Of a DNA stretch of 64,000 nt, positions 1 to 64,000 are shown piece by piece (within the stretch, counting starts at the first letter, position 1; each line of letters starts with the position of its first letter). A program made the position numbers and the translations under genes. The DNA comes from an uncultured Poribacteria bacterium (GTDB taxonomy: Bacteria > Poribacteria > WGA-4E > WGA-3G): positions 4,644,506-4,708,505 of the forward strand of contig OX638316.1 in NCBI GenBank assembly GCA_951812525.1, written 5' to 3'. A model generated the notes under the pieces. The model did not search any database. It worked only from the letters and a program-made list of their open reading frames with translations, and was not told the DNA's origin.

Positions 1-716
1 GTCGAAACCACCTGCAAAATATGACTTATCAGTGTGTAGCCGCCGTCAGTTGTATACGGACAACGCTGCTTAACTGCTTCACAGAGGTGTTCGATGTCAG
101 TTTCAGACATTAGTTGTGCGATCGGAATACCGTTGACCCGACAGTATTGTGGGAGGGGGTACGTCTCCTGATCACTCCCGATGGTCAAAGCCATTATGTC
201 CTCTACCGAAACATTAACACGATTCGCAATTTCAGTGGTTAAATGTGCGGTCGCAGCACCGTTTCCGAGTCCGATAATCTGTGCTGTACCGAGCGACTGA
301 TGCATCCACGCAGCGACGTAATTCGCGGGTGAGGCTGCTACCAAAATCTTGGCGTCCGAAGCGTATTGTTGGATTCCGGAAACAAAACCTCTCGCGAGTG
401 CGATGCTTGTGGTTTTAGATGCCTGAGGCGATCGGAAACCGGATTGTCCCATCGGGGGTAGCAGCACAATCACATCTGCACCCGATAATCCTTCCACTGC
501 ATCGTAAGTAGTAACGTTTGTATCACTTGCACTTAAGGCATTCGCTTCCACAAGATCTCGGAGATCTGTGGGTCCGGCTGCTTTTGGATGCACAAACCTA
601 TTTTTCTTCGATGTCGCACCCGACAGAAAGGCAACTTCACTCACCGACTCTAATTGGCACAAGCCCCAAGCAACCGAGACGGCAAACTGATTGTTGCCTA
701 ACAAAACTATTTTCAT
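1..716 (-). CDS. Malate/lactate dehydrogenase-like protein, C-terminus cut by window edge
   Basis: The frame is open from an ATG at 714-716 to the left edge (about 238 residues), so the gene is incomplete. The N-terminus KIVLLGNNQFAVSVAW is a Rossmann beta-alpha start, but the usual GxGxxG is degenerate (GNNQFA). ASPANYVAAWM lies where LDH/MDH enzymes have the N-P-x-D strand, and IIGLGNG follows where the family has IGLGT. These fit an NAD-dependent 2-hydroxyacid dehydrogenase of the LDH/MDH superfamily. The altered nucleotide loop makes the substrate and even activity uncertain. It could be a divergent paralog rather than the TCA-cycle enzyme. Confidence 0.6.
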   Translation of the reverse strand, partial: MKIVLLGNNQFAVSVAWGLCQLESVSEVAFLSGATSKKNRFVHPKAAGPTDLRDLVEANALSASDTNVTTYDAVEGLSGADVIVLLPPMGQSGFRSPQASKTTSIALARGFVSGIQQYASDAKILVAASPANYVAAWMHQSLGTAQIIGLGNGAATAHLTTEIANRVNVSVEDIMALTIGSDQETYPLPQYCRVNGIPIAQLMSETDIEHLCEAVKQRCPYTTDGGYTLISHILQVVS

Positions 717-746
717 CTATCCCCTTGTAGCTGCTATACACATTTC

Positions 747-759
747 GCCCCACTGGGGC
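747..759. terminator. Small GC hairpin downstream of the 931-aa gene
   Basis: A short palindrome (GCCCC ACT GGGGC) lies in the 140-bp gap after the stop of the minus-strand 931-aa gene. There is no clear T-run, so a role as terminator or processing signal is tentative. Confidence 0.25.
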
Positions 760-856
760 TGTTGTTTGATGCACACAAATCCATTTTTATAGAGTGCGTC
801 TCTTAAAAAACAAAATTCTAGCATATTACACAAGTCTGCCAGTCAGATTCGGAAAA

Positions 857-3652
857 TTACACCAAAAGGGTTTCAACAATCGCTTGGAACTGTTCCTCAA
901 GATATTGGCGATGATTATCAAGTTCTGAATCTGCTGCCAGTTTCCTAGCGATTAGTTCATCGTAACGTTCAACATACTCCATCAAGGTTTCGACCTCTTT
1001 TTCGTAGCAAATTGCCGATGCGAGAACTTTCTCCTTAAGCAAAAGCGGGAGTTCATCCTCTGTAATCTGAGTTAGCTCCCATCGCCAGACCTTTTCGGAT
1101 ATATAAGACACGAACTGATTGAGCGACTCACCCGTATAGTCATCGCTTTGAAGCTCTTTTACCTCTTGGATAAGTTCTAATACGTGGTTGAAGAGTTTAT
1201 CTGGAAATTGCTGTCGCAATTCCATCAGTAGTCTACCGGTTGTGGATATGGGAAGTTGGTTCTGTAAGAGGAACATCCTCAGATTCGGATAATCTTTAAC
1301 ACTCTTACTTTCGCTAAGCCATGTTTCACCTATCGCCGGCAGATCACTGACATCGAAACTGAGTACTTGTTGCTTCCGGATCTCCTCAAGGTTGGCAGCA
1401 ACTGGATCGAGTCCAGCCGTAGCTAAAGTGCCGATAACCTCTTCCTGCCGATAAGGCCTCAGGAAAGTCATGAGTTCTTCGACCTTCCCCCGTTCAGCCT
1501 CAACAGCCTTAATATCTCTTGCACTACCGTTCCGCGCCTGCTGTTGTTTCCGCTTTCTCCCTTTTTGGGGGGTATGCGTGAGCCGGTTTGCGCGTTTCGA
1601 CAAAGTGCCGTGATAGCCTAACAATTCCTCATAGAGGATTGCGAGTAGCGTATCGCCATGTATAGCAAGCATAGCGGGTGTAGTGACATTTGCCAATTCG
1701 CGCCCGGTTTTCGAGATAATCGCTCGATTCAAGTTGCGTTCTATCAACTTCCGGTCTTTTTCGGCTTGGATAATCAGTGTACTCCCCAACATGAGGTTGA
1801 TTAACCTTTTTGTCTGGTCTGGTACACTGAGATTAATATCACAGGTAGGTTGGATGTCGGCGAGAAGCCGCTCACGCAATTTACCATCAAGGAGCAACGT
1901 CCACAAGGTAGCGTAATGTTGTTGCTGGTCTACTTTCGGAGGCGGATTTTCCAACCACTGTTTTATCGTTGGCAAATGCAGTTTCACATGGTTAAGGAGC
2001 TGTTCAAAATCGTCATTGGGAATTTCAAAACCAGCAAAGTTGGTGGCACCGCGACGCTGTTGTGCTTGTTGATTTCGACGCTGTGTTTGTCCCGTCGTTT
2101 TAACCGCCAACAGAAGATCAACGAACGGTTGGATAATGGTTTCAAAATCTTGCTTGTGTTGACTGGCAAAATTCGCGAGCACCAACAATTCCAACCAGAT
2201 AGTCCCAAGACGTTCAATTTGGTCAGGATGTAAAGTTGAACGTAGGGCAATGCCAGCCATCTTTTCCCGCACTGTCCCACGCGTCCATCTCGGCAAATAA
2301 ATCTCGTTTAAAATCTCGTTATTCTCAAAAGTTAAGAGTTCAACCTGTTTGACGAGTCCGGTTTCAATGAAATCACGCTCGAACACTAAGTCATGAAACA
2401 GTCCAGTCGCTCGATCAAGCACTTGATTTGCGAGCTTGTAACAGGACTGGATGAGATGATTCAGGGTTAACTGCGGGTTATCCTGTAATTGCCAGAACTC
2501 TATCATAGGATCAATATTTTGTATGAGGATCTCCTTCTTCGTTGTTGCGATGTCCTCATCAAAGTATTCGGTAAGACAGGTTGCATAGAATTCGACAAAG
2601 GCAAGTATCGTATTCCGTAGTTCTCGAATCACCAGATCGTCCCAGACCTTATTGTGGACGCGTTGTCCAGGTCCAAGAACAAGTGCCCTCAAACGCGTTT
2701 CCACGCCCTGTTGAAATTGTGCCATCAACTGGTAGGCGTGCTGGTTGGCTTTCACTGTATACTCTTCCATTTTCTTGGAACCATCAGTGATTGCCGTTTC
2801 AATTTCTTCTACAGGCGCATTGAATGCGATAGGAACGAATTGAAGTGTATCGGGTTCGAGTGGATTGTAAACCGCCGCAGTGGCGAATACTTGAACCGGA
2901 TTAAGTCCTTCTGTTGTCTCTTCGTCTCCATCATCAGAGACCTTGGAAAGACGTGTATGAAGTGCCAAACTGTGCCCCAAATCTGCCAAGTCAGGGTACT
3001 GTTTAATATGAGTTCGGAGGACTACAAGGAGTACGTTGTAGTCGGTTTTCAATAACTGTTGAAAAAGGGCATCCTCATTGAGGTGTACGCGATGAATGTG
3101 CGTCTGTTCTGGAATGATAACAGTAGCCGCGGGGACCTCATCGGTATCGGCATTATCAATTTGCGCCAGTACATAACCACCAGTTTTGACAGTGCTCGGT
3201 ATAGCCAAGCGCGCCTTCAAAACTTCTTGCGTAAGTTCGGAGAGGGTTAGGGATTTTCCCAAGTTCTGAATAGTGATGTCCGTAACGACACCATCGGCAA
3301 AATCTGTGATTTGCCGTGCATTGCGTTCCAGTTCCTGTATGCTTCTGTGTACCCGGTCATAGTCGTCGCGAGCGTCAGCAGAGACTTTCGCCTCATCAAT
3401 CCAGGAGACCCATGCCCCTGGACGCGGCTTCATCTTCACTGTAAGCTCACCATCTTCTGAGTCGAAACCGGGTAGAATGTCACCTTCTGAAGTCTCTTTT
3501 GGGCTCCAAACAATTAAATGCTTATCTGCCTTTACACCGAGCCCCAAGCCAAAGGTGTCCCCCCAACTCATCCGTCCCTCAATACTGGATTTGATTTTAT
3601 CAGTTAGCACAAAAAGCGCATTTGAACGAAAATTAAGCGATAATCCTTGCAT
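857..3652 (-). CDS. Large protein of unknown function (931 aa)
   Basis: I do not recognise a family. The protein has no signal peptide or membrane segment and looks cytoplasmic. The first 90 residues look beta-rich (SWGDTFGLGLGVKADKHLIVW). The rest is mostly helical, with two polar or basic linkers: Q/R-rich TQRRNQQAQQRRG near residue 530 and KGRKRKQQQARNG near residue 710. The C-terminal 60 residues are acidic and coiled-coil-like. The gene is read alone on the minus strand, with a 360-bp gap upstream, and the ATG has no obvious strong ribosome binding site. The uninterrupted 2.8-kb frame argues that it is expressed and functional; nothing in the context assigns a role. Confidence 0.8.
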   Translation of the reverse strand: MQGLSLNFRSNALFVLTDKIKSSIEGRMSWGDTFGLGLGVKADKHLIVWSPKETSEGDILPGFDSEDGELTVKMKPRPGAWVSWIDEAKVSADARDDYDRVHRSIQELERNARQITDFADGVVTDITIQNLGKSLTLSELTQEVLKARLAIPSTVKTGGYVLAQIDNADTDEVPAATVIIPEQTHIHRVHLNEDALFQQLLKTDYNVLLVVLRTHIKQYPDLADLGHSLALHTRLSKVSDDGDEETTEGLNPVQVFATAAVYNPLEPDTLQFVPIAFNAPVEEIETAITDGSKKMEEYTVKANQHAYQLMAQFQQGVETRLRALVLGPGQRVHNKVWDDLVIRELRNTILAFVEFYATCLTEYFDEDIATTKKEILIQNIDPMIEFWQLQDNPQLTLNHLIQSCYKLANQVLDRATGLFHDLVFERDFIETGLVKQVELLTFENNEILNEIYLPRWTRGTVREKMAGIALRSTLHPDQIERLGTIWLELLVLANFASQHKQDFETIIQPFVDLLLAVKTTGQTQRRNQQAQQRRGATNFAGFEIPNDDFEQLLNHVKLHLPTIKQWLENPPPKVDQQQHYATLWTLLLDGKLRERLLADIQPTCDINLSVPDQTKRLINLMLGSTLIIQAEKDRKLIERNLNRAIISKTGRELANVTTPAMLAIHGDTLLAILYEELLGYHGTLSKRANRLTHTPQKGRKRKQQQARNGSARDIKAVEAERGKVEELMTFLRPYRQEEVIGTLATAGLDPVAANLEEIRKQQVLSFDVSDLPAIGETWLSESKSVKDYPNLRMFLLQNQLPISTTGRLLMELRQQFPDKLFNHVLELIQEVKELQSDDYTGESLNQFVSYISEKVWRWELTQITEDELPLLLKEKVLASAICYEKEVETLMEYVERYDELIARKLAADSELDNHRQYLEEQFQAIVETLLV

Positions 3653-4015
3653 TGGGTCGATTCAGTCATCTGCCTTTCCAACAAATTTAGGCAATAAATT
3701 TGTGAATGACCGGGACATATATAAAGGCTGCCTCTTCGCTAAAATCGTTATGTCCGGTCAGTTATAAATTCTTAGGTTAATAACATATAGAACACGAGGA
3801 CACCCTATTCTTTCCATGGGGTGTCATCTGAAAGATTATGAAGTTTAGCAAATATAATAATAATATGATGCCGTCTTCAGTTTTAACTGAAGGTTAGTCT
3901 TGATAACTCGTGTCTTATGTCTATATCAACCCAAATGATAACTCAAAAAAATAGTTTTTGCTCCTGCCCTACCGGCTGACCTGATGACCCATACCACAAG
4001 AAGCATTCATGAAAC
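3653..4015. other. Intergenic region with two hairpins, no gene
   Basis: No convincing ORF. There is a long inverted repeat, GACCGGGACATA (3708-3719) with TATGTCCGGTC (3749-3759), one base bulged and with a loop of about 29 nt. A second palindrome, CTTCAGTT-TT-AACTGAAG, lies at 3875-3892. The region precedes the 931-aa gene and follows the MT-A70 gene (both minus strand), so it could hold a promoter, a terminator or a small structured RNA. Confidence 0.4.
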
Positions 4016-4567
4016 TTAGGATACTTCAAGCCCCCACGCGTCCCAACCTTGGTGCTGTCTACGCGCAAAAAGTTCAATCTTACACTGCTTGGGAAACATC
4101 TCCTCAATCCGTTGCCGTACGATGTCGGGTTTTTCAGAGTGGCGTGTCCGTTTCGCTTGAACAAGCTGTTTGACATTTCTTGCACCTCTGGGTTGTGGAA
4201 TTTTACCGCGTTTGAAAACAAGGCACAATTCGCACTGGCTCATCGTATAGGCTCCTGGATTTACGCGTTCTTTGTCCCAGACGAAGGCAACTGTTGCCCA
4301 CCGAAACCCCCAAGCCTTGCCGAGTTGAATCGCTTGATCCAGATGTGGGGACGAAGTCCACATAAAAAGTAGACAATTCTCTTCGCTGATTGCTACAATA
4401 TCCCAGGTCTCCATCTCTGACACGGGTACAGTCGGATAATGTCGAACAGCACCGCCACTATCTTTTCCACCACTCCCTGTGTGTTGGAGTTGTCCTTTGT
4501 AGTCCCACGGCGGATCTGCGTAGATAACGCCGTACTTCTTGTTAGGAAAGGGAGCATAAAATGTCAT
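4016..4567 (-). CDS. MT-A70 family adenine-N6 DNA methyltransferase
   Basis: This 183-residue protein has the MT-A70 signature. YADPPWDYKG near residues 15-24 contains the catalytic DPPW motif IV. LLFMWTSSPHLDQAIQLGKAWGF is the typical second block, followed by CELCLVFKRGKI and a C-terminal KIELFARRQHQGWDAWG. Such enzymes transfer methyl from S-adenosylmethionine to adenine N6 in DNA (prokaryotic members) or RNA (eukaryotic METTL3). It starts 21 bp after nuoI on the same strand, with no restriction endonuclease beside it, so it looks like an orphan methylase. The length is normal for a stand-alone prokaryotic member. Confidence 0.9.
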   Translation of the reverse strand: MTFYAPFPNKKYGVIYADPPWDYKGQLQHTGSGGKDSGGAVRHYPTVPVSEMETWDIVAISEENCLLFMWTSSPHLDQAIQLGKAWGFRWATVAFVWDKERVNPGAYTMSQCELCLVFKRGKIPQPRGARNVKQLVQAKRTRHSEKPDIVRQRIEEMFPKQCKIELFARRQHQGWDAWGLEVS

Positions 4568-4588
4568 TAATTGTCTCGAACGATGCGC

Positions 4589-5137
4589 CTATTTTGCTTC
4601 AACACTAAGCCCTTCTTGCGGAATGTCGTTGTTCGCAACGAGCATATCTCGATCAAAAATGAAATCGCTGCGGGAACTACCAAGACTTTCCCCTTCTTTT
4701 TGGCGTTCACGAAAGTATTGGGGAAGTGTTAAGCCTGTCATGCGAATAGCATCCTCAGGGCAAGCCTCAACACAGTATCCACAAAAGATGCAACGGAGCA
4801 TGTTGATTTCAAAGATGTCAGGGTACTTTTCTCGCTGATAACCTTCCTTGGTTGTCCAACCATCTGGTGCGGGTGCAGCTTGAATAGTGATGCAATCGGC
4901 GGGGCAAGCGGTGGCACACAAGAAACATGCGACACACTTAATCTCGTCTTTCTCTGTAGTCGTCAGTTTGTGAATACCGCGATACCGTTCATTGCGTTCA
5001 TCCACACTCCTCGGATCTTCAGGATATTGGTAGGTTAATTTCTTTTTCGGGATATGCTTTAGCGTGGTAAACATCCCTTTAATCAAGGCTGGAATATAGA
5101 GTCTATCCCAAAAAGACATTTCTTCGCTAACTTTCAT
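4589..5137 (-). CDS. nuoI: NADH-quinone oxidoreductase subunit I (two 4Fe-4S ferredoxin-like)
   Basis: About 182 residues from the chosen start. Two ferredoxin motifs are complete: CVACFLCATACP (Cys 68, 71, 74, 78) and CIFCGYCVEACP (Cys 116, 119, 122, 126). They bind the N6a/N6b clusters that pass electrons towards quinone in complex I. The ATG at 5137 is preferred over one six bases upstream because AGGAAGG lies 8 nt before it; a longer frame to 5173 would place the binding site inside the gene. No other nuo genes are nearby, so the rest of complex I must lie elsewhere. Another two-cluster ferredoxin is the alternative, but the length and N-terminal region fit NuoI. Confidence 0.88.
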   Translation of the reverse strand: MKVSEEMSFWDRLYIPALIKGMFTTLKHIPKKKLTYQYPEDPRSVDERNERYRGIHKLTTTEKDEIKCVACFLCATACPADCITIQAAPAPDGWTTKEGYQREKYPDIFEINMLRCIFCGYCVEACPEDAIRMTGLTLPQYFRERQKEGESLGSSRSDFIFDRDMLVANNDIPQEGLSVEAK

Positions 5138-5187
5138 AAACATTTCCTTCCTGTGTTCGGATGAACCACCCACTACACACGCCGCGA

Positions 5188-5204
5188 TAGGAGACTACTC
5201 CTAC
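5188..5204 (-). repeat. Possible REP-like hairpin
   Basis: Read on the minus strand this is GTAGGAG-TAGT-CTCCTA, a short hairpin opening with GTAGG like the REP-type hairpins listed below. It sits between guaB and nuoI. It is a weak member because the stem sequence differs from the rest. Confidence 0.35.
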
Positions 5205-5238
5205 CGGAAGTATAGCGAAAGGCACGCCCTGAAAATAA

Positions 5239-6738
5239 TTATGGTGTAAGGCTAGCGACCGTGTAATTCGGTGCTTCCTCGGTGATATCAATATCGTGAG
5301 GATGGCTTTCGCGGTAACCGCTGCTGGACATCCGTACAAATTGGCTATCCCTGCGTAACGCTTCAATATCAGAGGTGCCACAATAACCCATCGCGGAACG
5401 AATACCACCAACTAACTGATAAACGAAATTACTCAGTTTCCCTTTGTGCGGAACACGTCCTTCAATGCCGCGAGGTACAAGTTTGGAAATATCCTCTGGA
5501 CTTTCCTCTGGTGCGCGGGTCGCCCGCTTTCGTAACGCCCCCAACGATCCCATTCCGCGGTGCATCTTGTAAGTTCTACCTTGATAAATGACTGTATCGC
5601 CTGGACTTTCATCCGTTCCGGCGAGTAAACTGCCAATCATGACAGAACTGGCACCCGCTCCGATAGCTTTTGCGATGTCCCCAGAATATCGGATACCACC
5701 ATCGGCGATAATCGGCACACCCGCTTTATCAGCTTCCTCCGCACAGTCGTAAATTGCAGTAATCTGTGGAATACTGACCCCCGCCACCACACGGGTTGTG
5801 CAAATAGAACCGGGACCGACCCCGATCTTGACTGCATCAGCACCAGCATCAATAAGGCTTCGCGTGCCTTCAGGTGTAACAACATTCCCAGAAACGAGTT
5901 CAACATTCGGACAATGCGACTTAATATACTCTGTGGCTCGGATGACGTTTTTAGAATGACCGTGCGCTGTATCCAACACAAGGACATCCACGCCTGCCTC
6001 CACTAAGCGATCAATGTCCTCCAGAGGTGTTGAAGGCACAACAGCAGCACCGACACGTAACCGTCCAGCACCGTCTTTACAGGCGTGTGGAAACATCTGA
6101 ACCTTATCAATATCTTTAATAGTAATCAACCCACAGAGCCGGAAATCTTTATCTACAATCGGTAGTTTTTCTTTTCGAGATTTGTGAAGTACCGCTTTCG
6201 CCTTATCAAGTGTAATGCCCGGTGAAGCGGTAATTAATTTATCTCCAGGGGTCATTCGGGCAGTTACCGGAAGCGCAAGATTGTCTTCATATTTGAGATC
6301 TCGGTTAGTAATCAGTCCGACGAGGTAACCCTCTTCGGTAACGATCGGGACACCGCCAATGCGGTAGCGCGATGTTACTTCAAGCGCATCACGAATCGTC
6401 TTATCCTTCGTTAGGGTAATCGGTGCGGTAATCATACCACTTTCCGAACGTTTCACCCGATCAACTTCAGACACCTGCTCATCAATAGCGCAGTTATAAT
6501 GAATGACTCCGATGCCTCCCTCCCGTGCGATTGCGATGGCAAGATTAGACTCGGTGACGGTATCCATAGGTGCGCTACAGATAGGAATGTTTAGCCGGAG
6601 GTTACGTGTCAGTTGCGTACTCGTGTCCACCTGATCCGGCAATACATCCGATTCAGACGGAATCAGCAAAACATCGTCAAAAGTTAACCCTTCTTTTGCA
6701 AATTTTTGGGGGAAGACATCGGAAATTTTGGTTTCCAT
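5239..6738 (-). CDS. guaB: Inosine-5'-monophosphate dehydrogenase
   Basis: The enzyme oxidises IMP to XMP with NAD, the first committed step of GMP synthesis. The TIM barrel starts [17 protein letters not shown]. Two CBS domains occupy roughly residues 105-215. The catalytic loop GPGSICTTR has its Cys near residue 313. The late RGMGSLGAL and GYCG segments match the family, and 499 aa is normal. The ATG at 6738 is chosen because AAGGAG lies 9 nt upstream; the ATG at 6756 overlaps that site. A consensus promoter lies about 125 bp upstream. Followed on the same strand by nuoI. Confidence 0.97.
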
Positions 6739-6864
6739 CGGAATCGTCTCCTTCATTGCGAGTAGAAATGGATGAGATAGGCTTAGAACGATGCTTAAGA
6801 CACCGTTGCGCGGATTTCACATCGCACACTTACGCCAAAAAGTGCCGCTGTCCAATTTTGACAT

Positions 6865-6893
6865 ATTATAGTATTTTTTTCTTTTCATGTCAA
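6865..6893 (-). promoter_or_regulatory. Consensus sigma-70-type promoter of guaB
   Basis: On the minus strand TTGACA (6888-6893) is followed after exactly 17 bp by TATAAT (6865-6870), a perfect match to both hexamers. It points at guaB and predicts a 5' leader of about 120 nt. Confidence 0.8.
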
Positions 6894-7072
6894 GAAACTT
6901 GTCTGGCAGATGGGAAGTCGGTTTCGGTTTATCTTTAGACCTATGCCCTTAAACGAGACATAAGCGTTTTTTATAACTAGCTTTGTAAAATGAAGCCGAC
7001 ACTTACCCATATTTAAGTATACACGAAAACGAAAATTATAGCAACCATTTTTTCCCAAAAAATCCGAACTTG

Positions 7073-7081
7073 TGATATAAT
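7073..7081 (+). promoter_or_regulatory. Extended -10 promoter of the Gfo/Idh/MocA gene
   Basis: TGATATAAT is an extended -10 element 90 bp before the start of the downstream oxidoreductase. There is no good -35 box, as is usual for extended -10 promoters. It diverges from the guaB promoter. Confidence 0.5.
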
Positions 7082-7171
7082 ATCTCCAATTATTTGTAGC
7101 TGTTTGGACTTTTCAACACAGGCTGGTCAAGCTAAGTCCATCAGCACCTATGGGATCAAAAGGAGCGCAGA

Positions 7172-8215
7172 ATGGATAATCTAAATGTTGGAATTGTCGG
7201 ACTCGGTTGGGTGGCCGGTGCGCACATCGAAACTTTTAAAAATGTCACAGGTGGTGCTGTTACTGCTATATGCTCACGCCGAGAACACGATGAATCTGTC
7301 TTGGCAGAAACGTATGGCACCCCACTCAAAGCCTATACAGATTTTGATAAAATGGTTGCCGATCCGGATATACATATCATTGATATTTGTACGCCACACC
7401 CATTTCATGCTGAACAAGCCATTGCTGCTGCAGAAGCCGGTAAACATCTCATTATAGAAAAGCCGATCTGTCTGACTTACGAAGAAGCGAAAGCCATTCG
7501 CGATGCAGTCAAAAGCGCAGGTGTCAATGTTTGTGTCTGTTTTGAGTGTCGATATAGTGCGCATTTTACCATGATCCGTTCTGTCATTGACAACGGCTTG
7601 CTTGGTGAACTTCACTATGCGGAAGTTGATTACTACCACGGGATCGGTCCTTGGTATGGTCAGTACGAATGGAATATCAAAAAAGACTTTGGCGGCAGTA
7701 CGCTACTCACTGCTGGGTGCCATGCCCTTGACGCGCTTCTCTTTTTTATGGATGGAAAGGTTGAAGAGGTAACGAGTTATCATACACAATCCACAGGTGC
7801 CGTTTTCCAACCGTACGAATATAAGACGACAAGCGTAAGCCTTCTCAAGTTTGAAGGTGGCGGGAAAATTGGGAAAGTCACTTCTTGCGTCGATTGCTTG
7901 CAGCCGTATTACTTCCATATCCACCTCGTCGGAAGTGAAGGAAGTCTACTTGACAACCGTATCTATTCCGCAAAACTCAATGGGATGGATAAAAGCAAGT
8001 GGAGCACGCTCGAGACTTCACTGATCGATTCGGGTGATGTCAGTGACCATCCGTACGAACCGCAGTTCCAAGCGTTCATAGACAGTATTGGACGCAACGA
8101 ACCGATGCCGTTGACCGATTTTGACACGGCGTTTGAATCCCATCGTGTTGTTTTCGCGGCGGACATGTCCGCAGAGGCAGGTGGTAGATCAGTCCAGATG
8201 AACGAACTCGCCTAA
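7172..8215 (+). CDS. Gfo/Idh/MocA family oxidoreductase
   Basis: 347 residues. The N-terminal NAD(P)-binding fold has [16 protein letters not shown] (residues 7-22), then [12 protein letters not shown] and the family hallmark EKP at residues 96-98 ([10 protein letters not shown]). A C-terminal alpha/beta dimerisation domain follows, with [11 protein letters not shown] where the catalytic His is usual. Members oxidise or reduce sugars and cyclitols; the substrate cannot be read from sequence. AAGGAG lies just upstream of the ATG. It ends one base short of the convergent 194-aa gene and is not obviously in an operon. Only moderately similar to the tandem pair at 58.9-61 kb. Confidence 0.93.
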
Positions 8216-8216
8216 A

Positions 8217-8801
8217 TCACCAACGCATTGCTGCCTCGCGATAGAGTTGAATCTGCTCCATATTGCGAGGCACTACTATTTGAATAGCCTTCCGCTTCCG
8301 GTTCACATCCCTGAGGACGATGGGTGCGCGAAGCATATTTGTCATGGTAACAATGCCAGATCGGTAAAAGACCCACATGCGTTGTTCGGTGTAAGGGTTA
8401 AGAACATATTCGGAAGTGTGTTCGGCAGGATGACCACCTACATCAACAAAGAGATCGTACTTCGGATAGGTAAGTTCAACAGTCGTATCATGTCCCTGTA
8501 GGAACAATTTTTCAGGCGGTGGTTTGGGTGAATACCCACTCAATTTACATCTCCGAATCCGAATGGGTGCGCTCGATTTGTTAATGAGATGTAAGGATAC
8601 AACGATGGCGAGGCGATGGTTATCGTCACGGTTAATAAACCACGTATCATCTGGAATAACCTCTACCGTCAACCCCGGAATCTGTCTCTGCTTATTATAG
8701 ATGATCGCAATTGCTATAAAACTGACCACGGCAATTAGCACCGTATTTCCGGTCGGAGTGGCTAAGAACTGAAGTAGTTGTTTTAATGCTTGTTGTAGCA
8801 C
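8217..8801 (-). CDS. Single-pass membrane protein of unknown function
   Basis: 194 residues. A hydrophobic segment at about 18-34 (NTVLIAVVSFIAIAIIYN) is followed by a soluble, beta-rich domain (HRLAIVVSLHLINKSSAPIRI... YVLNPYTEQRMWVFYRSG) with the spacing of an immunoglobulin-like sandwich. There is no lipobox. The start overlaps the 3' end of tsaC by 19 bp, so the two are probably translationally coupled, though a functional link to tRNA modification is not implied. I recognise no family. Confidence 0.75.
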   Translation of the reverse strand: MLQQALKQLLQFLATPTGNTVLIAVVSFIAIAIIYNKQRQIPGLTVEVIPDDTWFINRDDNHRLAIVVSLHLINKSSAPIRIRRCKLSGYSPKPPPEKLFLQGHDTTVELTYPKYDLFVDVGGHPAEHTSEYVLNPYTEQRMWVFYRSGIVTMTNMLRAPIVLRDVNRKRKAIQIVVPRNMEQIQLYREAAMRW

Positions 8802-9394
8802 GCCAACTCCTTGGAGAGTGTTTCTTCCGAAATCACGCCGTGTCGTCGAACAAGCGGAGGTGAGACAGAAATATCGTATACCGTTGAAGGGATGGGTCCT
8901 GGTGTTTTGCCACCATCGACTATCATATCAATGCGCGATGCGAGCTCTTGACCAATTTCTTCGGGAGATGTAGCGGGTGGTTCGCCTGAGAGATTTGCGC
9001 TTGTTATCGCTGCCGGTCCGCCAAACATGCGTAGGATTTGTAGAAGTAACGGATTGTCTGGAATACGTACCCCGACAGTGTTACCACCCGCTGTCAATAC
9101 CGGAAGTAGCTCCTTCGCCTCAACGACGATGGTCAAACCACCGGGCCAAAAACGATCTGTGAGATGAAAGAAGAATCCCGGTAGGTTTTGGGAAACGCTA
9201 TGGACATCTGTGACCGAACTGAGAACAAGTGGAATTGGTTTACCGTCTGGACGGCCCTTTATTGTGTAGAGCCTTTGCACTGCATCCGCATTAAACGGGT
9301 CCGCCGCCAATCCGTAGACTGTGTCGGTGGGGATGGCGATAATACCACCTGATTTCAGGTGCTGGACGGCTTCAAGACACATATCAGATTCCAA
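8783..9394 (-). CDS. tsaC: Threonylcarbamoyl-AMP synthase (YrdC/Sua5 family)
   Basis: Makes threonylcarbamoyl-adenylate from threonine, bicarbonate and ATP for t6A37 formation in ANN-decoding tRNAs; TsaD next door uses the product. Evidence: GGIIAIPTDTVYGLAADPF, KGRPDGKPIPLVL, WPGGLTIVV and AITSANLSGE, all YrdC-fold signatures. At 203 aa it is a short TsaC-type protein without the Sua5 extension. Translation appears to start at TTG (9392-9394), because GAAGGAG lies 7 nt upstream; the nearby ATG is out of frame. It lies 15 bp downstream of tsaD. Confidence 0.95.
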   Translation of the reverse strand: MESDMCLEAVQHLKSGGIIAIPTDTVYGLAADPFNADAVQRLYTIKGRPDGKPIPLVLSSVTDVHSVSQNLPGFFFHLTDRFWPGGLTIVVEAKELLPVLTAGGNTVGVRIPDNPLLLQILRMFGGPAAITSANLSGEPPATSPEEIGQELASRIDMIVDGGKTPGPIPSTVYDISVSPPLVRRHGVISEETLSKELACYNKH

Positions 9395-9409
9395 AGTCCA
9401 TCTCCTTCG

Positions 9410-10465
9410 TTAGACATCCACGATAGAGCCGTTTGCAGCGGCGTTTAGAGAGAGTCCATCCCGCAGCCCCTGCTGATACTTCTGGTAAGCAATACCGGCA
9501 ATCATTGCACCGTTATCTGTGCACAAACTCATCGGCGGATAGTAGACTTCAGCACCGATCTCCACTGCGGCGGTTTTTAGAGAAGCGCGTAGTTGGCTAT
9601 TCGCAGCAACCCCACCTGTTAATGTTATTGCTTTTGACCCTGTGGATTTCGCAGCATGGACAGACTTGTAAACCAAGATGTCAACAACGGCAGCTTGAAA
9701 ACTGGCAGCAACATCTTCAATAGTTACCATATCAGAATTTGTATTCTCGGTTTCCTCCTGTCCGTTTTCCACCAGCACGCCTGCTCGCTGTGCCTTCTCT
9801 ATAAAATAACGCACTGAGGTTTTGATACCGCTAAAACTGAATTGGTAGTCGCCGCTATTGCGCATCGGTCTGGGAAATTTTATCCTCAACGGATTGCCTT
9901 TCCGGGCGAGGTCATCAATGATCTTACCACCCGGAAAACCGAGTCCGAGGTATTTGGCGACTTTATCGTAGACTTCACCGGCGGCATCGTCTTGTGTGCT
10001 CCCTAACACCTTGTACTGCCAGCCTTCGTGAACTTCTACGAGCAAGGTGTGCCCTCCAGAAACTGTGAGACAGATATGTGGGAATGGCAGGTTATCATGC
10101 ACCATGAAATTGGCGTAGATATGTCCCTCGATATGATTAATACCGAGCAAGGGTAAATTGTGACAATAAGCGAGACTCTTTGCCGATGCGACACCGACTA
10201 ACAAAGCCCCAATCAAGCCAGGACGATTTGTCACCGCTATTGCTTCTAAATCTTGAAATGTGACATCTGCTTCTGCTAATGACCGGCGAACAATGTAGTT
10301 GATTGCCTCAATGTGTTTACGGGATGCGAGTTCGGGTACAATGCCACCGTATTCTTGGTGTACATCAATTTGCGATGCGACGACATTAGAAAGGACTTCT
10401 CTGCCATCAGCAATAACAGCAGCAGCGGTTTCATCACATGAGGTATCAATACCGAGTATTTTCAT
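9410..10465 (-). CDS. tsaD: tRNA N6-adenosine threonylcarbamoyltransferase
   Basis: 351 residues. ILGIDTSCDETAAAV is the Kae1/TsaD ATPase start. The metal-binding HIEGH has His at 111 and 115. LTVSGGHTLLVEV, DDAAGEVYDKVAKYLGLGFPGG and LTGGVAANSQLR complete the ASKHA fold. The enzyme transfers the threonylcarbamoyl group to A37 of tRNA. The order dprA, tsaD, tsaC on one strand joins it to the partner enzyme; tsaB and tsaE are not in the window. The ORF is full length. Confidence 0.97.
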   Translation of the reverse strand: MKILGIDTSCDETAAAVIADGREVLSNVVASQIDVHQEYGGIVPELASRKHIEAINYIVRRSLAEADVTFQDLEAIAVTNRPGLIGALLVGVASAKSLAYCHNLPLLGINHIEGHIYANFMVHDNLPFPHICLTVSGGHTLLVEVHEGWQYKVLGSTQDDAAGEVYDKVAKYLGLGFPGGKIIDDLARKGNPLRIKFPRPMRNSGDYQFSFSGIKTSVRYFIEKAQRAGVLVENGQEETENTNSDMVTIEDVAASFQAAVVDILVYKSVHAAKSTGSKAITLTGGVAANSQLRASLKTAAVEIGAEVYYPPMSLCTDNGAMIAGIAYQKYQQGLRDGLSLNAAANGSIVDV

Positions 10466-10510
10466 ATTTGCTCGTAAAAGTAAGTCTACCCATCGCTATT
10501 CGCCGTGTTA

Positions 10511-11725
10511 TTAACTAACTTTAGCGAACTGTTTCCCCGGCAACTGCTGAATGATACCTTTAAGCTCAAGCATTAAAAGCAAACTTGAAACTTGGTTAAT
10601 CGGGAGTTGCGTTGTCCGAACAATGGTATCAATATGCGATGACGGGGTTTCGATAGCATCGAAAATCGTCTTTTCGTCTGGCGTTAAATCCGGTGGAGGT
10701 GCGCTCTGGACAGGTTGTTGTGCTTCGGCGGTAGGTTGCGGAGATACGATTTTACTACTATGTTTTTCAACAGATGACGCTTGTGAGGATCCGATCTTTA
10801 TATCTGACCTTGATGCTGCTGGTGTGAAGGATTGGAGTTGACTTAAGGCGTGCTGTGGAAGTTCATTGAGAAGATCGTCCACGTTGTTGATAAGTTTCGC
10901 GCCATTATTAATCAACCTGTGGGTACCAGCTGAAAGTTCAGAAAAAATTTCTCCGGGCACAGCAAAGACTTCCCTGCCCTGTTCACCAGCGAGACGTGCA
11001 GTAATGAGTGCCCCACTGCGATTTGACGCTTCCACGACAACAGTTCCAAGTGTCAATCCACTAATGATGCGGTTACGACGTGGAAAGTTGCCTGGTTTCG
11101 GTTTAACCCCGAGCGGGAATTCAGAGACCAACGCGCCCGATGCTTCAATTTTCTTAACAAGGTCGCGATTCGATGCAGGATAGATAACGCTCAATCCGTT
11201 TCCCATCACCGCGATCGTTCTGCCGCCTGCTTCAAGTGCGCCGCGATGCGCCGAGGTATCAATGCCCTTGGCGAGTCCACTGATAACGGTCAGTCCACGT
11301 TGCGCCAGTTGATAACTGAGTCGATAACTCACCTTTCTGCCGTAATCCTTGGCATTCCGAGAACCGACCAGGGCAATACTTAGTGCGTCTTCCGATGTCA
11401 ATTCACCCTTGATGTACAACACAAGGGGTGGTGAGTCGATTTCCTTCAAGAGTTGTGGATATGCGTCATCATAAAGCGTTAGCACCTGACAGCCGTACTT
11501 GTTAATTAATTCCAGTTCACGTTCTATAGGATACAAGACGGGCTTTTGAATCAATAGTTCACACATAGCAGGCGAAAGTCCATCTATCTTTCTGAGTTCA
11601 TCTGCTGTCGCCCGAAGTGCTCGTTCTGCGCTACCAAAAACATCGCGCAAGACTTGAGCGGTTTTTAGTCCAACTCCTTGAATCAGGTTTAAGTGAATTA
11701 GACTGATTGTTGCCTTAGAAAGCAT
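10511..11725 (-). CDS. dprA: DNA-processing protein DprA
   Basis: 404 residues. An N-terminal helical/HhH region (HLNLIQGVGLKTAQVL) precedes the Rossmann-like core: ALVGSRNAKDYGR, TVISGLAKGIDTSAHRGAL, TIAVMGNG and FPRRNRIISGL. A low-complexity linker of about 50 residues leads to a C-terminal winged helix (from about residue 350). DprA binds incoming single-stranded DNA and loads RecA during natural transformation. This suggests, but does not prove, competence. It lies 45 bp upstream of tsaD on the same strand. Confidence 0.95.
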   Translation of the reverse strand: MLSKATISLIHLNLIQGVGLKTAQVLRDVFGSAERALRATADELRKIDGLSPAMCELLIQKPVLYPIERELELINKYGCQVLTLYDDAYPQLLKEIDSPPLVLYIKGELTSEDALSIALVGSRNAKDYGRKVSYRLSYQLAQRGLTVISGLAKGIDTSAHRGALEAGGRTIAVMGNGLSVIYPASNRDLVKKIEASGALVSEFPLGVKPKPGNFPRRNRIISGLTLGTVVVEASNRSGALITARLAGEQGREVFAVPGEIFSELSAGTHRLINNGAKLINNVDDLLNELPQHALSQLQSFTPAASRSDIKIGSSQASSVEKHSSKIVSPQPTAEAQQPVQSAPPPDLTPDEKTIFDAIETPSSHIDTIVRTTQLPINQVSSLLLMLELKGIIQQLPGKQFAKVS

Positions 11726-11799
11726 TTCTCCGCCTTGCGCGATGTATAGATAAGTTTATCAGAGTGTGCTTTGCGAGCACCCGTACTGGTAATGGAGTA

Positions 11800-12390
11800 C
11801 TACTGTTCAGCTGCCATGGCTTCCGCTGGATCCGGTGGGAGTGCGTAATAGAGTTCAATCTCTTGGATCTTCTTGTACTCTTGTGCACTCGGTGCGCCAG
11901 TTTCGCCGCGTGTTGAACGTTTTGCTCCAGTTATGCGACGTGAATCCCAACGCCTTGGTACTTTCAGCCGAAGCTTCGTGGTGACAATCGGGTTTTTCAA
12001 AGTAAACCTGTAAACTGGGCGAATATTGTCTTTCACCTCTTTAACGGTGATCCATTCTTCCGCCTCATTCATATACTGAACGGCGAAGAATTCCATTTGA
12101 CCTTCTTCGGCTTTGATGACCACCTGCTGTATCGTTTGGGGTTGTCGCCATTTGAGTACGGCTTCTGTGTATTTATCGGATTCCATTTGGGATGCCTCAT
12201 CCTTTTCATCTTCGAGAATCGGACCGGTCTCCCCGCGTGTGTGCATATTGTCGTCGTGGAATCTTGAATCCTCACTTGTCGCATCAAGTGCGATGTTTGC
12301 ACTCCAGTTTAATTGCGGATTAGACGAGAGAATACAACCTGATAACACGACTAATCCACAGAGAGTTATCGTTAATAATCCAAAACGCAT
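11800..12390 (-). CDS. Lipoprotein with discoidin-like (F5/8 type C-like) domain
   Basis: A lipoprotein signal peptide ends in the lipobox LSGC (Cys near residue 19). The mature part has the beta-sandwich pattern of F5/8 type C domains: ALDATSEDSRFHDDNMHTRGETG, VLKWRQPQTIQQVVIKAE and a closing IQEIELYYAL. Such domains usually bind carbohydrates. AAGGAGG lies just before the ATG. The next gene upstream encodes a second lipoprotein of the same plan, so the pair probably arose by duplication. The ligand is unknown. Confidence 0.75.
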   Translation of the reverse strand: MRFGLLTITLCGLVVLSGCILSSNPQLNWSANIALDATSEDSRFHDDNMHTRGETGPILEDEKDEASQMESDKYTEAVLKWRQPQTIQQVVIKAEEGQMEFFAVQYMNEAEEWITVKEVKDNIRPVYRFTLKNPIVTTKLRLKVPRRWDSRRITGAKRSTRGETGAPSAQEYKKIQEIELYYALPPDPAEAMAAEQ

Positions 12391-12492
12391 GTGTTGCCTC
12401 CTTAGTTAAGCGGAACGGTTTAGGTACCGTCCAAATAGCTTAAATTGATGAGATGGTATCTTATCAACAGACCATCAATGCTTGTTTCTATA

Positions 12493-13131
12493 TTATTCCA
12501 ATTCCAGTAAATCATCAAGTTCTTTTTCGCGCTTATCGGTGGCTTCCTCGACTGCCATCTGCTCAGAGGTTTTGTAGCCGTAAAGCTCAATTTCTCGGAT
12601 TTTACCAACAGCACGCCGACTGCTGATATTCCACCCTCTGCCCCCAGAACGAGCTCGCTCCTGACGACTTAGCAGGGCATCATCTTTTGTTCCCAAAACA
12701 CGCAACCGAATCCGATCCGTTGGGAAAGGAATAAGCAGGGAAATCTTAATCGGGCTGCTTTTGACACTTTTTACATCTTTGATTAGCTGCCAGTCCGATT
12801 CAACGGCGATGCTGCCTTTATCTGCGAAAATATCAAACTCTGTTAAATTGTCAGAATGCACCACGATTCGACGGATAGTCTTTTTTTCTGGTAAAGTAAT
12901 GACTACCTGTGACGCTGGATTCGCGCCGATGAACCCTTGCGAGCCAGCGGGAAAAGTTGTTTCACCGATAGTATTGAGTTTGCCATCAATCATTTGCGGG
13001 CTTGTTGCCTGTGTTCCCTCCAAGAGGGAATAATTTTCGCTCCATTCCTGTTCCGAGAAGAGCGCGGCGCACCCGTTGAGAATAATCGCAAAACAGAGTA
13101 GTGAAAAGAGCACAATGAATCGATATATCAT
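12493..13131 (-). CDS. Lipoprotein with discoidin-like domain, paralog of its neighbour
   Basis: Signal peptide with lipobox LNGC, then a sandwich domain with PQMIDGKLNTIGETTFPAG, QVVITLPEKKTIRRIVVHS and the terminal IREIELYGY typical of F5/8 type C folds. The C-terminus is a short acidic helix. The ATG at 13131 is used because AAGGAG lies 7 nt upstream; the in-frame start at 13155 would put that site inside the coding region. It is 102 bp upstream of the related lipoprotein. A role in surface glycan binding is inference. Confidence 0.75.
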   Translation of the reverse strand: MIYRFIVLFSLLCFAIILNGCAALFSEQEWSENYSLLEGTQATSPQMIDGKLNTIGETTFPAGSQGFIGANPASQVVITLPEKKTIRRIVVHSDNLTEFDIFADKGSIAVESDWQLIKDVKSVKSSPIKISLLIPFPTDRIRLRVLGTKDDALLSRQERARSGGRGWNISSRRAVGKIREIELYGYKTSEQMAVEEATDKREKELDDLLELE

Positions 13132-13281
13132 CTTTTGACTCCTTTGATACCGCACTCAGGCACAAGCCTTCGCGCTACAGATCGTTTCATTCGCTGATAA
13201 AATAATTTCAGGTTCAAATCAGAGAGGCATTCGCAAAGTGTTGCCTTTTTGCGGAGAGGTTTCGATTCCTAACGCCTCTGG

Positions 13282-14709
13282 TTAAGATACAATTTTCCAT
13301 GTTGCACCCTCACGAGTGTCTTGGATTTCAATATTGAGTTGTTTAAGCCGATCCCGAATCTTATCAGACGTGTCCCAATCTTTTCGGCTTCGGGCATCCT
13401 GCCGTATTTCTAAAAGGAGATTAATGAGATGGTCGCGGTGTTCTACATTGTCGCCATCGCCATCGCGCGCTTGGGTATCATAAACACCGAGCACTTGGCA
13501 AGTTTCAGTTAAAGCGTGATATGCTTGTGCGAGAACAGGTGGAGCATTCTCATCGTCAGCACTGAGGTATCTATTTACCTTGCTAACGAGGGTGAAAATA
13601 GCACCGAGTGCCTGCGCTGTGTTGAAATCTGTATCCATCGCGGCGATAAATTGCGACTTCATCTCCTGGACTGCCTGTTGAAGGGGTGAAATCGTTGTAT
13701 CACCCTCCTCAAATTGCCCATCATATTTTTTCAGTGCGTCCAAACAATTGCTCAAACGCCTGAAGGCACCATCGGATTTCATCAAACTCTCGCGATTATA
13801 GTCAAGCGGGTGCCGGTAATGTGCCGAAATTAGGAAGTGGCGAATTACCTCGGTAGGATAATTGTCGAGTGCGTCTCGTAGGAGAATAAAGTTCTGCTCG
13901 GATTTTCCCATCCGCCTACCGTCAATATTTAGAAAAGCGATATGTACCCAGTAACGTGCAAAAGTGCATCCAGTCGCCATCTCGCTCTGTGCGATTTCGT
14001 TTTCATGGTGTGGGAACCGCAAATCTTCCCCACCAACATGGATATCCAGTGTCGTGCCGAGATGCTTCATAGCCATAGCGGAGCATTCTATATGCCACCC
14101 TGGTCTGCCTTTACCCCATGGACTCTGCCAAGAGGGTTCACCCGGTTTAGCGGCTTTCCACATATCAAAATCACGCGGATCTTCCTTCCGCTCATCAATT
14201 TCAACGCGAGCACCGGCGAGTAAGTCCTCCGGTTTTCGATTGGAAAGCTTGCCATACTCAGCGAATCTATTTACCCGATAATAGACACTCCCATCAATGA
14301 CATAAGCTACATCCTTTTCGATCAGGGTCTGAATTAAGCTTATCATTTCGGGAATGTGTTCGGTTGCTTTCGGGTGAACATCAGCCGGGTAAATACCGAG
14401 ACGTTGTGAATCCTCAAAGAAGGCTTCACCGTTCTGCATCGCCAGCTGTTTCGCGCTAATACCAAGTTCCGCTGCACGATTGATAATCTTGTCATCAATA
14501 TCTGTCAAATTCTGAACGAGTTTGACGGTATGTCCTCTATACTCCAAATAGCGTCGAATAATATCCGTCACCAAAGCGGTGCGTGCATTGCCCATGTGGA
14601 TGTAATCGTAAACCGTCGGTCCGCAACTGTAAATCGACACCTGTTCAGGGTTTAGTGGTACAAAGTCCTCTAATTGTCGGCTCAGCGAGTTATAGATTTT
14701 CATACCCAT
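13282..14709 (-). CDS. cysS: Cysteinyl-tRNA synthetase
   Basis: Class I synthetase. The zinc-site and HIGH-like region reads YSCGPTVYDYIHMGNARTA. HVGGEDLRFPHHENEIAQSE and GRRMGKSEQNF (the KMSKS-type loop, here GKS) are present. The DALR-like C-terminal anticodon region ends in RKDWDTSDKIRDRL. 475 residues is the usual length. First of a minus-strand run cysS-ispF-ispD-PIN/TRAM, read in the order PIN/TRAM, ispD, ispF, cysS. Confidence 0.97.
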   Translation of the reverse strand: MGMKIYNSLSRQLEDFVPLNPEQVSIYSCGPTVYDYIHMGNARTALVTDIIRRYLEYRGHTVKLVQNLTDIDDKIINRAAELGISAKQLAMQNGEAFFEDSQRLGIYPADVHPKATEHIPEMISLIQTLIEKDVAYVIDGSVYYRVNRFAEYGKLSNRKPEDLLAGARVEIDERKEDPRDFDMWKAAKPGEPSWQSPWGKGRPGWHIECSAMAMKHLGTTLDIHVGGEDLRFPHHENEIAQSEMATGCTFARYWVHIAFLNIDGRRMGKSEQNFILLRDALDNYPTEVIRHFLISAHYRHPLDYNRESLMKSDGAFRRLSNCLDALKKYDGQFEEGDTTISPLQQAVQEMKSQFIAAMDTDFNTAQALGAIFTLVSKVNRYLSADDENAPPVLAQAYHALTETCQVLGVYDTQARDGDGDNVEHRDHLINLLLEIRQDARSRKDWDTSDKIRDRLKQLNIEIQDTREGATWKIVS

Positions 14710-14753
14710 TTTTTAGATTTTCGACTCCTCTTGCCATTGATCACATCAAATAC

Positions 14754-15227
14754 TTATAGCCGAGAAAGACAGACAATTGCATGCGCGACAATCGCTTTGC
14801 CTTCACCAACAACGCCCAATTCTTCAGCTGTAGTTGCCTTAACATTTACCTGTTCTACGGTGATATCAAGCGTTCCAGCGAGCCTTGCGCGGATATCTGA
14901 AATGTAAGGCACCAATTTCGGACGCTGGGCAATAACTGTACTGTCTATATTTTCGATTCGGTAACCATGCAACCTCACTTTTGCGGCAATATCACGTAAA
15001 AAAATAAGGCTGTCCATACCTTCATAACGAGCATCTGTATCTGGAAAATGTGTGCCGATATCACCGAGTGCGGCTGCTCCTAAGATAGCATCTATGATTG
15101 CGTGTGTCAAGACATCGGCATCTGAATGCCCCAACAGACCTAAATGATATGGAATCTCAACGCCACCCAAAATCAGTTTTCGATTCGCGACCAGCCGATG
15201 AATATCGTAACCAATACCTACACGCAT
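14754..15227 (-). CDS. ispF: 2-C-methyl-D-erythritol 2,4-cyclodiphosphate synthase
   Basis: MEP isoprenoid pathway enzyme forming the cyclic diphosphate from CDP-methylerythritol 2-phosphate. Metal ligands lie in GYDIHRL (Asp 8, His 10) and LGHSDADVLTHAIIDA. GDIGTHFPDTD and NVKATTAEELG are also diagnostic. The ATG at 15227 gives the family-typical start MRVGIGYDIH; an in-frame ATG eight codons earlier has no better binding site. Directly downstream of ispD. Confidence 0.95.
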   Translation of the reverse strand: MRVGIGYDIHRLVANRKLILGGVEIPYHLGLLGHSDADVLTHAIIDAILGAAALGDIGTHFPDTDARYEGMDSLIFLRDIAAKVRLHGYRIENIDSTVIAQRPKLVPYISDIRARLAGTLDITVEQVNVKATTAEELGVVGEGKAIVAHAIVCLSRL

Positions 15228-15332
15228 ATTTTCCCGTTCTAACGGCAGCATCTATCGTCTAGACTTACGGTTTCGCAGCGTAGGCACTATATCCAGATCA
15301 TAGTTAGCCGCTGAACATTTAAGCAACAAATC

Positions 15333-16049
15333 CTATTCAAATGCCTGATTCTCAAGGAGTGCCTCTGCGATATGTAAATCCACTTGTGTCGTTATTTTCA
15401 AATTCGCATAATTTCCGTGTACTAATTTGACAGGAAAACCGAGTTGCTCAACAAGCGAAGCGTCATCAGTTGCTGTAAGTTGACGCTGCTGTGCGATCTG
15501 ATACGCCTCTTCTAACAACGATTTGCGAAATACTTGAGGCGTTTGCACTGCCCAGAGTTGTTCTCGCACAGGTGTTTCGAGAACGAAGTTATCCTTATTC
15601 GCTACTTTAATTGTATCTTTCACAGGTACTGCTGCGACAGCAGCACCGTATTCGTCGGCGGCTGTGAGACACGCGAAGATCATCTCATCCGTCACAAAAG
15701 GACGCACTCCATCGTGGACAATCACAAAATCAACATCTGCTGGGAGCGCGTGTATACCGTTTCGGACAGACGCTTGACGCGTCTCTCCACCTGCTACAAG
15801 TGCCTGCACTTTTTTAAATGGATATGGATCCAAGACCGTAGCGTGGCATTCGCTGAAGTCGGCTTCGTCAACGATCACAAAAACTGCATCCACAGCAGTA
15901 TTTTGCTCAAACCGTTGAATTGTATGTGCCAAAATTGGTTTCTGTCCCAATTTTAAGTACGGCTTTTTAACCGAATGCCCCATGCGGTGCCCCTTACCAG
16001 CTGCGGGAATAAGGGTGCAAACCTGGCTCCTCATCAACGTCCATTTCAT
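15333..16049 (-). CDS. ispD: 2-C-methyl-D-erythritol 4-phosphate cytidylyltransferase
   Basis: LIPAAGKGHRMG is the nucleotide-binding start of the family, with VIVHDGVRPFV, AAVPVKDTIK and the C-terminal TDDASLVEQLG. The enzyme makes CDP-methylerythritol from MEP and CTP, two steps before IspF. The 5' end overlaps the PIN/TRAM gene by 56 bp in another frame (or 41 bp if the ATG at 16034 is used), which suggests translational coupling. The binding site does not decide between the two ATGs. Confidence 0.95.
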   Translation of the reverse strand: MKWTLMRSQVCTLIPAAGKGHRMGHSVKKPYLKLGQKPILAHTIQRFEQNTAVDAVFVIVDEADFSECHATVLDPYPFKKVQALVAGGETRQASVRNGIHALPADVDFVIVHDGVRPFVTDEMIFACLTAADEYGAAVAAVPVKDTIKVANKDNFVLETPVREQLWAVQTPQVFRKSLLEEAYQIAQQRQLTATDDASLVEQLGFPVKLVHGNYANLKITTQVDLHIAEALLENQAFE

Positions 16050-17025
16050 CTGTTTTTATGCGAGTGAAAATCATCTGCCCTGCGCTCGTTCGTAGCATCT
16101 GCGTGACTTCAACGTTAAGAGACTTGCCGATATACGGTTTCCCATCCTCAACGATAACCATAGTGCCGTCATCAAGGTAGCCAACGCCTTGATTGGGTTC
16201 CTTACCTTCTTTAAGAAGAAACACCTGAATCACCTCACCAGCAATAACGACGGGCCGGACTGCATTTGACAACTCATTGATATTAAGAACCTTCACACTT
16301 TGCAATTCGGCGACTTTGTTTAGGTTTAAATCGTTGGTTACAATTGTAGCGTCTCTCTCCTGCGCAAGATGTACTAACTTCGCGTCAACTTCTGAAAGGT
16401 TCGGTACATCCTCCTCTGTAATCTCAACAATAATAGCTGGATTATTTTGAAGTGCCCGAAGGATATCAAAGCCGCGCCGTCCTTTATTTCGCCGCAGCGA
16501 ATCAGTTGAATCCGCAATACGTTGCAGCTCATTGAGAACAAATCTTGGGATCACAAGGGTCCCTTCAATAAATTTTGTTTGACAGATTTCAAGAATTCTA
16601 CCATCAATAATAACACTTGTGTCTAAAATTTTTAAGTTACTTGCAGCTTGAGCTGCGCGGGACTCGCTGAGTCGGACAGCTCCATTGGATCTCAGTAATT
16701 CAGTGAGGCTGAACGTTGTAGCGAGATAGTAACCGCTCATCATACCGACATAACCAAAACTGAGAATAAGCACTATAGTCAAGCTACGGTGCGGTTCTGA
16801 AAAGAGTGCCAAGACACCAAAGGAAATTAACAAACCAACAGAGAGTCCCATTAGACTCGCTACAATGCCACGGATACTGGATAAGTGCAGACAAAATTCT
16901 GCGCCTACCAACAGAAGTGCCACGACGAAGGCAGCAAGCACAGCGAATAAATCACCATCATAAACGATGTAGCATATCGCTGCACTTGCGATTATAAAAG
17001 AAAGACGAATGCCCCAAATTTTCAT
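15994..17025 (-). CDS. Membrane-anchored PIN/TRAM domain protein (YacL-like)
   Basis: 343 residues. About four transmembrane helices fill residues 1-110. A PIN nuclease-fold domain follows: LKILDTSVIIDGRI with the acidic pair Asp-Asp, then DATIVTNDLNLNKVA. A C-terminal TRAM domain covers about residues 265-330 (GQGVGYLDDGTMVIVEDGK-like segment). The architecture matches Bacillus YacL, which often neighbours ispD as here. PIN domains cut RNA, and TRAM binds RNA; the substrate is unknown. AGAGAA lies before the ATG. Confidence 0.9.
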   Translation of the reverse strand: MKIWGIRLSFIIASAAICYIVYDGDLFAVLAAFVVALLLVGAEFCLHLSSIRGIVASLMGLSVGLLISFGVLALFSEPHRSLTIVLILSFGYVGMMSGYYLATTFSLTELLRSNGAVRLSESRAAQAASNLKILDTSVIIDGRILEICQTKFIEGTLVIPRFVLNELQRIADSTDSLRRNKGRRGFDILRALQNNPAIIVEITEEDVPNLSEVDAKLVHLAQERDATIVTNDLNLNKVAELQSVKVLNINELSNAVRPVVIAGEVIQVFLLKEGKEPNQGVGYLDDGTMVIVEDGKPYIGKSLNVEVTQMLRTSAGQMIFTRIKTDEMDVDEEPGLHPYSRSW

Positions 17026-17465
17026 TTTCTCTACCGTGCGCGTTTTGATAAAGGGAAAAAGAATCCAACTCCTTGTGGGTGCGACACCCTAGTACACCAA
17101 CAAGACCTCTTGGTTCACGCACTGCTCCTATAATATACGAACACACTTTGTAAGTACACCCATTGAATCACAAACGACGATGTTTAGATTTTACGATCAC
17201 AACCTTTACTTAATAATCTAAACGACGATGTTTAGATATGTGATTACAAACTTATTTATTAACCTAAATTGCCACGTAAGCGAACGATGCGAATTAAATC
17301 GCGAGAAACTGCGTTAGGATAATCATAGAGTTAAAATAATTTATTAATTATGATGTCCCAACATAGTTAGGATAACGCAGCAGGAAAAATAAATCAAGAA
17401 GGAAAAATAAATCAAGAAGAAACAAAATACCATTTAAAGGCGGTAACCTGAATTATCCAATAGTA
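17026..17465. other. Intergenic region with short direct repeats, no gene
   Basis: No ORF of interest in 440 bp. An 18-bp sequence, AAACGACGATGTTTAGAT, occurs twice (17172-17189 and 17220-17237), each followed by an A/T-rich stretch with a related 'gat.acaa' tail. This spacing of 48 bp could be a repeated protein-binding site upstream of the PIN/TRAM-ispD operon. An 18-bp perfect tandem repeat follows near the radA end. Confidence 0.45.
17382..17417. repeat. Two-copy 18-bp tandem repeat
   Basis: AGGAAAAATAAATCAAGA occurs twice head to tail (17382-17399, 17400-17417). It is just downstream of the radA stop codon. Confidence 0.8.
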
Positions 17466-18827
17466 TCACAGCAGGGCACTCAGGCTATCATATACGTCCT
17501 TCACACCTACCAACTCAATATCCTCATCAATTTTTAATCCTCTACGGTTGTATTCAGGGAAGATAGCCCGTTTGAAACCCAACTTTGCAGCCTCTCGAAT
17601 ACGCCTTTCGACATGTGTTACGGGTCTAATTTCGCCACCGAGTCCTACCTCGCCAATCATAACGGTCTGTCGATCTACAGGAATCTCGCGATGACTTGAG
17701 GCTATAGCCATGAGTACACCGAGATCAATGCCAGGTTCAGCTATACGGAGTCCACCCGTAATATTAACAAAGACATCAGCACCCGCGACATCAATACCTA
17801 CTCGCTTATTGAGGACAGCAATGAGCAGTGAGATCCGGTGTCGATCCACGCCTGTCGCCGTGTTACGTGGATTCCCATAATTGGTAGGCACAACGAGTGC
17901 CTGTACCTCCATGAGCAATGGACGGGTGCCTTCCATGCTTGAAACCACAATAGAACCTGAAACCTCTTCCTCTCTGTTGCTTAAAAAGAGCTCAGATGGA
18001 TTCATCACATCTACAAGCCCTCTGTTTTGCATTTCAAAGATCCCGATTTCGTTCGTTGAGCCAAACCGATTTTTGATTGCTCGTAGCACTCGGTAGATAT
18101 GATGCTGTTCTCCCTCAAAATAGAGGACCGTATCCACCATGTGTTCTAAAATGCGAGGACCGGCGAGTGTCCCATCCTTTGTGACATGTCCGACGAGGAA
18201 TACTGGAACATTTCGGTTCTTCGCATAAATCAAGAGGCGCCCCGCGCACTCCCGAATTTGGGTGACACTCCCAGGTGCAGATTGAATACTCGATAAATAG
18301 ACTGCTTGGATAGAATCGACAATGACAACCTTCGGTTGAAGTGCCTCAATATGTTTTTCAATCTGCTCAAGGTTATTTTCACACAACACATAGAGCGTGT
18401 CTGAAACAACACCGAGACGCGTTGCTCTCAGTTTTGTCTGGCTAACGGACTCTTCACCAGAAACATAAAGAATGTCACCATAGTTTTGACTTAATGCATC
18501 GCTCGCCTGTAGGAGTAGCGTAGATTTACCTATCCCAGGGTCGCCGCCGATAAGGACTACAGAACCCGGTACGATTCCCCCACCGAGTACTCTGTCAAAT
18601 TCTGCCATTCCAGTCAGGTGACGTTCCACCTCAGTCGCCGTAATCTGTGAGATTGGTTCAGGATCACGAGAGATTTGCCCGATACCACGCTGTTTTGATG
18701 ATGCAGCGAGTTCCTCTATCTCTTCGGCGAAACTCTGCCAACTTTGACATGTTGGACACCGTCCGAGCGATCTCGGTGTTGTATATCCACACTCCTGACA
18801 GACAAACCTACGTTTTTCTCGTGCCAT
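17466..18827 (-). CDS. radA: DNA repair protein RadA
   Basis: N-terminal zinc finger CQECGYTTPRSLGRCPTC (CxxC twice), Walker A GGDPGIGKSTL, LYVSGEES, the RadA-specific KNRFGSTNEIG motif, and a C-terminal Lon-like domain (VNITGGLRIAEPGIDLGVL). RadA promotes branch migration in homologous recombination and transformation, in line with dprA nearby. The ATG at 18827 is preferred over a TTG five codons upstream; neither has a strong binding site. Confidence 0.96.
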   Translation of the reverse strand: MAREKRRFVCQECGYTTPRSLGRCPTCQSWQSFAEEIEELAASSKQRGIGQISRDPEPISQITATEVERHLTGMAEFDRVLGGGIVPGSVVLIGGDPGIGKSTLLLQASDALSQNYGDILYVSGEESVSQTKLRATRLGVVSDTLYVLCENNLEQIEKHIEALQPKVVIVDSIQAVYLSSIQSAPGSVTQIRECAGRLLIYAKNRNVPVFLVGHVTKDGTLAGPRILEHMVDTVLYFEGEQHHIYRVLRAIKNRFGSTNEIGIFEMQNRGLVDVMNPSELFLSNREEEVSGSIVVSSMEGTRPLLMEVQALVVPTNYGNPRNTATGVDRHRISLLIAVLNKRVGIDVAGADVFVNITGGLRIAEPGIDLGVLMAIASSHREIPVDRQTVMIGEVGLGGEIRPVTHVERRIREAAKLGFKRAIFPEYNRRGLKIDEDIELVGVKDVYDSLSALL

Positions 18828-18891
18828 CTCTAATGTTACCAATCACGCCTTACAGACGGGGATTTCAACTACAGAAATACCCTTGTCAACG

Positions 18892-20454
18892 CTACCATCC
18901 ACTGGCGAAAAAGCGGAATCCTGTGGTCCAACGTCGTTCGCCGGTTACGTTTTCCATGCCAATCAGGAACTGCCCATACTGAAAAAAACGCAATGCTAAT
19001 TCTGTATTCAATTCCGGTTGTCCACTCGTCAATCCGACCCCTTCTAAACTAATACCTAAGCGTCGGGACAACAACCACAAATCAAATCCCATACCGACCC
19101 TAGATCGCATGAACCCGGCACGCGCTTGGAAGAAATCCGTCACATTGTAGGCGTACTGAAATTCAAACCGGATGTTTTCGTCTCGAACACCTATGCCGAA
19201 TCTGTAGTGAGACTTTGTGTCTGGGGACAATAAAAATGCCAATTCATTATGGAGTCGCTCCTCAAGACTTAAATAGCGGAGTTCATAATCCCAACCAATC
19301 TGTGGCAGTTCAAAACGTTTCAAGCTCTCTTGTGTTTGTTCGGAAAGTCTTGTCACAGTCGCCATCGTCTCATCAACATTTCTCAAGGTGCGTCGTGCGT
19401 CATCAAGTGGCTCGGGGGTGTTCAGCAACTGGGCAACCGTGCCATTACCCTCATTGACTGTAGCAAAGAGCCGATTGATATTTTCCTCAAGCCTTGCAAA
19501 CGCATTCGTTGCCAATTGCAGGTCTTCTAAGATTGGAGCGATGCTGGCTTCACCTGTTTTTATGGCATCACTTCCCTGTGAAACAAGTGCGGAAACCTCT
19601 GAAGTAAGGGTACCGAAGTCGGTGCTTAAATCCTCTGCTATCTGTCGGAATTGTGTCGTGCTTGCCCTCACATCCGTCAAAATAGTGTTTAGCTTCGGGG
19701 CGTTGTGGTGAATTAGCCTCAAGAGTTCGCCTGTAATGTCACTGACTTGGCTACTTACCATGAGGGAGTCACCTTCCAACTGCGTGATAAGGTTATTTAC
19801 CTTGAGGAGTGTTTGCTGAAAACGTCTATCATTTTCCTGTGCAAGCTGCGTCAAGGTCTTAACTGTCTCTCCAGAGTCAATGCTTAACTTTTCAATAGTT
19901 TTCCCAGTCAACGAAACAACTTCCCGAATTTCCTTGATGGCAAGTTGAATAGCTTCTTGGTTCGCCTGTAGCACTTCATTGGCAGCAGTTGTAAGCTCAA
20001 TAGCTTGGGTCATACCAGCACTCGTCTGCTCAAGGAGTTCCAGCGCATTAACTGGATCTCTCCCGACAATAGGAAGATTCGCTGGTTTCAAGAGCTGATT
20101 CTCCATAGGACCGTTCTCCAGAGCGATGTAAATTTCACCGACGAATCCGTTCATAGAGATACTGGCACCACAGTCCTCTCGCAACCATTTAAAGGCATTC
20201 TTGACTTTTGCCTGGATGCGTACGTTATTCGCCTCCGGTTGGAGTTCAATACTGGTTACTTTGCCAATTGGCACGCCAGACAAGTAAACCCCTGCGCCCA
20301 CATAGAGACCATTAACAGATTGGAATTGGAAAGTCAATTCATCACCAGCAGTCGCCCAGGGCCAATTCTCAGCATTTGTGAGAAGGATTGTGAGGAGGAC
20401 GATTGCTATTAGAATCATCACGCCGACTTTCACAGATGCCGTCCAAAAATTCAT
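18892..20454 (-). CDS. mlaD: MCE/MlaD family lipid-transport protein with C-terminal beta-rich extension
   Basis: 520 residues. A single N-terminal membrane helix (10-27) anchors an MCE domain (about 37-116, VNGLYVGAGVYLSGVPIGKV). A long helical region follows (about 130-380, many T/Q/L heptads). The last 130 residues are beta-rich with alternating aromatic residues and end in FFASGW, like strands of an outer-membrane barrel. MlaD binds lipid substrate in the periplasm for the MlaFE ABC transporter. The start lies one base after the mlaF stop, with GGGAGA as binding site. E. coli MlaD is about 180 aa, so this is an extended type. Confidence 0.9.
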   Translation of the reverse strand: MNFWTASVKVGVMILIAIVLLTILLTNAENWPWATAGDELTFQFQSVNGLYVGAGVYLSGVPIGKVTSIELQPEANNVRIQAKVKNAFKWLREDCGASISMNGFVGEIYIALENGPMENQLLKPANLPIVGRDPVNALELLEQTSAGMTQAIELTTAANEVLQANQEAIQLAIKEIREVVSLTGKTIEKLSIDSGETVKTLTQLAQENDRRFQQTLLKVNNLITQLEGDSLMVSSQVSDITGELLRLIHHNAPKLNTILTDVRASTTQFRQIAEDLSTDFGTLTSEVSALVSQGSDAIKTGEASIAPILEDLQLATNAFARLEENINRLFATVNEGNGTVAQLLNTPEPLDDARRTLRNVDETMATVTRLSEQTQESLKRFELPQIGWDYELRYLSLEERLHNELAFLLSPDTKSHYRFGIGVRDENIRFEFQYAYNVTDFFQARAGFMRSRVGMGFDLWLLSRRLGISLEGVGLTSGQPELNTELALRFFQYGQFLIGMENVTGERRWTTGFRFFASGW

Positions 20455-20455
20455 A

Positions 20456-21235
20456 TTATCTCCCTAAATATTCTCTCAGAATCGGATTTTCCATGTTGAG
20501 AATCTGGTCTGGTGCTCCAAACAGAACGAATTGCTGCAAAATAGGATTGTCGATGTTGATAATTTCTTCGGGACTTCCGTACGCGATTTGCTTACCTTCA
20601 TGAATCATAGCCATTCGGGTTGCGACACTAAAGGCACTGTGCATATCATGGGTCACGACAACGGAAGTGACTTTTAACTTCTCGTGCAGGTCCCTGATGA
20701 GTTGATTAATTTCGGTGCATGTAACAGGATCAAGTCCGGTTGTCGGCTCATCGTACAGAATAACCTCTGGATTGAACGCCAGTGCGCGTGCGAGTCCAAC
20801 ACGTTTTCGCATACCACCGCTCAATTCAGCAGGACGCATCTCTTGAACCCCATCTAAATCAACAAGGCTGAGCTTCTCATCAACGATTTCGCTTACTTCC
20901 CGTTTGCTAAGGTCGGTATGCTGATCGAGCATAAAAGCGACATTCTCTGCCACAGTCATTGAATCAAACAAGGCAGCAGATTGGAAAAGCATTCCAATTT
21001 TCCGACGGATGGAATTTATCTCTTTGGTTCCGAGACGCGAGATTTCCGTTCCATCAAACCAAATCTCGCCGGAATCGGCAGCAAGCAATCCAGTAATAAT
21101 CTTGAGTAAGACACTCTTCCCCGATCCACTCTGCCCCATAATTACGACCGTTTCACCACGGGGGATCTCAAGGCTCAACCCATCTAACACGTAATTCACC
21201 CCAAATTTTTTGGTGATATTCCTAACTGAGATCAT
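20456..21235 (-). CDS. mlaF: Phospholipid ABC transporter ATP-binding protein
   Basis: 259-residue ATPase with Walker A GQSGSGKS, signature LSGGMRKRVGLARAL and Walker B VILYDEPTTGLDP, followed by the switch His in VVVTHDM. The GGMRKRVGLARA variant is typical of MlaF/Mkl-type ATPases. The C-terminus repeats the phrase 'ILNMENPILREYL' / 'IINIDNPILQQFV', an internal duplication of about 15 residues that is unusual. It powers lipid exchange between membranes together with MlaE and MlaD. Confidence 0.93.
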   Translation of the reverse strand: MISVRNITKKFGVNYVLDGLSLEIPRGETVVIMGQSGSGKSVLLKIITGLLAADSGEIWFDGTEISRLGTKEINSIRRKIGMLFQSAALFDSMTVAENVAFMLDQHTDLSKREVSEIVDEKLSLVDLDGVQEMRPAELSGGMRKRVGLARALAFNPEVILYDEPTTGLDPVTCTEINQLIRDLHEKLKVTSVVVTHDMHSAFSVATRMAMIHEGKQIAYGSPEEIINIDNPILQQFVLFGAPDQILNMENPILREYLGR

Positions 21236-21343
21236 ACTGCTAATCCTACTTCAGAGATAAAATAAGGATAAATTACGCCGGCAATTATTGTTTTTTTAAA
21301 ATGTTACGCGCAATCGTGCAAACCGTGCTTGAATTTGCACCGA

Positions 21344-22168
21344 TCATATTAAACCTAATATATTAAAGAGCACGTGATTCAAGACGAAATCTAAGACCAG
21401 GATAGCTATGAGCGAAATAACAGCAGAGCCGGTTGTGGCAATACCGACTCCCTCTGCTCCACCAGCTGAGGAAATACTAAAGCCTTTGTAACACCCCACC
21501 GCTGCGATCGCCATCCCAAAGGAGGTTGCCTTAATTAAACTAATGAGCACACCACCCACAAAAATATTTTTCTGAACTTCCAAAAGAAAAAAGGAGCCAT
21601 TCACATCAAACAATGTCACAACGGCGATAAACCCGCCTGCGATACCCGCAAACGTTGAAAAAATGGTGAGTGTCGGCAGCATAAGAGAACAAGCGAGAAA
21701 TCGAGGCACTACCAAATATTTGACTGGATTCGTCCCCATTACCTCAAGTGCGTCAATTTGCTCTGTAACCTTCATCGTTGAAAGTTCAGCCGTAATTGAT
21801 GCTCCGATGCGTCCGGCAAGAACAAATGCCGTAATCATCGGTCCCAGTTCCTTCACGACTGAAACACAGACAAATCTTGCAACCGAACCTTCCACCGCAA
21901 AGGGCTTAAGTTGAATGTAGCCTTGAACTCCCAAGACCATTCCAGTGAAGAACCCTGAGACAATAACCACAGTCAAAGAGTTGAAGCCAATCAGCAATAA
22001 CTGCTTAACGAGGAGATCGAATTGAAACGGAGGACGAAATATTTGGACGAGTGTCTGAAAAAACAAGGTAAAAGCTCGTCCCACCTCGGAAAGCACATGA
22101 TGCAACCAAATTTTGATTAAATGGTAAAACCCACCAGAGGATTCGTGTATAGTGGACTGCTGATCCAT
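21344..22168 (-). CDS. mlaE: Phospholipid ABC transporter permease
   Basis: 274-residue integral membrane protein with the MlaE family core: SLTVVIVSGFFTGMVLGVQGY, VKELGPMITAFVLAGRIGASITAELSTMKVTEQIDALEVMGTNP and PRFLACSLMLPTLTIF. The MTEQIDAL segment is the coupling helix that meets MlaF. It starts 9 bp after dnaB and is separated from mlaF by 108 bp. Confidence 0.95.
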   Translation of the reverse strand: MDQQSTIHESSGGFYHLIKIWLHHVLSEVGRAFTLFFQTLVQIFRPPFQFDLLVKQLLLIGFNSLTVVIVSGFFTGMVLGVQGYIQLKPFAVEGSVARFVCVSVVKELGPMITAFVLAGRIGASITAELSTMKVTEQIDALEVMGTNPVKYLVVPRFLACSLMLPTLTIFSTFAGIAGGFIAVVTLFDVNGSFFLLEVQKNIFVGGVLISLIKATSFGMAIAAVGCYKGFSISSAGGAEGVGIATTGSAVISLIAILVLDFVLNHVLFNILGLI

Positions 22169-22177
22169 ATTGTATGT

Positions 22178-23509
22178 CTAACTCAGGTTTTCAAATCGCA
22201 TCTGCTTTTTGGTAAAATAGAGCATGATCGGTCCGGTCGGTCCGTTACGTTGCTTCTTAATCAGTAGGTGCGCTTCAACCCGATCATCGGTCTCTTCCTC
22301 TTGGTAATAATCTTCTCGATATAAAAAGGCAACCAGGTCAGCATCTTGTTCAATTGCCCCGGATTCGCGCAAATCAGAAAGCTGCGGTTGTTTGTCGGGA
22401 CGACGTTCTACCTCACGGCTCAACTGCGAACAGGCGATAATTGGCACATTGAGTTCCCAAGCGAGGATTTTCAAGGCACGCGAGATTTCAGAGATCTCCT
22501 GTTCGCGAGCGTTGTATCTACCCGTCCCTCTGAGAAGCTGCAGGTAGTCAACGATAATAAGTGCGAGACTGTTATGCTCACCTTTTAACCGCCGTCCTTC
22601 AGCGCGTAGGCTCTGAACAGTAAGCCCGCGGTTGTCATTAATTAGGATAGGTGCTTCGGCGAGTCTACCAGCTGCTTCAGTCAAGGGTCGCCAGTAATCC
22701 TCACTGAAATTACCGGTTCGGAGCCGTCCAAAATCGATGTGTGATTCTGCGGATAACATCCGCATAACAATATCTTGTGCGGGCATCTCAAGGCTAAAAA
22801 TGGCAACTGGACGTTCTTGCTCAAGCGCGATATTCTGTGCCATATTCAGCACCAAGGTTGTTTTTCCCATGCTCGGTCGTGCAGCGATAATAATGAAGTT
22901 GCCGGGTTGTAGCCCCGATGTCATGTGGTCAAAATCCATAAAACCGGTCGGTACACCTAAAAACCGGTCGGATTTGTGGTAGAGTTTTTCTATAGCGTCT
23001 ATGCTATCTGAGACGAGCGGCTGAATAGGGTGAAATCCGCGTTGTGCCTTGTCTTGACCGAGCTCAAAGACGGCTTCTTGCGCCTGATTGAGGATTTCCG
23101 AGAGTTCTATGCTTTCATCCTGAGCAATATCGCGAATTTCGGAACCTGCTTGAATCAACTGGCGGCGCGTCGCCTTTTCATAAAGAATATCAGCATAAAA
23201 CTCTGTGCTCTCCGTCTCGACAATAGGTGCTTGCAGTTCATAGAGATAGTTGGCACCCCCTGTCCGATTGATCTGATTTGTCCGTCTCAATTCATCGGCA
23301 ACGAGAAGCGGATCGGCTTTGGTAACTCGCTCGTATACGGTAAGGATTGCTGTATAGATTAGCTGATGGTCGGTCGTGAAAAATGCATCAGAAGTATGTC
23401 CGAGCAGGGCGATTACACGAGGGATGACCGATTTCTCGGTCATCATTGCGCCGAGCACAGCTTGTTCAGCTTCTTTGTCAGAGAGAGATTCAACCGCTTG
23501 TGCCTGCAT
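22178..23509 (-). CDS. dnaB: Replicative DNA helicase DnaB
   Basis: 443 residues. N-terminal domain (SDKEAEQAVLGAMM...), linker helix, and a RecA-type motor with Walker A ARPSMGKTTL, IIVDYLQLLRG, ACSQLSREVERRPDKQPQLSDLRESGAIEQDAD and the C-terminal KQRNGPTG. It unwinds the replication fork. It starts 2 bp after the rplI stop, in the conserved order rplI-dnaB. Confidence 0.97.
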   Translation of the reverse strand: MQAQAVESLSDKEAEQAVLGAMMTEKSVIPRVIALLGHTSDAFFTTDHQLIYTAILTVYERVTKADPLLVADELRRTNQINRTGGANYLYELQAPIVETESTEFYADILYEKATRRQLIQAGSEIRDIAQDESIELSEILNQAQEAVFELGQDKAQRGFHPIQPLVSDSIDAIEKLYHKSDRFLGVPTGFMDFDHMTSGLQPGNFIIIAARPSMGKTTLVLNMAQNIALEQERPVAIFSLEMPAQDIVMRMLSAESHIDFGRLRTGNFSEDYWRPLTEAAGRLAEAPILINDNRGLTVQSLRAEGRRLKGEHNSLALIIVDYLQLLRGTGRYNAREQEISEISRALKILAWELNVPIIACSQLSREVERRPDKQPQLSDLRESGAIEQDADLVAFLYREDYYQEEETDDRVEAHLLIKKQRNGPTGPIMLYFTKKQMRFENLS

Positions 23510-23511
23510 GA

Positions 23512-23958
23512 TTATTCTTCGCGTTGAACAACGACCCGCAGTTCAGCCTGAACATCGGCATGCAATTTGATCGGCACCATGAACACACCGAGTTCACGAA
23601 TCGGTTCTGCGAGTTCAAGGAATCGTCTTTCGAGATCGAATCCCTCAGTGCGCAAAGCCTCCGCGACATCCGTAGAGGTAACTGAACCGAAGAGTCGATC
23701 ATTTTCACCAGCGCGTCGACTGAGTGTACATGTAACGCCAGCAATCTGTGCGGCAATTTCACGTGCCTGGTCTCTATTCTTGGAATCCTGGTGATCAATA
23801 ACTCGTTTTTGGTGGTCAAAGTGGCTACGGTTTCGCTCTGTTGCATGTACTGCCAACTGCATCGGCAAGAGGTAGTTGCGGGCGTAGCCATCAGCGACGG
23901 TCAACACATCGCCTGGGACACCAAGTCCTTCAACATTTTCCTTTAAAATCACTTCCAT
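23512..23958 (-). CDS. rplI: 50S ribosomal protein L9
   Basis: 148 residues, normal length. The N-terminal domain MEVILKENVEGLGVPGDVLTVADGYARNYLLP is unmistakable (the family's GxxGdvv.V.dGYaRNyLiP). A long connecting helix and C-terminal domain follow (RRAGENDRLFGSVTSTDVAEAL). AGGAT lies before the ATG. Between rpsR and dnaB. Confidence 0.98.
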   Translation of the reverse strand: MEVILKENVEGLGVPGDVLTVADGYARNYLLPMQLAVHATERNRSHFDHQKRVIDHQDSKNRDQAREIAAQIAGVTCTLSRRAGENDRLFGSVTSTDVAEALRTEGFDLERRFLELAEPIRELGVFMVPIKLHADVQAELRVVVQREE

Positions 23959-24003
23959 AATTGAAATCCTATGTCATTTCGTATAACATGAGTTCGATAA
24001 TCT

Positions 24004-24027
24004 GCGAGGTTAGGAAACCTCGTCTAC
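24004..24027 (-). repeat. REP-like hairpin with 5' GTAG
   Basis: Minus strand reads GTAGACGAGGTTTCCTAACC then TCGC: a GTAG lead followed by the stem GCGAGGTT/AACCTCG. It lies in the rpsR-rplI gap. See the REP-like family finding. Confidence 0.6.
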
Positions 24028-24107
24028 CGAGAGCACGGATTTCTCCATAATTGGAACCCTGTGTTATCTCGTATAGGAAACCCAAGTATACGTGGCTGAA
24101 CCTACTT

Positions 24108-24308
24108 CTATTGCGTAAACGGCAACAATGCCATATTACGTGCGCGTTTCACTGCGCGCGTCACCATTCTCTGTTGCTTCGCCGATAGTCCAGTGACTCG
24201 ACGACTCACAATTTTTCCACGCTCGTTAATAAACTTTTGCAGCGTATCCACATCTTTGTAGTCAAAAGATTCAATTTTGTGGAAGCGCTGTCTCCGACGG
24301 AATGCCAT
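24108..24308 (-). CDS. rpsR: 30S ribosomal protein S18
   Basis: 66 residues, slightly short of the usual 75 because of a brief N-terminus. [49 protein letters not shown] contains all the conserved S18 blocks. No zinc-binding cysteines, so a C-minus form. GAAGGA lies upstream of the ATG. Confidence 0.97.
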
Positions 24309-24457
24309 ATAATTCTGTTCCTTCTATTTAATATATTGCGCGCCAATGTCCCTTGACGCGCTGCGTGTTCGTATGTCCCTCATAACGGAGGAAAGTAGAA
24401 AAGGATACGAGGAAGAAGTTTCATATAACAACCATTCTTCCAAGAACAGTGTGCTAC

Positions 24458-24931
24458 TTAAAACGGTATATCGTCCTCTGTTGTGGAAGGTGCACTACTC
24501 GCTTCAGGTGCGGGGGTGCCTTGGTAAGGTGCGGGCTGTCCTGACGGAGCCGCAGGCTGTGCATCGGCGTAACCGCCACCCATCTCGTCCTCGTCACGTC
24601 GCCCACCGACAAACTGAAACCGTTGCAGACGGACTTTAAGCCGGTTCCGCTTAGTGCCATCATCAGCTTCCCATGAATCGTACTTGAGAGAACCTTCGAC
24701 CAAGATCGGTCTGCCTTTCGTAAAATACTCACCCACCACTTCAGCTTGCCTGCCCCATGCTTCGACATCAACAAAGCAGACAGACTCTTTTTGTTCACCA
24801 GTCTGTCGGTCAGTGTAACTTTCATTTACAGCCAATCCAAAATTCGCAACGGCTGTTCCGTTCGGGAGGAATTTTACTTCAGGATCGCGAGTAAGATTCC
24901 CCATCAGGATGACCTTGTTGTAACTTGCCAT
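24458..24931 (-). CDS. ssb: Single-stranded DNA-binding protein
   Basis: 157 residues. The OB fold (NKVILMGNLTRDPEVKFLPNGTAVANFGLAVNE... VEAWGRQAEVVGEYFTKG) is followed by a glycine/proline/alanine-rich linker and the acidic partner-binding tip DDIPF. AGAGGAG lies before the ATG. Its place between rpsF and rpsR is the classical arrangement. Confidence 0.98.
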   Translation of the reverse strand: MASYNKVILMGNLTRDPEVKFLPNGTAVANFGLAVNESYTDRQTGEQKESVCFVDVEAWGRQAEVVGEYFTKGRPILVEGSLKYDSWEADDGTKRNRLKVRLQRFQFVGGRRDEDEMGGGYADAQPAAPSGQPAPYQGTPAPEASSAPSTTEDDIPF

Positions 24932-25045
24932 GGTTTCTCCTCTTTATACATTCGTTTAGACTTTTTGGCATCATTTATAAGCCAAAAACTGTTTTTTTAG
25001 ATCTGGATGATGCTCAGTTTAGTCAGATGTTGCAGGGTCTTCAGA

Positions 25046-25396
25046 TTATTCATCATCACTGGATGTTGTCTGTTCCGCCTTAGGGGCAAGCTCAGATTTC
25101 AACTTTGCAATATCGTCCTCGTATTGGACAACCATGTAACGTAAAATTGTTTCAATGACCCGCAGAGATTGGCTTAATTCAGCCACAAAACTTGGCGCGC
25201 TCTCAAAAATGTAGAGCACATAATAACCTTCACTACGTTTTCGGATCGGATAGGCGAGTCGTTTTTTTCCCCAAGGATCAACTTTCAGGAGAGTTCCGCT
25301 ATTTTCAATAATGCCCTTAACTTGATCAGTAAGAGCCTCTGCTTCGCTCTCATCATAGTCCGGGGTAATGATGAGCAGGAGTTCGTAAGGAGTCAA
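25046..25396 (-). CDS. rpsF: 30S ribosomal protein S6
   Basis: 116 residues. PYELLLIITPDYDESEAEALTDQVKGIIENSG, DPWGKKRLAYPIRKRSEGYYVLYIFES and RVIETILRYMVVQ are the S6 blocks; the C-terminal tail is acidic (SSDDE). Translation seems to start at TTG (25394-25396), with AGAGAGG 9 nt upstream; the nearby ATG is out of frame and stops after three codons. First gene of the rpsF-ssb-rpsR-rplI-dnaB-mlaEFD run. Confidence 0.96.
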   Translation of the reverse strand: MTPYELLLIITPDYDESEAEALTDQVKGIIENSGTLLKVDPWGKKRLAYPIRKRSEGYYVLYIFESAPSFVAELSQSLRVIETILRYMVVQYEDDIAKLKSELAPKAEQTTSSDDE

Positions 25397-25746
25397 ATTT
25401 TCATGCCTCTCTTTGGACAGATGGCCCCACTGCGATCATAAGGAAAGCAGGGAGCAGAGATTAATTGCGTAAATTCCACCTAATTACACACACTGAAAAA
25501 AAACAATCACATCTTAGATGGAATTCTATTCACCAATTGTTAGTTAATATAATTATACCACATTTAGGTTCTCATATCAACCTAAATCCGCAATTTTTTG
25601 GTATACAGTTTTCAGTCTTCAGTTGTTGACTTTCGGCAGTCAGTCATCACCGGTCAGCAAATCCCGTCCTACCAGAATTGCCTCTGATACAGTGTGCGAA
25701 TTGAAATGAATGGCGTAGGAAACCATGTCCTAACTAGACAGGTAAT
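25397..25746. other. Leader and promoter region of the rpsF operon
   Basis: No gene in 350 bp. The rpsF promoter at 25552-25580 would give a leader of about 150 nt. I looked for an S6:S18-binding motif in it and found none that is convincing. The part next to the methyltransferase end is A/T-rich without features. Confidence 0.4.
25552..25580 (-). promoter_or_regulatory. Promoter of the rpsF-dnaB-mla run
   Basis: On the minus strand TTGATA (25575-25580), a 17-bp spacer, then TATAAT (25552-25557). Predicted start of transcription is about 150 nt before rpsF. Confidence 0.7.
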
Positions 25747-26607
25747 TTAGGTTGGAAGCACTGCGTGCGCTGTCACATGGAGCGGTAAGAAGAAAGGACG
25801 TTTTGACCTGAGGACTTCTTGGCGGAGACGTTCGGCTAACGTATCCACATCAACCTCCTCAGCTGTCGCAAGTCCGTATCTTTCCAGAAGTGGAAGCAGG
25901 CTTTGAAAGATCGTCGCCATGTATCGGTAACCCGCCCACGTTTCAGCAGCACCAATCGGAGATTGTAGGTGCATCTCTGGTGGTGGCAAACCTGCGTCTA
26001 CAAAAGCACGGTAAAGCCCGATCCCCATATCGAGGTGCGCACCTGAGTGTTTAAATACATCCAAGATCCATTCAATGAGTTGGTTAATAAGAGGAGTATC
26101 TGGATGTAAGAATGGAGGATAGAGCGTGTATTCTGGCTCTTGGAAGGCTGCGATACCGCCTGGTTTTAAATGCGTTATGAACTCCGCGAACGCCTCTACC
26201 GGATCAGCCATATACATCAGGACAAACCGTCCGACAATCGCATCAAACTTATCTGGAAAGTTCAGTGCTCGAGCATCGCCTGCAATAAATTCAACATTTC
26301 GCACGCCAGTATCAGTTGCACGTTGACGCGCTGTGTCGAGAATTGTTGCGTTGATATCTACGCCAATGACCTTTCCAGTCGGTCCAACAAATTCGGCGAG
26401 GGTGAGAGCGACATCACCGGCTCCGCTACCGATTTCGAGAACACGCATACCACTTGTAATACCTGCTTGTCTGCAGAGACGGGTCGTTGACGGTCCATAA
26501 ATTCTTGATTGCTCAATGAGGCGCGTTGTTTCGTGTGAGGTGCGTCCTAACGTATAGGTGGCATCACGATTTGAGGTATGCGAGTTCTCTGAATAATTTT
26601 TCGCCAT
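25747..26607 (-). CDS. SAM-dependent class I methyltransferase
   Basis: 286 residues. Motif I VLEIGSGAGDVALTLAEF, then VIGVDINATIL (motif II), FIAGDAR and HLKPGGIAAFQE form the UbiE-like Rossmann fold. Residues 1-45 and the C-terminal half carry a family-specific part (GAHLDMGIGLYRAFVDAGLPPPEM). The substrate is unknown. It lies 12 bp downstream of a paralog of the same layout, about half identical by eye. Confidence 0.88.
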   Translation of the reverse strand: MAKNYSENSHTSNRDATYTLGRTSHETTRLIEQSRIYGPSTTRLCRQAGITSGMRVLEIGSGAGDVALTLAEFVGPTGKVIGVDINATILDTARQRATDTGVRNVEFIAGDARALNFPDKFDAIVGRFVLMYMADPVEAFAEFITHLKPGGIAAFQEPEYTLYPPFLHPDTPLINQLIEWILDVFKHSGAHLDMGIGLYRAFVDAGLPPPEMHLQSPIGAAETWAGYRYMATIFQSLLPLLERYGLATAEEVDVDTLAERLRQEVLRSKRPFFLPLHVTAHAVLPT

Positions 26608-26619
26608 ACGTGAAACCTA

Positions 26620-27456
26620 TTACGATGCGAGGGATGCATATCCTGTGATGTGCGGTGGCAACATAATCGGTCGTTTCGCTGCAGCAACTTCCGTCTGTAT
26701 TCTTCCCGCGAGCGTATCCACATCTACTTCATCAGCTGTGGCAATACCGTAAGCCTCCATCAGCGGAACGAGACTCCGAAAACTGTTGGCGAGATACTCG
26801 TATCCGTGCCAGTCCTCAGGACCGCCCATGGGTGCCTCAAAATGCAAGGTAGGCTCAGGTAAACCGGCATCTACGAATGCTTTGTAAAGATCCATTCCCA
26901 TCTCAAGATGCGCGCCTGAACGTTCAAATACAGTCCGCCCCCACTCAATCAATTGGTTTGCTAAAGGGGTATCTGGATGCAACGCCGCAGTATAAGGTGT
27001 AAAATCTACCTCTTGAAAGGCAACAATTCCACCGGGACGCAGACGTGTCGCTAAATACCTAAGTGCATCCGCAGGGTCAGCCATATACATCAGCACGAGT
27101 CTCCCGACAACGGCATCAAAATCGTTTGGAAGTTCAAGCGTTCGGATATCACCAGCAATGAATTCAACGTTCGTGAAGCCTGCCGCATCCGCTCGAGCCT
27201 GTGCTGTCTTGAGAATATCGGGGTTGACATCTACGCCGACTACACTTCCTTCAGGACCAACAAATTCAGCAACGGTAAGTGCTACATCGCCTGCACCGCT
27301 TCCAACATCAAGGACTTTCATTCCATTTGTAATGCCGCTCCTGAGGAAAAAACGCCGTGTCACACCCTCGTAGAGTTGCGATTGCTCCATCAGACGTTGT
27401 GTTTCTTCCTCACTGCGACCCATTGTATATTCTGCATCTCTGCTCTGATTACTCAT
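26620..27456 (-). CDS. SAM-dependent class I methyltransferase, paralog of its neighbour
   Basis: 278 residues from the chosen start. VLDVGSGAGDVALTVAEFVGPEG, VVGVDVNPDIL, FIAGDIRTLELP and RLRPGGIVAFQE mark the fold; the C-terminal GAHLEMGMDLYKAFVDAGLP is shared with the next gene. The ATG at 27456 is preferred because GAGG lies 9 nt upstream and the sequence then aligns with its paralog (MSNQSRDAEYTMGR). The frame open to 27591 has no homologous extension. Confidence 0.88.
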   Translation of the reverse strand: MSNQSRDAEYTMGRSEEETQRLMEQSQLYEGVTRRFFLRSGITNGMKVLDVGSGAGDVALTVAEFVGPEGSVVGVDVNPDILKTAQARADAAGFTNVEFIAGDIRTLELPNDFDAVVGRLVLMYMADPADALRYLATRLRPGGIVAFQEVDFTPYTAALHPDTPLANQLIEWGRTVFERSGAHLEMGMDLYKAFVDAGLPEPTLHFEAPMGGPEDWHGYEYLANSFRSLVPLMEAYGIATADEVDVDTLAGRIQTEVAAAKRPIMLPPHITGYASLAS

Positions 27457-27660
27457 ATCAATATACCTCATAATTGTAAGTATTATGGTGAGTTCGAGAT
27501 AAGCGTGTAAGGCATCAACACCGAACCCGCATAGGGCATTCGAGGCGTTAAACGGTTTGAGACGTTGGGTTTCGCTATATTTATCTATCATATACGTCGA
27601 TCATTGAAAACCAATATTGCTGTATAAATGAGGGACCCGGATGATTTACCGCTCAACCCC

Positions 27661-27685
27661 GCTGAATACCACACGCGCATTCAGC
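27661..27685. repeat. Hairpin with CACACGCGCATTC core
   Basis: GCTGAAT and ATTCAGC flank a loop containing CCACACGCGC. A sister copy with changed arms (AGAATG/CATTCT) lies at 55834-55859 inside the largest inverted-repeat element. Confidence 0.5.
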
Positions 27686-27735
27686 GTTGATTCCCTACGT
27701 TTATACGCGCTTTTTTGTCGAACTCATGTTAAGTA

Positions 27736-28935
27736 TTAGGGTATTATAAACTGGTGAAATTGTATTTTTCCATCTTTAACAGTGTTGATGACTGAACTCT
27801 TAATGGCGTGTCGATTTTCATCAAAATGGGATAACGTCATTGCGCCAGCGTAGTTCTGGGTTGCGGCGATTTGATCTCGAATTGCAGTCGGGTCTGTGTC
27901 AGCTGCCCGTCGCATTGCTTCTATTACAATGGTAGTGGAATCATAGCCGAGCGCGGCGGGTCCATCGGGAGCAATGCCATATCGTTCGGTATAGGCACTG
28001 ACAAACTGGCGCGCCGTTTCGCTTAGTTGAGCATCTGCTGAAAAGTGATTCGCAAAGAAGCTGCCTTCAACCGCCACTCCGCCGATTTCAACCAAATCCG
28101 GTCGATCCCAGCCGTCACCTCCAAGAAAGGTTGCAGTAATACCGAAATTGTCAGATTTTGCCTGTTTAACCGCCAGTGGAAATTCGGAACCCAAACCCGC
28201 TAAAAAAACGACATCAACAGACGGATTCACTGCATTAATTGCTACTAATTGTTCAGTAAAATCTGTAGCACCTGTTTCATAAAACTGCTGGACAGCAATC
28301 GTGCCGCCTTGTGCGGTAAAGTCCGAAATGAAGGCATTCGATAGTCCTTCCGAGTAGGTGTCGCCTGTTTCAGTGAGGACAGCAGCTGTCAATGCTCTTA
28401 ATTCTTGGATAGCAAAACTTACCATTATACTCCCCTGATAGGGATCGGTGTACGCCCCCATGAACGAGAAATCTCCACGCTGTGAAACCTTTGGATTCGT
28501 CGGATAGGTTGTCACCATAGGTATCCCGTGCTGTTGAGCAACAACGCCGACTTCTATGGCTACATCAGAGTAATCTGGACCTACAATCGCCAATACACCC
28601 GCAGCGATTAACGCCTCAGCATATTGCGTACTGAGTACGGAATCCCTTTTATCATCTCTTACGAGAAGTTCTATTGGCACACCATTAACGCCGCCCGCCT
28701 CATTTGCGAGGGCAACCGCTAACTCAGCACCATTCAGGGTCGTTCCTGGGGCAGGTGGACTATAAATGAAACCAATTTTTACCACTGTAGGAACCGTAGT
28801 AGTCGAATCCACGGGAGCAACGACTTGGTGAATTCGATCACATCCTAAAAAGAAAACGCTCAGTAAAAAGAACGAAGTAAGAATTCCGAGAACAGCTATA
28901 TATCTGAGCTTTATTCTGTTCTGTCGAAACAGCAT
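27736..28935 (-). CDS. LivK-like periplasmic substrate-binding lipoprotein
   Basis: 399 residues. The signal peptide ends in the lipobox FFLGC. The mature protein is a type I periplasmic binding fold: VKIGFIYSPPAPGTTLNGAELAVALANEAGGVNGVPIELLVRDDK, VLAIVGPDYSDVAIEVGVVAQQHGIPMVTTYPTNP and GYDSTTIVIEAMRRA. Homologs bind branched-chain amino acids, amides or urea for an ABC importer, but no permease or ATPase gene is adjacent. AGGAGA precedes the ATG. It lies downstream of the TonB-dependent receptor on the same strand. Confidence 0.9.
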   Translation of the reverse strand: MLFRQNRIKLRYIAVLGILTSFFLLSVFFLGCDRIHQVVAPVDSTTTVPTVVKIGFIYSPPAPGTTLNGAELAVALANEAGGVNGVPIELLVRDDKRDSVLSTQYAEALIAAGVLAIVGPDYSDVAIEVGVVAQQHGIPMVTTYPTNPKVSQRGDFSFMGAYTDPYQGSIMVSFAIQELRALTAAVLTETGDTYSEGLSNAFISDFTAQGGTIAVQQFYETGATDFTEQLVAINAVNPSVDVVFLAGLGSEFPLAVKQAKSDNFGITATFLGGDGWDRPDLVEIGGVAVEGSFFANHFSADAQLSETARQFVSAYTERYGIAPDGPAALGYDSTTIVIEAMRRAADTDPTAIRDQIAATQNYAGAMTLSHFDENRHAIKSSVINTVKDGKIQFHQFIIP

Positions 28936-29035
28936 AAAAACATTCTCCTACATTAGGGAGCCATTTTCAACAGCATCCCAAATTTTTCCACTATAAAAAT
29001 ACAGGTGTTTGAAGGGAAATCGATGTAAATTGAGT

Positions 29036-29058
29036 GGGCGCGGCTGAAAACCGCGCCC
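29036..29058. terminator. GC-rich hairpin after the TonB-dependent receptor gene
   Basis: A perfect 8-bp stem GGGCGCGG/CCGCGCCC with a 7-nt loop, 40 bp after the receptor stop. The T-run is short, so termination is likely but not certain. Confidence 0.6.
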
Positions 29059-29097
29059 TTTATGAAAAGTGTTTCTAATGTCCTGATGAGATAGGAT

Positions 29098-31803
29098 TTA
29101 GAACCTGTATCCGACCTTGGCATACCAGTACGCCCCATCAAAACCAAACGGACTGAATTGCCCATATTTGTTGCCGACAGAATCAGCACCATTCGGATTT
29201 TCATCGGGAAAGGTATTAAGGATGTTTCTCCCACCGAGCGTGAGAGCTAATCCGTCCCCCACGGTGTAAGTGGTTTCCAAGTCGAAAATAACCCTTCCAG
29301 TGTATTCTCCAGTGCCTGCCACATCTGGATTCTGTAAGTAATCTTCAGAATCGAACCAACCGCTGAAATAACTGGCGCGCCCGAGCACTCCCCAGGAATC
29401 CGTTATGGATTGAACGGCAGTCAGACTGGCGCGGTGTTCCGGTAAGTTCTCTTCCAGCTCCCTGATTCGATGAGCGTCCAGCGTGTCGGGATTGTGATCG
29501 GTAACTGTGGTGTTCGTGAAGTTATACACTGCGATGAGGTTTCCGTTGGGTATTGGTGCTGTAATGACAAAGTCAATACCATTGGTTGTAGTAGAGAAGT
29601 CATTGATAAAGAACTGGAATGTTTCCAGATTCGCCGCACTGGTTACACCTGCTGCGATGAGGTCCGCCTTCTGCCCGTCAGTCAATGTAAAGTGTTGTGA
29701 CACCGATAACCGGTTTTTCAGCCGAATATCAAAAAAGTCCATCGTGAGGTTTACGCCCAAAATATCAACGGTAAATCCACCTGTGAAGTTATTTGATGTT
29801 TCCGGGTCAAGCGAATTATCTTCCTTACCTGTCACAACACCGACAGCAGGGTTGGTGGAAGGAATTGTTCCTTTATTAACGAGATCCCCCTTCGCAAAAT
29901 CGTATTCAGTGGTAATGTTGAACGTATTTTGCTGCCCGGGTGTCGGTGCGCGGAACCCGGTACTATAACTGCCCCGCAACCGCATCGTTTCCGTAACCTT
30001 GTAGTTTGCAGCGGCTTTGTAGTTCAGGGTGCCACCGAAAATTTCAAATTGTTCACCGCGCACAGCAAGCGCGATCAGGAGCGGATCAATCGGTCTGATT
30101 TCAGCTTCCAGATACGCTGCAACGTTGTAACGGTGCCACTTGCCTGCCGCAACCGGACTGAACCCCGAAAATCCGTTGGATGCAGCAGTGAAGCCTTGCG
30201 CTGCGAGGGGCCCGATCTGATGCGACTCGCGTTCGCCCTCTATGATTTCAAATCCTTCGTCCCGATATTCCAAACCAGAAGCGAGGAACACCATGTCGCT
30301 GAGCGGATAGGCTACATCAAAGTTGAGGTTATAATCCGTCTGGATATAGTCGCCTGGATCAAAATACGTCGGTGTATCGGGGCCGAGCGAAGCATTAACG
30401 GTATTGAAGATAAAGAAATCAGCATGGTTCCGTCCAAAAGAGCCGCTCAGATCCCACGTTAAGTCCTTACCCAACGCGTCTTTGAGCGCGGTGCCTTTAA
30501 CACCAACGACGACGGAACTATCCCACATGAATGCACCAAATCTGGGTGTGAATCCGCCTGGGAACATCTCTTGGAATGTGAATAAATTCGGGTCATTCTT
30601 GACGGCTTGCAACCGTTCGGGATCAGGAACATGGTTGGTTATCGGAATATCGTCAGCATCGTGCGGCGAGAGTTCAGTAAACTCCTGTCCAGCATCCATC
30701 GCTGCTTGCTTTCGGGCTTCCCAAGCCGACATCTCGGCTGTCAAACCCCGCAAATCCCCAACGAGCAACGTATCACCACCGGTCGTACTAAACACACCGC
30801 CGCGGGTATTCGGGTTACGGAAATAGAAGCCGCCTTCAACCCGCTTTCGGGCGTAGTTGGCATGTCCATAGAATTCAACGGTATCCGTGAGCGTAGCACC
30901 GTAGTTGGCGAAGAGTTTAACGTCGTTCTCTATAATCGGCTGTCCCCAAATTTGCGCCGGGTCTTTCACACTAAAATTGCCTGCATTAATCAAGTTTATG
31001 GCATCAGTACGTTGTATAGAACGGACGGTGGGATCTGCACCCCCGTATTCAAAGCTGAGGCTACTCCACGCGTCTGGATTCCCTAAACCGATATTCCCTG
31101 CGACCGCAAATTGTCGCCCGTCGCCGTATTGATAGATACCGGGTTTGAATTCAAACGAACCGCCTTCGTGGTTGTCTTTCAATCGAAAATTCATCACCCC
31201 CGCAATGGCATCAGAACCGTATTGTGCAGAAGCACCATCTCGTAGCACCTCAACCTGTTGCAGGGCAATCGCCGGAATAGGTGACAGGTCGGGTCCCTGT
31301 GAACCATCAGACAAACCATTTCCGAGCCAGTGTATAACTGACGCACGGTGTCGCCGTTTCCCGTTGACCAGCACCAGTGTATGGTCCGGGGCAAGCCCCC
31401 GTAAATTCGCTGGACGGACCACTGTTGACGCATCGCTAATCGGCTGCGTATTGATGTTATAAGATGGAACCAAAGTTCTCAGCAAATCCGGTAAATCCGC
31501 ACCGCCCTGCTTTCCAAAGGATTCGTTTGACACAATATCAATCGGTACTGCCGAATCTAAGACGGAACGCGGTTGCGCACGGCTCCCCACCACAACGAGA
31601 CTCTCAAGCCTTACCGGTGCCTCCGTGGTAGAGGCTTCTTCAGATGCCTCAGCTTCGCTTGCTTCAGCCTCGTTGGTGGCTTCTGTTTCTTCTGTAGTTT
31701 CAGATTCTTCTTGCGCCACAACCGTTGCAAACGTGCACACCAAAATGCCTAGAATAACGCTGAGAACGAGAAGGATCGGTTTAATATGATTTTTGTAAAA
31801 CAT
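29098..31803 (-). CDS. TonB-dependent outer-membrane receptor
   Basis: 901 residues. Signal peptide, then an unusual 35-residue stretch of Glu/Ala/Thr/Ser (about 32-65), a candidate TonB box (LESLVVVGSR), the plug domain (DLLRTLVPSYNINTQPISDASTVVRPANLRGLAPDHTLVLVNGKRRHR... VEVLRDGASAQYGSDAIAGVMNF) and a beta-barrel ending in the terminal aromatic residue GYRF. Imports scarce ligands such as metal chelates or oligosaccharides; the ligand is not evident. AAGGAAG precedes the ATG. Confidence 0.95.
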   Translation of the reverse strand: MFYKNHIKPILLVLSVILGILVCTFATVVAQEESETTEETEATNEAEASEAEASEEASTTEAPVRLESLVVVGSRAQPRSVLDSAVPIDIVSNESFGKQGGADLPDLLRTLVPSYNINTQPISDASTVVRPANLRGLAPDHTLVLVNGKRRHRASVIHWLGNGLSDGSQGPDLSPIPAIALQQVEVLRDGASAQYGSDAIAGVMNFRLKDNHEGGSFEFKPGIYQYGDGRQFAVAGNIGLGNPDAWSSLSFEYGGADPTVRSIQRTDAINLINAGNFSVKDPAQIWGQPIIENDVKLFANYGATLTDTVEFYGHANYARKRVEGGFYFRNPNTRGGVFSTTGGDTLLVGDLRGLTAEMSAWEARKQAAMDAGQEFTELSPHDADDIPITNHVPDPERLQAVKNDPNLFTFQEMFPGGFTPRFGAFMWDSSVVVGVKGTALKDALGKDLTWDLSGSFGRNHADFFIFNTVNASLGPDTPTYFDPGDYIQTDYNLNFDVAYPLSDMVFLASGLEYRDEGFEIIEGERESHQIGPLAAQGFTAASNGFSGFSPVAAGKWHRYNVAAYLEAEIRPIDPLLIALAVRGEQFEIFGGTLNYKAAANYKVTETMRLRGSYSTGFRAPTPGQQNTFNITTEYDFAKGDLVNKGTIPSTNPAVGVVTGKEDNSLDPETSNNFTGGFTVDILGVNLTMDFFDIRLKNRLSVSQHFTLTDGQKADLIAAGVTSAANLETFQFFINDFSTTTNGIDFVITAPIPNGNLIAVYNFTNTTVTDHNPDTLDAHRIRELEENLPEHRASLTAVQSITDSWGVLGRASYFSGWFDSEDYLQNPDVAGTGEYTGRVIFDLETTYTVGDGLALTLGGRNILNTFPDENPNGADSVGNKYGQFSPFGFDGAYWYAKVGYRF

Positions 31804-31950
31804 AAATCTTCCTTATAATTTTGGCGTAAAAGCCAGGTTTTCACTACCGATTTCACAACCAGTGACAAATTAACACAATTGTTCATAAATTACTCAAAGT
31901 TAGAAACGCAGCGAACAATCTACGTCTCTTTAATACAAGATGTTACTATA

Positions 31951-31979
31951 ATTATACTAAACATTGCGCGATTAAGCAA
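31951..31979 (-). promoter_or_regulatory. Promoter of the TonB-dependent receptor gene
   Basis: Minus strand TTGCTT (31974-31979), 17-bp spacer, TATAAT (31951-31956). It is 150 bp before the receptor start. The rest of the 460-bp divergent region is A/T-rich and holds the forward promoter at 32133. Confidence 0.5.
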
Positions 31980-32132
31980 ATTAGTAACGCAAATTGCAAT
32001 ATATCGCACAATAATTGCTAAATTGTGAGGGCTAAAATTGCCATATTAGATGACTTCATGCTTGGAACTTTCTCTTTGAAATACGCTATAGATTTCACCA
32101 TACCCTCTCAGAAACACCTGTAAAATTTAGAC

Positions 32133-32161
32133 TTGACAATGAAAATATGTTGGTATATACT
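32133..32161 (+). promoter_or_regulatory. Promoter of the basic 440-aa/37-aa gene pair
   Basis: TTGACA (32133-32138), 17-bp spacer, TATACT (32156-32161): one mismatch to consensus. It predicts a leader of about 95 nt. Confidence 0.7.
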
Positions 32162-32263
32162 TAAAATAATGCAATAAACTCGACGCTACAGGCTGTTTGA
32201 AATGCAGAGCAGCTCTTGAAGTGTTCACCGAATAACTACGCTAGTCATAGCAAAAAAACTACC

Positions 32264-33538
32264 ATGGCAAAGAAAAAAGGGCGCCGCTCCGCAAATGTAG
32301 CGCGGAAACGCGAAAAGCGAAAACGCGACCAGAAATCCAGACAAAAGCAGCTTGCTGTCGAAAAGCAACGTAGGATCCGTTACGAAAAATCGGAAGAAGA
32401 GCATTTACATGCTTGCATCTCACAGAGCCGACAATTGCTCCTTGAACCTGAGCTTGAAGGCGTTCTTTTCGATCCCGAACTGATGTATACGTGGGTAATG
32501 GAACTGCTTAATGACTACGAAGGAGACCGTCCAGATACATTTACAGATGCATTAGTTAAAGAAAATCCTATTTCCGCAACAAGTGTATTGGACGAAACAG
32601 TAGCAATTAAGGAGCAATCCACTTCATCATCGGAAGCAGAGCGAGCGTGTGAAAGTTTTCGGTCAGAGGTCCTTCCACATCTGGTTACACCCGAATTTAT
32701 GCAGCAACTCGGACAGTCACTCACAGCATGTGAAACCCGCCTTAAGTTGACTGGCAACCAAAAACTCGCAGAGGTAGCTTATGTCACCCGTTCCCTTTTT
32801 GAGGCAGCACCACCTGAGATATTAGCATTTCATCCAATGATTCAAACCATCGGGATCGAAACGCTACGGGTACTTGTGGAAGAACAAGACTTAATTATTG
32901 AATGGCGCGATGGCGTTAGAGAGATTCTTTCGGATGTATTAGAACATGAAAATTTGGAAGTCGACACCTCTCAAGAGATTTCTGTTTTTTCGGGCACCGG
33001 CGTAGATGACAGACATCCGAAAAACGTGGGGACTGCATCAAGACATCCGTCTTCCGGTGCGACTAAAGCGAAAACAGCAACCAGTATTGCGTATGCCTCA
33101 CCCGATGCCAGAGAACCTATGGTAGTTAGGACAACGGAACCTGCATTAGATCTAAATCCAGAGATCGCTAAAACAAGTTCCGCAACATCCGCCCCACAGA
33201 CAGTATCACAATCGCCACCATCCGTATCTCCTGACGAACTTCCTGCTCGAGCACTCTACAAAAATTTTAACGGATTGGCAATAAAAGAGAGTTTTGAAGA
33301 GCAGGCAGACAAAGCGTCCTCACAAAATGGACTTCTCAATTACACCTTGGTAAATGAGAGCGAGGAACAGGTCGAATTTGTTGATGTAGAGAACAAACGC
33401 TATGTCAGAGTCACCGAAGAACGACTTCAACTACATGCACGCTCAGAAGCAGAGCTTAGTATTGCAATGGCAGAGGTAGAATCGCAGTGTACATCAGCAC
33501 TCATGTACCTCGCTAAAACGATCGAAGAAAGGGGGTAA
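32264..33538 (+). CDS. Protein of unknown function with very basic N-terminus
   Basis: 424 residues from the ATG at 32264; the frame is open back to a TTG at 32216. Residues 1-45 are extremely basic (AKKKGRRSANVARKREKRKR...), suggesting nucleic-acid or ribosome contact. A helical domain follows (about 50-240), then a Ser/Thr/Pro-rich linker (about 250-330) and a compact C-terminal domain (ALYKNFNGLAIKESFEE to the end). I recognise no family. The ATG lacks a clear ribosome binding site. It is tightly followed by a second basic gene. Confidence 0.75.
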   Translation: MAKKKGRRSANVARKREKRKRDQKSRQKQLAVEKQRRIRYEKSEEEHLHACISQSRQLLLEPELEGVLFDPELMYTWVMELLNDYEGDRPDTFTDALVKENPISATSVLDETVAIKEQSTSSSEAERACESFRSEVLPHLVTPEFMQQLGQSLTACETRLKLTGNQKLAEVAYVTRSLFEAAPPEILAFHPMIQTIGIETLRVLVEEQDLIIEWRDGVREILSDVLEHENLEVDTSQEISVFSGTGVDDRHPKNVGTASRHPSSGATKAKTATSIAYASPDAREPMVVRTTEPALDLNPEIAKTSSATSAPQTVSQSPPSVSPDELPARALYKNFNGLAIKESFEEQADKASSQNGLLNYTLVNESEEQVEFVDVENKRYVRVTEERLQLHARSEAELSIAMAEVESQCTSALMYLAKTIEERG

Positions 33539-33542
33539 AATT

Positions 33543-33656
33543 ATGCCAAGAAGTAAAAGTGGGCTGGTCCGGCGTCGGACACAAATCCGTCAACGCCAAA
33601 AACGACGCCTGAAAAGACAGAAAGCGACATTGAAAGAACTACTGCAGAATCAATAA
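33543..33656 (+). CDS. Very small, very basic protein (37 aa)
   Basis: ATG at 33543, stop TAA at 33654-33656, four bases after the stop of the upstream gene. GGGGG lies 7-8 nt before the ATG, an excellent binding site. The product starts MPRSKSGLVRRRTQIRQRQK and continues with further Arg/Lys, about 16 basic residues out of 37 and almost no acidic ones. The composition recalls small ribosome-associated or nucleic-acid-binding peptides, but it does not match bTHX or L36 as I know them. Coupling to another Arg/Lys-rich product supports its being real. Confidence 0.65.
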   Translation: MPRSKSGLVRRRTQIRQRQKRRLKRQKATLKELLQNQ

Positions 33657-33681
33657 GCTCAATATGCTAGCTCCCCGTCAA

Positions 33682-33701
33682 GGCGGGTACTCCTGCCCGC
33701 C
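33682..33701. terminator. GC hairpin between convergent genes
   Basis: Stem GGCGGG/CCCGCC with an 8-nt loop, between the 37-aa gene (+) and the nitroreductase gene (-). It may serve both strands. Confidence 0.45.
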
Positions 33702-33722
33702 CATATCATCAAGATTCTGTGT

Positions 33723-34493
33723 CTATTTTACCTTTTCAAAGTGTACAAACTCTGAGGTTGGTAACCGAACAGAGTCTCCAGTCTCCTTCTCAACATACCC
33801 CATCCTGAGAAGTGTAATTACCTCATGAAAGATAGGAATATTAAAAAGTTGGCGGACCTGTTCTCGGTCTGCTGGGCGTTCTAAAGGAGCACTGACGAAC
33901 TGTACACCGATGTCCAGTGCGGTCGCAGCGAGAAGGACGTTCTGAATTAACATCCCCATACTCAACCACATCCATCGAGTTCCGCCTTCACCGGGTGGGA
34001 AGCGCTTGCAATTCATCGTAATCAACATGAGGAGTGGTGCCTCACGCACTTGTAGTGCGATCTCCTTAGCGGGTATCTTTCCTGCTCCTAAATGCCCCAA
34101 AAGCGTAAAAGATTTCGCGTTTTTCAATAACTCTTGCAATAGTTTTTCTGGTGCGTCCTGAAGCGGTTTTGGAAGGGTGACGTGTTCTTCGAGTAGCACA
34201 CCATCGCCTTGCTCTTGCCATTCTGTCTCTGTGAGACGCATCCAACGGCTGTTGTCATCAAGAAAATTGCCATCTTTGAATTGCTCAACGACGGCGCGTT
34301 CTGTGAGATCGGCGAGTGCCGTTTTCCCTTCTGCCTCCTGAATGCACACAAGCTCCCAAGGTTGGACATTAAACGGTGAGGGTGTCCATCGCGCAGCCTC
34401 AATAAGTTTATCAAGATCATCAGCCGCTACTGGGCGTTTCTGAAATGATCCGCGATGGCTCCGACGTTGGGTTATTGCATCAAAGACATTCAT
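33723..34493 (-). CDS. Nitroreductase family protein
   Basis: 256 residues. MNVFDAITQRRSHRGSFQKRPV is the FMN phosphate-binding N-terminus of the family, followed by RWTPSPFNVQPWELVCIQ and the C-terminal MGMLIQNVLLAATALDIGVQFVSAP. Such enzymes are FMN-dependent NAD(P)H oxidoreductases. A central insertion of about 60 residues (about 65-125) is longer than in typical members. The ATG at 34493 overlaps the stop of the kinase gene (ATGA), so the two are translationally coupled; the longer frame to 34634 is therefore rejected. Confidence 0.88.
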   Translation of the reverse strand: MNVFDAITQRRSHRGSFQKRPVAADDLDKLIEAARWTPSPFNVQPWELVCIQEAEGKTALADLTERAVVEQFKDGNFLDDNSRWMRLTETEWQEQGDGVLLEEHVTLPKPLQDAPEKLLQELLKNAKSFTLLGHLGAGKIPAKEIALQVREAPLLMLITMNCKRFPPGEGGTRWMWLSMGMLIQNVLLAATALDIGVQFVSAPLERPADREQVRQLFNIPIFHEVITLLRMGYVEKETGDSVRLPTSEFVHFEKVK

Positions 34494-35542
34494 AGGTTCA
34501 TGTAGTTCCGATGGCGTTCCAGGATTTCCGCTGGTGACGCTGTGCCGGTGGTTCCGATCTTGGTAACAGTAATCGAAGCGACCAGATTTCCCAAGTACGC
34601 TGCTTCGACAGCTGCTTTCTCCTGTGAAGTGCACAGGCTACAGAGCGTTGCAACAAGCCCCGCGGAAACGCTATCCCCAGCACCCACTGGATCAATTTCG
34701 CTATCAACAGAAATGCCCGGGACATGCGTAAATTCTCCGTCACAGTAGACCAGGATCCCATTTTCGCCGAGGGTAATATATACCGTGTTTTGCGTCTGTT
34801 GTGCAAGCGTAACAGCACACTGCTTTGCTGTGTCAATGTCAACTTCCTGTCCACTCCATTCTGGCTGAACAGCACGTTTTGCTTCAAACCGGTTCGGCTT
34901 GACGATCACACTTCGATACGCGCCGATCCGCGTGCGGGAATCGGCGAAAAAAATCTTTTCAGGGTACGCCAATGCTAATCTGCACAATTCCTCTCTCACA
35001 CGAGTCGTGATAACACCTAAGTTCTCAACCGGCATCTGATCTCCAATAATTATGCCGTCAACGCCGGGAATACAGGCTTGTAGTGCTTCAATAACTGTGG
35101 TTTCAACATTTGCTACCATTGGCGATTGGTTCTCAATATCGAACCGGGGACCCTCCGTCTCTACGCCTTCATAGCCGCGGTGTATCGGTTTGAGATAGGT
35201 AGGTGTAACCCAATCCGGCACCTGTACCATAAAATCGGTGAGGCATCCGTTTGTTTGTAGACAACTCAGGAGTGTGCCTCCAAATCCGTCCTCGCCTATT
35301 ACACCGAGCGTGTAAACACTACCCACACCTAACGCTTTTAGATTGTTTGTGACTGTGCCTGCAGCACCCGGACTATAGCGTTGCTCGACGACAGGATTGG
35401 TATGCCACGGTGTTTCCAGAGATAGTGTAGACAGTGTTTTATCTATGTACCAGTAGGCATCAAGATAGAAATCCCCAACCACCAAGATACGCTGGTCGCG
35501 AAATCGGTTGAGAATTGCCTCCAAGCGCGCTTCGGTAATCAA
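34490..35542 (-). CDS. PfkB-family carbohydrate kinase (RfaE-N-like)
   Basis: 350 residues. RILVVGDFYLDAYWYIDKTLS, RYSPGAAGTVTNNLKALGVG and the catalytic DPVGAGDSVSAGL (Asp of GAGD as base) identify a ribokinase-fold sugar kinase. The early layout resembles heptose-7-phosphate kinases, but there is no adenylyltransferase half. The start is taken as TTG (35540-35542), since GGAGG lies six bases upstream; the ATG 15 codons earlier has this site inside its frame. Overlaps the nitroreductase start by 4 bp. Confidence 0.9.
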   Translation of the reverse strand: MITEARLEAILNRFRDQRILVVGDFYLDAYWYIDKTLSTLSLETPWHTNPVVEQRYSPGAAGTVTNNLKALGVGSVYTLGVIGEDGFGGTLLSCLQTNGCLTDFMVQVPDWVTPTYLKPIHRGYEGVETEGPRFDIENQSPMVANVETTVIEALQACIPGVDGIIIGDQMPVENLGVITTRVREELCRLALAYPEKIFFADSRTRIGAYRSVIVKPNRFEAKRAVQPEWSGQEVDIDTAKQCAVTLAQQTQNTVYITLGENGILVYCDGEFTHVPGISVDSEIDPVGAGDSVSAGLVATLCSLCTSQEKAAVEAAYLGNLVASITVTKIGTTGTASPAEILERHRNYMNL

Positions 35543-35661
35543 AGTGTTCCTCCGATCTCTCAAAATGCCCACAATGTAGGCAATCATTATAGCACGTCTC
35601 TACTTTTGCAGAAACACCAAATTTTGTATTGCAGGGTCATTTTCATTTCAGAGGCTCTTCT

Positions 35662-35713
35662 GTAGGAGGGATTTCCCAATCCCGACGTATTCTCGCACAG
35701 GTCTAATGTATAC
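35662..35713 (+). repeat. REP-like hairpin with conserved tail
   Basis: GTAGGAGGGATTTCCCAATC begins the copy: GTAG lead, stem GGGATT/AATCCC. The following ~25 bp (CGACGTATTCTCGCA to CTAATGTATAC) recur after the hairpin at 63205-63254. It lies in the gap before the pfkB-type gene. Confidence 0.7.
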
Positions 35714-35761
35714 GTAATTCTAAAATCTACCATAAATGCCCCTGACTGCAAAACACCTAAT

Positions 35762-35790
35762 TTGCAATATAGCGTCAGATGTAGTAAAAT
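35762..35790 (+). promoter_or_regulatory. Promoter of the LeuB-type gene
   Basis: TTGCAA (35762-35767), 17-bp spacer, TAAAAT (35785-35790), about 75 nt before the likely GGAGG-ATG start. Confidence 0.55.
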
Positions 35791-35871
35791 ATTAGGAATC
35801 TACTTTTCTTAGGACAAGTTTCGGCTATAAACCACGCCGAAACCTATGACACCAACATTTGGAGGGAATCC

Positions 35872-36924
35872 ATGTATAAAATCGGCCTCATCCCAGGCGA
35901 TGGAATTGGCCCCGAAGTGACGCGGGAAGCAATGAAGGTCTTCGGGGCAGCAGCCGCAGAAGCAGGAATACAGTACGAAACAGTTGAATACGATGTCGGT
36001 GGCGACCGGTATCTGAAAACCGGTGAAGTGTTACCCGATTCGGTCTTAGAAGAACTTCGAGGGCTTGATGCGATTTACCTCGGTGCTATCGGACACCCCG
36101 ATGTCAAACCCGGTATTTTAGAGAAAGGTATCCTGCTAAAGGTCCGGTTTGAACTCGATCTCTATATCAACCTCCGTCCCGTTAAACTCTATCCGGGCGT
36201 GCCTACGCCCCTGAAAGACAAAGGACCCGAGGACATTGATTTTATCATCGTTCGTGAAAACACCGAAGGTTTATACGCCGGAATAGGTGGTTTCCTGAAA
36301 CGTGGCACACGCGATGAAGTTGCCATTCAGGAAATGATTAACACTTATAAAGGTGTGGAACGCTGCGTTCGTTACGCTTATGAACTCACCCAAAAACGCA
36401 ACAAGGAAAATACACTGACGCTCTGCGACAAAGCAAACGTTCTTACCTACGCACATGACTTGTGGCGACGCGTTTTTGATGAAGTCGGTGAAGATTATCC
36501 GAACATCAAAAAGGAATATGCTTTCGTTGATGCAACGACGATGTGGATGGTAAAAAATCCGGAGTGGTTCGATGTTATTGTGACGTGTAATATGTTCGGT
36601 GACATCATTACGGACCTCGGTGCGATGATTCAAGGTGGCATGGGAATCGCAGCATCTGGGAATCTGAATCCGGAGAGCGTTGCAATGTTTGAACCGATTC
36701 ACGGCTCTGCCCCGCGCTATACCGGAAAAAATCAAATTAACCCCATCGCGGCGATAGGTGCAGCAGGAATGATGTTAGATCACCTCGGATATGCAGAAGC
36801 AGCGGCAAAAGTCGATAAATCCATGAGCGATCTGCTCGCCAGTGGAAAAATCAAAGATCTCGGTGCTGGACGCATGGGCTATACCACAGAAGAGGTCGGG
36901 GATCTTATCGTAGAAGGCTTGTAG
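35872..36924 (+). CDS. Isopropylmalate/isocitrate dehydrogenase family enzyme (LeuB-like)
   Basis: 350 residues. [31 protein letters not shown], the metal-binding [18 protein letters not shown] (Asp pair) and [21 protein letters not shown] are signatures of NAD(P)-dependent beta-decarboxylating dehydrogenases. The length and [19 protein letters not shown] region fit 3-isopropylmalate dehydrogenase of leucine synthesis best, but isocitrate, homoisocitrate or tartrate dehydrogenase cannot be excluded. No other leu genes are near. GGAGG lies before the ATG. Confidence 0.88.
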
Positions 36925-36945
36925 CGCACTTTGCAAGCGCGTCTC

Positions 36946-37704
36946 TCACATTAAGCGTGCTGTAAAATTAACACGATCCGAAGAGCGGTTCCATCGACTG
37001 AAGGTGTACATATCGTAAGCACTCAGCGGTTTGTAACCAGCCTTTTTGAGGAGATCGTTGACGGTAGGCACTTCAAAGATTCGCTGCTGATGTACTTCCT
37101 CATAGCGCCGGAATAATTCGCCTTCACGAATAAAAAAGGTGAGTACTGTCCGGCACATTTTGCTGTGATAGAGGTAGTTATTTTTCCAGATGTAGGTATA
37201 GTCCTCATGGTTTGCGGCGAATGTTTTGTTGTGAAAATGCTCAACGATGTTGCGCTCAGTAGTCACGTCAAAAATAAACAAACCGTCTGGCTCGAGGTGC
37301 TGAGCAACAGATTCAAAGACGCTGCTTAATTCGTCTTCATCATAGGCATAGTTGATGCTATCATAGGTGCAGAGGATTGCGTCAAACCGTTGGTTCAATT
37401 GAAAATCGCGCATATCGCCGTGGTGTAATTCAATATCAAGATCGTGCTCTGCCGCCTTTTCCTTAGCGATTTCCAACATGCCGACTGCCCGGTCAACGCC
37501 TGTCATCTTATAGCCTTTTAGTGCCAGTTGCATAGTCAAAGCACAGGTACCACAAGCCAAATCGAGGACACGGCGCGGTTTACAACCATACTTATCGAAA
37601 AGTGATTGAACGTAATACGTCCAACGTGTATAGTTTACATTCGTCATCATCCGATCATAGGCGTAGGCGAATTTTTCATAAGGGGGCGTTAGGTGTGTTT
37701 GCAT
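36946..37704 (-). CDS. SAM-dependent methyltransferase
   Basis: 252 residues. VLDLACGTCALTMQLALKGYKMTGVDRAVGMLEIAKEKA holds motifs I and II, followed by GDMRDFQL and TYDSINYAYDEDEL. The pattern is that of methyltransferase domain 25 (YcgJ/CypM-like) proteins. The substrate is unknown. It lies 34 bp downstream of a small membrane protein gene on the same strand and converges with the LeuB-like gene. Confidence 0.88.
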   Translation of the reverse strand: MQTHLTPPYEKFAYAYDRMMTNVNYTRWTYYVQSLFDKYGCKPRRVLDLACGTCALTMQLALKGYKMTGVDRAVGMLEIAKEKAAEHDLDIELHHGDMRDFQLNQRFDAILCTYDSINYAYDEDELSSVFESVAQHLEPDGLFIFDVTTERNIVEHFHNKTFAANHEDYTYIWKNNYLYHSKMCRTVLTFFIREGELFRRYEEVHQQRIFEVPTVNDLLKKAGYKPLSAYDMYTFSRWNRSSDRVNFTARLM

Positions 37705-37738
37705 TGTTTAAGTGTCGTTTGCAAAACGATATTGCAAA

Positions 37739-38128
37739 TCACTCGGTTCCTCCTTTAAATCCGACAGAGGCATTCATCATCCGTAGAAGTGTGTTAATCT
37801 CATCAGCATCCCAAACCTCATCTCTGTTAGCTTCTATAGCATAACGACCAACAGCCCTAATTTTTCGGAGGTTGATTTTCCTAGTGAGGAAGCTGAACGG
37901 GAGCTGCATACCAGCGGTTTTGACTCGATCAAAGGTAGCCTCAATGTCGTACCGATCCACACCCTCTGGTGCCTGTCGAATCAGTGCGTCTTTTACCATG
38001 TCCGTGCCGAAACCGAATAATTCTTTGATAATAAACCATTGCAAAACCGCAAGGCATACTGTGAGGATTAAGAGAATCGTCAAGCCTTTGACGGCGTGTC
38101 GTTTCCATTTCCCGTTCTGGGCAGTCAT
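37739..38128 (-). CDS. Small membrane protein of unknown function
   Basis: 129 residues with one N-terminal membrane helix (about 15-35, GLTILLILTVCLAVLQWFII) and a short soluble domain rich in charged residues (YDIEATFDRVKTAGMQLPFSFLTRKINL). GGAGG lies nine bases before the ATG, so expression is well supported. No family recognised. Confidence 0.75.
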   Translation of the reverse strand: MTAQNGKWKRHAVKGLTILLILTVCLAVLQWFIIKELFGFGTDMVKDALIRQAPEGVDRYDIEATFDRVKTAGMQLPFSFLTRKINLRKIRAVGRYAIEANRDEVWDADEINTLLRMMNASVGFKGGTE

Positions 38129-38215
38129 ACTCGATTACCTCCGGGCTGGATTCTATATCTAACGCTTATATTAGCACGTTACACGGATGTCGTCAATAGA
38201 TTTTTCCACGAAATT

Positions 38216-38438
38216 AGGATCATTCAGTTTTCCAATAATTTATATCCAGACGCCCGGATTTCGTCTGGGAATAGACGAAATTTTGCCCACACGCGGCAAA
38301 ATTTGTCTTTGCTTTACATTTCCATTCCTTGTATTACATTCTTGTTCGGGACAAGGCACATAACCCGAATAAATTCGGGCATCCATCAACAGGAATCCTT
38401 CACATAGGTAAACTTATTTCTTAAAATTAAATGACCCT
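38216..38438. mobile_element. Inverted-repeat element A (MITE-like)
   Basis: Ends AGGATCATTCAGTTTT and AAAATTAAATGACCCT are inverse complements with three mismatches. The 223-bp interior has nested hairpins (CCCGAAT/ATTCGGG, CTTGT/ACAAG, AAATTTTGCC/GGCAAAATTT) and no ORF. Three related elements share these ends. Lies upstream of ychF. Confidence 0.75.
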
Positions 38439-38488
38439 ACACGGAATATGTGGTATTCAATTTTCGGTTATAGGCTTATATAGAGACA

Positions 38489-39583
38489 ATGAAAATAGGT
38501 ATCGTTGGCAGACCGCAGGTTGGAAAAACGACAGTCTTTAACACATTAGCCCAATCCAATGCAGAAATTGGGGGCTACACAACCCGTGGACAGGTAAACC
38601 TCAGTACTACCAATATCCCAGATGAACGTTTGGAGCAGCTGTCACAGATATTGCCATCTAAGAAAACAACGCCTGCTACAATTGACTATGTAGACGTTGC
38701 TGGGGTAACCAAATCCGATGTGGAACAATCGGAATTAGACTCTGGAACGCTCGCGGCACTCCGTACAGTTGATGCCCTCGCACATGTTGTTAGACTTTTT
38801 GAAGATGAAGCGGTGCCACACGTCGATGGTAGCGTTGATGCGGAACGCGATATTGAGAGCGTTTCCGTTGAGTTCGCATTCGCAGATTTGCAGATTGTTG
38901 AAGGTAGACTTACGCGACTCCGCAAGCAATACCAAAGCCAGAAACTACCAGAACAGCAGAGCGAAATTCGGATTTTAGAAATGTGTCAGCAAACCTTGGA
39001 AGCGGGGAAGCCGCTGCGTGTCCTTGAACTATCTGCCAATGAAGAGAAACTGATACGAGGTTACGGGTTCTTGACGCAGAAGCCGTTGTTGCTGGTGTGC
39101 AATATCAGTGAAACACAACTTGAGGCAGCTGAAGATATTCTTGACGGCTTTAGGAAATATGAAGCAACACCACAAACGGCAGTCATTGTGCTGGCGGCAC
39201 AGTTAGAGATGGAACTCTCACAACTCGATGCGGCAGATGCAGAGGTTTTCATGGAAGAACTAGGATTGCGCGAATCAGCTTTAGAGCGGTTCATTCAAAC
39301 GTCGTATCAGCTGTTGGGATTGCTCACGTTCTTTACAATTAATGCAGCAGAATCGCGGGCATGGACCCTGCCAGCAGGACAAACTGCTGTTGACGCAGCC
39401 GGTCGTATTCACACGGATTTCGCGAACGCTTTCATCCGTTCAGAGACGATTAATTGGGAGGACTTGATTGCCTGCGGAAGTTACCCTGAAGCGCGAAGCA
39501 GAGGCTTGCTGAGATCCGAGGGTAAAACCTATCAAGTTCAAGAGGGTGATGTCCTACTCATCTTAGCGAACCCTACTAACTAA
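38489..39583 (+). CDS. ychF: YchF/OLA1-type ATPase
   Basis: 364 residues. An Obg-related P-loop NTPase: [20 protein letters not shown] (Walker [10 protein letters not shown]), DVAGVTK, and NISE in the G4 position instead of NKxD, as in YchF proteins that prefer ATP. The C-terminal TGS domain reads [48 protein letters not shown]. YchF binds ribosomes and affects translation and oxidative stress. Upstream is inverted-repeat element A; the ribosome binding site is weak. Confidence 0.95.
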
Positions 39584-39603
39584 CCTAAGTTGCCACCGTG
39601 TAG

Positions 39604-39622
39604 CATAACCTGTTAGGTTGTG
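39604..39622. repeat. CTGTTAG-family hairpin
   Basis: CATAACCTGTTAGGTTGTG: stem around an invariant CTGTTAG. Sister copies at 53271, 61128, 61195 and (inverted) 61224. Confidence 0.65.
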
Positions 39623-39732
39623 CATCTTTGTGCCGAAAATGACAAGGAACACGCCAAACTTTTCGCAAAAATGAACGCTTCTCGCTGAAAAATAGGGTTC
39701 GTGACCTAAAATCACGTATGTAGCAAGTTGGG

Positions 39733-40383
39733 TTAACTAAGCGTCTGGTCTCGCAAATCCGCAATCGCCTCCATTATTTGATTGCCCATCTGCTGATACA
39801 TTTCACGCCTTGTCTCGAATTCCTTGGTAGTCAGTTCAAGAGGCTCACCAAAAGTGACAGTGAGTTTAGCTCGGCGCAAGCGTTTACTGTTGCGTGGCAG
39901 CACACGTTCAGCACCACTGTGAAAAACAGGAATAGTCGGCACACCGGCACGGTGTGCGATAAAACATGCACCGTCCCGCGCCTTACCTAATGTCCCATCA
40001 ACACTACGGGTGCCTTCTGGAAATATAAGCACGGCGTTCCCATCTTTCAAAAGAGAAATTGTCTTCCGCAATGCGCCTAAGTCCGGCGCACCTCTATTTA
40101 CAGGATAGGCGTTAAAGACTGCTATGAGTTTCCCCAAACCGGGAATGTCAAAAGCGTTACTCCGCGCCATGTAATGTATCTCACGATTGGCAGCGGAACC
40201 TACAATCACAGGATCAAGGAAACTGACGTGATTTGAAAGGAACAACACACCGCCTTCTTTCGGAATATTATTAACACCTTGTGCCTCAAGGCGTCCTACA
40301 GTTTTACAGAAAAGGCTCGTAAGTCGATGCCCCCATCGGTAGATTGGACGGGGTGTCCAGAATTGATTATTGGTATACCACAT
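39733..40383 (-). CDS. plsC: 1-acyl-sn-glycerol-3-phosphate acyltransferase
   Basis: 216 residues. The acyltransferase signature NHVSFLDPVIVG (His 52, Asp 57, the HX4D pair), VNRG and FPEGTRS (121-127) are present, with a C-terminal FGEPLE. Transfers an acyl chain to lysophosphatidate in phospholipid synthesis. It is downstream of cmk, with two REP-like hairpins in the gap; the start has no strong binding site. Confidence 0.93.
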   Translation of the reverse strand: MWYTNNQFWTPRPIYRWGHRLTSLFCKTVGRLEAQGVNNIPKEGGVLFLSNHVSFLDPVIVGSAANREIHYMARSNAFDIPGLGKLIAVFNAYPVNRGAPDLGALRKTISLLKDGNAVLIFPEGTRSVDGTLGKARDGACFIAHRAGVPTIPVFHSGAERVLPRNSKRLRRAKLTVTFGEPLELTTKEFETRREMYQQMGNQIMEAIADLRDQTLS

Positions 40384-40389
40384 AAAAAT

Positions 40390-40441
40390 CGGGGTTATAA
40401 ACCCCGCCTACCTTATTGTCGGGGTTACAAACCCCTCCTAC
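40390..40441 (-). repeat. Two adjacent REP-like hairpins
   Basis: Minus-strand GTAGG leads begin each copy (40390-40411 and 40420-40441): stems CGGGGTT/AACCCCG and GGGGTT/AACCCC. They fill the cmk-plsC gap almost exactly. Confidence 0.7.
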
Positions 40442-40442
40442 A

Positions 40443-41117
40443 TTACTGCTCGTTTTCACACACATGTGCAATAATTAGATCAACCACTTCGTCAATTGTC
40501 TTACGGGTTGTATTGACGATAATCGCATCGTCAGCGGTGCGAAGGGGACTGTGTTCCCGCGTTGTATCTTTTTCATCGCGTGCGGTGATCTCTGCTTCAA
40601 CCGCTGCTAAGGTTGTATCCACATTTTGTGCCTGAAGATCGGCGAGTCTACGCCTTGCCCGTTCTGTCACAGAGGCATCAAGGTAAAACTTGAAATCGGC
40701 ATTGGGAAAGACAATGGTGGTTAAATCCCGTCCTTCAGCGATGATGCTTCCTTCTGCACCGATTCGCTGTTGATGCTTGACAATCTCATGACGAATCTCT
40801 GGTACTTTAGCAACATCCGCAACGAGTCTGTTGACTGCTGGTGTGCGGATCTGGACAGACACATCTTCTGCATTGAGCAAAATCGTTTTGCCGTTATCCG
40901 TAAATTCAATATGACAGGCTTTAACCTGCTCAATCAGTTTGGGACTATCCGCTGGCAGTTCATCGGATATTGCCAATAAAGTTACGGCTCGGTACATCGC
41001 GCCGGAATCGAGATAAAGCAATTCGAGTTTTTCTGCGACGCGTCGAGCCACCGTGCTTTTCCCAGACCCGGCGGGTCCATCCATCGCAATCGTTACCTGA
41101 GATCCAATTTTTTTCAT
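40443..41117 (-). CDS. cmk: Cytidylate kinase
   Basis: 224 residues. IAMDGPAGSGKSTVARRVAEKL is the nucleotide-binding loop, followed by YLDSGAMYRAVTLLA and EGRDLTTIVFPNADFKFYLDASVTERARRR. It phosphorylates CMP and dCMP. AAGGAGG lies upstream of the ATG, 8 bp after tyrA. Confidence 0.97.
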   Translation of the reverse strand: MKKIGSQVTIAMDGPAGSGKSTVARRVAEKLELLYLDSGAMYRAVTLLAISDELPADSPKLIEQVKACHIEFTDNGKTILLNAEDVSVQIRTPAVNRLVADVAKVPEIRHEIVKHQQRIGAEGSIIAEGRDLTTIVFPNADFKFYLDASVTERARRRLADLQAQNVDTTLAAVEAEITARDEKDTTREHSPLRTADDAIIVNTTRKTIDEVVDLIIAHVCENEQ

Positions 41118-41125
41118 GAGCCTCC

Positions 41126-42022
41126 TTACATTTCTCTGCGTTTTTTAACTACAGCCCGTGCTTCCACAAGCAGGCGTTCAATTTCAACAAGATTATCTGT
41201 TTGCAGTAGGGTTTTGAATTCTATTAAATTTGCAACGATGTCATCAATTAATGATAAAAGGACATCACTGTTTTGTGTAAAAATCCCGGTCCATAAGTCT
41301 GGTGAACCGGCGGCGATGCGAGTGGAATCTCGAAAGCCTGTTGCCGCAAAATCTAACGCTTTGCCATCGTCTGCTTCGACATTCGCAACGGTATTCGTGA
41401 GTATACTCGCTATGAGGTGCGGTAAGTGGCTTGCGGCACCGATGAGTTGATCATGTATTTCAGGGGAAAGGAGATATGGGATTGCACCGACAAATTCCCA
41501 CAAATTTTTAACCCACGCCAAGGCATCTGGATCCGTGTTTTCTGTTGGTGTCAAAATACATTTTGCGTTTTCAAAAAGGGTTTCGCGTGCGGCACTCACA
41601 CCGGTCTCGTGAGATCCTGCCATTGGGTGTCCGCCTACAAAAGAAAAGGCACCCGAACCGTGTGCCTGTAGGTATTCCTCAACTGATCTGACTAACACAG
41701 ACTTTGTGCTACCCGCATCCGTCAATACGATGCGATCCCGCTGTGGATCAACTGATTCAACGATATGTTGTACCAACATCGGAATTAATTCAACAGGCGT
41801 GCAGATTACAACAAGGTCGCTCCCGCGAATACCTTCTGCGACCTCTGTTGTCACGGTATCAACGGCATCACAAGCAAGTGCGTTTTCAAGTCTACCGATG
41901 TTCCGTCCTAATCCGACACGTTCCCCCTGAAATCCGTTCTTTTTGAGTGCGAGCCCAAGCGAACCGCCGATTAATCCGACACCCCATATTGTAATCCGGC
42001 GAAGCTGTTGTATTTTTGGCAT
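41126..42022 (-). CDS. tyrA: Prephenate dehydrogenase
   Basis: 298 residues. ITIWGVGLIGGSLGLALKKNGF is the NAD loop, followed by GHPMAGSHETGVSAARETLFENAKCILTP and HLPHLIASILTN. Converts prephenate to 4-hydroxyphenylpyruvate for tyrosine. The ATG at 42022 is preferred over a TTG seven codons upstream. Followed by cmk and plsC in one minus-strand run. Confidence 0.93.
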   Translation of the reverse strand: MPKIQQLRRITIWGVGLIGGSLGLALKKNGFQGERVGLGRNIGRLENALACDAVDTVTTEVAEGIRGSDLVVICTPVELIPMLVQHIVESVDPQRDRIVLTDAGSTKSVLVRSVEEYLQAHGSGAFSFVGGHPMAGSHETGVSAARETLFENAKCILTPTENTDPDALAWVKNLWEFVGAIPYLLSPEIHDQLIGAASHLPHLIASILTNTVANVEADDGKALDFAATGFRDSTRIAAGSPDLWTGIFTQNSDVLLSLIDDIVANLIEFKTLLQTDNLVEIERLLVEARAVVKKRREM

Positions 42023-42137
42023 AAAAGTCCCGGTAACCTTCAATCTGCGAACATATCGCGGTATACTTCATGGATAGAAGTTTATTATATTTTAGGAGAT
42101 TGAAATATCTTTGTCAAGTGAAAAGCTGACACTCAAT

Positions 42138-42277
42138 AGGGTCATTCAGTTTTCCAATAATTTATATCTGGACGCCCGAACTTGTTCGGGACAAGGCACG
42201 TAGGCACGGCTTCCTATCCGTGCCGGAACCGAGAAAAAAGATTCCGAACCACATAAATTTTTAAAACTAAACCCCCT
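42138..42277. mobile_element. Inverted-repeat element B, short, with an inserted REP-like hairpin
   Basis: The left end AGGGTCATTCAGTTTT is intact; the right end (AAAACTAAACCCCCT) is decayed, so the right border is approximate. The interior holds a GTAGG-led hairpin (42200-42224). Length about 140 bp. Confidence 0.6.
42200..42224 (+). repeat. REP-like hairpin inside element B
   Basis: GTAGGCACGG, loop, CCGTGCC: the stem is nearly identical to that inside element D at 56453. Confidence 0.6.
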
Positions 42278-42321
42278 ATACACTCAACGGGTAGATGCGG
42301 TTTAGAATTATGACGGTTTCC

Positions 42322-44232
42322 TTACCAAATAAAACGATACATCGGCTTTTCGAGAAAGATTCCGAGAAGTCCCCAAAAACTTCCGACCAAGAATTCTCCG
42401 AGAATTAGACCTAAAAAGAATGGGGCAAGGCGCCGGAACGTCTGGATGCCACCGAAGCGCAGAATCGCTAACTTGATGAAGTAACTGATAAAGACCGAAA
42501 ACCAGAAAAAGTTCACCGCCCAAGTCCCTGAAATGGCATACCCGATAGGATACAGGGGCCACCAGAAAAATCGGATCCGCACCAAGGTCAGACCAAACGC
42601 GAACAGAAGCCCGAAGACCATGGCAATCAACGCCGGAATATCTACGGGCATCGGATTCGTCAGCCAACTCTGCGTGCGGTTAAATACAGAACCCGACCAG
42701 ACTTCAACTGCCCCACTTTCATATCCGATATGAAGTGCTCCCCAAAACGCAGCGAAAGGACTCAGCACCATCGCGAGGAGCATAGCGACTGCCATTCTTC
42801 GTGAAGAACTCCGAGAGCGTTCCGCCAATTTGAAGCCTTCTAATTGACAGGGCATTGTATTACCCCGATAGGCACGATTGAAGCAGAAGACAAGCGAAAA
42901 CAGTGCCAGATTTTGACCGCCAATCCGACGCATCCCAAATATCTTAGGAAGTAGGACATCAGGTCCCATAGAGCGGAGGTCGTGAATCGGTGGACCGAGT
43001 TCAGCACGGACACGGGTAATCACTGTTACCGTTGTTAGGTGAATAGCAAAGACGAGGACCGCCACCCAAAAAGACATTCCCGCCATCCACCAAAAGCCAG
43101 TCAGTAGCAGAAATCCACCGATCAACCCCAATACTGCAGTGCGGTAAGAGATCGGATCGTTTGATGTCGCTCTTCCGCCTGTAGACCATGCCTGCCTGAG
43201 AACATCTCGCAGATGGTGGCGTGCACTCCACAACGTCATGCCCAATACGCCGACACAGACACCAAAAGACTGGTCAAAAATGAACGGGAATCCCGGAATC
43301 CGTTGTAAGCCAGCCATACTGCCAAAAATCATCTCGAATTTCCAAAAGATGTAGAAAAACCAGAATGTGAATGAAAGGTCGAGGGGAATGAAATACGCCA
43401 TCCCAATAACAAATGGGAAGAAAACGACGGGTGTCCAGCCAATCGCATTCCACGGTTTTGTCGTAAACAGCGGACGCAAATCATAGAATTCGCCACCGAG
43501 TCCCGGAAAGTTTGGAAACAGAAAATGGAGTCCATTAACGACATCTATCCCACCTGCAATGATTATCCCTACCCATAGTACTTTTGAACGGAAAAAACGT
43601 GCCGTTGTCATTCGATACGGCAACTCGATAATCGGATAACTGAGGCGTTCCACTTCAATCCACTGCCTTCGCAGAATAACATTAATGAAAAATGTCGTAG
43701 AGAGGAGAACAATGATAAACCCACTCCACGCCAGCACAGGTCTCCACCACATTAGAAGATGCGGCTGTAAGTAGAGGCTCGACTCACCAGTAAAATAGAC
43801 AGTCAATTTGTTTTTGTCCATCAAGGCGAGCCAATCTGGCAGATACCGGTGGAAAAGCGTTGCCCATTCATTTTCTTCGGTTGCTAACCATCCCACAGTT
43901 GCGATATTGGTAATGATTACCTCAAAGAGATCGTGTCCACAGATAGCCGAGGCTACAGACAGCATGGCATAGAGTGTCAGTAGTTCACCTTGCGTGAGTG
44001 CTGCGCGCGGTGCGAATCGGTGGAGGAGTGTATTGAAGGCTATGAGGATGACGAGTGCGAAGACGGTATTGAAATAGAGGGACATTGTCGTTGGGAAGCC
44101 TTGATCCCAACGGAGTGATGCGAAGACCCAATAGTTATTGAAGGGAATTAGTGCGAGTCCAAGCCAAATAATCCGCCAACGGATTCTTCGGTGAGATGCA
44201 GACGTAGAAGAGGGAGCGGAGCGTCGCAGCAT
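42322..44232 (-). CDS. Large polytopic membrane protein, DUF6785/DUF6784 type
   Basis: 636 residues with about a dozen membrane segments. Conserved blocks shared with the paralog at 61264-63156: RRQWIEVERLSYPIIELP, LFTTKPWNAIGWTPVVFFPF, RVRAELGPPIHD and FNRAYRGNTMPCQLEGFKLAERS. The family is known from planctomycetes and similar bacteria without an assigned function; a transport role is inference. GTG (44241) and ATG (44232) are both possible starts and the ATG is chosen. It lies alone, between tyrA and the TPR gene. Confidence 0.85.
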   Translation of the reverse strand: MLRRSAPSSTSASHRRIRWRIIWLGLALIPFNNYWVFASLRWDQGFPTTMSLYFNTVFALVILIAFNTLLHRFAPRAALTQGELLTLYAMLSVASAICGHDLFEVIITNIATVGWLATEENEWATLFHRYLPDWLALMDKNKLTVYFTGESSLYLQPHLLMWWRPVLAWSGFIIVLLSTTFFINVILRRQWIEVERLSYPIIELPYRMTTARFFRSKVLWVGIIIAGGIDVVNGLHFLFPNFPGLGGEFYDLRPLFTTKPWNAIGWTPVVFFPFVIGMAYFIPLDLSFTFWFFYIFWKFEMIFGSMAGLQRIPGFPFIFDQSFGVCVGVLGMTLWSARHHLRDVLRQAWSTGGRATSNDPISYRTAVLGLIGGFLLLTGFWWMAGMSFWVAVLVFAIHLTTVTVITRVRAELGPPIHDLRSMGPDVLLPKIFGMRRIGGQNLALFSLVFCFNRAYRGNTMPCQLEGFKLAERSRSSSRRMAVAMLLAMVLSPFAAFWGALHIGYESGAVEVWSGSVFNRTQSWLTNPMPVDIPALIAMVFGLLFAFGLTLVRIRFFWWPLYPIGYAISGTWAVNFFWFSVFISYFIKLAILRFGGIQTFRRLAPFFLGLILGEFLVGSFWGLLGIFLEKPMYRFIW

Positions 44233-44324
44233 ATATGACACCAGTCAGGATGCATGAAATTTTAATCCCAAACGCGCGACGGTATTATACCTCAGAATTG
44301 AACCGCATTCAACAAGTTTTTTTC

Positions 44325-44353
44325 TTGCAAAATCGGTGTAAATTTGGTAAAAT
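44325..44353 (+). promoter_or_regulatory. Possible promoter upstream of the TPR gene
   Basis: TTGCAA (44325-44330), 17-bp spacer, TAAAAT (44348-44353). About 200 bp before the TPR start; the transcript would include the two hairpin modules at 44412-44485. Confidence 0.45.
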
Positions 44354-44411
44354 ACCCCAAGTTGCTACTAACGAATGTTGGATGTTTCAATAAGATTATA
44401 AGGCACTTTTC

Positions 44412-44485
44412 ACACCCCAGAGGGGTGTTATGTCTATAGAAAACCGTATATTTATGTCTCGCACCCCAGAGGGGTGCTATGTCTA
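44412..44485. repeat. Two hairpin-plus-TATGTCTAT modules
   Basis: ACACCCC-AGA-GGGGTGT and GCACCCC-AGA-GGGGTGC, each followed by TATGTCTAT. They match the hairpin module of the 71-bp tandem array at 55924 (TCCC-GGA-GGGA then TTATGTCTATAG). They sit in the 315-bp gap before the TPR gene, which otherwise holds only A/T-rich sequence. Confidence 0.7.
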
Positions 44486-44556
44486 TTAATAGGTGGCAAC
44501 TTGCGTTAAAACAATACTAAAATTAATCCTAAATTAACCCCCTATTTCATAACAAA

Positions 44557-45288
44557 ATGAACACAATAAAAGAGGCACATTATAACCGCGGTATCGCGTA
44601 CCTAGAAGCGAAAGAATATAGTAGAGCAATCCCGGAATTTGAAGCCGCCATAGAACTGGATGCGCATTTTATGGGTGCCTACTGTGCGCTTTGTCGTGCA
44701 TATCTCGAACAGGGTGAACTTGAGAAAGCAGGTATCGCGGTCACCGGCGCACTAAAACTTGATGGAACCCACCAACCGGCGTTGCTGCTCGGTGGCATTA
44801 TAACCGAAGCATACCATGACAAAGGTAAAATCTACTTAGATAATAATCGTTACGTTGAAGCCGTTGCGGCATTCCAAAACGCTATAGACTTTGACGCAGA
44901 TTTAGGGGATAGTCCGCAGATTTTTCATACAGAAAACACGCATATCCACGTTCACCTCGGTGCCGCCTACATTGGCATGAAACTATATCAGAACGCAATC
45001 GACGCACTGCAGAACGCAATAGCGATTGACCCAGATCTTGTCGACGCACACTATCACCTCGGCAACGCTTACGTAGAACAAGGAGCGTTTGACGAAGCGA
45101 TACCGCATCTTAAACGTGCAATAGCGATTGCCCCTAACCTCAAGCGTGCACACTACAACCTTGCGCGTGCCTACCAAGAATCAGGTAATTTGGAAGCGGC
45201 ATCAGATGCCATCACAGAAACATTAAGGATAGATCCCAATTACGAACGTGCCCATGAACTTGTAGCAGCGATAAAGCGAGCAGATTAG
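44557..45288 (+). CDS. Tetratricopeptide repeat protein
   Basis: 243 residues made almost wholly of about six TPR units (for example AHYNRGIAYLEAKEYSRAIPEFEAAIELD; VDAHYHLGNAYVEQGAFDEAIPHLKRAI). No signal peptide or other domain, so a cytoplasmic protein-protein scaffold. No clear ribosome binding site before the ATG, in an A/T-rich leader carrying two hairpin modules. Confidence 0.88.
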   Translation: MNTIKEAHYNRGIAYLEAKEYSRAIPEFEAAIELDAHFMGAYCALCRAYLEQGELEKAGIAVTGALKLDGTHQPALLLGGIITEAYHDKGKIYLDNNRYVEAVAAFQNAIDFDADLGDSPQIFHTENTHIHVHLGAAYIGMKLYQNAIDALQNAIAIDPDLVDAHYHLGNAYVEQGAFDEAIPHLKRAIAIAPNLKRAHYNLARAYQESGNLEAASDAITETLRIDPNYERAHELVAAIKRAD

Positions 45289-45315
45289 AGGTTATCACTC
45301 ACCTAAGTACACAAA

Positions 45316-45355
45316 ACAGCGGCATCGCGCGAAACCGTCCGCGCAATACCGCTGT
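45316..45355. terminator. Long hairpin between convergent TPR and ferredoxin reductase genes
   Basis: ACAGCGG...GCGCG pairs with CGCGC...CCGCTGT, giving about 14 bp with single mismatches and an 8-nt loop. A likely bidirectional terminator. Confidence 0.65.
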
Positions 45356-45393
45356 CCAAGTAACTCTTTCTATAAGCGTGGATTTCTACACCA

Positions 45394-46170
45394 CTATTCT
45401 TCTTTAATCACAAAGAATTTTTCTTCCTTAATCCGTTCTTCAGGGAAACGTGCACGCGCCCAGATCTCTTTTGCGTTTTCAATCATTTGTGGATGTCCGC
45501 ACGCATAAACGACTGCATTCGTGTGGTCCATACCGAGTTGAGCACCGTACATGCGAATCAGATCTTCGGCACGTCCACTTTCGCCTTCCCATTCCGGGTC
45601 CTCCCACGGACGGCTCACTGTCGGGACAAATGTAAACCATTCTTCCTGCGCATCGAGCTCGTTGAGTTCATCCATGTAATACCCAAGTTCCCACGAACGG
45701 CTCGCACCGATGATCGCCAACATCTGATGTGGACTCGCTTTGCCCTGTTCTTGCTCAATTTTTTGTGTTCGCGCGATACTAATATACGGCGCAGCGCCTG
45801 TGACAGTACCTGCCATGACATGACGAGTCATACCGCTTTCGGTGTCCAGCACAAATCGTCCAACGAGACGATCACGGATAAACACACTGTCTCCCAATTT
45901 CAGTTCCCAAAACAGCGGGGTTGTTACACCCTCTGGCACCAATTCCACGAAAACCTCCATAAACGGCTCGTGGGGTGAGGAGACGATGGAATATGGACGT
46001 TGAACGATCTTTTCGCCAACTTGAAAACCGATTGTAGCGTATTGCCCGGGTATAAATGGCAATTGCTTATCAACACGGAATTTGAACGCCGCTAAATCCT
46101 CAGCAAAGTCCTCGCGTTCAATCAGTTCGCCTTTACAATATTGCGCTCTGGAGCGTCTTCTTCTTCCCAT
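45394..46170 (-). CDS. Ferredoxin--NADP reductase-like flavoprotein
   Basis: 258 residues. RPYSIVSSP binds FAD; GTVTGAAPYIS is the nucleotide-binding loop; VVYACGHPQMIENAKEIW and the acidic C-terminus resemble bacterial Fpr/FNR. The aromatic C-terminal residue seen in plant-type enzymes is absent. The ATG at 46170 gives the start GRRRRSRAQY; a TTG five codons earlier is the alternative. It stands alone between two hairpin-containing gaps. Confidence 0.88.
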   Translation of the reverse strand: MGRRRRSRAQYCKGELIEREDFAEDLAAFKFRVDKQLPFIPGQYATIGFQVGEKIVQRPYSIVSSPHEPFMEVFVELVPEGVTTPLFWELKLGDSVFIRDRLVGRFVLDTESGMTRHVMAGTVTGAAPYISIARTQKIEQEQGKASPHQMLAIIGASRSWELGYYMDELNELDAQEEWFTFVPTVSRPWEDPEWEGESGRAEDLIRMYGAQLGMDHTNAVVYACGHPQMIENAKEIWARARFPEERIKEEKFFVIKEE

Positions 46171-46380
46171 AATTTTTCCCTTCAAATTTTCTATAGCAAG
46201 GTCAGCCCCTTCCGAAAGTCCTTTCCAGTAACAGGAGAGAACCCGGACAGCGACCCCAGCGTTGTAAACTACGCCGAAAAGAAAATGATAGAATTTTGAT
46301 TATCGTTTTTATACATTATACCATAATGAAAAATGAGAGCAAGTTTTTTATGCGGGTTTCATTTTCCGGCGAGAAAGTCA

Positions 46381-46399
46381 GGGTACAAACCCCTCCTAC
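46381..46399 (-). repeat. REP-like hairpin, degenerate
   Basis: Minus strand GTAGGAGGGGTTTGTACCC: GTAGG lead, partial stem. Confidence 0.5.
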
Positions 46400-46420
46400 A
46401 GAGGTCAGCCGAAAATGAAA

Positions 46421-47866
46421 TCAAGACTTTTGCATCTCAGCCAATTTCTTCTGAAGCCAAACCGTCATCGGTGCATTTCCGGGATCGCAGACCTCAATAA
46501 GATGTCCCGGCAATGGCTGCCCAATCAACGCCTCGACATCTCGGCGGCGTTCTGCGACCACTGCTGGATGTGCGCTCGCAATGTTCACCTTCTCTTCCGG
46601 ATCGTTCCGTACATCAAAGAGTTCGTCGCCCATTTCATCTTCATAACCTACGGATGTGCAGAAGTTCCAATGGTCATCGCGGACACTTGCGCGTCCTCTC
46701 GCGTTTCCGGTAATAAAACCTGCCCAGCCTGTGATGATTCGTTCACGAAGGTATGCTTTCTCCTGCGTAACGAGTTGCCACATATCCTCTCCGTCTGTCC
46801 AACCGCACGGAATGTCGAGCAGATTTAGGAGTGTCGGCATAAGATCGTGGTTCTGCACAAACGCGGAAATATCATGGTCATGGGGTCCCTCTGGATGCCG
46901 AATCATTAGGTTCAACTGGGTATTGAACGGATGTAACTTGTTCGGTCCTTTACCGAAACTCCCGTGGTCGCGGAGTTGCGTGCCGTGATCGGACATCAAG
47001 ACGACCAGTGTATCGTCTCGGATATTCAGCTGCTCTATCTTATCAAGTAGAACACCGACCCATTTATCAACAAACGTCACTTCGCCGAGGTAGAGTGCCT
47101 CAATTCGGCGGCGTTCGTCTTCCGTAGGTCCATCGCCTTCGTTGGCACTGCCAGGGGTGATGAAATCTTTTCCCGAATAGTCTGGGAAATAGAGGTCGGC
47201 GTAGGATTTCGGTGGATCCCAGGGTTCATGCGGATCGAAACTATCGATCCATAAGAAGAAAGGACCGACGGTATGATTATCGTCAAGCCAGTCAGATGCG
47301 GCACGGAAAACGCGTGCGCAACTATAATCATCCTCCGATTGACGATGGCGTTGTGATAATAGGTAATTGACGAGTCCGACATTTCGCTGCCAGTTGATGG
47401 GTTCACGGACATGCTTTCTGAGTTGCTCTTCAATGAGTCTTGGATCGCCACTGTGCCAGTTATCCGACTCCTGTCCACGGATGAAGTCGAAGTGTGCGAA
47501 CCCGCGTGAGAAATTCATCGTGGGTTTGAACATGTGATATGTATCGGCGATGATCGCCGTCAGGTAACCGCGTTCCAATAGCACTTCGGCGATTGTATCC
47601 TGTTCGGGCGGAATTTTATGCCAACCCGGAGCGTGGTGCCAATGTCCACGCCGATCAAAGTTAAATCTCCACGGAAAACTGCGCATCCCCGTGAAGTTTG
47701 CGCGGCGTACCTGAAGCGTCGGTTGTCCCTCACCGAATGCACGTGTGAAACGAACACTCTCCGAGGCGAAGGCATCAAGGTTCGGGGTTTGCACGTGGCT
47801 ATATTTCTTGCCTTCCCCGATGATGTCTGCACGAAACGTGTCTAAACAGATACAGATAATATTCAT
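46421..47866 (-). CDS. Sulfatase-like hydrolase (alkaline phosphatase superfamily), Thr at nucleophile position
   Basis: 481 residues. CLDTFRAD (metal Asp), VVLMSDHGTQLRDHG and the overall layout are those of the sulfatase family. In place of the formylglycine motif C/S-x-P-x-R, the sequence reads PTLQVRRANFTG (Thr 50, Arg 54 aligned with the Arg of the motif). Thr serves as nucleophile in some phosphodiesterase members, so a sulfatase activity is not assured. No signal peptide, hence cytoplasmic. The start is 4 bp after the pyrF stop in an argH-pyrF-sulfatase run. Confidence 0.87.
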   Translation of the reverse strand: MNIICICLDTFRADIIGEGKKYSHVQTPNLDAFASESVRFTRAFGEGQPTLQVRRANFTGMRSFPWRFNFDRRGHWHHAPGWHKIPPEQDTIAEVLLERGYLTAIIADTYHMFKPTMNFSRGFAHFDFIRGQESDNWHSGDPRLIEEQLRKHVREPINWQRNVGLVNYLLSQRHRQSEDDYSCARVFRAASDWLDDNHTVGPFFLWIDSFDPHEPWDPPKSYADLYFPDYSGKDFITPGSANEGDGPTEDERRRIEALYLGEVTFVDKWVGVLLDKIEQLNIRDDTLVVLMSDHGTQLRDHGSFGKGPNKLHPFNTQLNLMIRHPEGPHDHDISAFVQNHDLMPTLLNLLDIPCGWTDGEDMWQLVTQEKAYLRERIITGWAGFITGNARGRASVRDDHWNFCTSVGYEDEMGDELFDVRNDPEEKVNIASAHPAVVAERRRDVEALIGQPLPGHLIEVCDPGNAPMTVWLQKKLAEMQKS

Positions 47867-47870
47867 AGTG

Positions 47871-48584
47871 CTATGCCCCCCTCATCTCCTCAAGGATCAT
47901 TTCGGCAGCCGATAAAGGATCGTCGGCTGCAATGATAGGTCTACCGACAACAATGTAGCTCGCGCCTCGGTCAATCGCTGCTGCTGGTGTGGTAATGCGA
48001 CGTTGATCGCCGCGGGACGCCCATGTAGGACGGATACCCGGCGTGACGATTACGAAATCATCACCACAAGCTCTCCGTATTGGTTCGATTTCTAAGGGTG
48101 ATGCGACAACACCACTTAATCCTGCCTCCTGCGCTAACTGTGCGAGATAGACGACCTGTTTTGTAAGTTGTCGTTCCGACCCGAAGTTCTGCTGAAAACC
48201 ATCTTCGTCAATGCTCGTTAGGACAGTCACACCGAGCAGAATTGGCATCGGGATACTGTTTTCGGCAGCTGCGCTTTCGGCACTTTTTCTTGCTGCTTGC
48301 ATCATCTCAAACCCACCGGAAGCGTGCATGTTAATCATGTGTGCCCCGTGTTTTGTCATTGTGCCGACATCGCGCGCCACCGTGTTTGGGATGTCATGAA
48401 ACTTGAGATCGAGAAAGATTTTATGTCCGCGCCCGCTGAGCCACGGAAAAGCCTCGGTTCCAAGCGTGCTGAATGCCTGAAAGCCGAGTTTAACCCACGG
48501 GACTATGTCCATAAGTGTCCCGGACAATCGATCAATATATTTTCGATCACCAGTATCCAAAGCAACAATTAATTTGTCTTTCAA
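47871..48584 (-). CDS. pyrF: Orotidine 5'-phosphate decarboxylase
   Basis: 237 residues. LIVALDTGDRKYIDRL, FLDLKFHDIPNTVARD (the Lys-x-x-Asp catalytic set) and VTPGIRP are diagnostic. The last step of UMP synthesis. The start is taken as TTG (48582-48584), since AAGGGA lies 9 nt upstream; the frame open to 48611 also begins with TTG and would overlap argH. Gap to argH is 4 bp. Confidence 0.95.
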   Translation of the reverse strand: MKDKLIVALDTGDRKYIDRLSGTLMDIVPWVKLGFQAFSTLGTEAFPWLSGRGHKIFLDLKFHDIPNTVARDVGTMTKHGAHMINMHASGGFEMMQAARKSAESAAAENSIPMPILLGVTVLTSIDEDGFQQNFGSERQLTKQVVYLAQLAQEAGLSGVVASPLEIEPIRRACGDDFVIVTPGIRPTWASRGDQRRITTPAAAIDRGASYIVVGRPIIAADDPLSAAEMILEEMRGA

Positions 48585-48588
48585 TTTT

Positions 48589-50103
48589 TTATTTCCCTTC
48601 TGTAGTGACAACCGGTCCTGTTAAAACTTCATCAACAATCTTTAGGGTCTCTTGGCGTGCGTCGTCAATTTCTGTCTGGCAGGCATAAATATCCAATGCT
48701 ATCTTGTTCAGATGCTCTTCAAAGCTATCTATCATGCGACGTACTTCCTTGGGCGATGTCCCACCGAGGCTCTGATTATTCTGAATCGCTAACTCCGCAT
48801 CCAGGACCTGTTTAAGCTGCTCAACAGGGATGTCAATTTTCCTTTGCTTCAAGAGTCTTTGTGTTAGTTCCCAATCGGCGAACGTCTTTTCCTGCTGCAC
48901 CAGCTCGCCGACGAGCCATCCGACAATCTCATGGCATTCACGGAAACTGATCTGATGTTCTTTAACGAGGAAATTCGCTAACTCCGTCGCCGTTGCGAAG
49001 TTTGCATTCGCCAATTCCGCCATCCGTTCCGTCTTGAAATCTGCGGTTTTGAGGAGTTCGGGTAACATACCGAGGCACGCCTTCACAACATCAAACGCTT
49101 CCCACAGTGGCGGTTTATCCTCCTGAAAATCACGATTATAGCCCATCGGCAGACCTTTGAGATTGGTCAATAGGTCGAGTAACGCCCCGTAGACGCGTCC
49201 CGTGCGACCGCGCGTGAGTTCTGCGATGTCTGGATTCTTTTTCTGCGGCATGATAGAACTTCCAAAACTATACGCATCATCAAGCACCATCATCCCAAAT
49301 TCATAAGTTGTCCAATAAACGATTTCTTCACTAATCCGTGAGAGGTTTGCCATTACAAGCGATAGCGCAAAAAGTGTCTCGGCGATAAAATCCCGGCTGC
49401 TGATGACATCAAGAGCGTGTTCATGTGGGGCGTCGAAACCGAGTAGTTTCGTTGTCAATTCCCGGTCAATCGGGAATGTTGTGCCAGCTAAAGCGCACGC
49501 ACCGAGTGGGTTTGTATTGGCGAGGGCATACGCCGATTGCAGACGTTTCTGATCTCGTAGGAACATACTCACATAAGCCGTCGCCCAGAAACCGAGACTA
49601 ATTGGTTGTGCGTGCTGTGTATGTGTATAACCCGGCATCACAGTGTCGGCGTGTTCCTTCGCAATATGGAGGAATGCCTCACACAATGCTGAAAGACCGC
49701 GTTGGACATTAAGAATTTCATCTCGAATGTAGAGATGTGCGTCTACGAGTACCTGATCGTTACGAGAACGGGCAGTATGGAGCTTACCGCCGAACTCACG
49801 ACCTGCGTTCTCAATCAGATACGACTCGACGTTCATGTGTACGTCTTCTTTATTCGGATCGAGCGTAAAATCGCCGTTTTGAAAATCCTCTTCCGCCTTT
49901 CGGAGCCAGCGCAAAATTTCTCGCAGATCGGCATCTGAGATAATCCGTTGTCGGGCAAGCATAATCGCATGCGCTTGGCTGCCCCAGATATCGTATCCGA
50001 TGAGGCGGGTGTCGGCTTCAATGGAGTGTGTGAAGGCTATAGTCTCTGTAGTGAGGCTTGTGCTAAAACGTCCACCCCAGAGCGTTTTTTGTGATTTTCC
50101 CAT
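48589..50103 (-). CDS. argH: Argininosuccinate lyase
   Basis: 504 residues. LWGGRFS, TARSRNDQV, PGYTHTQHAQPISLG and the signature GSSIMPQKKNPD are all present; the catalytic Ser lies in the SSIM loop. The C-terminal region is about 40 residues longer than in the compact enzymes. Cleaves argininosuccinate to arginine and fumarate. First gene of the argH-pyrF-sulfatase run. Confidence 0.97.
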   Translation of the reverse strand: MGKSQKTLWGGRFSTSLTTETIAFTHSIEADTRLIGYDIWGSQAHAIMLARQRIISDADLREILRWLRKAEEDFQNGDFTLDPNKEDVHMNVESYLIENAGREFGGKLHTARSRNDQVLVDAHLYIRDEILNVQRGLSALCEAFLHIAKEHADTVMPGYTHTQHAQPISLGFWATAYVSMFLRDQKRLQSAYALANTNPLGACALAGTTFPIDRELTTKLLGFDAPHEHALDVISSRDFIAETLFALSLVMANLSRISEEIVYWTTYEFGMMVLDDAYSFGSSIMPQKKNPDIAELTRGRTGRVYGALLDLLTNLKGLPMGYNRDFQEDKPPLWEAFDVVKACLGMLPELLKTADFKTERMAELANANFATATELANFLVKEHQISFRECHEIVGWLVGELVQQEKTFADWELTQRLLKQRKIDIPVEQLKQVLDAELAIQNNQSLGGTSPKEVRRMIDSFEEHLNKIALDIYACQTEIDDARQETLKIVDEVLTGPVVTTEGK

Positions 50104-50251
50104 ATTCTATCAGACTCTCCGGCGATCAACACAACACCTTGTTGCGAGAACCAGTTATGGATGTGTCCAACGTAACTGCCTGCTGTTGCAAGTCAACTTT
50201 TCTCACCATAAACATCCTTATGTATTCCACTAATGAAATACAATTCGTCTG

Positions 50252-51106
50252 CTACGCAAACTCTGGTGGACGGCGCGGCGACGTCGGTTGGATAATCTTG
50301 CGTTGGTCTGGTGTCAGACGTTCCAATAACGCCTCTGAATGCGGATAGTCAAACCGCTCGCGGACATATCTCGGAGAATAGCGGTAGACAATCGACCGAC
50401 GATACCCTTCATTTGTCCGTTCTGCCGATCCGTGTGTAATGGCATCTGTGAACATTACCACATCTCCCGCCTTGAGATAAATCTCCTTCGTCCCAAAGGC
50501 TGTCCCTGCCGGTTTACCGCTCACACCATCATAAACCAAGCCTTTTCCATCAACCTTCAAACGCGGGTGAACCTCTGTGCATTTATGACTTCCGGGAACC
50601 AGCACGGGTGCACCATCTCCCGGTCCAATATCGTTCAGTGCCATCAGGACGTTAATCTGTCCGACCATCCATTCACCCGTGTTCTCTTGTCGGAAGGTCA
50701 GATAACTCAGGGGGACATGTCCACCGCAGTGGATATGAATGAAACCGCCGGGACCGCGAACGTTGAGAAAATTCTCGTGGATAGAGAGTCCGTTGACTTC
50801 ATGGACGTATTTTCGCACGTGATTGATCCATGCCGGATGGTCAATCAACCTCTCGAAAACTTCACCACCCTCAATAATATTCTGGAAATTCACGCCGTTC
50901 TCAATGTTGTAAGTATGCGTCTCGATGTTCCCGATCCAGCGTGGTGTCCGTTTGTCCTCAGTGCTATCTGCCCACGGTTTCTCAACGTAATGCCAGTGCG
51001 CATCGATCCATTCGTTCATCATCTCCAAATCTTCTTCTGAGATCGCATTCTCTAAAACAAGATATCCTTGCAAGTCAAATAGATAATCTTGTATCTCTTG
51101 GTCCAT
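50252..51106 (-). CDS. Phytanoyl-CoA dioxygenase (PhyH) family protein with unusual iron site
   Basis: 284 residues with the PhyH beta-helix pattern: LVLENAISEEDLEMMNEWI, PGDGAPVLVPGSHK, LKAGDVVMFTDAITHG (distal His 225) and RRSIVYRYSP. The iron motif expected as His-x-Asp reads FIHIHCGGH (His 124, 126, Cys 127, Gly 128, His 130), with no Asp. This resembles the LHGG subfamily often seen in planctomycete and poribacterial genomes. AAGGAG lies before the ATG; ThuA precedes it on the same strand. The substrate is unknown. Confidence 0.85.
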   Translation of the reverse strand: MDQEIQDYLFDLQGYLVLENAISEEDLEMMNEWIDAHWHYVEKPWADSTEDKRTPRWIGNIETHTYNIENGVNFQNIIEGGEVFERLIDHPAWINHVRKYVHEVNGLSIHENFLNVRGPGGFIHIHCGGHVPLSYLTFRQENTGEWMVGQINVLMALNDIGPGDGAPVLVPGSHKCTEVHPRLKVDGKGLVYDGVSGKPAGTAFGTKEIYLKAGDVVMFTDAITHGSAERTNEGYRRSIVYRYSPRYVRERFDYPHSEALLERLTPDQRKIIQPTSPRRPPEFA

Positions 51107-51166
51107 GTGCTGTCTCCTTAGCAGTAGGTACGATTTTCACAATAGCACCCATAGATAATGCCGCGA

Positions 51167-51973
51167 TTACAAGTAGGCGTTCAATTCTGCCTCGGTTGGA
51201 GTCGGTGTAGAGATACCACCTTCGGGAACTTCTACCTTCGCTGTCCAAGCAATTCCATTGAGAACGAACTTTCGAAATTGGTCATCGCCCCAATTCAGAT
51301 GGTAATGCCCGCCGGTAAATCCAAACCCACGCCCACCATCTGGACGTTCTACACACCATCCCAAGTGCTGTGGTTCACCGTTTGCGACCGATGCGCGGAC
51401 ATGCGGATTACCGCTGTGCGGTCCATCCGGTCTTTCGAGCGTTGATGCGGGTGCGATTGTGCTCAACACGGGTGTTACCCCTTGCATATTTTCGCGAAAC
51501 CGCATGTGATAATACCATTCGTCTTCCAATGCAAACGGCTGCATCCCGCGTGTGATCGGGTGCTCAGGGAACTCGGTAAACGTCGCTGTCCAATACGGAT
51601 TGACTGAAAGACCCGGTTCAAAGTAGCCACCGATCCAGTCTAAGAAACAATCACCCGGTTTACCCTTTGGCACCTCGACTGCAAAGTGCAACATCGCAAG
51701 TCCTATGCCCTGTGCCATCAACTTATCGATCTGATCAAGATGCGGAATGCTAAGATGCCTCTCACCCCCGCCTGAATAAACAATAATGGCATCTGTATCG
51801 GCGAAAATCGCCGGATCTTCGGGCCATCCCTGCGAGACAACCGCATCCACACCGTCGAGAAATTTGTTCAACTGATCTGCAAGGAACGCACACCCTGCCG
51901 GATGTTCATGTGCTCCACTGCCATGACTACTTCCGCTCCCTGCCACCATAATAATTCGAGATTTTTTTACCAT
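51167..51973 (-). CDS. ThuA-like domain protein
   Basis: 268 residues. IIMVAGSGSSHGSGAHEHPAGC, DAIIVYSGGGERH, LDQIDKLMAQGIGLAMLHFAVE and the WYYHMRF and ERPDGGRGFGFTGGHYHLNW segments match ThuA (trehalose utilisation, class I amidotransferase-like fold). Homologs appear beside sugar catabolic genes. The ATG at 51973 is used because GGAGG lies nine bases upstream; the ATG at 51982 sits on top of that site. Confidence 0.87.
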   Translation of the reverse strand: MVKKSRIIMVAGSGSSHGSGAHEHPAGCAFLADQLNKFLDGVDAVVSQGWPEDPAIFADTDAIIVYSGGGERHLSIPHLDQIDKLMAQGIGLAMLHFAVEVPKGKPGDCFLDWIGGYFEPGLSVNPYWTATFTEFPEHPITRGMQPFALEDEWYYHMRFRENMQGVTPVLSTIAPASTLERPDGPHSGNPHVRASVANGEPQHLGWCVERPDGGRGFGFTGGHYHLNWGDDQFRKFVLNGIAWTAKVEVPEGGISTPTPTEAELNAYL

Positions 51974-52052
51974 ATTTTTCATGCCTCCGTTTTGGAATAT
52001 CTATCAGTTTACCATATCCTGTGGCTTTTGGCAAAATTTTTTGGTCGATGGC

Positions 52053-52235
52053 AGGGCCATTCAGTTTTCCAATAATTTATATCCGGACGCCCGGATTTAG
52101 TCTGTGAATAGGCTAAATCCATTCCTTGTATTACATTCTTGTTCGGGACAGGGCGCGTGACCCGAATAAATTCGGGCATCCATCAACAGGAACGCCTCAC
52201 ATAAGTAAACTTATTTCCTAAAACTGAATGTCCCT
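52053..52235. mobile_element. Inverted-repeat element C (MITE-like)
   Basis: AGGGCCATTCAGTTTT at the left pairs with AAAACTGAATGTCCCT at the right. 183 bp, like element A but lacking an internal block of about 40 bp (the TTTTGCC.../GGCAAAA hairpin). It fills most of the gap between thuA and the amidohydrolase gene. Confidence 0.8.
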
Positions 52236-52318
52236 AGGATAAGCAAAGAAAATATTTGACAATCCCAAAGAAGCATATTAAAATAGACGCAAATCCAACA
52301 CAAAACAGGAGCAAGGCA

Positions 52319-53176
52319 ATGGCGAAATTCCCAATCGTTGACACACACGTTCATCTATGGCACCCGAAACAGTTGAGATATCCATGGCTCTCGGAAGTAC
52401 CCGCCCTAAATAGACCCTACCTCCTCAAAGATTACACAGCCGCATACGGTGACTTGGAAATCGAATCCATTGTCTTTGTTCAATGCGATACACATCCCGA
52501 TGACGGCTTGAAAGAGACGGCATGGGTTACGTCTCTTGCGACACGGGTAGAACCTCGGATTCAGGGGATTGTTGCGTGGGCACCGCTCGAAGAGGGTAGA
52601 CAGGTCGCACCTTTCGTCGAAAAATTGGCAGAGAATCCGCTCGTCAAAGGTATCCGCAGACTTATTCAATCCGAAAGTGTTGACTTCTGCATCCAACCCG
52701 ACTTTGTAAGCGGTGTCAAAACGCTCGCTCGCTACAGATTAAGTTTTGACATCTGTATCTTCCATCCACAACTCGCCAATGCGATTCGACTTGTGGAACA
52801 GTGTCCGCACGTCCAATTCATTTTGGACCATATCGGCAAACCCGACATCAAAAGTCAACGTTTCGACCCATGGAAAGCGGAAATCCAGACACTTGCAGAG
52901 TTTCCGAACGTCCACTGCAAAATATCGGGCTTGGTAACAGAGGCTGATTTCGATGCGTGGACAGCTGCCGATCTACAGCCGTATATCGAGCATGTTATTA
53001 CCTGTTTCGGTTTTGATAGGGTTATATACGGTAGCGATTGGCCCGTCTCCACACAAGCAACGGATTATCGGCGATGGGTAGAGACATTGGAAGCAGCGGT
53101 CTCCGGTTGCTCGGCTGAAGAGATGGGAAACCTTTTCAGGGATAATGCAATTAGATTTTATCGATTGGGTTCATAG
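52319..53176 (+). CDS. Amidohydrolase family 2 protein (lactonase-like TIM barrel)
   Basis: 285 residues. VDTHVHLWHP has the HxH metal pair (His 10, 12); DHIGKPD and YGSDWPVS supply later metal ligands. The pattern is that of L-fuconolactonase and related sugar lactonases. The ATG at 52319 has AGGAG seven bases upstream; the TTG at 52256 is rejected. It may act with the nearby Gfo/Idh/MocA and ThuA proteins in sugar breakdown, which is inference. Confidence 0.9.
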   Translation: MAKFPIVDTHVHLWHPKQLRYPWLSEVPALNRPYLLKDYTAAYGDLEIESIVFVQCDTHPDDGLKETAWVTSLATRVEPRIQGIVAWAPLEEGRQVAPFVEKLAENPLVKGIRRLIQSESVDFCIQPDFVSGVKTLARYRLSFDICIFHPQLANAIRLVEQCPHVQFILDHIGKPDIKSQRFDPWKAEIQTLAEFPNVHCKISGLVTEADFDAWTAADLQPYIEHVITCFGFDRVIYGSDWPVSTQATDYRRWVETLEAAVSGCSAEEMGNLFRDNAIRFYRLGS

Positions 53177-53201
53177 GGAAAGAAAAAATAAGCGGGAAGT
53201 C

Positions 53202-53227
53202 AGGCGAGGTTGGGAAACCTCGCCTAC
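53202..53227 (-). repeat. REP-like hairpin, well preserved
   Basis: Stem AGGCGAGGTT/AACCTCGCCT, minus-strand lead GTAGGCGAGGTTTCCC. Between the amidohydrolase and glcB ends; may also terminate transcription. Confidence 0.75.
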
Positions 53228-53270
53228 TTATTTAATTGAGGTGGATTCATTATTCGCAGCGTTTTTGTAT

Positions 53271-53289
53271 CGCAAACTGTTAGTTTGCG
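53271..53289. repeat. CTGTTAG-family hairpin
   Basis: CGCAAACTGTTAGTTTGCG: 8-bp perfect stem around CTGTTAG. Confidence 0.7.
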
Positions 53290-53380
53290 GGAAACCACCT
53301 GACGCAATATAGAAGGCAACACCCACAAAGAACACAATCTAACAGATTCTGCTAAAAAGATAAAAACTCGCGTATTTTTA

Positions 53381-55564
53381 TTAACCGCCAGCCTTGACTT
53401 CGCGTCTGCGTGGATGTAGCACAAACTCCGTATATCCGTTCGGGAGTTCGCACCCTTTAAAAACTAAGTCTAAAGATGCCTGGAACGCGACGCTTTGGTC
53501 ATAATTTGGGGACATGTTCCGATAATTCGGGTCCCCAGCGTTCTGCTCATCAACGATCTTCGCCATACGCTGGAAAGTCTCGGTTACCTGCTCCTCTGTA
53601 ACGATCCCGTGGTGGAGCCAATTTGCAATATGTTGGCTCGAAATTCGTAGCGTTGCCCGATCCTCCATCAAGCCGACGTTGTTAATATCGGGTATTTTTG
53701 AACAACCGATACCTTGATCTACCCACCGGACGACGTATCCCAAGATGCCTTGGGCGTTGTTATCCAATTCGCGCTGCACCTCATCGGATCGTAGGACGCG
53801 TTCTTCCAATAGCGGTGGTGTTAACAGATCCTCTAAACTGGCGCGCTGTCTGGCTGCCAATTCCTTTATCCAGTTCCCAACGTCAACCTTGTGATAGTGC
53901 ATCGCATGCAGCGTTGCGGCTGTCGGTGACGGCACCCATGCTGTTGTTGCACCCGCCAACGGGTGATTCACCTTCGTTTCAACCATCTCTGCCATCTGGT
54001 CAGGTTTCGTCCACATTCCTTTTCCAATCTGCGCCGTGCCGAGCAATGCGGTCTCAATCCCTATATCAACGTTCCAATCTTCATAAGCCAGCATCCAGGG
54101 TTCGTCGCGAATCTCCATCTTGGGAATCATTGGACCTGCTTCCATGCTCGTATGGATTTCATCGCCAGTTCTATCTAAAAACCCAGTATTAATAAAAACG
54201 AGTCGTTCCTGTGCCATCCGAATTGCTTCTTTAAGGTTGACAGTCGTCCGACGTTCCTCATCCATGATCCCAATCTTAACGGTATTCGTTGGGAGTCCGA
54301 GTGCGGACTCAATCCACTCGAACAGCCGAATGGTCATGTCTACTTCTTCGGGTCCGTGGAATTTCGGTTTGACAATGTAAATACTGCCCGTTCTGCTATT
54401 CCTATAGTCCCCATTTTCCTGCAGGTCATGCATGGCAGCGAAGGATGTTACCATAGCATCAAGGATGCCTTCTGGAATTTCTTCACCATCAGCTGTTGTA
54501 ACGGCATCCGTGTACATGTGGGGTCCAACATTCCGGATGAGGAGGAGGCTTCTGCCGGGTAGGGTCAACGTGCTTCCGTCGGGTGCGGTAAACGTCTTAT
54601 CGGATGCGAGTCGGCGGGTTAGCATTTCTCCGCTTTTCTCGAAGGTTGTCTCCAGTGTCCCTTTCATGATACCGTTCCAGTTGCTATAGACGCGAACCTT
54701 ATCGGCTGCATCGACAGCGGAGACGGAATCCTCGCAATCTTGGATGGTCGTGATTGCTGATTCAAGAATAACATCATAGACACCAGCAGGATGCGCTTTT
54801 CCAACCGGATGTTCACGGTCTATTCGGATCTCAATGTGAAGCCCATGGTTTCGGAGTACAACAGCACTGAGTTCGCCGTTGTTTTCCGTAAAACCGACGA
54901 ATTTGGACGGCTCTGCTAAGCCGACCTCACTCCCATCAGCGAGTGTTGCGCGTAATTGTTGCTGGTCATGAACGGTTTTGAGGGCAAATTGCGTAACGTC
55001 AGAGAAACTGCCGGTTTCAAGTCCTGCCATTTCATCTAAAAACTGCTCGGTGTAGGCGATGACTTTCGCACCTCGGACGGGGTTATAGGTAGCACTTCGC
55101 GTAGCACCGTCCGATTCGTCAATAACATCAGTGCCGTAGAGTGCGTCGTAGAGGCTTCCCCATCTGGCGTTCGCTGCATTTAGGGCATAGCGGGCATTAT
55201 CGGTCGGTACAACCAATTGTGGACCTGAGATAAGTGAAATCTCGGTGTCAACATCCTCGGTAATGACAGTAAAATCTCGTCCTTCAGGGAGCAGATAACC
55301 TATGTCGGTAAGAAACGCCTTATATTCCTCACCGTCGATTGGATCACCTTTGCGCGCCAGATGCCAGGCATCAATCTGCTGCTGAAGGTCATCCCGTTTC
55401 TCTAAGAGTGCCTTGTTTTCTGGTGCGAACTCCGTGACGATGTCGCTCAGTGCTTTCCAAAAGGCATCTGCTTCTATCCCAGTACCGGGTGCGATCTCAT
55501 CTCTTACCAGTGCGTACAAATCTTCATCTATCCTGAGGCTACCTATTTCAATCCTGTTTCCCAT
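53381..55564 (-). CDS. glcB: Malate synthase G
   Basis: 727 residues, the length of the G isoform. [69 protein letters not shown] and the C-terminal ANWLHHGIV match GlcB. Condenses glyoxylate with acetyl-CoA to malate; no isocitrate lyase in the window. GGAG precedes the ATG. Downstream (toward 53.3 kb) lie REP and CTGTTAG hairpins. Confidence 0.97.
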
Positions 55565-55923
55565 ACTCTTTTCTCCATTCCAAGGTGTTGTGGGGTGTTG
55601 TTTGTAGGTCTCCCATGTTGCAAAGGGTCGGTTGCTTCATTGCAAGGGGCAGATTTCTGCTAACCGATGCATCATTGCATCGACAACAAACTATGTCTTA
55701 ATTTCTAAATTATCATAGCAATAGATTGTTAGTTTGTCAATTATTTTTTTAGTTGTGGGCAGGGCATTCAGTTTTCCAATAATTTATATCCGGACACCCG
55801 GATTTAGTCTGGGAATAGACTAAATTTTGCCCCGCAGAATGCCACACGCGCATTCTTGCTTCGCAGTGAGAATGATTTACGCGGCAAAATTTGTCTTTGC
55901 TTTACATTTCCATTCCTTAAAAC

Positions 55924-56349
55924 ATATCTAATAAATAGACTAACCCCTCTATATAGACAACCTCTTGAGTCCCGGAGGGACGTTATGTCTATAGAAATCT
56001 GATAAATAGACTAACCCCTCTATACAGACAACCTCCTGAGTCCCGGAGGGACGTTATGTCTATAGAAATCCAATAAATAGACTAACCCCTCTATACAGAC
56101 AACCTCTTGAGTCCCGGAGGGACGTTATGTCTATAGAAATCTGATAAATAGACTAACCCCTCTATACAGACAACCTCTTGAGTCCCGGAGGGACGTTATG
56201 TCTATAGAAATCTGATAAATAGACTAACCCCTCTATACAGACAACCTCTTGAGTCCCGGAGGGACGTTATGTCTATAGAAATCTGATAAATAGACTAACC
56301 CCTCTATACAGACAACCTCTTGAGTCCCGGAGGGACGTTATGTCTATAG
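55924..56349. repeat. Six-copy 71-bp tandem repeat array
   Basis: Six units of exactly 71 bp: 55924-55994, 55995-56065, 56066-56136, 56137-56207, 56208-56278, 56279-56349. The first four differ by one to three changes (unit 1 has its own lead), the last three are near-identical. Each contains ATAAATAGACTAACCCCTCT, a TCCCGGAGGGA hairpin, and TTATGTCTATAG at its end. There are no unique spacers, so this is not a CRISPR. Confidence 0.95.
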
Positions 56350-56452
56350 AAAATTGTGATCTCCAACTCTTGAACCCCGGAGGGGTGACATCTGTAACAC
56401 TTTCCACTTTATATTTCAGAATATTTTCCGCACTTTTTTATCATCCAACCCG

Positions 56453-56477
56453 GTAGGCACGGTTTCCCAACCGTGCC
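56453..56477 (+). repeat. REP-like hairpin inside element D
   Basis: GTAGG lead, stem GGCACGGTT/AACCGTGCC with loop TCCC. Confidence 0.75.
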
Positions 56478-56670
56478 GGGCTGACAAAAGAGAACGTTAA
56501 ACCCAATAATTTCTTAAAACTCAATGACCCTAAAATGCGCCGTTGTGTGACTTGCGGAAATATGGCAGTTGTGTTAAGATGTTAAACAGAGTACATATTA
56601 TGTTACATGCAGTGTAAAAACGCACATCATAGAATGACTGGCAGCAAATGCACAAGCAGATTAACTTTAA

Positions 56671-58647
<1,977 letters not shown>

Positions 58648-58676
58648 TCGAATGAGCATGAGCCACCTCTGCAACG

Positions 58677-58794
58677 GTAGGTGCGGTTTCCCAACCGCTC
58701 ACATCTGATGGAACTAAAGATACTGAAGCAACGGTAGGTGCGGTTTCCCAACCGCACCGGACCGTCGATAATCGGGGTTAGAAACCCCTCCCAC
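58677..58794. repeat. Three REP-like hairpins after thiC
   Basis: Forward copies at 58677-58698 (right arm truncated at AACCGC) and 58734-58758 (stem GTGCGGTT/AACCGCAC), and a reverse copy at 58773-58794 (GGGGTT/AACCCC, lead GTGGG). The two forward copies flank the duplicated thiC fragment. Confidence 0.7.
58699..58730 (+). repeat. Duplicated 32-bp fragment of the thiC 3' end
   Basis: Bases 58607-58638 of thiC (starting TCACATCTGATGGAACTAAA) recur exactly at 58699-58730, outside the gene, between two REP-like hairpins. Too short to encode anything. Confidence 0.9.
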
Positions 58795-58852
58795 AAGTCC
58801 AGGCTTCTATAAGCTCAGAATTGAGAGATCACTTGAAAGGCAAATCCTAAGT

Positions 58853-59932
58853 ATGAAAATTGGAATTATTGGCTGTGGAACAATTAGCCGTGCCTATTTT
58901 GAGGGGGCACGAAAAACTAACATCTTAGAAATCAAAGCCTGTGCTGACCTTCGAATGGAAGCGGCGCAGGCACAAGCCGAAAAATATAACTCCCATGCAT
59001 GCACGGTCGATGAATTGCTCGCAGACGATGAGATTGAACTGATTGTCAACTTAACCATTCCGAGAGCACACGTTGAAGTCGGTTTGCAAGCCCTAGAAGC
59101 AGGGAAACACGTCTACAGTGAAAAACCGCTCGGTGTAGATATTGAAAGCGGAAAACAACTCATCGCTACCGCAGCTGAAAAAGGACTCCGCGTCGGATCC
59201 GCACCCGACACATTCCTCGGCGCGGGCATCCAGACATCACGACAAGCATTGGACGCTGGAAAAATAGGCAGACCCATCGCCGGCACGGCGTTTATGTGCG
59301 GTCACGGACACGAAAGTTGGCATCCGAACCCCGCCTTCTATTACGACATCGGTGGCGGTCCAATGTTGGACATGGGACCTTATTATGTGACGGCTCTTGT
59401 GAATATCCTCGGTCCTGTTAAGCGTGTTGCTGCGATTACCACGATGACGTTTGAAGAGCGTGTTGCAACGAGTGAAGCGGTGCGCGGCTTACGTATCCCG
59501 GTCAAAACCACAACTCACCTCACCGGCACAATCGAATTTCAGAACGGCGCAATTATTACAATGATTATGAGCTTCGATATGTGGCGACACTCTCTCCCCT
59601 GTATCGAAATTTACGGTGAAACCGGCTCAATGACTGTCCCTGATCCAAACGGATTTGGCGGTCCTGTAAACGTATGCCCAGCCGGTGGTGATTGGGAAGA
59701 AGAGGATATCCCTTTCCCGAACAACGCTCGGATGATTGGCGTGATTGATATGGTATCGGCAATTGAGTCGGGACGGATGCATCGGGCGAACGGTGCGTTG
59801 GCGTATCACGTACTTGAGGTTATGCTTGCTTTTGATAAATCCTCTGAAACCGGTGAACACGTTGTCATCGAAAGCACAACGGAGCGTCCAGAACCTGTAC
59901 CGGTCGGTTTGAAGGAGTGGGAGATAGATTAA
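58853..59932 (+). CDS. Gfo/Idh/MocA family oxidoreductase, tandem copy 1
   Basis: 359 residues. KIGIIGCGTISRAYFEGA is the nucleotide loop, EKPLGVDIESG has the EKP hallmark, and GGPMLDMGPYYVTALVNILG is the family's central block. The C-terminus ends in PVGLKEWEID. Substrate not evident. The next gene, 11 bp on, is a close paralog. Confidence 0.93.
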   Translation: MKIGIIGCGTISRAYFEGARKTNILEIKACADLRMEAAQAQAEKYNSHACTVDELLADDEIELIVNLTIPRAHVEVGLQALEAGKHVYSEKPLGVDIESGKQLIATAAEKGLRVGSAPDTFLGAGIQTSRQALDAGKIGRPIAGTAFMCGHGHESWHPNPAFYYDIGGGPMLDMGPYYVTALVNILGPVKRVAAITTMTFEERVATSEAVRGLRIPVKTTTHLTGTIEFQNGAIITMIMSFDMWRHSLPCIEIYGETGSMTVPDPNGFGGPVNVCPAGGDWEEEDIPFPNNARMIGVIDMVSAIESGRMHRANGALAYHVLEVMLAFDKSSETGEHVVIESTTERPEPVPVGLKEWEID

Positions 59933-59942
59933 AGGATAGAAT

Positions 59943-61028
59943 ATGAAAATTGGAATTATTGGCTGTGGAGTAATCAGTGGTGCTTATTTTGAAGGGGCAC
60001 GAAAAACTGACATCTTAGAAATCAAAGCCTGTGCTGATCTCCGAATGGAAGCGGCGCAGGCACAAGCCGAGAAATACAACTGCCAAGCGTGCACCGCCGA
60101 CCAGTTACTCGCAGATGACGAGATTGAACTTGTAGTGAACCTGACTATTCCAAGAGCACACGTGGATGTCGGTCTCCAAGTCTTGGAATCAGGCAAACAC
60201 GTTTATAGCGAAAAACCGCTCGGCGTGGACACCGAAAGTGGCAGACGACTGATTGAAACTGCTGCTGAAAAAGGGCTACGTGTTGGATCGGCACCCGATA
60301 CTTTCCTCGGTGCAGGCATCCAAACCTCACGGCAAGCATTGGACGCAGGGAAAATCGGTAGACCCATCGCAGGTAGCGCGTTTATGTGTGGGCATGGACC
60401 CGAAGGTTGGCATCCGAACCCTGCTTTCTTTTACGACATCGGCGGCGGCCCGATGTTGGATATGGGACCTTACTATGTGACTGCACTTGTGAATATCCTC
60501 GGTCCTGTCAAGCGAGTAGCAGCGATTACGACGAAGGGGTTTGAAGAACGCATTGCAACGAGTGAAGCCTTAGACGGTTTACGGATTCCTGTCGGAATTA
60601 CGACACACCTTACCGGTACCCTTGAATTTCAGAACGGCGCAATTATTACAATGATTATGAGTTTCGATATGTGGCGGCACAGTCTCCCTTGTATTGAAAT
60701 TTATGGTGAAACGGGTTCACTGCAGGTGCCGGATCCAAACGGATTCGGAGGTCCTGTAAACATAAGTTCGGCAGGCAGTAATTGGGAGTGGGAAGAGGAA
60801 GAACTCGCTTTCCCGAACAACGCTCGGATGATTGGTGTAATTGATATGGTGTCGGCTATCGGTTCGGGACGGGAGCATCGTGCGAACGGCGCGTTGGCAT
60901 ATCACGTGCTCGAGGTGATGCTCGCTTTTGATAAGTCTTCTGAATCCGGTGAACATGTTGAGATAGAGAGTACGACGGAACGTCCAGAACCTGTGCCGGT
61001 CGGTTTGAGGGAGTGGGAAATAGATTAG
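59943..61028 (+). CDS. Gfo/Idh/MocA family oxidoreductase, tandem copy 2
   Basis: 361 residues, similar to copy 1 along its length (same starts KIGIIGCG and same ends PVGL.EWEID), with two extra residues in an acidic loop (WEWEEEELAFP versus WEEEDIPFP). AAAGGAT lies before the ATG, and the short gap indicates co-transcription. The pair probably arose by tandem duplication and has since diverged in the substrate-facing segment around residues 205-225. Confidence 0.93.
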   Translation: MKIGIIGCGVISGAYFEGARKTDILEIKACADLRMEAAQAQAEKYNCQACTADQLLADDEIELVVNLTIPRAHVDVGLQVLESGKHVYSEKPLGVDTESGRRLIETAAEKGLRVGSAPDTFLGAGIQTSRQALDAGKIGRPIAGSAFMCGHGPEGWHPNPAFFYDIGGGPMLDMGPYYVTALVNILGPVKRVAAITTKGFEERIATSEALDGLRIPVGITTHLTGTLEFQNGAIITMIMSFDMWRHSLPCIEIYGETGSLQVPDPNGFGGPVNISSAGSNWEWEEEELAFPNNARMIGVIDMVSAIGSGREHRANGALAYHVLEVMLAFDKSSESGEHVEIESTTERPEPVPVGLREWEID

Positions 61029-61127
61029 TTGTAGGTGGTGAGTTATAGGTTATGGGTTGTGGGTGCTGTCTGAATCGCCGATAACACGGATCTTACTTAC
61101 CTCCCAATCCAAGTTGCTCTTTTGTAC

Positions 61128-61242
61128 CACAATCTGTTAGATTGTGACCCAGCTGAAGCGAAGGTGATTGCGGACAAAGAACTTTCTTTTGTACCACAAT
61201 CTGTTAGATTGTGTCTGAGACGGCGCAAAATAACAGTTTGCG
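61128..61242. repeat. Three CTGTTAG-family hairpins
   Basis: CACAATCTGTTAGATTGTG at 61128-61146 and 61195-61213, each preceded by TTTGTAC, and an inverted, altered copy at 61224-61242 whose minus strand reads CGCAAACTGTTATTTTGCG. They lie between the oxidoreductase pair and the DUF6785-type gene. Confidence 0.75.
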
Positions 61243-61263
61243 GTACAGGTCCCTCTATAGATT

Positions 61264-63156
61264 TTACAAATTAATTGTAATATAGGTCTCGACCCGGAAA
61301 AGAATTGCGACTGTACCCCAGAAGGTTGTCACGACGAACTCGCCTAACACGAGACCGAGAAAGAACGGTGCTGCCTTTCGGAAACCACCGATCCCACCGT
61401 GCTTTGTAATAATCCACTTCAGGATGAAACTGACCAGCAGCGAAAACCAGAAGAAATTCATTGTGAAGGTGCTGGTAACAGCATAGCCTGCTTGATGGAA
61501 GGGCATCCACATCCATCTCGCCCGTAAAAATGCCAAGAGAATAGCAACAACCGTTCCAATACTGACCGCACTTAACACTGCTGTGTCAGGACCGGCGGGC
61601 TGTACGAGCCTTCTCCCAAGCCGACTGAAGGTTTCTCTGCCTGCCCATGCCGTGTAGACTCCGTCCTGATACGAGACGTGTAGATATGCCCAGATTGTGG
61701 CGAGGATGCTGACACCGATGCCGATAATCACCGCCTTGGCGAAGGTCTTGTTTTCGATGTCGGCACGCTCGGCTATTTTCAAGCCTTCAAGATGGTGCGG
61801 CATTAGTAGACAATCGTAAGCACGATTGAAAAAGTAGAGATACGCCAACCCGGTTAGGTTACTCGCGCCGAGCCTCTTTGCCCCGAATACCGAATACATC
61901 ATCCTGTCGGGACCGGCGTAGTGCTGGTCGTGTACGGGTGAACCCAGTTCGGCGCGCATCCGTGTAATCCCTGTTGCCAAGCCGAAGAATAATCCAAAAA
62001 AAGTAGCGATCACCCACAGCGACATCCCCATCTTATAGCAGAATCCAATCAGGAAGGCAGCACTCACTATCAACCATATCACTGCCGCTCGATATGAGAT
62101 CGGTTCGTCTTGATCTGCAAGTGTCGAACGCATACCGAATAACCTTCGGAAAATTTGGCTCAGGTATCGGCGTGCACTCCAGACTGCAATCAGACCGATA
62201 CCGAGATATGCGCCGAAAGATTGCTCCTCGGCGTACGGGAACGGTGCCGACAAACCGACCGAACTGCCTATGACCCGAAGTGCCTGCCAATACAGGTAAA
62301 AAAACCAACAGGAAAACGACAACTCCAGCGGCATGAAAAAGGCGAGTCCGACTGCGAATGGATAAATACCGACCGGAAACCATGTAATGGCGTTCCACGG
62401 ACGGACAGTAAAGAAATCGGCGATGTCGTAGGCGCGGATGCCGCTGAGGCGCGGCACTTGTGGGAATAGGTAATTAACCCCGTTGAGAAGATCAATGGCA
62501 GCTGCGACCCCGAACCCGATCCACATCGCCTTGCTTCGGAAAAACCCGCTCCTCGGGTTTGCCATAGCGAGCGGCAATTGGATGAGTGGGTAGCTTAACT
62601 TCTCATTCTCTGTCCACTGTCTTCGGAAGATAAAGTTGATACTCAGCATCACCGAAAACAGCGCAGCGAGAAAGAGTCCCCACCACAACAGCGGCCTTCC
62701 CCACGCTTCAAGGTGTGGGTAGAACGTGGAACCGCCATCAAAGAAGTTTGCCAACCCGCGTTTATCGGTAACGGATGTCCACGACGGGATATAGTGCCAA
62801 AATAGGGACTGCCAATCGTTCTCTGGGGTTGCGTAGGCGAAGGCGTAACTGATAATTGGGAGGAGAATCTGGACGCACATGTGTCCGCCGATAGCCGTGG
62901 AGAGACACAACATCACATAGATCGTCAGGAGTTCACCGGCGGAAAGCGAGAATTGCGGCGAGTATTTTTTGGCGAAGCGGTTTATGATAGTCAGGACGAA
63001 CAGGAGCGTGATGGTGTTATAGAGCAAGGAGATCATCGACATGTGCGCGATGTCCCAACGTAGCCCCATCATCTGCCATACAGCGTTAGCTGGAATCAGG
63101 AGCAGCCCGATGCAAACTGCTTTTAAACTAAGGGGTGAGAATTGGCGTTGACGCAA
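61264..63156 (-). CDS. Large polytopic membrane protein, DUF6785/DUF6784 type (paralog)
   Basis: 630 residues, about a dozen membrane segments, colinear with the protein at 42322-44232: RRQWTENEKLSYPLIQLP, FFTVRPWNAITWFPVGIYPF, RMRAELGSPVHD and FNRAYDCLLMPHHLEGLKIAERA. The likely start is TTG (63154-63156), with no clear binding site; starting at a later Met would remove the first helix. Converges with the Gfo/Idh/MocA pair. Function unknown; transport is a guess. Confidence 0.83.
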   Translation of the reverse strand: MRQRQFSPLSLKAVCIGLLLIPANAVWQMMGLRWDIAHMSMISLLYNTITLLFVLTIINRFAKKYSPQFSLSAGELLTIYVMLCLSTAIGGHMCVQILLPIISYAFAYATPENDWQSLFWHYIPSWTSVTDKRGLANFFDGGSTFYPHLEAWGRPLLWWGLFLAALFSVMLSINFIFRRQWTENEKLSYPLIQLPLAMANPRSGFFRSKAMWIGFGVAAAIDLLNGVNYLFPQVPRLSGIRAYDIADFFTVRPWNAITWFPVGIYPFAVGLAFFMPLELSFSCWFFYLYWQALRVIGSSVGLSAPFPYAEEQSFGAYLGIGLIAVWSARRYLSQIFRRLFGMRSTLADQDEPISYRAAVIWLIVSAAFLIGFCYKMGMSLWVIATFFGLFFGLATGITRMRAELGSPVHDQHYAGPDRMMYSVFGAKRLGASNLTGLAYLYFFNRAYDCLLMPHHLEGLKIAERADIENKTFAKAVIIGIGVSILATIWAYLHVSYQDGVYTAWAGRETFSRLGRRLVQPAGPDTAVLSAVSIGTVVAILLAFLRARWMWMPFHQAGYAVTSTFTMNFFWFSLLVSFILKWIITKHGGIGGFRKAAPFFLGLVLGEFVVTTFWGTVAILFRVETYITINL

Positions 63157-63204
63157 AGTAGTTTGTGACAGCGTGAATGCTCATTAGTGGCATTCACACT
63201 GTTT

Positions 63205-63254
63205 AAGAGGGATTTCCGAATCCCGACGTATGCTCGCAGATGCCTAATGTATAC
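63205..63254 (+). repeat. REP-like hairpin with tail, decayed lead
   Basis: Stem GGGATT/AATCCC followed by the same ~25-bp tail as at 35662-35713, but the GTAG lead is changed to TTAAG. Confidence 0.6.
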
Positions 63255-63328
63255 CTGAATATTTTTCCCCTATTTTACCCATCCAAACAGACAACAACTT
63301 CGGTTAAAGGATAAAAAAATAACGAAAC

Positions 63329-64000
63329 CTAACGCCTGTACGTCCCACTGCTTTTCAGATACCTATAAAGATCACTATCGGTTGTTAGAATAAGCTTCGT
63401 ACGCTCACCCGTCGTTTGTCTATAGGTCTCTAAGGTTTGGATAAACGCGTAAAACTCCGGGTCTTGACCGTGTGCTTCGGCATAGATTTGGATCGCCTGC
63501 GCGTCTGCATCGCCTTTAATCTGCTCGGCTGCCTTATACGCCTCAGATTGGATCCGCTCTAACTCCTTCTGTTTTTGTCCCATGATGTCCGCAGCTTCAC
63601 CCGCACCTTCAGATTTGTACTTTTCCGAAATGCGTTGCCGTTCTGAAATCATTTGGTCAAACACCTTTTTACGGACCTCGTCTACATAATTGATGCGTTT
63701 TATCTGAACATCAACGAGTTCAATACCGTATTGCGGAACTGTCTCCTGTACTTTCTCAAGCATCATGCGTGTAATACGTTCCCTGCCAATCTGAATCTCT
63801 TCCAACGGCTCGCCGGCTTGTCCCTCCTCATCCTCAAGGGCTTCCAAATCAAGATCTAAGACGCGATTTGAATCCCGCACAACTTCAATCAACAGTTGGG
63901 CTGTCACTAAATCCCGCGCCGCCGAATCAATAATGTCATCCAAACGCGACTGGGCAAACTGTTCTGTTCCCAAGGCTTGATAAAATTTGAGAGCGTCTTT
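63329..64000 (-). CDS. hflC: Protease regulator HflC (SPFH/prohibitin domain), N-terminus cut by window edge
   Basis: 224 residues remain; the frame is open to the right edge. GIELVDVQIKRINYVDEVRKKVFDQMISERQRISEKYKSEGAGEAADIMGQ (part of the SPFH domain and the following helix) and DPEFYAFIQTLETYRQ match HflC. The missing N-terminus would carry the membrane anchor. HflC with HflK forms a cage around the FtsH protease. A short acidic insertion (about residues 50-65) is unusual. Confidence 0.9.
   Translation of the reverse strand, partial: KDALKFYQALGTEQFAQSRLDDIIDSAARDLVTAQLLIEVVRDSNRVLDLDLEALEDEEGQAGEPLEEIQIGRERITRMMLEKVQETVPQYGIELVDVQIKRINYVDEVRKKVFDQMISERQRISEKYKSEGAGEAADIMGQKQKELERIQSEAYKAAEQIKGDADAQAIQIYAEAHGQDPEFYAFIQTLETYRQTTGERTKLILTTDSDLYRYLKSSGTYRR

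Follow-up and report, generated by a model that had tools for sequence, protein, structure and literature searches.

The locus between malate synthase G and thiC

We analysed a window of 64,000 nucleotides from a sponge-symbiont bacterium, a candidate Poribacterium whose genome is a single contig of 5.06 Mb. The divergent genes for malate synthase G and ThiC are separated here by a composite insert that contains a tandem array (Table 1). TRF places the array at 55926-56352 with period 71, 6.0 copies, 97% match and 0% indels (score 819). No other array of the window comes near it in strength, and no score above 200 was obtained in 20 shuffles of the surrounding 10 kb. Pairwise differences between the units amount to 0-3 bases. 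There is none among units 4, 5 and 6, and units 1, 2 and 3 have two, one and two changes from the unit consensus, respectively. All six units contain the GTCCCGGAGGGAC hairpin and the TATGTCTATAG tail at the unit end, followed by AA. These data confirm the sequence-only reading as regards six units of period 71 with few differences, each with a hairpin and a tail.

Table 1. Coordinates of the features in the window
Feature	Position	Strand	Details	Basis
Malate synthase G gene, left neighbour	53381..55564	-		PRK02999 / TIGR01345 above cut-off
Dispersed repeat left of the array	55762..55918	+	further hairpin element nested inside; 55 partial matches in own genome	
Array of six 71-bp units	55926..56351	+	unit starts 55926, 55997, 56068, 56139, 56210, 56281	TRF and unit comparison
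Unit 1 hairpin GTCCCGGAGGGAC	55969..55981	+	every 71 bp: 56040, 56111, 56182, 56253, 56324	sequence; covarying stem across 30 modules
Unit 1 tail TATGTCTATAG	55984..55994	+	repeated every 71 bp	sequence; conserved across modules
Second hairpin ACCCCGGAGGGGT with short tail GACATCTG	56374..56394	+	proximal partner of direct doublet	
Module of second REP family (CCGGTAGGCACGGTTTCCCAACCGTGCCGGG)	56450..56480	+	copies surround a different Y1 gene, L044:3012-3485	sequence
thiC, right neighbour	56710..58647	+		PRK09284 above cut-off
159-bp dispersed insert with direct doublet	44355..44513	+	hairpins 44412-44428, 44461-44477	

The aceB-thiC junction is kept in the 13 congeners that show both genes at the locus (one genome per species was compared). 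No match to the array was found at any of these 13 junctions, some of which are short intergenic regions while some have other inserts. The 71-bp unit as a whole was absent from the 60 relatives searched, bar one weak partial match. The identity of units 4-6, the nearly exclusive occurrence of the whole unit in this genome and the congeners without the array support the earlier suggestion that the amplification is recent, and indicate that it is probably lineage-restricted. In the relative G024 (ThiC 97%) the alignment jumps from window position 55749 to 56507, where a remnant similar to the right-hand repeat is still present. Because of this remnant, and of other inserts in G035 and G030, the empty site for the whole insert upstream of thiC is approximate rather than clean.

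The sequence-only reading had placed the array inside the largest inverted-repeat element, and the repeat finder indeed gives an outer inverted repeat of 22 nt (55765-55786 / 56662-56683, 77%). A single element at 55765-56683 is rejected, since the right arm is native thiC leader sequence, which relatives retain; the left one belongs to a separate dispersed repeat.

A short hairpin element, TGTAAAGC(A/T)AAGACAAATT with a variable palindrome and AATTT, was observed inside REP hairpins, where it replaces a few bases (window 55822-55911; L045:4480-4520 and 4700-4750; L044:2910-2965 and 4045-4100). Its palindrome arms vary between copies yet stay complementary. The second REP family (CGGTAGGCACGGTTTCC...) has a copy immediately to the right of the array. 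Around a REP_Tyr_transpos gene (L044:3012-3485) its copies make up arrays of 18, 49-50 and 54 bp (within L044:2200-4110).

No credible match to a known RNA family was found by Rfam in positions 53000-59000, and no TPP riboswitch at thiC. An RNA gene or attenuator was considered and rejected; the fold of a single unit beats shuffles only mildly (z from -2.2 to -2.3 on the plus strand and from -1.3 to -1.6 on the minus strand).

The repeated module and its partner transposase

A genome-wide search for TATGTCTATAGAAA with one mismatch yielded 51 sites, versus 2 for the reversed pattern. Thirty modules from this genome and its relatives were aligned for the covariance test. Five of the six pairs of the stem are changed on both sides, with 33 cells versus a shuffled mean of 11 (0/500), and slid versions of the stem have far lower covariation scores. 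At E<1 the covariance model has 122 matches in the genome, of which 91 are outside two transposase loci; at E<1e-3 the number is 80. Neighbouring matches at most 150 nt apart share a strand in 61 of 63 cases, the commonest spacings being 50 and 49, and all isolated module pairs (24/24) are direct. The second hairpin to the right of the array is such a match (C1:4700870-4700905), 50 nt past the last array match.

The module had also been noted to occur singly at 44412 and 44461. It is present at both positions; these are, however, the members of one same-strand pair, 49 nt apart, within a 159-bp insert. The site of this insert is empty in G024, where the alignment reads through, and the alignment coordinates of G035 give the same gap; many similar inserts occur in congeners. 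The 159-bp insert ends in short inverted repeats (CAAGTTGC(C/T)AC), possibly with a 7-nt target duplication (TAAAATA/TAAAACA). The 71-bp unit itself is found singly at three further sites in the genome, within MITE-like copies of about 240 bp, the most complete of which has the ends TTTATGGTA.../...TACCATAAA. Terminal inverted repeats like those of the 159-bp insert would not be expected from an IS200-type enzyme. As both carriers, the 159-bp insert and the MITE of about 240 bp, have such repeats, their sequence suggests that they are moved by some other transposase. MITE-like repeats of about 240 bp with ends like TTTATGGTAGATTTTAGAA also carry the doublet in L004, L005 and L006 (about 1450-1680), and the G030 insert ahead of thiC (L087) also contains ends similar to these.

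Five Y1_Tnp genes were found in the genome. Two intact ones, 71% identical to each other, lie amid modules (C1:2375022-2375498 and C1:1935743-1936192), both away from the array; the other three have no model match within 2.5 kb. The module-flanked enzymes score above the NCBIfam cut-off for IS200/IS605 transposases and below that for REP-associated ones (REP_Tyr_transpos). Their DHIH, WQ and Y---Q--HH motifs show no or almost no variation across 24 homologues. TnpA-Y1 subclass 1.2 has the published signature DH[IV]H, WQ and Y---Q--HH (PMC6006769), and the module-flanked transposase is a putative member of this subclass, assigned by motif, not by tree.

The orientation of the flanking modules was analysed at 26 Poribacteria loci (25 best matches, drawn from this genome and its relatives, plus this genome's second gene). 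Inward-facing modules bracket the gene within 250 nt at 24 of them, and 107 of 112 flanking modules point inward. A model-free search, for a hairpin and then a generalised tail, found 98 inward versus 6 outward modules at 42 Poribacteria loci, with at least one at 41 of them. The same search at 36 loci from other phyla (Bacteroidota, Verrucomicrobiota, KSB1, Ignavibacteria, Acidobacteria, Planctomycetes and others) gave 38 inward versus 13 outward, with at least one at 25 loci and modules on both sides at 11; these cross-phylum counts are descriptive, because the tail pattern was shaped after viewing some of the tested loci, and the contrast between inward and outward is safer. Shuffled flanks gave about 0.05. 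By eye, many flanks have two hairpins about 50 nt apart, of which the distal one carries CATNTTT(A/G)TAG and the proximal one lacks the full tail. On sequence evidence, the module is a REP-like repeat with its own Y1 transposase and about 80 dispersed copies.

Arrays were also observed beside subclass 1.2 genes elsewhere. A compact array with modules every 25 nt lies upstream of such a gene in a MAG labelled Akkermansia (L237:1112-1447), and six 118-bp units with two modules each lie beside a Flavobacterium gene (L226:667-1403).

Edges and growth of the array

The array arose inside one copy of the doublet, within a MITE-like fragment between malate synthase G and thiC. A second array in the genome (C1:4722526-4723081) consists of about five units of 120-121 bp. 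It has the same left neighbour repeat as the array of the window, and thus the two are related copies. An array in another species (G028), with 7 units of 70 bp and an unrelated spacer, is independent. The right edges of the window, 4722526 and G028 arrays lie 3, 4 and 3 nt past TATAG, respectively, and the left edges are at differing distances; these three arrays, two of which are related, have units exceeding the 50-nt doublet in length and are the basis for the fixed right edge. The 50-bp arrays beside the genes are uninformative on the junction, as their units share the spacer and thus do not locate it.

In E. coli, the CT dinucleotides cleaved by TnpA-REP lie on the 5' or 3' side of the REP structure (PMC8266576). 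This cleavage near the REP structure and the clustering of the right edges after TATAG suggest the following scheme. The subclass 1.2 transposase would act in trans on single-stranded DNA, recognise the hairpin and cut just 3' of TATAG. The freed 3' end would be re-copied or rejoined upstream, so that each round would add a unit with the right edge fixed at the tail and a locus-dependent left edge (71, about 121 and 70 bp). No demonstration of cutting by a subclass 1.2 enzyme was found in the literature. Overall, the array is probably a repeated REP-like module of a subclass 1.2-type Y1 transposase, which would have grown by enzyme cutting with re-copying or rejoining, and this degree of confidence applies chiefly to what the module and its enzyme are.

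For the growth step there is a serious rival, namely replication slippage or unequal recombination that multiplied a transposase-linked REP without any enzyme. We consider it quite possible, with a probability not far below even. Hairpins and short repeats generally promote slippage, the edges share 1-4 nt of sequence, and the identical units 4-6 are at one end. However, slippage does not readily account for a right edge just past TATAG that three arrays share although their left edges differ. Moreover, these right edges are about 16 nt from the base of the hairpin, where we would expect a stalled polymerase to slip.

Another possibility is that the array is kept for its effect on the neighbours, as a set of terminators or a BIME-like protein-binding site between divergent genes. 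Indeed, nine terminator-like sites occur in the region versus 1.0 expected, six of them being the unit hairpins, and BIME-2 binds DNA gyrase (PMC2817692). On the other hand, the hairpins have no clear T run, the gene pair does without the array in 13 congeners, and identical modules occur at unrelated sites; hence we regard this explanation as improbable. Finally, although mis-assembly of exact tandem repeats can occur, a wrong number of units is very improbable, as the genome is a single contig, the array is only 427 bp long with private variants in its units, and comparable arrays are present in separate assemblies.

Comparison with known systems

Arrays of this kind are known, because the reiteration of a REP together with flanking DNA in tandem has already been described (PMC3733652) and the E. 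coli rayt gene is itself flanked by BIME-2 (PMC2817692). As in canonical systems of REP/BIME and RAYT, the repeats are short extragenic palindromes in high copy number (80 matches at E<1e-3, with a covarying stem), and the Y1 gene is flanked by repeats in inverted orientation (24 of 26 loci). Clusters of tandem repeats with flanks, as well as clusters beside the gene, are also known from the REP/BIME elements (BIME-2, GTAG/CGTC families; PMC2817692, PMC3733652, PMC8266576). However, the tag is TATGTCTATAG or, more generally, (A/G)TAG about 10 nt 3' of the hairpin (CATNTTT(A/G)TAG in other phyla), whereas canonical REPs have GTAG or CGTC at the foot. Pairs are direct here and mostly inverted in canonical REPs; similarly, a REPIN is formed by two inverted REPs moving as a unit, whereas the isolated pairs of this genome are without exception on the same strand. 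The enzyme belongs to class 1 (Y---Q--HH) and not to class 2, the canonical TnpA-REP/RAYT (Y..NP). Thus the module is REP-like in its working, yet fails two defining features of canonical REPs, the tag and the enzyme class.

The enzyme resembles TnpA-Y1 subclass 1.2 in the motifs DHIH, WQ and Y---Q--HH, the length of about 150-159 aa and the low copy number (PMC6006769). The survey of this subclass reported neither REPs nor typical IS200 end hairpins, and placed the subclass in Cyanobacteria and Bacteroidetes (PMC6006769). Here, in contrast, hairpin modules bracket the gene, and more phyla are involved. The automatic REP search of the survey required a 5' GT[AG]G tag (PMC6006769), and as this tag is absent from the module, the latter may have been overlooked. 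No description of the module was found in the literature on subclass 1.2 repeats, IS200-derived ends-only elements and BIME-2. Relative to the papers searched, what is new is the link to subclass 1.2 across several phyla, the 3' tag and the layout in direct doublets. Subclass 1.2 has been described as close to IS200 transposases, without IS traits or REPs, and the repeats provide a candidate substrate for it, in cultured hosts as well (e.g. Flavobacterium frigidarium). The findings bear on the question of how REPs spread, and a single fixed edge in the arrays indicates a candidate cut site that is directly testable.

Class 3 TnpA-Y1 with its atypical repeats is similar in having an IS200-like Y motif and many dispersed hairpins, but has Y----Q, a core of greater length and a CnGA foot on the 5' side, features that are absent here (PMC6006769). 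IS200/IS605 elements and their ends-only derivatives (PATEs) share the enzyme fold and hairpins on one strand. In a doublet, TATAG follows one hairpin on its 3' side and precedes the other on its 5' side, which is also how the cut sites are placed at the right and left ends of IS200/IS605. Unlike IS200/IS605, no tnpB is seen beside the genes and there is no defined left or right end; besides, typical end hairpins are direct around the gene, whereas the modules point inward from both sides. Tentatively, and in our view less likely than not, subclass 1.2 may be a separate class of REP system derived from the IS200 side, in which cutting of one-hairpin units at TATAG and their re-insertion at their own tail would let the enzyme itself write tandem arrays; the hairpins with 3' (A/G)TAG in direct doublets would then resemble the junction of a right end with a left end.
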